From a virus, in IMG/VR virus record IMGVR_UViG_3300021962_000529, positions 1 through 27,096 of that record: DNA of 27,096 nt. One strand, 5' to 3'. Each line of letters begins with the position of its first letter. Position 1 is the first letter of the stretch. A program made the translations under genes and the position numbers. This document shows positions 1-27,096 of the stretch, one piece after another. The notes beneath the pieces are model-generated. The model did no database searches. It saw nothing but the letters and a program-made list of their open reading frames with translations, and had not been told where the DNA came from.

Positions 1-880
1 TACCTCCTGTAGTATTAGCTTGTAAAGCACCGTTACCAACAGCAGTATTAAAACAACCCGTTGTGTTATCTCTTAATGCACCACAACCTAAAGCTGTATT
101 AAGTGTTCCTGTTGTATTACTTCTTAATGCATAAAAGCCTACGGCTGTATTGTTTGAGACTGTATTACAGTATAAAGCATCTTTACCTATAGCTACGTTT
201 TTAGCTCCGGTTAAGTTACTGTATAAGGAGTTTACACCTACAGAGATATTAAAGTTACCGCTTACGTTTTTCTGTAAGGCGTTAGAACCTACTGCTATAT
301 TTTGTGTACCTGTAGTATTGTCTCTAAGAGCTAGTGTACCGACAGCTGTGTTATTACAACCTGTGGTGTTGCGGTAAAGTGCACTGGCACCTACTGCAGA
401 GTTATTATTACCTGTGGTGTTAAAACGAAGTGCACATGCACCCATTGCAGAGTTACAAAAACCTGTGGTGTTGGCGTAAAGTGCATTTAAACCCATTGCA
501 GAGTTACCAAAACCTGTGGTGTTGGAGAAAAGTGCATTTACACCTACTGCAGAGTTATTATTACCTGTGGTGTTGAAACGAAGTGCATTTAAACCCATTG
601 CAGAGTTACAACAACCTGTGGTGTTGGCGTAAAGTGCATTTGCACCTACTGCAGAGTTATTATTACCTGTGGTGTTGAAACGAAGTGCATTTAAACCCAT
701 TGCAGAGTTACAAAAACCTGTGGTGTTGGCGTAAAGTGCATTTAAACCCATTGCAGAGTTACCAAAACCTGTGGTGTTGGAGAAAAGTGCACATGCACCT
801 ATTGCAGAGTTACCAACACCTGTGGTGTTAGTAGCTAAAGCACTATTACCTAAAGCTGTATTAATAGCGATACTACCTCC
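1..880 (-). repeat. 51-bp tandem repeats encoding 17-residue NTTG/AVG units
   Basis: About 17 tandem units of 51 bp encode ALxxNTTGxxN(S/T)A(V/M)Gxx in the fibre frame. One unit near 150-165 is a codon shorter (it reads NTVSNNTAVG). Units between 360 and 800 are nearly identical in DNA. There is a higher-order period of 255 bp, or five units: the block starting at 461 recurs at 716. Units below 360 are diverged (for example NVSGNFNISVG). The pattern resembles head-domain repeats of trimeric adhesins and fibre tips. The near-identity points to recent unequal recombination. Confidence 0.9.
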
Positions 881-3823
881 ACCCATACCAACAGAAACAT
901 TACCATTTACTAGTAAGTCACCATTTGGTTGTTGACAAGTTGTACTGTCTCCAACAGTAGTATTTGTTGTAAACTTAACAATGAAGTCTTGAGTACCACT
1001 TAAAGATACTGAAGTACCTGAAGAACCTGCGGTGGCTGATGAGCCTGAAGTACCTGCTGAGGCGGAAGTACCTGAAGAGGCTGAAGTACCGCTTGAGGCA
1101 CTTGTACCTGAAGTACCTGAAGAGGCAGATGAACCTGAGGTACCATCTGTACCTGAGGTACCTGATGAACCTGATGTTCCACTAGTAGCTGAAGAACCAG
1201 ATGAGCCGGCTGAGGCTGAAGAGCCTGAACTGCCAGAAGTACCATCTGTACCTGAAGTAGCTGAAGAGCCTGAACTGCTTGAAGTTCCACTTGTTCCACT
1301 TGAGGCTGAAGTACCTGAAGTACCGCTAGTAGCTGAAGAACCAGATGAACCAGATGAGGCTGAAGAGCCTGAGCTACCTGAAGTACCACTTGTAGCACTA
1401 GAACCTGAACTACCTGAAGTACCTGATGTAGCTGAAGAGCCTGAAGTACCAGAAGAAGCGCTTGTTCCTGAAGTACCAGAAGAAGCACTTGAACCTGAGG
1501 TACCATCTGTACCTGAAGAACCACTTGTTCCGTTTGTACCTGCTGTTGAGGAAGTACCTGAAGTTCCGTTTGTACCTGAAGTACCTGAAGAACCAGATGA
1601 GGCTGAACTGCCTGAGCTTCCTGATGTTCCACTAGTTCCTGAGGAACCTGAACTACCAGAAGTACCTACTGAACCACTAGTACCTGATGTACCTGATGAG
1701 GCTGATGAACCTGAAGTGCCGGATGTTCCAGAGGAACCATCACCACCAGAGGCACCGTCAAGGTTTATAGTCCAAGAAGAGTATGTTCCACCTCCTACTG
1801 TACGAGTAGGAGCAAAGAATACAAGTTCACCAGTACTAGGATTGTATGTGTTAATTTCACATTCTTGATAATTTGTAGCATTGAATACTATGATGATAGA
1901 TTGGGCAGGAGTATACGCTAAATCCGTGCCTATAGCCATTGTACCTGCGTTACCTAAGGTAAATGATGTAGCTGATGTAGTTTTGTATCTATCGCCACTT
2001 AAACCGGAAGATCCAGTACTACCTGAAGTACCTGATGAGGCAGATGAGCCTGAAGAACCTGAAGTTCCTGAAGAGGCAGATGAGCCTGAACTACCAGATG
2101 AGCCTGAAGAGGCTGAACTACCTGAAGAGCCTGAAGTTCCTGTAGAACCTGAAGTGCCAGCACTAGAGGAAGTACCACCTGTTCCTGAAGTACCACTTGT
2201 ACCATTTGTACCAGCTGTACCAGAGGATGAACTAGAACCAGATGTTCCAGAAGTACCAGATGAAGCACTTGAACCTGAGGTTGCTGAAGTGCCTGAAGTT
2301 CCTGAAGAACCAGATGAACCAGATGAAGCTGAAGAACCAGATGAGCCTGATGAGGCTGAAGAACCAGACGAGCCTGATGAGGCTGAGGTACCACTTGTAC
2401 CTGATGAAGCAGATGAACCTGAAGAGCCTGAAGTGCCAGATGAAGCAGATGTTCCACTTGTACCTGAGGTACCAGATGAGGCTGATGAACCTGAAGAAGC
2501 TGAAGAACCAGAAGTTGCTGAAGTGCCTGATGTTCCTGAAGTAGCTGAAGATCCACTTGATCCGGCACTACCAGAAGAACCTACTGAGCCATTTGTACCA
2601 CTTGTTCCTCCTGTACCTGAAGAAGAAGATGTTCCTGAAGTACCTGATGTACCAGATGAGGCACTTGAACCTGAAGAGGCTGAAGTTCCACTAGTACCTG
2701 AAGTAGCTGAAGAACCTGATGTTCCGGATGAACCACTAGAACCACTTGTACCATCTATACCTGAGCTACCCGATGTTCCACTAGAACCACTTGTTCCTGA
2801 TGAACCTGATGTTCCTGATGAACCTGATGTTCCATCTGTACCAGAACTTCCAGACGTTCCCGAAGAACCACTTGAACCCGAGGTACCACTTGAACCACTT
2901 GTTCCTGATGAACCTGATGTTCCTGATGAACCTGATGTTCCATCTGTACCTGAACTACCCGATGTTCCTGATGAACCTGAAGAACCAGATGTTCCATCAA
3001 TACCTGACGAACCCGAGGTACCACTTGAACCACTTGTTCCTGATGAACCTGATGTACCACTAGAGCCGGAAGTTCCATCTGTACCTGACGAACCTGACGT
3101 ACCACTTGAACCTGATGTTCCATCTATACCTGAACTACCAGATGTTCCTGATGAACCTGAAGAACCGCTTGTACCTGATGAACCTGAGGTTCCGTCAGTA
3201 CCAGAACTACCCGATGTTCCTGAAGAACCGCTTGTCCCAGATGAACCTGATGTTCCATCTATACCCGAACTACCGGATGTTCCCGATGAACCCGATGAAC
3301 CGCTCGTTCCGGACGAACCTGAAGTACCATCTGTACCCGAACTACCCGATGTTCCTGAAGAACCGCTAGTTCCTGATGAACCACTTGTGCCATCTATACC
3401 TGAACTACCAGAAGTTCCCGATGAACCCGAAGAACCGCTTGTACCAGATGAACCCGAAGTACCATCTGTACCTGAACTACCTGAAGTTCCGTCTACACCA
3501 GAACTTCCGCTAGTTCCTGATGAACCACTTGTGCCATCTATACCTGAACTACCAGAAGTTCCCGATGAACCACTTGTACCTGAAGAACCAGATGTGCCAT
3601 CCACACCTGAAGAACCTGAAGTACCATCTGTACCAGAACTACCTGCTGTACCTGAAGAACCACGTGGGCCAGCTGTGGCTACTTGAACTACAGTAGTTAC
3701 AGGTTGGGTAACATTTACATCTACATTGTCAACTTGATTGACAATTTTAATGCTATTGTCATTTGTTTGGATGTCAACATTATTGACATCTGAGTTGATG
3801 TTTATCTGATTAGGTGTAGCCAT
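1..3823 (-). CDS. Giant collagen-like tail fibre/adhesin, 3' end outside window
   Basis: This is the dominant gene of the left end. The frame opens at the ATG at 3823 (N-terminus MATPNQININ) and I read it without a stop to position 1, so at least 1274 residues are visible. Residues 1-51 are an Asn/Val/Asp-rich head, probably the part that attaches to the tail. Gly-X-Y triplets start at Gly52 (GPRGSSGTAG) and run to about residue 940, mostly as GTS, GSS, GTD, GID and GVD. A non-repetitive island interrupts them at about 605-694. After a linker (about 940-985) comes an array of 17-residue ALxxNTTGxxNSAVGxx units. Collagen-like shafts and such terminal repeats are typical of trimeric phage fibres. 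A C-terminal intramolecular chaperone (peptidase S74 type) would be expected beyond the window, but that is inference. The ATG overlaps the stop of the upstream gene by one base (TAATG). The fibre role is likely; receptor and attachment point are unknown. Confidence 0.88.
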   Translation of the reverse strand, partial: MATPNQININSDVNNVDIQTNDNSIKIVNQVDNVDVNVTQPVTTVVQVATAGPRGSSGTAGSSGTDGTSGSSGVDGTSGSSGTSGSSGTSGSSGIDGTSGSSGTSGSSGVDGTSGSSGTDGTSGSSGTSGSSGSSGTSGSSGIDGTSGSSGTSGSSGTSGSSGTDGTSGSSGTSGSSGSSGTSGSSGIDGTSGSSGTSGSSGTSGSSGTDGTSGSSGTSGSSGSSGTSGSSGIDGTSGSSGTSGSSGTDGTSGSSGTSGSSGTSGSSGTSGSSGIDGTSGSSGSSGTSGSSGTDGTSGSSGTSGSSGTSGSSGTSGSSGSSGTSGSSGTDGTSGSSGTSGSSGTSGSSGTSGSSGIDGTSGSSGSSGTSGSSATSGTSGTSASSGSSASSGTSGTSGTSSSSGTGGTSGTNGSVGSSGSAGSSGSSATSGTSGTSATSGSSASSGSSASSGTSGTSGTSASSGTSGSSGSSASSGTSGTSASSGSSGSSASSGSSGSSASSGSSGSSGTSGTSATSGSSASSGTSGTSGSSSSSGTAGTNGTSGTSGTGGTSSSAGTSGSTGTSGSSGSSASSGSSGSSGSSASSGTSGSSGSSASSGTSGSTGSSGLSGDRYKTTSATSFTLGNAGTMAIGTDLAYTPAQSIIIVFNATNYQECEINTYNPSTGELVFFAPTRTVGGGTYSSWTINLDGASGGDGSSGTSGTSGSSASSGTSGTSGSVGTSGSSGSSGTSGTSGSSGSSASSGSSGTSGTNGTSGTSSTAGTNGTSGSSGTDGTSGSSASSGTSGTSASSGTSGSSATSGTSGSSGSSATSGTSGSSGSSASSGSSGSSATSGTSGTSASSGTSGTSSSSGSSATSGTDGTSGSSGSSASAGSSGSSATSGTSGSSGTSGTDGTSGSSASSGTSGTSASSGTSASSGTSASAGTSGSSATAGSSGTSVSLSGTQDFIVKFTTNTTVGDSTTCQQPNGDLLVNGNVSVGMGGGSIAINTALGNSALATNTTGVGNSAIGACALFSNTTGFGNSAMGLNALYANTTGFCNSAMGLNALRFNTTGNNNSAVGANALYANTTGCCNSAMGLNALRFNTTGNNNSAVGVNALFSNTTGFGNSAMGLNALYANTTGFCNSAMGACALRFNTTGNNNSAVGASALYRNTTGCNNTAVGTLALRDNTTGTQNIAVGSNALQKNVSGNFNISVGVNSLYSNLTGAKNVAIGKDALYCNTVSNNTAVGFYALRSNTTGTLNTALGCGALRDNTTGCFNTAVGNGALQANTTGG
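1016..1743 (-). repeat. Distal collagen-like Gly-X-Y repeats with many Gly-to-Ala substitutions
   Basis: On the minus strand this part of the fibre reads as triplets such as GTS, GSS and ASS. The third-position glycine is often alanine (GCT/GCC in place of GGT/GGC), roughly once every few triplets, and occasionally serine or threonine. The plus-strand shadow reads as Pro-Glu-Val with alanines at the same register. Frequent loss of glycine would weaken a true collagen triple helix, so this section may fold differently or be more flexible than the proximal one. Confidence 0.85.
1744..2010 (-). other. Globular island inside the collagen-like shaft (about 90 residues)
   Basis: The Gly-X-Y pattern stops and about 90 residues of ordinary-composition protein appear in the same frame. 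They begin SGDRYKTTSATSFTLGNAG, include AYTPAQSIIIVFNATNY, and end APTRTVGGGTYSSWTINLDG before the repeats resume. Alternating hydrophobic residues suggest a small beta-rich domain. I have a memory of similar islands between GTSG-type repeats in environmental phage proteins but cannot verify it. It could be a knob, a branch point or a trimer-register element. Confidence 0.75.
2011..3665 (-). repeat. Proximal collagen-like Gly-X-Y repeats
   Basis: This stretch encodes several hundred residues of Gly-X-Y triplets, mostly GTS and GSS, with regularly spaced GTD, GID and GVD triplets. From about 2709 to 3660 I see glycine in essentially every third position. Between 2011 and 2708 alanine often replaces it. 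There is almost no proline, so any triple helix would depend on Thr/Ser rather than Pro. Synonymous codons vary between units (TCA, TCT, AGT, TCG), so the DNA repeats are less perfect than the protein repeats. Confidence 0.9.
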
Positions 3824-4242
3824 TATTGTAAAGTAACTTGTTTAGCAAGTTGTACTTGTCCTTCTAATAATCTTGTTCTAATACTACCTGAGGTGATTTC
3901 TAAATCGTAGTAAGCTGATCCTGTAAAGTTTATATCTTGAGTGGCATACCATCCTGCATATACTCCTATAGATCCTGATACAGGAGGAGTAGTTAAGTTA
4001 CTTCCTGAAAAACTTAAAAAAGAACTTTGTGAAGGAAAACCACCAGCATATTGAGATCCTGATAAGGCTGGGAAGGTAAGATAAGTAACAGTGCCTGCAC
4101 TACCACTATATCCAGAACGAATCTGCATGAAACCTGTGTATCCTGTTAAGTCTACAGGTAATCCATCAACATCTGTATATTGTAATTCAAAGCTTAGTGT
4201 AGCGCCCTGCTCTATTGTAAATGAATATCTTCCTGCAGCCAT
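3823..4242 (-). CDS. Small beta-rich virion protein upstream of the fibre
   Basis: A 139-residue protein beginning MAAGRYSFTIEQGATLSFEL. It contains VDLTGYTGFMQIR near residues 31-43 and a C-terminal half YYDLEITSGSIRTRLLEGQV. This layout (opening beta strands with a 'QGAT' turn, an 'LTGYT..MQIR' strand, and an 'LLEG.V' ending) recurs in small beta-sandwich proteins next to phage tail fibre or baseplate genes. No catalytic motif or membrane segment is visible. Its stop codon shares a base with the fibre start, so the two are translationally linked and it may be an adaptor or fibre-attachment protein. The tail role is inferred from context and composition. The ATATTTATAA motif lies 9 bases before the ATG, and no Shine-Dalgarno sequence is evident. 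Confidence 0.75.
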   Translation of the reverse strand: MAAGRYSFTIEQGATLSFELQYTDVDGLPVDLTGYTGFMQIRSGYSGSAGTVTYLTFPALSGSQYAGGFPSQSSFLSFSGSNLTTPPVSGSIGVYAGWYATQDINFTGSAYYDLEITSGSIRTRLLEGQVQLAKQVTLQ

Positions 4243-4251
4243 GTTTTTTCG

Positions 4252-4261
4252 TTATAAATAT
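4252..4261 (-). promoter_or_regulatory. Intergenic ATATTTATAA motif, copy 1
   Basis: The plus strand reads TTATAAATAT, 9 bases upstream of the ATG at 4242 and 10 bases after the phoH stop codon. It belongs to a set of eight copies in gene junctions of this window. Confidence 0.5.
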
Positions 4262-4271
4262 GGAAAAGGGG

Positions 4272-5003
4272 TTAGTTCTTCCTACCACTTGAACCTGAAT
4301 TGCCTAAGGAAATTCCTTGTTCAGCAGCTTCTTCATAGTATGTTATAAGATCCTCTACAATTGGATGTCTATGGTTTGTTTTAAGAGAAATAGCACATAA
4401 GTCCTTTATCTTTTTGGCTGCTGTATATAAGAATCTAAAACCAGAATCACGTTTTGATTTTAAATCTACTTGAGCATCATCTCCACAAATGATCATTTTT
4501 GAACGTAAACCAAGTCTGGTTACAATCATTTCCATTTGTTCATGAGTTACATTTTGAGCTTCATCCACTATGACAACTGAATCAAGGAATGTACGGCCTC
4601 GCATAAAGCTTAAAGGTACTATCTCGATTTGACCAGCTTGTATGAGTTGTTCCACTTTAACTTTGTCATATAACGCGTACATGTTTTGGTATATCGGTTG
4701 TACCCACGGGTCCATTTTCTCACGTAAATCACCAGGTAAAAATCCTATTTCCTCTTTTGATACTGTAGGTCTAGTAATAATAACTTTTTCAGCTTCTTTC
4801 ATAAATAGCTTCTCTAGTGCTATTTGGCAGGCTAGAAATGTTTTACCTGAGCCTGCTGAACCGGCTAACAACGTAACTGTATGTTGTAATATTTTTGCTT
4901 TGGCTTCTTTTTGTTCGGGGTTTAATTCTGTTTTAAACTTAATTGGAGTTTTGGGTTTGCGCTTTTCCTGGAAGATAGGATCTTCGTGGTGGTGTGAAGC
5001 CAT
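4272..5003 (-). CDS. phoH: PhoH-like P-loop ATPase
   Basis: A 243-residue PhoH-family protein, a cytoplasmic P-loop ATPase related to the helicase fold. Family members bind ATP and are linked to RNA metabolism; PhoH-like genes are common in marine phages, but their phage role is unsettled. Walker A is GSAGSGKT at residues 48-55. The family signature TRPTVSKEEIGFLPG spans 77-91, DPWVQP is at 98-103, Walker B is VVIVDEAQN at 143-151, and the sensor-like ICGDDAQVD is at 172-180. The length matches the single-domain phage form. The C-terminus ends in a short Gly/Ser tail (GNSGSSGRKN). It follows the structural gene ending at 5030 and precedes the tail-fibre pair. Confidence 0.96.
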   Translation of the reverse strand: MASHHHEDPIFQEKRKPKTPIKFKTELNPEQKEAKAKILQHTVTLLAGSAGSGKTFLACQIALEKLFMKEAEKVIITRPTVSKEEIGFLPGDLREKMDPWVQPIYQNMYALYDKVKVEQLIQAGQIEIVPLSFMRGRTFLDSVVIVDEAQNVTHEQMEMIVTRLGLRSKMIICGDDAQVDLKSKRDSGFRFLYTAAKKIKDLCAISLKTNHRHPIVEDLITYYEEAAEQGISLGNSGSSGRKN

Positions 5004-5029
5004 AAATAAAAAATTGGGTTAGACAAAAA

Positions 5030-5689
5030 TTAGAAAGTCTTTGTTAAGGTAAAGATGTTTGAGTAAACAGAATCAGTTACAAGTGAATCTGTCCCCCATA
5101 CAGCCTCTACTAATAGAGTATTAGATACTGTGGTATCAAAGCTAGAACTATTTATAAAATTAAAAATTTCTCCTTCTACGTTACCTCCAGAGTCTGTTCT
5201 ATAATGGAATATACCAGAAGTAGCAATTTTAGCTGTACCTGCAGGTCCTATTTCTTGAATAGAAAAATTTATATCCATTACCCAGCCTTTATTAGTAGCT
5301 TGAGCTAATTCAAATACACCAGTATCAACTAAAACAGTATTACCTGCTTTGATTTGGATTTCAAAATCATGATTATTACCACATGTTATAAAGCCTGAAG
5401 AGGCGGCACTAAAAGCATCTCCAACTTTAAACCCATTCGCAGGTACAGTTAAAGTGCCGATACCTCCATCTAATAAACTCCCAGAAACTATAGTTCCGTT
5501 TCCACTTCCTGTAACAGGGATACTGGATCCTGTTTGATTAAATAAACCATAAGTATTTCCAGCAATAGGAGCTAGAAATATACTATTTAAAGTAGTGTAT
5601 TTTGTTATACCACCTTGTACAGTAGCAAATAATTCAGTTCCAGTTAATGAACTAGCTACAGGTAATTGAGATATAGGTAAATTAGGCAT
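5030..5689 (-). CDS. Predicted virion structural protein
   Basis: A 219-residue protein beginning MPNLPISQLPVASSLTGTEL and followed by FATVQGGITKYTT (about 21-33). This opening ('ISxLPxAxxLTGxEL.x.VQGGxTxxTT') is a recurrent N-terminal motif of phage tail-fibre and other virion proteins. The remaining sequence is beta-rich, with Gly/Ser/Thr turns and no catalytic motif; the ending SVYSNIFTLTKTF looks like a final beta strand. It is separated by only 4 bases from the small gene upstream and by 26 bases from phoH downstream. I do not recognise a specific family beyond the N-terminal motif. A receptor-binding, decoration or fibre-tip role is possible. Confidence 0.7.
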   Translation of the reverse strand: MPNLPISQLPVASSLTGTELFATVQGGITKYTTLNSIFLAPIAGNTYGLFNQTGSSIPVTGSGNGTIVSGSLLDGGIGTLTVPANGFKVGDAFSAASSGFITCGNNHDFEIQIKAGNTVLVDTGVFELAQATNKGWVMDINFSIQEIGPAGTAKIATSGIFHYRTDSGGNVEGEIFNFINSSSFDTTVSNTLLVEAVWGTDSLVTDSVYSNIFTLTKTF

Positions 5690-5693
5690 GATT

Positions 5694-5951
5694 TTAAGTG
5701 ATTATAATTTTAGAACCATCTTCTTGTAATATAAGATAATAGTCTAACACTCCACTATTACTAAATGATTCTTCTTGGGCTAAATATCTTTCTTCAGGTC
5801 CTTTATTCTGATAAGCTATCCAACTTTGTCTTGCACTATCTAAGTCATAGATATATTGTTGGTAAGCTGCTACTTGTTCAGTTAAAGGCAACTTACTTAT
5901 ACGTTCAATTTTAATGAACTGTGGCCACAATATTTCTTCAAAGATATTCAT
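5694..5951 (-). CDS. Small conserved-type phage protein, function unknown
   Basis: An 85-residue acidic protein starting MNIFEEILWPQFIKIERISK and ending EDGSKIIIT. The middle (LTEQVAAYQQYIYDLDSARQSWIAYQNKG) is strongly helical and amphipathic. No signal peptide or known motif is visible. It is the first gene after the capsid-gene terminator and carries the ATATTTATAA motif 4 bases before its start. It likely opens a new unit that continues into the structural protein at 5689, with a 4-base gap. I do not recognise the family. Confidence 0.65.
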   Translation of the reverse strand: MNIFEEILWPQFIKIERISKLPLTEQVAAYQQYIYDLDSARQSWIAYQNKGPEERYLAQEESFSNSGVLDYYLILQEDGSKIIIT

Positions 5952-5955
5952 GTGT

Positions 5956-5965
5956 TTATAAATAT
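5956..5965 (-). promoter_or_regulatory. Intergenic ATATTTATAA motif, copy 2
   Basis: The plus strand reads TTATAAATAT, 4 bases upstream of the ATG at 5951. It lies just beyond the U-rich tail of the capsid-gene terminator, so it is the only copy directly preceded by a strong terminator. Confidence 0.5.
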
Positions 5966-5972
5966 AATATAG

Positions 5973-6004
5973 AAAAATAAAAGAGTCCCGCTTTCGCGGG
6001 ACTC
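5973..6004 (-). terminator. Rho-independent terminator after the major capsid gene
   Basis: A perfect 9-bp stem (GAGTCCCGC pairing with GCGGGACTC, 5983-6004) with a 4-base loop. In the minus-strand direction it is followed by a T-rich tail (TTTTATTTTTC). It lies 27 bases after the stop of the major capsid gene. This is the clearest terminator in the window and should end the highly expressed head transcript. Confidence 0.92.
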
Positions 6005-6030
6005 CCTATTTAACTTCTATGGTTAATCTA

Positions 6031-7704
6031 TTAAAGGGTATTTAAACCGTTTACGTAGATCTTACCGTAGAATTCCGGACGAAGCATCTTCTTAGCGTAG
6101 CGAGTCAAGAGACCTTTTCTTGGAGTGAAGGTATCTGGATCGTAGATAAGAGGAGTCATGATCAATGGAATGTAAGGAGCGAACACAGCACCGGCCTCAA
6201 GGAACTGAGTACCACGGAAGCCCATAAGGATCGTGTTTTCAGTCATGTAAGGGTTCTTGTAAACTGTGTAGCGGCTGTTCAATTGACCAGCTTTCTGTAC
6301 ACCGAATGCGTACTCCATCTTGGCAGCATCACCATCGCTGTTAGAAGCGAATCCTGGGATTGACTCGATGATAGTAGCAACTGTTGGAGAACATACTAAG
6401 AAGTTTGCACCACCACGAAGAGTTAACTGGTGAATCTTGTTAGAAAGTTTCTGCATCTTAGTACCAAGGGTTTGGAACCACTGGCCCTGAGTGTTGTAGA
6501 AAGCGCTTGGAGAAGCTACTGGAGCAGCTTGACCTGAACTTGTAACAACGAAGTTGTTGATGGCTGACCAGTACTCAGTACCAGCGGCAGCGTCTTCAAT
6601 CAACATGTCTAAGATTTCGAGGTCGATTTCAAGAGAGATGTACTCACTCATGATGTTTGTAACCTCAGCTTCAGCGTCAAGAGCTTGATAAGCATTCAAG
6701 TCTTGAGCGAATTCAGGTGTCCAAACTGCCTTTAATTTCTTAGTCTTGGCTACGATAGCCTCTGAACGCATACCGATGTTGATCTCTGGGATAACAATTT
6801 CAGTAGCACTTTCAGCGTTAGGAACTGCGTAAGCATTTCCAGCTTCGAAATCACCAACTTGGTATGGAGACATTGTAGTCTTCTTGTTGTACTCAAGTAC
6901 GTAATCACCACCAACACCAACTTCAGCTGTAGAAGCAGTTAAGTAGAAAGTAAGAGTAGTTGTACCATTGAAGGTTGTGAAAGCTGGTAAGTTTCTAGAT
7001 ACGTTAAGAACTGAACCAGAAGTTAGGATAAAGCCACGAACTGCGTCAGTGTCCATAGAAGCTGATACAGCACCAAGAGCACCTAAGGTGATCTTCTTAA
7101 CAGTACCAGAAGCGATAGAAGCTGAGAAAGCTGAATCGTAGTTTAAGTCAGCCCAAGAGGCTGTAGTTACAGCAGAAGCAGTAGCTACAGTGTAAGAAGC
7201 TGAGAATTGGTTGGTTGAGTAGGTAAATCTACCAGCACCGTAAAGACCACCTTCAGCTGCAGGAGTTGAGAATGGATACTGTGAACCAGTGTTACCGTAA
7301 AGTGATTGACCTTCAGTGAATGGGTTCTTTGCAGTACCATACTGGAAGTCAAGGTAGAATACAAGACCAGAAGGAAGGTTCATTGGCTGAACAGAAACGA
7401 ATTCCTTAGCAGCGATTTGTCCGAAGACCTTACGTACTAATGGAAGAGCGATACCTGCCCACTCAGCACCTTGACCTACTGTGAAGTTACCGTAGCCAGA
7501 ACCGCCACCTACTGATGACTGCTCAACTACAAGTTGCTTGGCTTGGTTTTCGAGGATAAGAGACATGTTGTTCTTGTCGGTTTCTGAACGAAGACCTTCA
7601 AGAAGTCCAGTCACTTCCCACTTGGCAGCTAATTTAGCTGCGTCAGACTGCATGTTCTTCCATCCAGAAGCTGCAGACTCAAGAAGTTGTTGTACTTGTG
7701 ACAT
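6031..7704 (-). CDS. 23: Major capsid protein, T4 gp23-like
   Basis: A 557-residue protein forming the hexameric shell of the head. The N-terminal ~60 residues (MSQVQQLLESAASGWKNMQS onward) look like the gp23 delta region removed by the prohead protease. The HK97-type core begins near residue 73 with FTVGQGAEWAGIALPLVRKV and then AKEFVSVQPM, the counterpart of the gp23 block 'GIALPixRR...VSVQP'. The C-terminus contains the conserved-looking MTPLIYDPDTFTPRKGL. Possible cleavage sites of the (L/I)xE type are after LLE36 or ILE52; the exact site is not determined. Ala/Ser/Thr-rich sequence around 170-260 may be an exposed insertion. The start is ATG without Shine-Dalgarno but with an A-rich leader. 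It follows the scaffold gene and is closed by a terminator. Confidence 0.96.
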   Translation of the reverse strand: MSQVQQLLESAASGWKNMQSDAAKLAAKWEVTGLLEGLRSETDKNNMSLILENQAKQLVVEQSSVGGGSGYGNFTVGQGAEWAGIALPLVRKVFGQIAAKEFVSVQPMNLPSGLVFYLDFQYGTAKNPFTEGQSLYGNTGSQYPFSTPAAEGGLYGAGRFTYSTNQFSASYTVATASAVTTASWADLNYDSAFSASIASGTVKKITLGALGAVSASMDTDAVRGFILTSGSVLNVSRNLPAFTTFNGTTTLTFYLTASTAEVGVGGDYVLEYNKKTTMSPYQVGDFEAGNAYAVPNAESATEIVIPEINIGMRSEAIVAKTKKLKAVWTPEFAQDLNAYQALDAEAEVTNIMSEYISLEIDLEILDMLIEDAAAGTEYWSAINNFVVTSSGQAAPVASPSAFYNTQGQWFQTLGTKMQKLSNKIHQLTLRGGANFLVCSPTVATIIESIPGFASNSDGDAAKMEYAFGVQKAGQLNSRYTVYKNPYMTENTILMGFRGTQFLEAGAVFAPYIPLIMTPLIYDPDTFTPRKGLLTRYAKKMLRPEFYGKIYVNGLNTL

Positions 7705-7728
7705 TTTTATATATCGAGTTTTAATTAA

Positions 7729-9000
7729 TTATTTTTTGATACCCGCTAAGACTTTCCATCTAGCGAATTGATCGTTTACCTCAAGGATTGGTTTCTTTTC
7801 TGGGGCCATACCTACTGCTTTTGAAGCCATACCTCTCATTGATTCAGTAACTGGTGATTTAGTTTCCTTAATCGTAGTTAATGTTTCGTAGATAAGTTTT
7901 GCTTCTTTTACAGAGGCAGCTTTATCAAAAGCTTCCAATACCTTTACTTTTTGGGTTTCATTTAAGTTCTTAGCTCTGAAGATCTTATTAGTGTAAAGAA
8001 GTTTAGCGTTAAGGAGTTTTACTTCTGAAAGAGTTGAAGCTAATTCTTCAATTTGGTCTTCCATTTCTTCCATTTTAACTGATCCTTTAACTCTACTTAA
8101 AAGATTAGTAGCTCCTTTTGCAATTTTTTCAAGCGCAGAATTATCTTTTGTTAAAGCATTCACAGTTAAAGTTGTTAAAGCTAAGCCTCCTAATGCACCA
8201 GCTGTAGTAAGGGCTGCTTCTGGGGTTAAGTCAGGTACAGCTGCTTGTAACTTATTTAATGCATTCATTACTTCTGGAGCATTTTTAGAAATAAATTGGA
8301 GAACTTGAGAAGTTACACCCTCATTTACTTCTTCTTCTTTAAGAAGCTCATCAACTGTCTCGTCTTCAGACTCTTCATCTTCCATATCGATATCGATTTC
8401 TTCTTCATCTTCATCGCCTTCTTTTTCCTCATAGTTGTCACCGGCTTCTAATTCACCAGCTGCAACCATATCGGCAATTACGTCTTCGATTAGGGCTTTA
8501 AGATCTTCTTCAGACATGTCTTCAAGATCGATTTCTACGTCATCACTTTCTACTTCTTCGTCAGAATCCATTTCCATTTCATCTTCTTCTTCAGCTTCGT
8601 TTAGACTTTCTTCGGTCTTTTCTTCCATGCCTTCAGTTTCCATTTCCTCATCGAGTTCGGCTAGGAGTTCTTCTAGGTCAAGTTCATCTAGGTCTTTTTC
8701 TTCCAAATTACCTTTAGGTGCAGCGCTAAATGCGTTACCAACACCTTCTTCATCTGGATCGTTTAAAGTTCCTAAACGTTCTTCCATTGGACCATCCTCA
8801 CCGTAGTTCTCATCAGTCATCTCTTCAGTTACATTTTCCTCTTCTTCCATTTCCATTTCCTCTAATTTAGCGGCAAATTTCTCTTGTAAGTAAGGGGTAA
8901 ATGCTTCCTCGAGAGCTGCTTTGGCATTTGCGATAGCTGCTTCTTTAACAGATTTAGCATCAGCAATAGCCTCCTTTAAAAGGTCTCTACTGTTTGACAT
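7729..9000 (-). CDS. 22: Prohead core scaffold protein, T4 gp22-like
   Basis: A 423-residue acidic assembly-core protein expected to fill the prohead and be degraded by the gp21 protease. Residues 1-45 are helical (MSNSRDLLKEAIADAKSVKE) and contain LKE|A and LEE|A cleavage-like sites. Residues 46-225 are extremely Glu/Asp-rich. Residues 230-305 are an unusual Ala/Leu-rich hydrophobic stretch. Residues 306-423 resemble the C-terminus of T4-like scaffolds, with LNAKLLYTNKIFRAKNLNE and KVKVLEAFDKA at about 330-361. I prefer the ATG at 9000, although the frame also has an upstream TTG at 9009. GAGG lies 3 bases before the ATG. It is longer than T4 gp22, mainly because of the acidic and hydrophobic segments. 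It sits between protease and capsid genes, as in T4. Confidence 0.9.
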   Translation of the reverse strand: MSNSRDLLKEAIADAKSVKEAAIANAKAALEEAFTPYLQEKFAAKLEEMEMEEEENVTEEMTDENYGEDGPMEERLGTLNDPDEEGVGNAFSAAPKGNLEEKDLDELDLEELLAELDEEMETEGMEEKTEESLNEAEEEDEMEMDSDEEVESDDVEIDLEDMSEEDLKALIEDVIADMVAAGELEAGDNYEEKEGDEDEEEIDIDMEDEESEDETVDELLKEEEVNEGVTSQVLQFISKNAPEVMNALNKLQAAVPDLTPEAALTTAGALGGLALTTLTVNALTKDNSALEKIAKGATNLLSRVKGSVKMEEMEDQIEELASTLSEVKLLNAKLLYTNKIFRAKNLNETQKVKVLEAFDKAASVKEAKLIYETLTTIKETKSPVTESMRGMASKAVGMAPEKKPILEVNDQFARWKVLAGIKK

Positions 9001-9009
9001 TTTCCTCAA

Positions 9010-9143
9010 AATTTAGTTTGCGGGGTACGGTTATTATCTTTGTGAACCGTAATAAGAATTATACATAAACCCAATGCTATATAAAAGATAACATACTAGG
9101 GTCGGTGATACATATGTATGTATCTACTTAAAGTCGTATATCC
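9010..9143 (-). promoter_or_regulatory. Leader region of the scaffold gene with inverted repeats
   Basis: This 134-base gap is the longest in the head module. In the minus direction it holds an 18-base near-palindrome (9107-9124, arms GATACATA and TATGTATC). Next comes a TATAAT hexamer (9058-9063) without a convincing -35 box. Last is a 7-bp inverted repeat (TACGGTT...AACCGTA, 9026-9051) just before the scaffold start. These suggest an extra promoter and a structured leader boosting scaffold and capsid expression. None of this is proven by sequence alone. Confidence 0.35.
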
Positions 9144-9749
9144 TTAGAAAACTGGGCAAGTTCCTTTGGCACATAAGATATCTGTTAGGATACCATTTAC
9201 TTTACCATAAGAGTTTGCTTTATATTCTTTTCCTTCATTTACCAAATGCATATATGAACCTGGGTTTGAAGGGGTTGAGACAAAGTCCCAACATAGGAGT
9301 TCGAAGTCGTCTTGTACTTCCATCATACCACCAGACATAGGTTTTAATGAACCCATACCTCTTGATGATACACCTACCATTACTCCATTGTCGATAAGTG
9401 CTTTTAGAATGTTGCCTGATACTGTCGGTAGAATTTCGATTTTACCTATGACATTATCGCCGTCCCACCATAAATCACGGATGATGTGGCAAACGTTTTT
9501 TAAGTTGATTATAGACGAATCTGGATGATCTAATTCACCTGTGGCTCTACTTTGTCTAACCACATCCATATATTTTTCTATTTCTCTTTTCCAGAGATCT
9601 TTAGCGTAATATCTACCATTACCATTTTTAACTTGAGCAGTAGCTAAGATTCCTTCAACAATAGGATTGCCTGCTGGAGACTTATAGCCCTCAGTTAATT
9701 GAACAGGTGCAACCTGGAATGGTAGGGTTTCAATAAGTACTTGTTTCAT
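9144..9749 (-). CDS. 21: Prohead maturation protease, T4 gp21-like
   Basis: A 201-residue serine protease of the T4 gp21 family (herpes-protease-like fold). It degrades the scaffold and trims capsid proteins after (L/I)xE motifs. GNGRYY at 43-48 is the substrate-groove motif. The catalytic His is in GELDHP (His75), and the nucleophile is in VGVSSRG (Ser128 or Ser129). The DFELLCWDFVSTPSNPG block is typical of the family C-terminal strand. A likely self-cleavage site is QLTE20|G21. Length and motifs are complete, so it should be active. Its start overlaps the upstream stop by one base (TAATG). Confidence 0.95.
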   Translation of the reverse strand: MKQVLIETLPFQVAPVQLTEGYKSPAGNPIVEGILATAQVKNGNGRYYAKDLWKREIEKYMDVVRQSRATGELDHPDSSIINLKNVCHIIRDLWWDGDNVIGKIEILPTVSGNILKALIDNGVMVGVSSRGMGSLKPMSGGMMEVQDDFELLCWDFVSTPSNPGSYMHLVNEGKEYKANSYGKVNGILTDILCAKGTCPVF

Positions 9750-10417
9750 TACTTTTTCTTTGGCATGTCGCCGTATCCACTAGCTTTGTATTTTCCTTTA
9801 GCTTCTCCTGATTCACCTAAACCAGCAGCGTCTTTTGTGTAGCCAATTCCTTTGATACCGAATGCAGCATTTTCTACATAGTATGAAGGATTTTTAGATA
9901 AATTCTTTCTAACAATTTCCTTTAATTCGTCAATGGTTTTTTCAGCATTCTTAGGATCCTTCATTTCAGCATAGTATCCTTCTAAGAACTCTTGACCATA
10001 GATGTTATCAATGATTTCTTTGTTAGTGTAATCTAAACCAGTCATTTCTTGGCTATCAACTACTTCTTTAGAAAGTTTACCTTCAACAGCTTTAGTGTTT
10101 TGAGGACCCATTGGCTTAGGAGCCTTGATAGGATTTTCCTGTTGTGAAGCATATGTTTTACCTACACCTGTAGCTACATTATATTCTTCATTTACATAAG
10201 AATTAAATGCTTGGAAAGGATCAAATACACGCTTAGTAACTACACCACCAATACCTTCATTTAAAATACCCTTTTGTTTTAGGATAGTTGTAGCCTCACC
10301 ATAAGTGGCGAAGTTAGTAATGTACTCAGGGAATAATCTTTTAGCAGATTTCAAGAACATATCCTTATGTCCTTTTCCTTCCTGGATTAGATTGTATTGT
10401 TCTTGTAGTGTTTTCAT
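9749..10417 (-). CDS. Putative prohead internal/core protein with targeting-like N-terminus
   Basis: A 222-residue Lys/Glu/Gly-rich protein with no recognised enzyme motif. It opens MKTLQEQYNLIQE|GKG, which closely parallels the T4 internal-protein targeting peptide MKTYQEFIAE|A: first residues MKT, then an amphipathic helix, then an (I/L)xE|small-residue cleavage site. A second site-like motif is GILNE|G near residue 55. Residues 75-160 are polar and low in hydrophobics, and the tail is basic (GYGDMPKKK). It lies directly before the gp21 protease with a one-base overlap, in the region where T4 carries its small core genes 67 and 68. I infer a core or packaged internal protein; homology is not established. 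Confidence 0.65.
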   Translation of the reverse strand: MKTLQEQYNLIQEGKGHKDMFLKSAKRLFPEYITNFATYGEATTILKQKGILNEGIGGVVTKRVFDPFQAFNSYVNEEYNVATGVGKTYASQQENPIKAPKPMGPQNTKAVEGKLSKEVVDSQEMTGLDYTNKEIIDNIYGQEFLEGYYAEMKDPKNAEKTIDELKEIVRKNLSKNPSYYVENAAFGIKGIGYTKDAAGLGESGEAKGKYKASGYGDMPKKK

Positions 10418-10419
10418 GA

Positions 10420-10647
10420 TTATAGGTAAAATAATACAGCTCCTGAAGATAAAGAAGCACTTGTTACATAGAGGGGTACAGTTGTTCCTGCTGGTAAGAT
10501 CCAGTCAGTTGTAGTTAATTCAACTCCATTAGCATCTTTTAAGCCTGTTATAGTTGCTGATCCTGATACTACAGTAAAACCAGCGAAACCACCTACTACT
10601 GAGGTAGTGGTTACAATTCCGGAAGCGTTTGCGGGGATATTTGGCAT
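10420..10647 (-). CDS. Small beta-rich head-region protein, unknown
   Basis: A 75-residue hydrophobic beta-type protein starting MPNIPANASGIVTTTSVVGG, with repeated Val/Thr/Ser strands and the ending SLSSGAVLFYL. It has no Lys or Arg beyond one Lys and no membrane helix. Composition and location between portal and protease suggest a small capsid-associated or decoration protein, but I recognise no family. It lies 2 bases before the next gene and 1 base after the previous one, so it is part of a tight operon. It shares the opening MPN with the structural proteins at 5689 and 21687. Confidence 0.6.
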   Translation of the reverse strand: MPNIPANASGIVTTTSVVGGFAGFTVVSGSATITGLKDANGVELTTTDWILPAGTTVPLYVTSASLSSGAVLFYL

Positions 10648-10648
10648 T

Positions 10649-10906
10649 TTATTCTTCTCCTGTTAATAATTGTTCAATGTCGTCTAAGTAACTTAAAATC
10701 AAGTCTGTAGGTTTAACAACTGCGTATGATTCTGGTTTTTCATTATAGAATGCTATAGTTTCGTCTTTAGCATTATCTATAGCTGGGTATAGTGAATTTA
10801 AGCGTTGAGTGATTTTATCAAAAGAAGCAATACGCTCCTCTTGATACACTTTGGCATCTTGAGGTTGAGTGAATGCTCTTTCTTTGACTAATTTATACTT
10901 ATACAT
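10649..10906 (-). CDS. Small head-region protein, positional analogue of T4 gp67/gp68
   Basis: An 85-residue mostly helical protein starting MYKYKLVKERAFTQPQDAKV and ending LDDIEQLLTGEE. It has an acidic C-terminus and no known motif. In T4 the small core genes 67 and 68 lie between portal and protease. This gene is at the corresponding place and has a similar size, but that is synteny only. The ATATTTATAA motif lies 2 bases before the ATG and overlaps the stop codon of the upstream gene. Confidence 0.6.
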   Translation of the reverse strand: MYKYKLVKERAFTQPQDAKVYQEERIASFDKITQRLNSLYPAIDNAKDETIAFYNEKPESYAVVKPTDLILSYLDDIEQLLTGEE

Positions 10907-10908
10907 GC

Positions 10909-10918
10909 TTATAAATAT
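10909..10918 (-). promoter_or_regulatory. Intergenic ATATTTATAA motif, copy 3
   Basis: The plus strand reads TTATAAATAT. In the coding sense TAA-TAT-TTA-TAA begins with the stop codon of the gene ending at 10918 and ends 2 bases before the ATG at 10906. There is no room for a conventional promoter leader here. Confidence 0.5.
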
Positions 10919-11493
10919 TACTTACCCCATAAATATTTAGTGTCTATAGCCTTAGATTGAGCAGCTAATTTCTTACTATCAACAGGTTTAAAACCAAAGT
11001 TTTTAGTATAGTAATTATTTTTTACACCAGTGGTTCCTGCTTTAGGTCCTTTACCTAATGAGGCACCAGGATTAGCTTCACCTAATTTTTTCATTTTAGG
11101 AGCTAATTTATAAGCATACTTAGCTCCATATTGAGGACCTTGACCTACTTGAAATCCTCCTGCTCCAGGTCCACCTCCTACACCAGACATTTCAAATAAG
11201 CCTTTGATAGCATTGTATTCAGCTGGGTATGTTTTTCTAATATGAGTTCTAATTCTATTTCTTAATTCTCTATATTCTTTGATATAGGCTAAGAACTCAG
11301 GATCTTTTCTAATGTCATCAGTAGTAGCCATACCTTCTAAAGTCTCTAAAGCTCTGTTTAGATCCTTAACTAACATTTCAAAATCAGGAATGTAAATAAC
11401 GTCTGATTCAAACTCAGCCTCTCCACCTGGAGTAGGTACAAGTTTAAATTTTCTACCGCGTAAAGCTTCCTTGATTTTATTTGTTAGTTCCAT
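10918..11493 (-). CDS. Head-region protein of unknown function
   Basis: A 191-residue protein. Residues 1-100 are helical and charged (MELTNKIKEALRGRKFKLVP to about RIRTHIRKTYPAEYNAIKGL). Residues 105-191 are Gly/Lys-rich and extended (SGVGGGPGAGGFQVGQGPQYG), ending KAIDTKYLWGK. The basic glycine-rich tail could contact DNA or the inner capsid surface. Its start lies inside the end of the upstream gene (17-base overlap, different frame), so the two are translationally coupled. The position between portal and protease suggests a head-assembly role; I recognise no family. Confidence 0.65.
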   Translation of the reverse strand: MELTNKIKEALRGRKFKLVPTPGGEAEFESDVIYIPDFEMLVKDLNRALETLEGMATTDDIRKDPEFLAYIKEYRELRNRIRTHIRKTYPAEYNAIKGLFEMSGVGGGPGAGGFQVGQGPQYGAKYAYKLAPKMKKLGEANPGASLGKGPKAGTTGVKNNYYTKNFGFKPVDSKKLAAQSKAIDTKYLWGK

Positions 11494-12343
11494 TGGCTAT
11501 TTTAAGTTCTTCTACTAGTTCACAATATTGGAGTAGGTCAACTATATTCTCGTTTCTAATAGGTTGATTTTTTTCAACTTCAACGATTAGAGGTAATACC
11601 TCAGTTAGTTTAATTTGAACAGCCTTGTCTGTTATGGTTTCACTAATGGCAGCTAACTCTTCTTTAAGTTGCTGGATTCTGTTATTATAGAATGTTCTTA
11701 GTTTAGGGGTTGAATCAACTGAAGTGATAAATTCTTTTAATACTTCTTTTTGTGATTCATATAGACCTGAATACTTACCATTGAATTTCTCTAGTAAGAT
11801 TTTGTAAGTAAGAAGTCTTACATCTTTGTCATAGGTCTGGAATTCTTGAAGAACTTCATCTTTCACCTTTTCTTCTTTAACTACTGGGGTAGATAAATGT
11901 TCTAATAGAGTAAATTTATTTTCAATTAACTGAGTAGGGTTAGTAGCATCAGTTGTATGTTCAGCCTCAATTAAAGTATATAAAGCAGCAAATGGTTTAT
12001 AGCTATTTAATTTGGTTTTAAAGAATTCATCTAGATCGTAATATTCCTTAATCTCATTAATTAGGTTATACTTTTGTCTACGTAAAGAAGATCTATTTAA
12101 TTTTTTAGATGATTCTAAGATAGTTTGAATTAGAATGTTTGCTTTAGCCTCATTTACTTTGTTGGTCTTGCTTAGAGTTTCATATAGTTTTAACTCTTTA
12201 CCTAATTCACTTTTTACAAAATACTTCTTGATAATGTTTAATGCAGGTGATTGACCTCCATTAAGTGTATCGGCTGTTACTTGTCTAACAAGCAATTCAA
12301 AAAGAATACCAGTATTTTTATATTTTGAATGCTTAATATTCAT
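11477..12343 (-). CDS. Conserved-type T4-like head-cluster protein, unknown function
   Basis: A 288-residue, Lys/Glu/Leu-rich, all-helical protein starting MNIKHSKYKNTGILFELLVR. The opening block (SKYKNTGILFELLVRQVTADTL) looks familiar from portal-adjacent genes of environmental T4-like phages, though I cannot name a characterised member. Several heptad-like helices (for example residues 205-245) suggest coiled coils. No transmembrane or catalytic motif is seen. It directly follows the portal gene and overlaps the next gene by 17 bases. A portal-, neck- or core-assembly function is plausible by location only. Confidence 0.68.
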   Translation of the reverse strand: MNIKHSKYKNTGILFELLVRQVTADTLNGGQSPALNIIKKYFVKSELGKELKLYETLSKTNKVNEAKANILIQTILESSKKLNRSSLRRQKYNLINEIKEYYDLDEFFKTKLNSYKPFAALYTLIEAEHTTDATNPTQLIENKFTLLEHLSTPVVKEEKVKDEVLQEFQTYDKDVRLLTYKILLEKFNGKYSGLYESQKEVLKEFITSVDSTPKLRTFYNNRIQQLKEELAAISETITDKAVQIKLTEVLPLIVEVEKNQPIRNENIVDLLQYCELVEELKIANGTNK

Positions 12344-12358
12344 TCTATCTAGGATTTA

Positions 12359-12368
12359 TTATAAATAT
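12359..12368 (-). promoter_or_regulatory. Intergenic ATATTTATAA motif, copy 4
   Basis: The plus strand reads TTATAAATAT, 15 bases upstream of the ATG at 12343 and 10 bases after the portal stop codon. It is embedded in a longer AT run. Confidence 0.45.
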
Positions 12369-12378
12369 ATAAAGATAT

Positions 12379-14250
12379 TTACTCAGTCAGATTAGATTCG
12401 TCTAATAATGATTCTGCCGACTTATTTTTAGCGTAAACTATTTCTTTACTTAATGATTCTAATAAAGCTTTATTTTTGCTTTCTAATGCTAAAGGTGAAC
12501 CTCCTTTGTAATTAGGAGTACCATATCCTTCTTGATCGTCTTTTTTATTGTCTTGACGACCAAGTCTGTCTCTACCAAATGCATTTTGTTGAGTATTGAT
12601 ATTAGAAGCCTTTTCTTCAGGTCTGCCTAATTTTTTATCCTCATCATATCCATCAGGTACTGAACCATCCTCATATCTTCCTCTACCATATAGAGAAGCT
12701 AGATCATGTGGTGTACCGTATGAACGACCTGTTTCAACTGGGTCATTACCTTCTTCAGTAATTTGTTGGATTCTAAAGTTACGTTTAGCATCCTCAACTG
12801 CTAGGTCTCTATACTCATCATATTGATCAGCACTGAATTGGAATACATTGTCATAGATCCAATCTGAAGGAATAATTTTAGTATCTAGCATTTCTTTAGC
12901 TAAGGCTACTTTTTCTTTTAATAGAGCAATCTTTTCTTGTTCAGCAATGATTGAAGGAGTAGTTAAACTTAATTCAAAGTTTGTTAAACTTTCTCCATCA
13001 AATCCTTGAGTGTAAAGGTGTACTAAAGCAATTTTATATAGTTCAGATAATACAATACGCTGAATACGATCAATTGTACGAGCAAATCTAATATCTTCAG
13101 CTGCTAATGTAGCTTTACCTGTTAAGTCTTTTTCATAACCCATGAAGGCTTTAGGTACCTTAAGGGCAGCGAATAACTTATCTCTTAAGTAAGTTACATC
13201 TTGAATACCATCATAGTCTAGACCTTTTGTAGTGTCTATTTTAGTAGCTGAATCATTTCCTCTTACTGGGATATAGAAATCCTCAAGTAAGTTTTGCATG
13301 TTATACTTTTGGTTATACTCACCTGTTTTCTCATCTATTAGCGGAGTACGCTTCATAGTTGCGATAGTCTTTTGCATAAATGCTTCTACATCTTGAGGTG
13401 GAATATTACCTACGTTAACATAGAAAATACGTTTTTCTGGAGCACGAGCAATTCTATGGATAAGCATTGCATCCTCCATTAACACATATTGTTTGAATAG
13501 ACGGCGTGCTGGTTCTAGATAAGAGCGACCATAAGGAAGATAGTTAACATCTGTTAACAAACGGAAGTGAGCTATCTCATAGTTGTCAAATGCAATTTGG
13601 TTAGCATCTGGTTTAGTGTTTGGGGTTGAGTAGTAACCTGAACCTCCAGTATAGTATCCATCAGGTGAATAAAGGAATTGTACCTTTGAAGGATTAGCCA
13701 TATCAAAGTTTTCACGTCTTTGAATATGGTAAGCTGTATAAGGTACAACATTATAAACACCAAATTTTTCAGCGATTTCTAATTTGATAAAGAAATCACC
13801 ATACTTACACATTTGACGAATCCAAGACCATAGGTTGAACTCAATGTTAAGTACATCATAGAATAAGTTATAAAGGATTTTTTGGATATCATCATCGCTA
13901 CTTCTAATTTGAAGTACTTCACCCATATCATTCTTTAGAGTACATTCATCAGCTATAATATCTAAGGCAGAGGCTACAATTGCGTCTGTATCCATTGTAT
14001 CATAGTCATTATACAGATAAGTCCTAAGATACTGATACTGCATATTGAACTGCTGACCTAAAAGAGAGGTAGCAGCTGGGTTTGTATATATTTTATTGAA
14101 TTTATCTACTAAAGAGTTAGTTTGAAATTCACCACTAGTTTGGATATGATCAGTGTCAATTACTTTTAATTGACTTCCTCCTTGATTCCTGATGACTACA
14201 TCAGTTGAAAAGAGTCTTCTTAATCTTGAAAAAATACTAGTATCAGCCAT
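12379..14250 (-). CDS. 20: Portal vertex protein, T4 gp20-like
   Basis: A 623-residue portal that would form the dodecameric DNA-entry ring of the head. Family-type blocks include the N-terminal MDTDAIVASALDIIADECT (86-104) and GDFFIKLEIAEKFGVYNVVP (151-170). There is also the stem region with IARAPEKRIFYVNVGNIPP (267-285), MKRTPLIDEKTGEYNQKYNM (299-318) and LLEDFYIPVRG (321-331). These match the T4 gp20 pattern of 'RxPEKRxFYVDVGNxP...YxxxTGe....NMLEDYW.PRR.G'. The following helix RDKLFAALKVPKAFMGYE (356-373) fits the crown-proximal portion. Residues from about 495 form a Gly/Asp/Arg-rich low-complexity tail longer than the T4 ending. It follows the terminase by 23 bases, with no sheath or tube genes between them, unlike T4. 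Confidence 0.95.
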   Translation of the reverse strand: MADTSIFSRLRRLFSTDVVIRNQGGSQLKVIDTDHIQTSGEFQTNSLVDKFNKIYTNPAATSLLGQQFNMQYQYLRTYLYNDYDTMDTDAIVASALDIIADECTLKNDMGEVLQIRSSDDDIQKILYNLFYDVLNIEFNLWSWIRQMCKYGDFFIKLEIAEKFGVYNVVPYTAYHIQRRENFDMANPSKVQFLYSPDGYYTGGSGYYSTPNTKPDANQIAFDNYEIAHFRLLTDVNYLPYGRSYLEPARRLFKQYVLMEDAMLIHRIARAPEKRIFYVNVGNIPPQDVEAFMQKTIATMKRTPLIDEKTGEYNQKYNMQNLLEDFYIPVRGNDSATKIDTTKGLDYDGIQDVTYLRDKLFAALKVPKAFMGYEKDLTGKATLAAEDIRFARTIDRIQRIVLSELYKIALVHLYTQGFDGESLTNFELSLTTPSIIAEQEKIALLKEKVALAKEMLDTKIIPSDWIYDNVFQFSADQYDEYRDLAVEDAKRNFRIQQITEEGNDPVETGRSYGTPHDLASLYGRGRYEDGSVPDGYDEDKKLGRPEEKASNINTQQNAFGRDRLGRQDNKKDDQEGYGTPNYKGGSPLALESKNKALLESLSKEIVYAKNKSAESLLDESNLTE

Positions 14251-14264
14251 TGCTTAGGTTATTA

Positions 14265-14274
14265 TCATAAATAT
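14265..14274 (-). promoter_or_regulatory. Intergenic ATATTTATGA variant motif, copy 5
   Basis: The plus strand reads TCATAAATAT, one base off the consensus. In the coding sense the terminase stop codon TAA (14276-14274) runs into TATTTATGA, 14 bases before the portal ATG. Confidence 0.45.
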
Positions 14275-15842
14275 TAAAGGAGCCAACGGAGATCCTCTTT
14301 TTGTCCTCCCATTTCTTGAATGTATGGGTTTGGAACTGAATTGCCACTAAATATACCAGCTGTAGTGGTTTTAGTTATATTGTTGAGAGCGGCTCTAGTC
14401 ATGTCTAGGCCCTGTTGCTGGAATTTGAGTGAAGTGTCTCTTAAGAACATTGCTATACCAAATGACATTACCAAGTCATCATTATAGCCTGATTGTGCTT
14501 CTGGTCTACCATTACGCCATACAAACACCTTCATTTCCTCTAGTAAACGTTTAGAGTTGATGGTAACACTTCTATCACCAACATATTCTCTAAATTTATT
14601 TACCACAAGTGGTCTTGTTTTCATAGACATAGTAAAACCAGGAGTTAAATTATCACTAAACTCATATCGATTAAAATACGACTCAGCTGTTAATTGATCA
14701 CTCTTAGGTGATAAATAGAAGTTCTGATAGCCCCTTTCTTGGATTGTTTCAATAGTAGCCCAACCAATAGAGGCATTTTCTACTACTAATAAAGCATTAT
14801 TATATTCTGAAGCTAGACCTACAAGGAAATGTCCAAATTCTTTAGGACTTAATTGCCCCTTATATTCAGCTACTTGTGTGTTAGTGGCTATGTCCATGAC
14901 ATGGGCTGCAGAGAAGTCTTTACCGTCACCTCTAGCTACGTCAGCTACTACCATATAATCTCTAGAGTAATCAGCGGGTTCCCAAACCCATAGATTTTTA
15001 TCTGCACCTCGTCTTTCAACAGGTTCTTTGATAGTGGTTTGGGCTATAAATTCTAACCATTCAGAATAGAAAACAGTATCACCTGAGGTACTAAAGTCAC
15101 AGTCACATTCTTGGGCTGCTGCTCTAGGATCACCTAGTAATTCGTCTTGTTTCTTTCTCCATTCTTCATCCCTCTCTGGGTGGACATACCATGGTAATTT
15201 GATAGGTAAGAAGTCGTTCTCGCTCGCTTCTGCTCTCACCCATGTCTGGTGAAACCAGTTTCCAGTTCCATACGGTGTTGAAAGTACTATTGCTCCACCA
15301 CCTGTTGCAAGTGTTTGTTGTGCTGATGCCCATGTTTCTGCTACGTTATCGATAAATGCAGCCTCGTCAATTACTAGCAAAGATACTGCTTCTGAACGTG
15401 CTGCATCACTATTTGATGATTTGGCTTTAATTTGTGACCCATTTGCTAGTCTTAAACTCAAACGGTTGTTTTCTATCTCTTTTACTTTAAGCCAGGAAGG
15501 TAAGTTGTCATACATGAAACGAACCTTGGTAACCATGTTTTTGGCTGTTTCCTGAGTAGTTGCGAGACACAACACGTTTTTATCTTTATGGAAAGTCATT
15601 AACCATAAAGAATAACTAGCTGCTAGGGTTGAAATACCTAACTGGCGAGATTTTAAAACAATAGAGTAAGGATTGTCTCTCCACAAATGGAGTACTTTTT
15701 CCTGGAATGGGAATAGGTTAAAGGTGATTCTGCCTCGTTGTGGGTGTTGGATGTAACAGTATTTACGCATAAAGTGCCCTGGATCTTGAGCACATTTTAT
15801 GTATTCCTGTTGAATAATTTTTCTTAAATCCTGATCACTCAT
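14274..15842 (-). CDS. 17: Terminase large subunit, T4 gp17-like
   Basis: A 522-residue DNA-packaging motor with ATPase and nuclease domains that docks on the portal. The adenine-binding region is FNLFPFQ at 41-47. Walker A is the deviant phage form KSRQLGIS at 64-71, Walker B is LLVIDE at 155-160, and the coupling motif is LSTPYGTGNWF at 187-197. The RNase H-like nuclease acidic residues are Asp301 (VVADVARGDGKD), Glu355 (VVENASIG) and Asp455/456 (YNDDLVMS). All key residues are present and the length is close to that of the family, so it should be functional. The start overlaps the upstream membrane-protein stop by 4 bases (ATGA). Confidence 0.97.
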   Translation of the reverse strand: MSDQDLRKIIQQEYIKCAQDPGHFMRKYCYIQHPQRGRITFNLFPFQEKVLHLWRDNPYSIVLKSRQLGISTLAASYSLWLMTFHKDKNVLCLATTQETAKNMVTKVRFMYDNLPSWLKVKEIENNRLSLRLANGSQIKAKSSNSDAARSEAVSLLVIDEAAFIDNVAETWASAQQTLATGGGAIVLSTPYGTGNWFHQTWVRAEASENDFLPIKLPWYVHPERDEEWRKKQDELLGDPRAAAQECDCDFSTSGDTVFYSEWLEFIAQTTIKEPVERRGADKNLWVWEPADYSRDYMVVADVARGDGKDFSAAHVMDIATNTQVAEYKGQLSPKEFGHFLVGLASEYNNALLVVENASIGWATIETIQERGYQNFYLSPKSDQLTAESYFNRYEFSDNLTPGFTMSMKTRPLVVNKFREYVGDRSVTINSKRLLEEMKVFVWRNGRPEAQSGYNDDLVMSFGIAMFLRDTSLKFQQQGLDMTRAALNNITKTTTAGIFSGNSVPNPYIQEMGGQKEDLRWLL

Positions 15843-16246
15843 ATAAGCTTAATTACAAGAAAGGTTGTATTTAAAACAGCTACAGCCCATCCGGCTAATG
15901 CTTTAAGTTTTTCTTGTTTAATTTGTTTATCTTTTACTCCAATAATTTTATCTTTATTCTCTATCATTTCCAAGTAACGAACCTCGTTCTCGCGTTGTAG
16001 GAAGATAACATTCTCTTTATTGGTAAGCAAGGAATCCTGCCTAGAGGTAATATTGTTTAGAATGGAGATAGAGTCTCTAGCTACCACTAGTTGACCCTTT
16101 ACAAGTTCACACTCGTTTTTAAATATTAAGGCGTTTTTTAGTGTACGGCAAGGTACAGAGCAGTACTCTTCTTTATTGGAAAGCGTTTGTGAACTCGCTA
16201 ACCAAGGCATTACCAGTAAGCCCAGAAATACGATTATTTTTTTCAT
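15839..16246 (-). CDS. Secreted/membrane protein, probable second component of a spanin-like pair
   Basis: A 135-residue protein with a signal peptide-like start (MKKIIVFLGLLVMPWLASSQ), cleavage plausible after ASS. A cysteine pair follows in EYCSVPCRTLKNAL (Cys28 and Cys33), then a Glu/Lys-rich coiled-coil centre, then a C-terminal hydrophobic segment (LAGWAVAVLNTTFLVIKLI, 117-135). Its first 74 bases lie inside the 3' end of the upstream membrane/coiled-coil gene in another frame, the nested layout known from Rz/Rz1 spanin pairs. There is no lipobox at the signal peptide end, so it is not a classic Rz1 lipoprotein. It could instead be a holin-like or other envelope protein. It sits immediately before the terminase, where lysis genes can occur. 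Confidence 0.7.
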   Translation of the reverse strand: MKKIIVFLGLLVMPWLASSQTLSNKEEYCSVPCRTLKNALIFKNECELVKGQLVVARDSISILNNITSRQDSLLTNKENVIFLQRENEVRYLEMIENKDKIIGVKDKQIKQEKLKALAGWAVAVLNTTFLVIKLI

Positions 16247-16517
16247 TGTATTTTTGTTTATATGTATCTGCTTTGGCTTGAAGGTTTGCTAATTGGGCTT
16301 TGTCTTCTTGAATTTGAAGCTTATAACCTTCAGCTATACTATCTAGTTTAGCTATTTGAATATGGGTAGAGTCAACTTGAGCTTGAAGCGAGTCATTAGC
16401 TCGCTCAAGCTCGTTGATTTTATTTTTCAAGTCAGATCCCTGATCTAATCTTCTATAAATAGCTATTATAACAAGGATTAGAGCAATGTAACTTAAAATT
16501 CTAGTATATTTAAGCAT
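16173..16517 (-). CDS. Rz-like i-spanin candidate (inner-membrane anchor plus coiled coil)
   Basis: A 114-residue protein. Residues 5-22 are a single N-terminal transmembrane helix (TRILSYIALILVIIAIYRRL). The rest is a long coiled coil (about 28-100) with heptad Leu/Ile/Ala and many Gln/Asp, ending LTGNALVSEFTNAFQ. This is the topology of Rz-type inner-membrane spanins, which bridge to an outer-membrane partner and fuse the two membranes at lysis. The partner candidate starts inside the 3' end of this gene (74-base overlap). A gap of one base separates it from the upstream gene. No cysteine is present. No endolysin or clear holin is visible in the window, so the lysis role rests on topology and overlap. 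Confidence 0.7.
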   Translation of the reverse strand: MLKYTRILSYIALILVIIAIYRRLDQGSDLKNKINELERANDSLQAQVDSTHIQIAKLDSIAEGYKLQIQEDKAQLANLQAKADTYKQKYNEKNNRISGLTGNALVSEFTNAFQ

Positions 16518-16518
16518 A

Positions 16519-17472
16519 TTAATCCTCGTCAGTTGAAACTATATCAATATCAAGATCTTGTTTCTTGATTTTTTTATTGATAAATGCTTCACGGCTAGCT
16601 TTTAATTTTTTTCTAAGTTCAGTTTTAGCTTTTAGATCATCCATAAATTCAGCCTCTTCTGGAGTGTATTTTTTAGTAGATCCTTTAGCTGCAATTTCTT
16701 TTGCTCTAGCTAGTTTAGATTCTAAATCAGCGCTTAAGTCTTGGATTTGAGTATCAATACCATCAAGGTCTCTAATTCCTAAAGCTCTTAAACCTTTAGC
16801 ATCAAAAGATGTTTTTGGTTGAGATAAGTCTGCTGCTTTAAGGGCTCTTTTAACAAATGCTTTAGTAGGAGTTTTACCTACAACCTTAACATCACCTCCC
16901 ATAGTGTAAGCTATAGCATCTGAAGATCTTTTACTTCCTTTTTTAGGACCTCTTTTACCTGGTTCTTTTGGTTCTTTAGGTTCTCCAGGTTCAACTGGTT
17001 CAGATCCTTTAAGTCTAGCTGAGCTAATAAATGGGGCTAAGTCACCGTCTAAAACTTTTCTAGAAGGTACATTATTAAAGCTAGCTATACTAGTTTTACC
17101 TAATGCTTGGGCTAGTTTTTCAAAGTTTACTTTTTCTTCATCTTTAAGTATTCTTAAAGCAAGTTGTAAATTCTTTTGTCCTGGGTTATCTTTGATAGCT
17201 TTATCAATGGCAGCTTTGGCTTCTTCTTTATCTACATCATCTTTAATTTTGTAGAAGGCTGCGAATTCATTTAGTTGGTCTTCTTCTTGAAGATTTACAC
17301 TACCACCTTTATCAAGGGTTTGAAGGGCATTAGTTTTAGCTTGAGTATTTAAGCTACTAAATTCTGGGGTGGTTTGTATATCATCTTTAGCTCCTTTTCC
17401 AGCATAAGTGCCTTCAGATAGCTCGCTTACAATCATCTCGCGGATTGCGAGCTTCAATTCAGATAATTTCAT
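16519..17472 (-). CDS. Lys/Glu-rich putative internal virion protein with targeting-like N-terminus
   Basis: A 317-residue, highly charged, soluble protein. The N-terminal 20 residues form an amphipathic helix (MKLSELKLAIREMIVSEL) ending SE|GTYAGKG, an LxE|G site of the gp21-protease type. A proline-rich hinge with EPGEPKEPKEPGKRGPKKG at about 158-176 separates two helical regions. The C-terminal ~100 residues are coiled-coil-like and rich in Lys, ending in an acidic tail (DIDIVSTDED). No enzyme motif is recognised. I infer a DNA-binding or core protein packaged in the prohead. It begins the unit leading to the spanin-like pair and the terminase, with the ATATTTATAA motif 21 bases upstream. 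Confidence 0.65.
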   Translation of the reverse strand: MKLSELKLAIREMIVSELSEGTYAGKGAKDDIQTTPEFSSLNTQAKTNALQTLDKGGSVNLQEEDQLNEFAAFYKIKDDVDKEEAKAAIDKAIKDNPGQKNLQLALRILKDEEKVNFEKLAQALGKTSIASFNNVPSRKVLDGDLAPFISSARLKGSEPVEPGEPKEPKEPGKRGPKKGSKRSSDAIAYTMGGDVKVVGKTPTKAFVKRALKAADLSQPKTSFDAKGLRALGIRDLDGIDTQIQDLSADLESKLARAKEIAAKGSTKKYTPEEAEFMDDLKAKTELRKKLKASREAFINKKIKKQDLDIDIVSTDED

Positions 17473-17493
17473 CTCTAATAAATTATGGTTTTC

Positions 17494-17503
17494 TTATAAA
17501 TAT
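17494..17503 (-). promoter_or_regulatory. Intergenic ATATTTATAA motif, copy 6
   Basis: The plus strand reads TTATAAATAT. The kinase stop codon TAA (17505-17503) fuses into TAA-TAT-TTA-TAA. The spacing to the ATG at 17472 is 21 bases, the longest of the set. Confidence 0.5.
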
Positions 17504-18033
17504 TATAGACCTAACTGAAATTTAAGCTGTTTGATACGCTCCTCAGTTGGACCTTCTAATATACCATAATTTTTCATAAGTGACTTATATCGTTCAATTT
17601 GTCTAACAATAACAAAGTCAATAAGTTTTCTATATTCAAGATCAGTCTCACGAACTCCATTGTCTTCCATTTCTACTCCTTCAGGAGAAATATAGAAAAT
17701 ATAATCATATTCTTTAATTAGAAGACAGGCTAATGACTCAAAATCATATTTTTCTGTATGAGACATTGAATTGGATGCCTTAGCAAATGCTATAACATCA
17801 ATGATAGTACGATCTGTAATAATGTTTTCTTGCATTAATTCCATAGAACGTTCTGCTAGAAATACTAACTGACCTTTTAGAGTAGAGTCAGTGTTTAAAG
17901 GAATACCTTGTTCCATTAGATACTTAGAACGTTCTGTTCTAAAGTTGTAATCTTTAAATTCAGGTAACTCCTGTAAAGCTTTTACTAGTGTAGTCTTACC
18001 TACACTCATAGTACCACAAAAACCTATTTTCAT
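17503..18033 (-). CDS. NadR-like P-loop nucleotide/nucleoside kinase (AAA_28 type)
   Basis: A 176-residue cytoplasmic P-loop protein. Walker A is GTMSVGKT at residues 7-14. A lid/substrate region has RTERSKYLMEQG (33-44), and the DRTIIDVIAFAKAS motif (about 74-87) is typical of the AAA_28/NadR ribosylnicotinamide-kinase-like fold. The IFYISPEG strand (112-119) and a C-terminal helix complete a small kinase. Related domains phosphorylate nicotinamide riboside or other nucleosides. The substrate here is unknown, and no NMN adenylyltransferase domain is attached. Its start overlaps the cupin stop by 4 bases (ATGA), so the two are probably co-translated. Confidence 0.82.
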   Translation of the reverse strand: MKIGFCGTMSVGKTTLVKALQELPEFKDYNFRTERSKYLMEQGIPLNTDSTLKGQLVFLAERSMELMQENIITDRTIIDVIAFAKASNSMSHTEKYDFESLACLLIKEYDYIFYISPEGVEMEDNGVRETDLEYRKLIDFVIVRQIERYKSLMKNYGILEGPTEERIKQLKFQLGL

Positions 18034-18416
18034 GCTTGTGAATCTCCGGGTTTAATTCTATAACTGTCTGAATCGAAATGTTGAGTTGATACTTCAAATA
18101 TAGTAGCTCCATCTGTTAAGGCCAAGAGCTGATGAGGTTGTCCTGGGAGAAGGTGAATACAATCTCCTTCTTTAATTAGGATTTCATTTTGGTAAGCAGT
18201 TTCAGTATCAATATACTTGTATGTAAAGACACCTTTAGAAACATACCATGCTTCATCTTTAAGCAAATGGTAGTGCATTGAGAATTGTTTACCTTGTTTA
18301 AACACTAAAAGTTTACCACAATAGAGTTCATTATTGATAATCCAAAGCTCATGGCCCCAAGCTTTTTCTACTCGTTTACCTTCATAAGGTTGAGCTTGAA
18401 GTGAATGTTCTCTCAT
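18030..18416 (-). CDS. Cupin-domain protein
   Basis: A 128-residue single-domain cupin. Motif 1 is FSMHYHLLKDEAWYVSKG (45-62), giving metal ligands His48, His50 and Glu55. Motif 2 is HLLPGQPHQLLAL (88-100) with His95. The start KAWGHELWIINNELYCGKLL resembles the sugar-phosphate isomerase/mannose-6-phosphate isomerase type II branch of cupins ('xKPWGxexwi..'). A role in sugar-nucleotide or small-molecule modification is therefore possible, but the reaction is not predictable. It lies 2 bases after the small gene upstream and overlaps the kinase downstream. Confidence 0.85.
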   Translation of the reverse strand: MREHSLQAQPYEGKRVEKAWGHELWIINNELYCGKLLVFKQGKQFSMHYHLLKDEAWYVSKGVFTYKYIDTETAYQNEILIKEGDCIHLLPGQPHQLLALTDGATIFEVSTQHFDSDSYRIKPGDSQA

Positions 18417-18417
18417 A

Positions 18418-18690
18418 TTAGAATCGGGTAGCGCCCTTCATTGAAGCATTCTTATACCAAGGCAAACCTTCACGATTCTTACGAGCCTCTTCCCACTGCT
18501 CCAGGGTCATTTTTTTACCGTATAGGTAATATTCTTTTTTAGATTTATCTTCCTCAGTAAGAGGTTCTACAGCTGGTCCATCCCAATTATGCATTTTCCA
18601 ACCATCTTGGTCTTTTTCTTTGAACAAATGAATAGTGCAACCATTAGACTTGATGGTTTTGGTTTCGTAAACGCGGGGTTTGCCGTACAT
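18418..18690 (-). CDS. Small phage protein with GPA/YLYGKK repeat-like motif
   Basis: A 90-residue soluble protein. KMHNWDGPAVEPLTEEDKSK (about 32-51) followed by KEYYLYGKKMTLEQWEEARK (52-71) matches the general pattern 'H...GPAx......EYYxxGxxhsxexW' seen in short repeat proteins of phages and bacteria. The C-terminus is PWYKNASMKGATRF. The function of that motif family is unknown to me. It lies 2 bases before the cupin gene, probably in one operon. A 48-base AT-rich gap (18691-18738) precedes it. Confidence 0.7.
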   Translation of the reverse strand: MYGKPRVYETKTIKSNGCTIHLFKEKDQDGWKMHNWDGPAVEPLTEEDKSKKEYYLYGKKMTLEQWEEARKNREGLPWYKNASMKGATRF

Positions 18691-18738
18691 AACTTATTGT
18701 TTTTATTAATTATATCTAAAGATAACAAATAGATCCTA

Positions 18739-18978
18739 TTAGGCCAAACCTGAGGTTTCAATGTAGTCTAAGAAATCTTTGAATACTTGACCATTAACCT
18801 CGTTTTTGCTTGACTCTAATAGCATTCCATAGATGTCACTTGACTCAGTTAGTAACTGGGTAAATTTACCTAAGGTGGCTTCACACATTAGGTTATAGTG
18901 AGCATCATCACTATAATCGTCTATATCGTTTAAGAACAGACGAATATTCTCATTTAAATCTTTTGCTGATAGCTTCAT
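18739..18978 (-). CDS. Small acidic protein, unknown function
   Basis: A 79-residue acidic helical protein when read from the ATG at 18978 (MKLSAKDLNENIRLFLNDID), ending KDFLDYIETSGLA. A GTG at 19011 would add 11 residues and a longer overlap with the upstream gene. I prefer the ATG because it leaves only a 29-base overlap. No motif is recognised. It lies between the DUF6884-like gene and the small GPA-motif gene and is probably co-transcribed with them. Confidence 0.6.
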   Translation of the reverse strand: MKLSAKDLNENIRLFLNDIDDYSDDAHYNLMCEATLGKFTQLLTESSDIYGMLLESSKNEVNGQVFKDFLDYIETSGLA

Positions 18979-19426
18979 GGATAAGGTTTTTAATGTATTT
19001 GATAGCTTCACCTAATTGACTATTTAGCCACTTTAGACGTTCTCCAAATTTTTTATTGGCTAAAGGTGTCTCAACATTCTTCATTACACCAGTTAATGGT
19101 TTCATGTACTCACTTCCTGTTAGAAAAGTAAAAGTGTCTTTTTCAGGATTAATTCCTTTTGCTTTCATTTGAGAAATTACTTTTTCTCCCCAGGCTGCTT
19201 TTTCATCTGCTTTCATATCCTTTAGAGTTAGATCATATGGTTCTAACTTTTGATCTAAAGGTACAAGATGATGTTTTGCAGATAAGATGAACATCTTGTC
19301 TGGTTTAAGTCTTTTACCATATTCTAATGTTTTACGGAACATTGGAGAGGCTGAGTATAACTCCTGAGCAGGAGCAGCATGGTCTGTTTTAGACTTAGTA
19401 CAGCTTAGTAAGACAATATTGGCCAT
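18950..19426 (-). CDS. DUF6884-like protein
   Basis: A 158-residue soluble protein with the DUF6884-type pattern. It has a beta strand followed by SCTKSK (8-13), then APAQELYSASPMF (18-30), then MFILSAKHHLVPLDQKLEPY (45-64) and DLTLKDM. The conserved cysteine, the AxELYxxSxxF block and the ILSAKHxLVPxD block are all present. The fold is thought to relate to domains next to tRNA-guanine transglycosylases, but the biochemical role is unknown. DNA or nucleotide modification would be a guess. It carries the ATATTTATAA motif 8 bases before its start. The C-terminal ~25 residues (GEAIKYIKNLIHEAISKRFK) form an amphipathic basic helix. Confidence 0.8.
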   Translation of the reverse strand: MANIVLLSCTKSKTDHAAPAQELYSASPMFRKTLEYGKRLKPDKMFILSAKHHLVPLDQKLEPYDLTLKDMKADEKAAWGEKVISQMKAKGINPEKDTFTFLTGSEYMKPLTGVMKNVETPLANKKFGERLKWLNSQLGEAIKYIKNLIHEAISKRFK

Positions 19427-19434
19427 CTTTTTCG

Positions 19435-19444
19435 TTATAAATAT
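19435..19444 (-). promoter_or_regulatory. Intergenic ATATTTATAA motif, copy 7
   Basis: The plus strand reads TTATAAATAT. The FAD-enzyme stop codon TAA (19446-19444) fuses into TAA-TAT-TTA-TAA, which ends 8 bases before the ATG at 19426. Confidence 0.5.
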
Positions 19445-20820
19445 TAAACGAAGTGTAAATGGTCATGAAAGTCTGGGTATAGATCTGGGTGATGGAAGTA
19501 GTTAAGAATATCTTCAGCTACATAAATTGCCTGAGCTCCTGAAACTGTGATACCACGAGCAGACAAAGCATCTCCTACAAAGTGTACATTTGGGAACTTA
19601 GTTAGAGACAAGTTGCGGTAGCTTACAAGTGGTTCAGGTGAAAGATATTTTACTTCAGGCATATAAATTCCCCAATCATCACCCAATGTTGGGAATACAA
19701 TTTGCATTTCTGTAATAAAATCTTCAATGTATTGAGCATATTCTTCACCTAATGCTTCAAACAAGGGATCCATATTATCAACTTGAACTGCTGATACTTC
19801 ATTACCTTCAGATGTAGTAGATGGTTTACGTGAAGGGCTATAGTAAGTACCAGTACCATTTACTTGAAGTTTTTTAACTGCCTCTCTTGACCATTCAAAT
19901 GGATTTGAAATACCATTGATTTCCATCAAGATGCCAAAATTGGTCATATCGTTTCGGTAACGCATATCTTTTTTAGCGTGACCATTGTAACTATGATCTC
20001 CATATGTTTCTTCTACAGCAACATAAGCGGCGTTATTGTTTGTACAGAATGAACGAAGTGAAACACCTTTATCTTCAAACTTTTTATACAACTTAAAGTC
20101 GTATGATATATCAATTAGTTTCTGGAAGTGTTTTTGTGGTGCCTCAAATCGAACACCAATCTGAACTGATTTAGGTTCGTCTGGAAGTTCATATTTGTTG
20201 GCTAATTCTTGAGCAAAGTCAATGCCTGATTTACCTACACCAAAAATAAGTTCATCATAAAACATACTATCGTTATCCATATTTGCGAATTCAGGTTTAA
20301 CTGATTTCATGATAACTTCGTTGTGTCTAAAATCGATGTTAGATACTTTAGTCTCCCAATGGAATTGTACACCTTTAGATACTAGATAATCATACCAATT
20401 CTTTCCAATCTCAGATAGGTAATCTGTACCTACGTGCCACACAGGAAACAAACGCAAACCAAAATATGGTTTAATAAAATCTGGTTCTGCTTCAGGATTT
20501 GAACATTGTACTTCCTCTGGTTTGGGATGGAAACGCTTGAAATTGGTAATTACTTGATCCATCAACTCCATTGCTTTTTCCTCACCACAATACTTAGACA
20601 ATTGGCCTCCAATTGCAGTGTGGTAAGTAAGTTTACCATCAGACCAACCACCTGCACCTAAGAAACCTGTCATTACTTCTTCAGGTTTGCGATTGTATGG
20701 GTCTTTACCCATATCAATGATTGTGATCAGTTCACCAGGATAACCTTTATCTACAAGTTTAGTAGCAGCATTAACTCCTGCTACGCCTGCACCTACGATT
20801 ACGATTTTCTTTTCCTTCAT
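19444..20820 (-). CDS. FAD-dependent dehydrogenase, COG2509-like
   Basis: A 458-residue flavoprotein. The N-terminal dinucleotide-binding loop is GAGVAG at 10-15, with Asp36 at the end of strand 2 (LITIID). GFLGAGGWSDGKLT at 52-65 corresponds to the 'GxGGxxxSDGKL' signature of COG2509 FAD-dependent dehydrogenases. FGVGKSGIDFA (193-203), QIGVRFEAP (220-228) and ISYDFKLY (238-245) match further blocks of that family. The C-terminal FAD loop is VHFVGDALSARGITVSGAQA at 412-431. The natural substrate of the family is not known to me. The protein looks complete and intact, so it is a candidate auxiliary metabolic gene. It stands between a hairpin and the accessory cassette, with no Shine-Dalgarno sequence. 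Confidence 0.9.
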   Translation of the reverse strand: MKEKKIVIVGAGVAGVNAATKLVDKGYPGELITIIDMGKDPYNRKPEEVMTGFLGAGGWSDGKLTYHTAIGGQLSKYCGEEKAMELMDQVITNFKRFHPKPEEVQCSNPEAEPDFIKPYFGLRLFPVWHVGTDYLSEIGKNWYDYLVSKGVQFHWETKVSNIDFRHNEVIMKSVKPEFANMDNDSMFYDELIFGVGKSGIDFAQELANKYELPDEPKSVQIGVRFEAPQKHFQKLIDISYDFKLYKKFEDKGVSLRSFCTNNNAAYVAVEETYGDHSYNGHAKKDMRYRNDMTNFGILMEINGISNPFEWSREAVKKLQVNGTGTYYSPSRKPSTTSEGNEVSAVQVDNMDPLFEALGEEYAQYIEDFITEMQIVFPTLGDDWGIYMPEVKYLSPEPLVSYRNLSLTKFPNVHFVGDALSARGITVSGAQAIYVAEDILNYFHHPDLYPDFHDHLHFV

Positions 20821-20851
20821 ATTTTTATTTATTACACATTAAGATAATTAA

Positions 20852-20888
20852 AGAGAGCCGGGACTCAAAATTGAGGCCACAGCTCTCT
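20852..20888 (-). terminator. Hairpin upstream of the FAD-dehydrogenase gene, possible terminator
   Basis: A 7-bp outer stem (AGAGAGC with GCTCTCT) encloses a second stem (GG-CTCAA with TTGAG-CC, one mismatch) and a 2-base loop. In the minus direction it lies after the gene ending at 20938 and 32 bases before the next start. The following T run is weak (TTTAATTATC), so it may be a terminator, an RNA-stability element or a leader structure. A second small GC-rich inverted repeat (GACGG/CCGTC) occurs at about 20911-20930. Confidence 0.55.
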
Positions 20889-20937
20889 AAAAAATTGTTT
20901 TTAAATAAGGCGACGGGCTATGAATCCGTCTATAAAA

Positions 20938-21687
20938 TTAAGGGTTTGTAACCAATTTATATATTGGATAACTCCCCCCAGGTTTAAAATTAGTAGGAAT
21001 ATCTAAAATAAATTCTCCCCCACCTAAATCTTTAGGAACTAAAAATATACCTCCTATACTAGCTACAGCTCCAGCTAACTTTTGTTCACCACTAGTTCCA
21101 TTATTAGAGGCTCCAAAAGTTCTAATTAAAAAATCAGCTTGGTCTTCTGGGTTTATGTAAACATTAGGTGTATAAACTCCTGAGTTAGAATCATCTTCAG
21201 CTGTCCAGTACCATCTTACTTCTTTAATTCCAGTTTCAGGACCTGTTATAAATGATCCTGTTAAAAGGATAATACCTCCTCCTAAACTAAAATCATAATT
21301 ACCACCATCTACAGTATCAAATAAAAATGAAGGTAGAATTGTAGAACCTGTTCTATTATTAAGAGCAGTACTAAATAATGCTGCTTGAGTATTTTGACCT
21401 CCTAAACTAGCACTATAAGCATTAGGTCCATTAACTTCTTGAGCTGTTTTAATGACTTTTGTAGCTGGTTCAGATCCAGTAGCAAAGGTTAAACCTAAAT
21501 CATTAATAGGAGTTCCATTAGTAGAAGTTGTAGATCCAGAAACTCTCCAGAAATTAGTAACTATAGAGGTAGGTGTTGAAGTTAAAAACCATCTTCTATC
21601 AGGATCATTAACTACACCAGCTTGCCCACTATCTAAAGATTGAGTAGGGTACCAAAAAACATATCCTGTAGTTATATAGTTAGGCAT
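20938..21687 (-). CDS. Predicted virion structural protein
   Basis: A 249-residue beta-rich protein starting MPNYITTGYVFWYPTQSLDS and ending YPIYKLVTNP. It is rich in Gly, Ser, Thr and Asn with many aromatic residues. It has RRWFLTSTPTSIVTNFWRVS (31-50) and EVRWYWTAEDDSNSGVYTPN (about 155-174). There is no signal peptide and no catalytic motif. The MPN start and composition resemble the structural proteins at 5689 and 10647. A tail, neck or decoration role is inferred from style only. It shares one base with the upstream stop (TAATG). Confidence 0.6.
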   Translation of the reverse strand: MPNYITTGYVFWYPTQSLDSGQAGVVNDPDRRWFLTSTPTSIVTNFWRVSGSTTSTNGTPINDLGLTFATGSEPATKVIKTAQEVNGPNAYSASLGGQNTQAALFSTALNNRTGSTILPSFLFDTVDGGNYDFSLGGGIILLTGSFITGPETGIKEVRWYWTAEDDSNSGVYTPNVYINPEDQADFLIRTFGASNNGTSGEQKLAGAVASIGGIFLVPKDLGGGEFILDIPTNFKPGGSYPIYKLVTNP

Positions 21688-21947
21688 TAGCTTTTATATA
21701 TTTTTATTTTTAATGGGCCTGTCCCTTTAATAGTTCTATGCCACATATGTCGTGGTATAAATATAGGTCCTTTTAGGGAAGTAGGCAAGTTATCATCTAA
21801 CTGGATTAACCAATCTGTCTCTCCTATTATCTCTAAAGTTCTATCTTCATCATCCCTATGCCACATTAACTCTATTGGGTCAATGTCTTCAGTAAATTCT
21901 CGGATGATGTATTTGTCTGTAACTTCTAGATCAGTGTATGGTTTCAT
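21687..21947 (-). CDS. Small cupin-like (double-stranded beta-helix) protein
   Basis: An 86-residue protein starting at the ATG at 21947 (MKPYTDLEV). An upstream in-frame start at 21971 is less likely because the ATG at 21947 forms an ATGA overlap with the previous stop. The pattern LMWHRDDEDRTLEIIGETDW followed by GPIFIPRHMWHRTIKGTGPL gives two His-containing beta segments, with the second having the 'xIPxxxxHxxxxG' form of cupin motif 2. It ends KIKIYKS. A metal-binding role is possible; the substrate is unknown. Confidence 0.72.
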   Translation of the reverse strand: MKPYTDLEVTDKYIIREFTEDIDPIELMWHRDDEDRTLEIIGETDWLIQLDDNLPTSLKGPIFIPRHMWHRTIKGTGPLKIKIYKS

Positions 21948-22354
21948 ACAATAGGACCACCTACAACCCAAGCATCACATGTTCGTGCTGCAGCACATTT
22001 GAATTTTAAGAATCGGCAATATCCTAACTTACCAGCCTCTATAACATCAAATGGATCTTCTGTACCTTCATCATCACCTATCCCTTTAGCGATACAATCT
22101 AATGTTTTTTCAGTGATGTCAAATGCAGCACAGTTACCACAGCGTGATGTTTTAGCTTCCTCTACAGAGTCAAGTTTCCACATATCAGCTTTAGCTTGCC
22201 AGAATTTGTTATTTGGTTCATTAGGATTTAATGGACCATAACCATATTCATTGATGGCCTTCTGTCTGTTTTGAAGGTTAAGTTCAATATTTTGAGTTGG
22301 GGCTGGACATTTATTTAGTTCAGCTTCACTTAGTATGTTGACTAGTTTTATCAT
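21944..22354 (-). CDS. Cysteine-rich phage protein with targeting-like N-terminus
   Basis: A 136-residue protein. The first ten residues are MIKLVNILSE followed by AELNK. Length, helix and LxE|A ending match the T4 capsid-targeting peptides of internal proteins (MKTYQEFIAE|A). Seven cysteines occur at 16, 72, 75, 87, 113, 120 and 126, mostly in SRCGNCAAFDI (70-80) and LGYCRFLKFKCAAARTCDAW (110-129). These suggest a metal site (Zn or Fe-S) or disulfides. Similar 'GYCxxxxFKCxxxRTCDAW' C-termini seem familiar from phage genomes, without a known function. The ATG of the next gene overlaps its stop by 4 bases. Confidence 0.72.
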   Translation of the reverse strand: MIKLVNILSEAELNKCPAPTQNIELNLQNRQKAINEYGYGPLNPNEPNNKFWQAKADMWKLDSVEEAKTSRCGNCAAFDITEKTLDCIAKGIGDDEGTEDPFDVIEAGKLGYCRFLKFKCAAARTCDAWVVGGPIV

Positions 22355-22355
22355 A

Positions 22356-22976
22356 TCACCAGAATCCTGAGAAGTTAGATTTTAATCCTAATAATTTAGC
22401 ATAGCGAGGTAAACGACAAGACCAGTATCCTGGTTTTGTTTTATCGTTCTTTTGATCACAGTTTTGTCTATCAGCGAATGCTCTACGTGCTTTAGGATCA
22501 TTTATTTTAACACGTAAGTTTTGACCTCCAGCTTTGGCACCAAATGATACTTTTTTAACCTTCTTGGTCTTAGGATCTTTTACATAAACGTAGAATTTTT
22601 TAGAGCCACCACGTTTTGGTTTTCCTAATTCTACATCTTTACCTTGGTACTCTGCTTCTTTAACTTGTTCTTCAAAGATAAAGTCTAAGTATACTTCTTT
22701 ACCTTCATAGATACCTGTATAACCTAGATCTGTTTCTAGGATAATATCTAAATCATCTCCTTGCACCTCTAGTAAGTCACGAACATATAAGTTACGAGCT
22801 TCTTTCCATAATTGGAAGTATTTTTCAGAGCCTGCTCTGTAAACATTCTCTGTTAAAGGTATCGCTTTAGAAACGTGATAATTTAGACCTTCAGACAAGG
22901 CCTGGCGCTTAACTAGGCTCTCGTTTAATAACGGAGCTTTAGGCGAATCACATACATTACATCCACAGTCACACAT
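22356..22976 (-). CDS. Conserved T4-like virion-type protein with Cys-rich start and basic C-terminus
   Basis: A 206-residue protein. It opens with a cysteine cluster MCDCGCNVCDSPK (Cys2, 4, 6 and 9) and then has several protease-site-like motifs (LLNE|S, ALSE|G, PLTE|N). A central acidic region follows. The C-terminal half is basic: KKFYVYVKDPKTKKVKKVSF, then RVKINDPKARRAFADRQNCD and QKNDKTKPGYWSCRLPRYAK. That ending recurs in T4-like cyanophage and other marine phage proteins as I remember them, and is thought to be virion-associated. It has no assigned reaction. The ATATTTATAA motif ends 2 bases before the ATG. Confidence 0.75.
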   Translation of the reverse strand: MCDCGCNVCDSPKAPLLNESLVKRQALSEGLNYHVSKAIPLTENVYRAGSEKYFQLWKEARNLYVRDLLEVQGDDLDIILETDLGYTGIYEGKEVYLDFIFEEQVKEAEYQGKDVELGKPKRGGSKKFYVYVKDPKTKKVKKVSFGAKAGGQNLRVKINDPKARRAFADRQNCDQKNDKTKPGYWSCRLPRYAKLLGLKSNFSGFW

Positions 22977-22978
22977 AC

Positions 22979-22988
22979 TTATAAATAT
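22979..22988 (-). promoter_or_regulatory. Intergenic ATATTTATAA motif, copy 8
   Basis: The plus strand reads TTATAAATAT. The stop codon TAA (22990-22988) of the upstream gene fuses into TAA-TAT-TTA-TAA, ending 2 bases before the ATG at 22976, the same geometry as the copy at 10909. Confidence 0.5.
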
Positions 22989-24187
22989 TAAGATATTTCT
23001 ACTCCCCTGATTTTATCAACTATACCAAAACGAGATTGGGCACCACCACTGCCATCTACCTTTTTAGAGAAGATACGTGGTACTGTTCTATCATTTATAT
23101 TTTGGGTTGCTCTAGTAAAGTATAAATCACCATCTCTTTTTCTAATGTGAGCGTATAGTTTACCAGTTTTTTCTTTAATAAAGGTGTCTAATGGAATAAA
23201 ATTACCATTTGTTATTTTGATAGTTTGCCCATCAACTTCTCCTTGAACATCCATTGCACCAATATAATAATAAGAGACAGGGCCACCCATTTCAGGTGTA
23301 CCTTTTAAGATAGTTGATATAATTTTTTCTGGTACTTTAATTGATACATCAGGTACTAATTCATTTTTATAGAGGTTTTTTCCTTCTAGACCTTCTCTAT
23401 CTACTATTTCTTTATAGTAGGCGTAGGCATCATTATAAAAATTATCTATGAAGTCTAATATTTCTGGGTTTGCTCCTCCTCTAGTTAAGAGTTTGATACC
23501 TTCCATACCCCCACCACCTAAGGTAGGTGCTGAAGGGCCTTTAGCTGATACTAGGAGTTCAGAATCATCAGCCATTACAAGTTTAACATCTGAGTATGGT
23601 TCAGTACCTGCCTCGGAGGATTCTTCTACTTTTTCTGCTCTAACCACACCCTCAATTTTAGAACCATCTTTTGAAACAATAGTTTTGGTTCCTTCAACTG
23701 AGTTGATTAGGTCAATTAAGCCACGTTCTTGACGTTCTGAGGTTTGGGCTTTAGAGCCTCCTGCTCCTCCTAATTCTTTAGTTTTGCTTATTTGTTTAAA
23801 GCCTATAGGATTACCTTTTGAGTCTTTAAAGAATGGGAAAGTGTTAATTGAGGAACCACCTATTCTCTTTATGTCTTCTACATTTTGATTTGCAAATGGA
23901 ATACTGTAGTCTTCATCAGAGTAAGTTAAAACTTCTTCTCTACCATCCTCTAGTTTAAAAGGATTGCCTCTTTTAATTTTATCATCAATAACTCCTAAAC
24001 GGTAGTATTTTCTAGAGGCATCACTTAAGTCAGACCACTCTAAGGCTTTCTCAAGTATTATTTCTTCCCCTAAAATTTTACTTACTAATGACTCGAGTAA
24101 AAGAATATCCTGCTCATTTTTCATGTCAGGATATCCTTTAGGAAACTTCCAAGCGTATTGCTTAAAAAATTTATCGAACGGATTCAT
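22988..24187 (-). CDS. Phage protein with divergent PD-(D/E)XK nuclease-like core
   Basis: A 399-residue protein starting MNPFDKFFKQYAWKFPKGYP. The central region has TSERQERGLIDLINS (149-163), EPYSDVKLVMADDSELLVSAKG (196-217) and GGGGMEGIKLL. This helix-strand order, with Glu in the helix, Asp200 and then S-x-K216 on the next strand, resembles a degenerate PD-(D/E)XK nuclease core, but the usual (D/E)xK acid is Ser. The C-terminal third contains MGGPVSYYYIGAMDVQGEVD and LYFTRATQNINDRTVPRIFS. Overall it resembles a family in environmental phages whose function I do not know. It could be a structural protein. Its ATG shares a base with the upstream stop (TAATG). Confidence 0.6.
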   Translation of the reverse strand: MNPFDKFFKQYAWKFPKGYPDMKNEQDILLLESLVSKILGEEIILEKALEWSDLSDASRKYYRLGVIDDKIKRGNPFKLEDGREEVLTYSDEDYSIPFANQNVEDIKRIGGSSINTFPFFKDSKGNPIGFKQISKTKELGGAGGSKAQTSERQERGLIDLINSVEGTKTIVSKDGSKIEGVVRAEKVEESSEAGTEPYSDVKLVMADDSELLVSAKGPSAPTLGGGGMEGIKLLTRGGANPEILDFIDNFYNDAYAYYKEIVDREGLEGKNLYKNELVPDVSIKVPEKIISTILKGTPEMGGPVSYYYIGAMDVQGEVDGQTIKITNGNFIPLDTFIKEKTGKLYAHIRKRDGDLYFTRATQNINDRTVPRIFSKKVDGSGGAQSRFGIVDKIRGVEIS

Positions 24188-24825
24188 TACTTGTACTTGT
24201 TATAAAAAGCGATAACAGCTTGTTTAAATGCTGAGGTTTCTTTAAATTTAGGATCTAATTTGTTCATTAAAGCATCTAAAAGTTGCTCTGTTTTTTCTTT
24301 AGAATTAATATTTTTAAAACTAGAAGTTTGATCACTTAAGTCTTTAGATATTGTATCTACACTTGGATCTTGTTTAATTTCTTCTTTGATGCCTGCTAGT
24401 TGTTGGAATCTATCTTTCATTTCAAATTCAGTTATACCTGTTATTGTTCTACCCCCATAAGTTCTTTTTAAATAATCAACCATTTTGGCATTCATATTAA
24501 AATCAGATTCTAGGGGTGTATCGTCTGATTCTGAATCAATAGTTTGGGATAGAGCTTTTAAGAATCCATTTTCTACTGTATCATCTATAATAGAGGACAT
24601 TTCATCATCAATATCTAATTTGTCTAACCAAGTGTTAGTTTTTTTAATATCTGGTTTAGAAAAAGCTGCTCTTATAAAATCAAATGTAGATTTGGCAGCT
24701 TCAACTCCAGGAATTGCTCCTAGAACAATATCAATAGCTACATTACCAATCTTTTCTCCTTTTTGTTTAAGAGAAATAGTTCTGATTGCCTTTTTTAAAT
24801 CACCATATGTATTTAATTCAGCCAT
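24187..24825 (-). CDS. Helical phage protein, unknown function
   Basis: A 212-residue protein starting MAELNTYGDLKKAIRTISLK. A glycine/hydrophobic stretch, IGNVAIDIVLGAIPGVEAAKS (about 26-46), may be a membrane-interacting or buried helix. It is followed by KPDIKKTNTWLDKLDIDDEM and DFNMNAKMVDYLKRTYGGRT. No catalytic motif is seen. This arrangement is familiar from T4-like phages next to the gene that follows here, but I cannot name a role. It lies 6 bases after the 153-residue gene and overlaps the nuclease-like gene by one base, so the three are probably expressed together. Confidence 0.62.
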   Translation of the reverse strand: MAELNTYGDLKKAIRTISLKQKGEKIGNVAIDIVLGAIPGVEAAKSTFDFIRAAFSKPDIKKTNTWLDKLDIDDEMSSIIDDTVENGFLKALSQTIDSESDDTPLESDFNMNAKMVDYLKRTYGGRTITGITEFEMKDRFQQLAGIKEEIKQDPSVDTISKDLSDQTSSFKNINSKEKTEQLLDALMNKLDPKFKETSAFKQAVIAFYNKYK

Positions 24826-24831
24826 AGTCTA

Positions 24832-25293
24832 TTATGCTTCTGCTGGAACTTCTTCTGTTTCAGTTTCTGTATCAGTTGCTGTTACTTCTTCTGTTCCACC
24901 TCCAGCTGGTGCTTCAGGTTTATCTTTAACAGGCACCTGGTAACGTAATTGACGAGCAATAGCTTCACAAGCTGCTTCTTCCTCATTCAAGTTTAAGAGG
25001 TAATATTTTTTACCTTCTACTTGAGCGATCCAAGAGCGTGGGGTAAAGATAAGATAGAAACTAGTACCATTCTTTAGATTGATACGGAATGTTGTAGGAC
25101 GAGGAGCAACCCAATCAATTGAGGCTAGGAAAAAATCAAAGTCAGGAGTAAGTAAATCTACCAAAACTTTTTTAAGCTCTGGGAATTTAGTTAACTCATC
25201 ATATTCGGCTGCTGCTAATGTTGTTTTAGCTTTATCGACATAGACTTGTTTAACTAAGACTTTAATTTTGTCCTTTAGTTCGTCTTTAGTCAT
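24832..25293 (-). CDS. Small phage protein, unknown function
   Basis: A 153-residue protein. Residues 1-120 are a compact alpha/beta domain (LTPDFDFFLASIDWVAPRPT at about 48-67, FYLIFTPRSWIAQVEGKKYY at about 79-98). Residues 125-153 are a low-complexity Pro/Glu/Thr tail ending TETETEEVPAEA. No catalytic motif or signal peptide. An AAAGGAT element lies about 7 bases upstream of the ATG and is one of the few Shine-Dalgarno-like sequences in the window. It is separated by 5 bases from the upstream gene. I do not recognise the function. Confidence 0.62.
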   Translation of the reverse strand: MTKDELKDKIKVLVKQVYVDKAKTTLAAAEYDELTKFPELKKVLVDLLTPDFDFFLASIDWVAPRPTTFRINLKNGTSFYLIFTPRSWIAQVEGKKYYLLNLNEEEAACEAIARQLRYQVPVKDKPEAPAGGGTEEVTATDTETETEEVPAEA

Positions 25294-25298
25294 GTTGT

Positions 25299-26273
25299 TT
25301 ATCCTTTAGTAGCGTGGTAGGCTTGAAGAGCATCTTCAGCATCTGCTTTAGAATCATAGGTTTGAGGCCACATTTTACCTGTTTTACCAGATAAAACTCT
25401 CCATTTACCCTTGCTGTCTTTTCTTATGTTTGAACCTTTAACAACATCTTCTTTAAGTTTTTTAGCTATTCTTTGAGCTAAAGTTTCTCCAACTTCATCA
25501 GCTAATGGCTCAGTAGGAACATTTGGAATAATATCCTCAGCTGCAGCTACATCTACCATAGCATCAATTTCTGGTTCTCTTGTTTCAAAATCAAGGTAAT
25601 GCTTAGCACTAGAGATCATTTCTTTGGCCTTGATGATTTTTGACTGCCACCAGTGTGGAAAATCAACCTCACCCATTCCTTCGAACTGATCTACCATTTG
25701 GTAGAGTTCCATAGCATATTTTCCAATACGATATAGGTCGCCTTTAAGCATGTGTGGTTCGTTGTCGGTGTGGCCTAGGTCAAGATCTTCTTCTAAACTG
25801 ATGTCACTTACATCTTCGTAGTCTTCTGTATCAACATCAAAGTCTTTAAGAGCAACTACTACTGTTTGGTCACCTACTCTTACAGCTACAGAGCCATTTT
25901 TCATTAGGTTTTTATGGTCTGTGTTTGTTAAGACAATAGCTTGATTAATGGCTTCTTCCATTTTGCCTTTTCTTAGCATTTCAAAGTCAGCCGAAGTGAT
26001 TTTACCTTTTGGTTCTGCAACGTCTAATTTCTTTTGACCTCCTTTGAGTTCCTCATTGGTACCCATTAGGGCTGATTTGACCATTTCTTTAAGTCTATCT
26101 TTTGATGGTTCCATTTTCTTTTCTGCTAATTTTTGGGCTATTTTTATTGCTCTACCTTTTGCAACTCTTTCAGCGGTTGCACCTTTACCATAACGTTTAA
26201 CTAAAGAGTTTCTTTCCTTGCCAATGATGGCTTTATAGATTTCGTCCGCTTTAGCTTTTTCTTCTGGTGTCAT
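25299..26273 (-). CDS. Helical virion-type protein, unknown function
   Basis: A 324-residue protein. Residues 1-60 are Lys/Ala-rich helices (ATAERVAKGRAIKIAQKLAE). Residues 85-165 form an alpha/beta segment (SVAVRVGDQTVVVALKDFDV, at about 128-147). PHMLKGDLYRIGKYAMELYQ (173-192) and FPHWWQSKIIKAKEMISSAK (about 205-224) form a block that seems familiar from T4-like cyanophage proteins. The C-terminus (SNIRKDSKGKWRVLSGKTGK and then YDSKADAEDALQAYHATKG) is a short, independently recurring motif. No enzyme signature. The start lies one base after the Hc1-like stop (TAAAATG), indicating tight coupling. Confidence 0.62.
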   Translation of the reverse strand: MTPEEKAKADEIYKAIIGKERNSLVKRYGKGATAERVAKGRAIKIAQKLAEKKMEPSKDRLKEMVKSALMGTNEELKGGQKKLDVAEPKGKITSADFEMLRKGKMEEAINQAIVLTNTDHKNLMKNGSVAVRVGDQTVVVALKDFDVDTEDYEDVSDISLEEDLDLGHTDNEPHMLKGDLYRIGKYAMELYQMVDQFEGMGEVDFPHWWQSKIIKAKEMISSAKHYLDFETREPEIDAMVDVAAAEDIIPNVPTEPLADEVGETLAQRIAKKLKEDVVKGSNIRKDSKGKWRVLSGKTGKMWPQTYDSKADAEDALQAYHATKG

Positions 26274-26274
26274 T

Positions 26275-26448
26275 TTATTTTGCTTTATCCTCTAATGTAG
26301 AAGCTTTTCTATATTCAGTGATAAGTTTTTTAAGCTCACCTGCTGCTTTACGAGCACGACCATGAGCAGCTTTAGCTGGTTTGTTATGTTCGATTGTTAA
26401 TGTTTCAAACAATTCAGCCATTTTAGTATATAGTTCTTGTGATGTCAT
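26275..26448 (-). CDS. Hc1-like (histone H1-like) small DNA-binding protein
   Basis: A 57-residue protein starting MTSQELYTKMAELFETLTIE, then HNKPAKAAHGRARKAAGELK and KLITEYRKAS. The pattern of a short acidic amphipathic helix followed by an 'NKxAxxxRARKAxxELxKLxxEYRKAS' basic helix matches the short Hc1/histone H1-like proteins common in Bacteroidota and found in some T4-like phages. It probably binds DNA or packages with it. The gene is complete, with ATG at 26448 and TAA at 26277. It sits between two virion-type genes with gaps of 1 to 4 bases, so it is likely co-expressed with them. Confidence 0.8.
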   Translation of the reverse strand: MTSQELYTKMAELFETLTIEHNKPAKAAHGRARKAAGELKKLITEYRKASTLEDKAK

Positions 26449-26452
26449 AATA

Positions 26453-27096
26453 TTAACCGTTTAATTTATTCCACAATGGGAATGTTACACTTTCTTTAAG
26501 TTTTTTCTTTTCAATTTCTTCACCTTTTTTAACTCCAGCTCCGTAAACTTCTTCTTCACCTTTGTTTCTAGCTACTGTTTTCTTTTTACCTTTACCAACA
26601 CGCTGGAATTCGCTGTATCCTTCTTCCATTTCGTTAGATGGAATAGGAAGATCTTTTAAAGCAGCTTTAATATCAGTAGTTAAGTTTTCGTCTAATTTTT
26701 GACTTTGAGCATATCTATCTAATTCGCGGTATTCTCTAGCTTTGTCTTCAAGTTTTGCTGCACCAATACGATTAACTAATGTTTTTAAGTATTTCTTTTT
26801 ACCTGGGGATAATTTAGATTCAATTTCTTTGGCTAAAGCTAGAACTTTTTCTTGCTTATCAGGTCCCTTATATGATCTTAATGATCTTGCTTCAGCTCTT
26901 TGATCAGGTAAGTCATTAAATAGATAGTCAATTAATCCCATTAATAATGCTCCAGTTATTGGTACAGCGGGGATAGCTATTATAGAAATTATAAGAGCTG
27001 TAAGAGCTGATGCTAAATCTTCATTTAGAGATTCATATCCTTCTTTCAGGTCAGCTTCAAGATCAGCTACAAGAGCCATATCGTCTGCTTCTTCTA
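26453..27096 (-). CDS. Membrane-segment-containing phage protein, 5' end at or beyond window edge
   Basis: At least 208 residues are visible from the ATG at 27079. The frame stays open upstream to the edge (acidic codons EEADD), so the true start may lie outside the window. A hydrophobic segment at about residues 22-55 (SALTALIISIIAIPAVPITG and then ALLMGLIDYLF) is followed by a Lys/Glu-rich helical region and a basic tail. Just before it, SLNE|D resembles a gp21-type cleavage site. Function is not recognised; an internal virion or membrane-active protein is possible. Confidence 0.6.
   Translation of the reverse strand, partial: EEADDMALVADLEADLKEGYESLNEDLASALTALIISIIAIPAVPITGALLMGLIDYLFNDLPDQRAEARSLRSYKGPDKQEKVLALAKEIESKLSPGKKKYLKTLVNRIGAAKLEDKAREYRELDRYAQSQKLDENLTTDIKAALKDLPIPSNEMEEGYSEFQRVGKGKKKTVARNKGEEEVYGAGVKKGEEIEKKKLKESVTFPLWNKLNG

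Follow-up and report, generated by a model that had tools for sequence, protein, structure and literature searches.

A predicted collagen-like fibre gene beside an LtfC/p132-like adaptor gene in a T4-like phage contig

In phage DT57C, the LtfC protein forms a dodecamer at the tail tip, and nine LtfA N-termini thread through the LtfC ring, donating one or two strands each. The trimerising helix of LtfA begins at residue 40, and LtfC has been equated with gp135/136 of T5 (PMC10713586). In T5, p132 was described as a dodecameric collar, with density that is possibly about 50 N-terminal residues of the fibre, and the study terms p132 and p140 a landmark of T5-like phages only (PMC10038345). Collagen-like proteins have been described in E. 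coli O157 prophages (EPclA and its relatives), where Pro occupies about half of the X positions and charged residues are strongly preferred (PMC3368898).

We analysed a viral DNA stretch of 27,096 bases (the window), which is the whole of IMG/VR record IMGVR_UViG_3300021962_000529. A long fibre gene lies on its minus strand, and the 3' end of this ORF is beyond the record edge at base 1. Immediately upstream is an adaptor gene, 3823-4242, which was absent from an earlier sequence-only reading of this DNA. This LtfC/p132-like neighbour offers the best hint at the mode of fibre attachment, and we consider it probable that the two genes form an attachment cassette of a T4-like phage that works as LtfC and LtfA do. 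The features are listed below.

2..3823, minus strand: fibre gene, 1274 codons, ATG at 3823, stop-free to the contig edge
3671..3823, minus strand: N-terminal anchor, residues 1-51, in one family with 37 complete fibres
2708..3670, minus strand: shaft 1, residues 52-372, 107 unbroken Gly-X-Y triplets with one Pro
1988..2707, minus strand: shaft 2, residues 373-612, 20 of 80 Gly positions replaced, mostly by Ala
1757..1987, minus strand: island, residues 613-689, non-repetitive and beta-rich, present in 22 viral loci
1010..1756, minus strand: shaft 3, residues 690-938, 19 of 83 Gly positions replaced
830..1009, minus strand: linker from shaft to array, residues 939-998
2..829, minus strand: NTTG array of 17-residue units, residues 999-1274, open at the edge, Cys at variable positions
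1881..3686, plus strand: antisense shadow ORF (Pro-Glu-Val), not a gene
1032..1868, plus strand: antisense shadow ORF, not a gene
3823..4242, minus strand: LtfC/p132-like adaptor, 139 aa, predicted Ig-type fold, its stop codon sharing base 3823 with the fibre ATG
4272..5003, minus strand: PhoH-like protein, the usual upstream neighbour of the cassette
6031..7704, minus strand: T4-type major capsid protein Gp23
9144-9749, minus strand: protease
12379-14250, minus strand: portal
14274-15842, minus strand: terminase

Relatives of the adaptor were found in 142 stretches of viral contigs, and 80 of these were retained as loci. A profile of 43 sequences (42 of the 80 loci plus the window protein) matched DT57C LtfC (E 0.0011), 26dk_M (E 0.003) and T5 p132 (E 0.004) in the PDB, values that are weak alone. 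The predicted structure of the adaptor (pLDDT 86.7) was aligned with DT57C LtfC and T5 p132 at Z scores of 11.8 and 11.7, with an rmsd of 2.0 Å over 112 residues and 24-25% identity, and the next match was at Z 9.5. In a Foldseek search with the same model, general Ig folds ranked first and LtfC/p132 were not among the best 50 matches. On the evidence of the model, the predicted adaptor has the LtfC/p132 fold. The gene arrangement is also similar: base 86055 of T5 belongs both to T5.135, a part of LtfC, and to ltf, a one-base overlap like that at 3823 in the window.

When the window adaptor was searched directly, C48C1 was the sole phage record found (24% identity). A relative of the C48C1 adaptor homologue occurs in 55 phage records, which by name are Synechococcus, Prochlorococcus, Methylophilales, Pelagibacter or marine viruses, or C48C1 itself. 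RefSeq cyanophage records annotate the adaptor homologues as 'L-shaped tail fiber protein assembly', and the presence of this family in T4-like phages is already visible in annotation. A literature search on LtfC or L-shaped fibres in T4-like or metagenomic phages, covering titles and the starts of abstracts, found no paper describing the cassette.

Where the adaptor would sit on the virion is less clear-cut than its fold, because the cassette lies between PhoH and a head-tail adaptor gene, a position that would suit a ring at the neck just as well. The adaptor would then encircle the head-tail neck, and the fibre would be a whisker like T4 fibritin, which senses or holds other fibres and does not bind the main receptor. 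The phrog_211-type head-tail adaptor gene lies downstream of the cassette in 43 of the 46 loci having that gene (upstream in 3, and not found in the other 34 of the 80 loci, many of which are fragments), the fibre genes of Melnitz directly precede two neck genes, and the adaptor model matches Ig-type chains from the neck of P74-26 and from the connector of Bas63 at Z 8.7. However, the best structural match is a tail-tip collar, about 2 Z units above any other, and the adaptor homologue is located near baseplate wedge genes in P-HM2 and near a tail fibre gene in S-CAM1. Very long fibres with exchanged tips are also better suited to receptor binding. We therefore regard the neck arrangement as unlikely, and a placement at the tail or baseplate as more likely.

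To compare the C-terminal ends of the fibres, 12 open ORFs, three ORFs shorter than 170 aa and 13 with identical tails were dropped, leaving 52. Nine of the 52 ORFs plus the window have an anchor of fewer than 20 residues, and these relatives fit poorly with a long strand-donating anchor. Among the remaining 44, a single anchor cluster holds 38 (37 and the window). The six outside the cluster lie 375-600 bases away and are probably not the partner gene. By their C-termini, the 37 complete fibres of this anchor family form 18 clusters. The closest relative of the window, L002, is 90% identical in the adaptor, 91% in the anchor and 90% in the island, whereas it carries VGIGT repeats and a different C-terminus, with no significant match to the array and C-terminus of the window. 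L003 is the nearest complete LtfC-linked array fibre, with 74% identity in the adaptor, 62% in the anchor and about 50% in the NTTG array. Its end domain is of a non-S74 type common to L010, L064 and L069, and we take it, from sequence, as the best guess for the missing end of the window fibre. The adaptor and fibre look like a conserved port with exchangeable tips. Since the tips are exchanged behind a constant anchor, a role of the fibre in host range is plausible.

The proposed mechanism of the LtfC/LtfA-like cassette is as follows. Like LtfC in T5-type phages, the 139-aa adaptor probably assembles into a ring on the virion. The constant anchor of about 51 residues would thread into this ring and contribute strands, in the manner of LtfA in DT57C. 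The Gly-X-Y shaft, which starts right after the anchor, where the trimeric helix of LtfA starts, would hold the three chains together. The island and the NTTG array would lengthen the fibre, and the missing C-terminus, judging from complete relatives, would carry the tip. Tip swaps behind the constant anchor, which were observed across contigs, would alter what the phage binds.

In shaft 1, the commonest triplets are GSS (49) and GTS (41), together with GTD (7) and GID (6). Of 65 non-redundant downstream ORFs, that of the window among them, 48 have a Gly-X-Y repeat of at least 4 triplets that begins no later than residue 160. The sequence-only reading had called the shaft proline-free, which is nearly exact, as one Pro occurs in the first 107 triplets. 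It had further called a proline-free Thr/Ser shaft of this length uncommon, and this found no support among relatives: 50 of 67 Ser/Thr-rich segments of at least 20 triplets from all loci lack Pro, and perfect runs reach 130 triplets. The extraction of these 67 segments was biased towards Ser/Thr-rich ones, and the window is represented among them by fragment L001, its own run 49-612 having been removed as a duplicate. Proline-free Ser/Thr shafts thus appear to be common in this group.

A Ser/Thr-rich Gly-X-Y shaft with almost no Pro may fail to make a stable triple helix, and such stretches could instead be flexible, possibly glycosylated spacers whose likeness to collagen is merely compositional. 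The near absence of Pro, the few charged residues and the replacement of about a quarter of the Gly positions in shafts 2 and 3 would all suit a spacer. A free spacer would not need strict Gly at every third position, however, and shaft 1 has 107 consecutive perfect triplets. The 39 replaced Gly positions of shafts 2 and 3 (Ala or Ser) are never in adjacent triplets. Across the 67 segments, where the replacements are almost all Ala, only 9 adjacent non-Gly pairs were observed, whereas 2000 shuffles gave 30.9 on average and never fewer than 17; 4 of the 9 stem from a single L008 segment. This strict spacing suggests that every third residue is truly constrained, as it would be in a triple helix. 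In addition, Pro-rich GPQGP stems occur at the same position in relatives. A spacer is therefore improbable in our view, and we continue to read the shafts as the collagen-like part of an LtfC/LtfA-like cassette.

A bolder proposal joins two elements: triple helices built almost entirely of Gly, Ser and Thr that tolerate isolated Gly to Ala changes, and a universal T5-type collar port accepting any fibre with an anchor of about 50 residues, in T4-like phages of aquatic bacteria. We put it forward as a tentative possibility, more doubtful than otherwise. If it is true, the rule of Gly to Ala tolerance in the triple helix would differ from that of animal collagen. With these shafts, nature provides a way to test if a collagen triple helix is possible without proline.

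The fibre frame was compared with its alternatives. The other two minus frames across the region contain 48 and 87 stops, and the best alternative, on the plus strand, has 12 stops and an open stretch of 604 codons. Between the window and L002, differences at codon positions one, two and three number 4/1/14 (anchor) and 7/2/16 (island), a pattern showing that the minus frame is the true protein and is under selection at the protein level. L002 has counterparts of both plus-strand ORFs, 1032-1868 and 1881-3686, which are mechanical by-products of the fibre gene. Hence the main structural claims of the sequence-only reading were borne out, namely a minus-strand frame starting at 3823 and open to the edge, plus-strand repeats that are only its shadows, and collagen-like shafts, an island and 17-residue NTTG repeats combined in one polypeptide, as the module map confirms. 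Its description of a giant collagen-like fibre is likewise supported by a match to Pfam Collagen (PF01391, E = 5.7e-80), by matches to many PHROG tail-fibre families, and by complete relatives sharing the anchor and modules. Long low-complexity repeats assemble poorly and the copy number may be wrong, but an assembly or translation artefact behind the frame and repeats is very improbable, as gene order, anchor and island recur in an independent contig, with differences at third codon positions. The predicted product is a virion fibre of modular build from a T4-like phage, and the fibre itself is an additional case of an already known fibre type.

The island domain comprises about 80 residues and was modelled over 1766-2005. 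Solved relatives sought by sequence gave only weak best hits (E 0.11 for the array, E 0.72 for the island), and a fold search with the island model gave no match at E 0.001 or better. The Pfam models of adhesin-head repeats (YadA-like head) had no match in the fibre at E 0.1. A Peptidase_S74 chaperone stands at the C-terminus of 24 of the 43 complete, non-redundant array proteins. Part of the array of the window (358-829) shows a 153-base higher-order repeat composed of three 51-base units, with 3.1 copies and 85% matches.

The Cys content of the arrays was surveyed in 72 loci and the window, and 49 arrays with at least 8 units were scored, some rows being duplicate contigs. At least 0.3 Cys per unit was found in 17 arrays (0.67 in the window), a little in 7 and none in 25. 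The arrays compared include those of L116, L111, L109 and L143. In L116, a single frame between two stops spans 5474 residues, and its array region holds about 116 repeat units and 139 Cys. Cys occurs almost only at the variable positions 5, 6, 12, 13, 16 and 17. A disulphide ladder between neighbouring rungs was considered and rejected, with 50 same-position Cys pairs observed in 15 arrays against 49.9 after shuffling. A diversity-generating retroelement as the source of the variable residues was also rejected as having next to no likelihood, for although the variable codons 5, 6, 13, 16 and 17 of the first nine units all end in C or T, like mutagenised AAY, reverse transcriptase (PF00078) was found in none of 17 related records, some of 222-355 kb, and codons for Lys, Gln and Glu occur at these variable positions in later units of the window and in other arrays.

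PhoH is upstream of the cassette in 68 of the 80 loci (none found in 12) and a capsid gene in 63 (none found in 17), many loci being fragments. Gp23 was present in 28 of 32 records examined, which were chosen from the 80 loci. The capsid protein of the window is closest to that of Flavobacterium phage immuto (56.4%), followed by Microcystis phage Mel-JY01 (48.2%), and because of this similarity we would guess a Bacteroidota host. Phage immuto has PhoH and a head-completion protein, with no adaptor or fibre relative between them, and a literature search on immuto found no structural study of it. Between its capsid and PhoH genes, immuto has a 546-aa repeat protein (L103:21976-23616), and the window has an unrelated 219-aa gene there; the capsid-PhoH interval seems to accept different accessory genes. 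Elsewhere on the minus strand of the window, 19444-20820 may be an auxiliary metabolic gene, with a 458-aa product that resembles oxidoreductases (Pyr_redox_2, weak MCRA), and 17503-18416, close to the head module, encodes a P-loop protein (AAA_28) and, next to it, a cupin (Cupin_2). Two small overlapping ORFs lie at 15839-16517 (minus strand), one with a hydrophobic start and a heptad-like stretch, and we would guess that they might be a spanin-like lysis pair.

Compared with the known systems, the window adaptor shares with LtfC of DT57C and p132 of T5 its fold, a weak sequence similarity, a gene directly upstream of a side-fibre gene and the one-base overlap. Those proteins belong to T5-type phages, whereas the virus of the window is T4-like and its fibre stem is collagen-like and not helical. 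Homologues in T4-like cyanophages and in Melnitz belong to the same adaptor family, in T4-like marine phages. Like the window fibre family, T5 Ltf and DT57C LtfA adjoin the collar gene and have a constant N-terminus followed by a variable remainder; their stems are coiled coils and their distal modules are different, whereas the window fibre has a Gly-X-Y stem. No trimeric helix after about residue 40, as in LtfA, was found in the window fibre, which has Gly-X-Y from residue 52. The window anchor showed no sequence similarity to the N-terminus of T5 Ltf (hhalign probability 0.2%), and since the N-termini could not be aligned, the window fibre is not filed as an Ltf and is only described as working alike.

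Other parts of the fibre have counterparts elsewhere. EPclA and its relatives also carry a Gly-X-Y shaft in a phage fibre, but in the window shaft Ser and Thr dominate and Pro is almost absent. The NTTG-array tail proteins of Roseobacter phage CRP-7 and Pelagibacter phage HTVC111P have 17-residue repeats as in the window, 49-51% identical in the best phage records; the matches of such cultured-phage proteins are confined to the array, about 22% of the query, and the whole architecture was found in none of them. The pairing of a p132-fold adaptor with a fibre gene across T4-like contigs suggests a portable clamp. In that case, the anchor would serve as a sequence handle for the receptor-binding fibres of uncultured T4-like phages, and tip exchange would become measurable. 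What is new here is that a T5-type clamp is paired with collagen stems, in T4-like phages.
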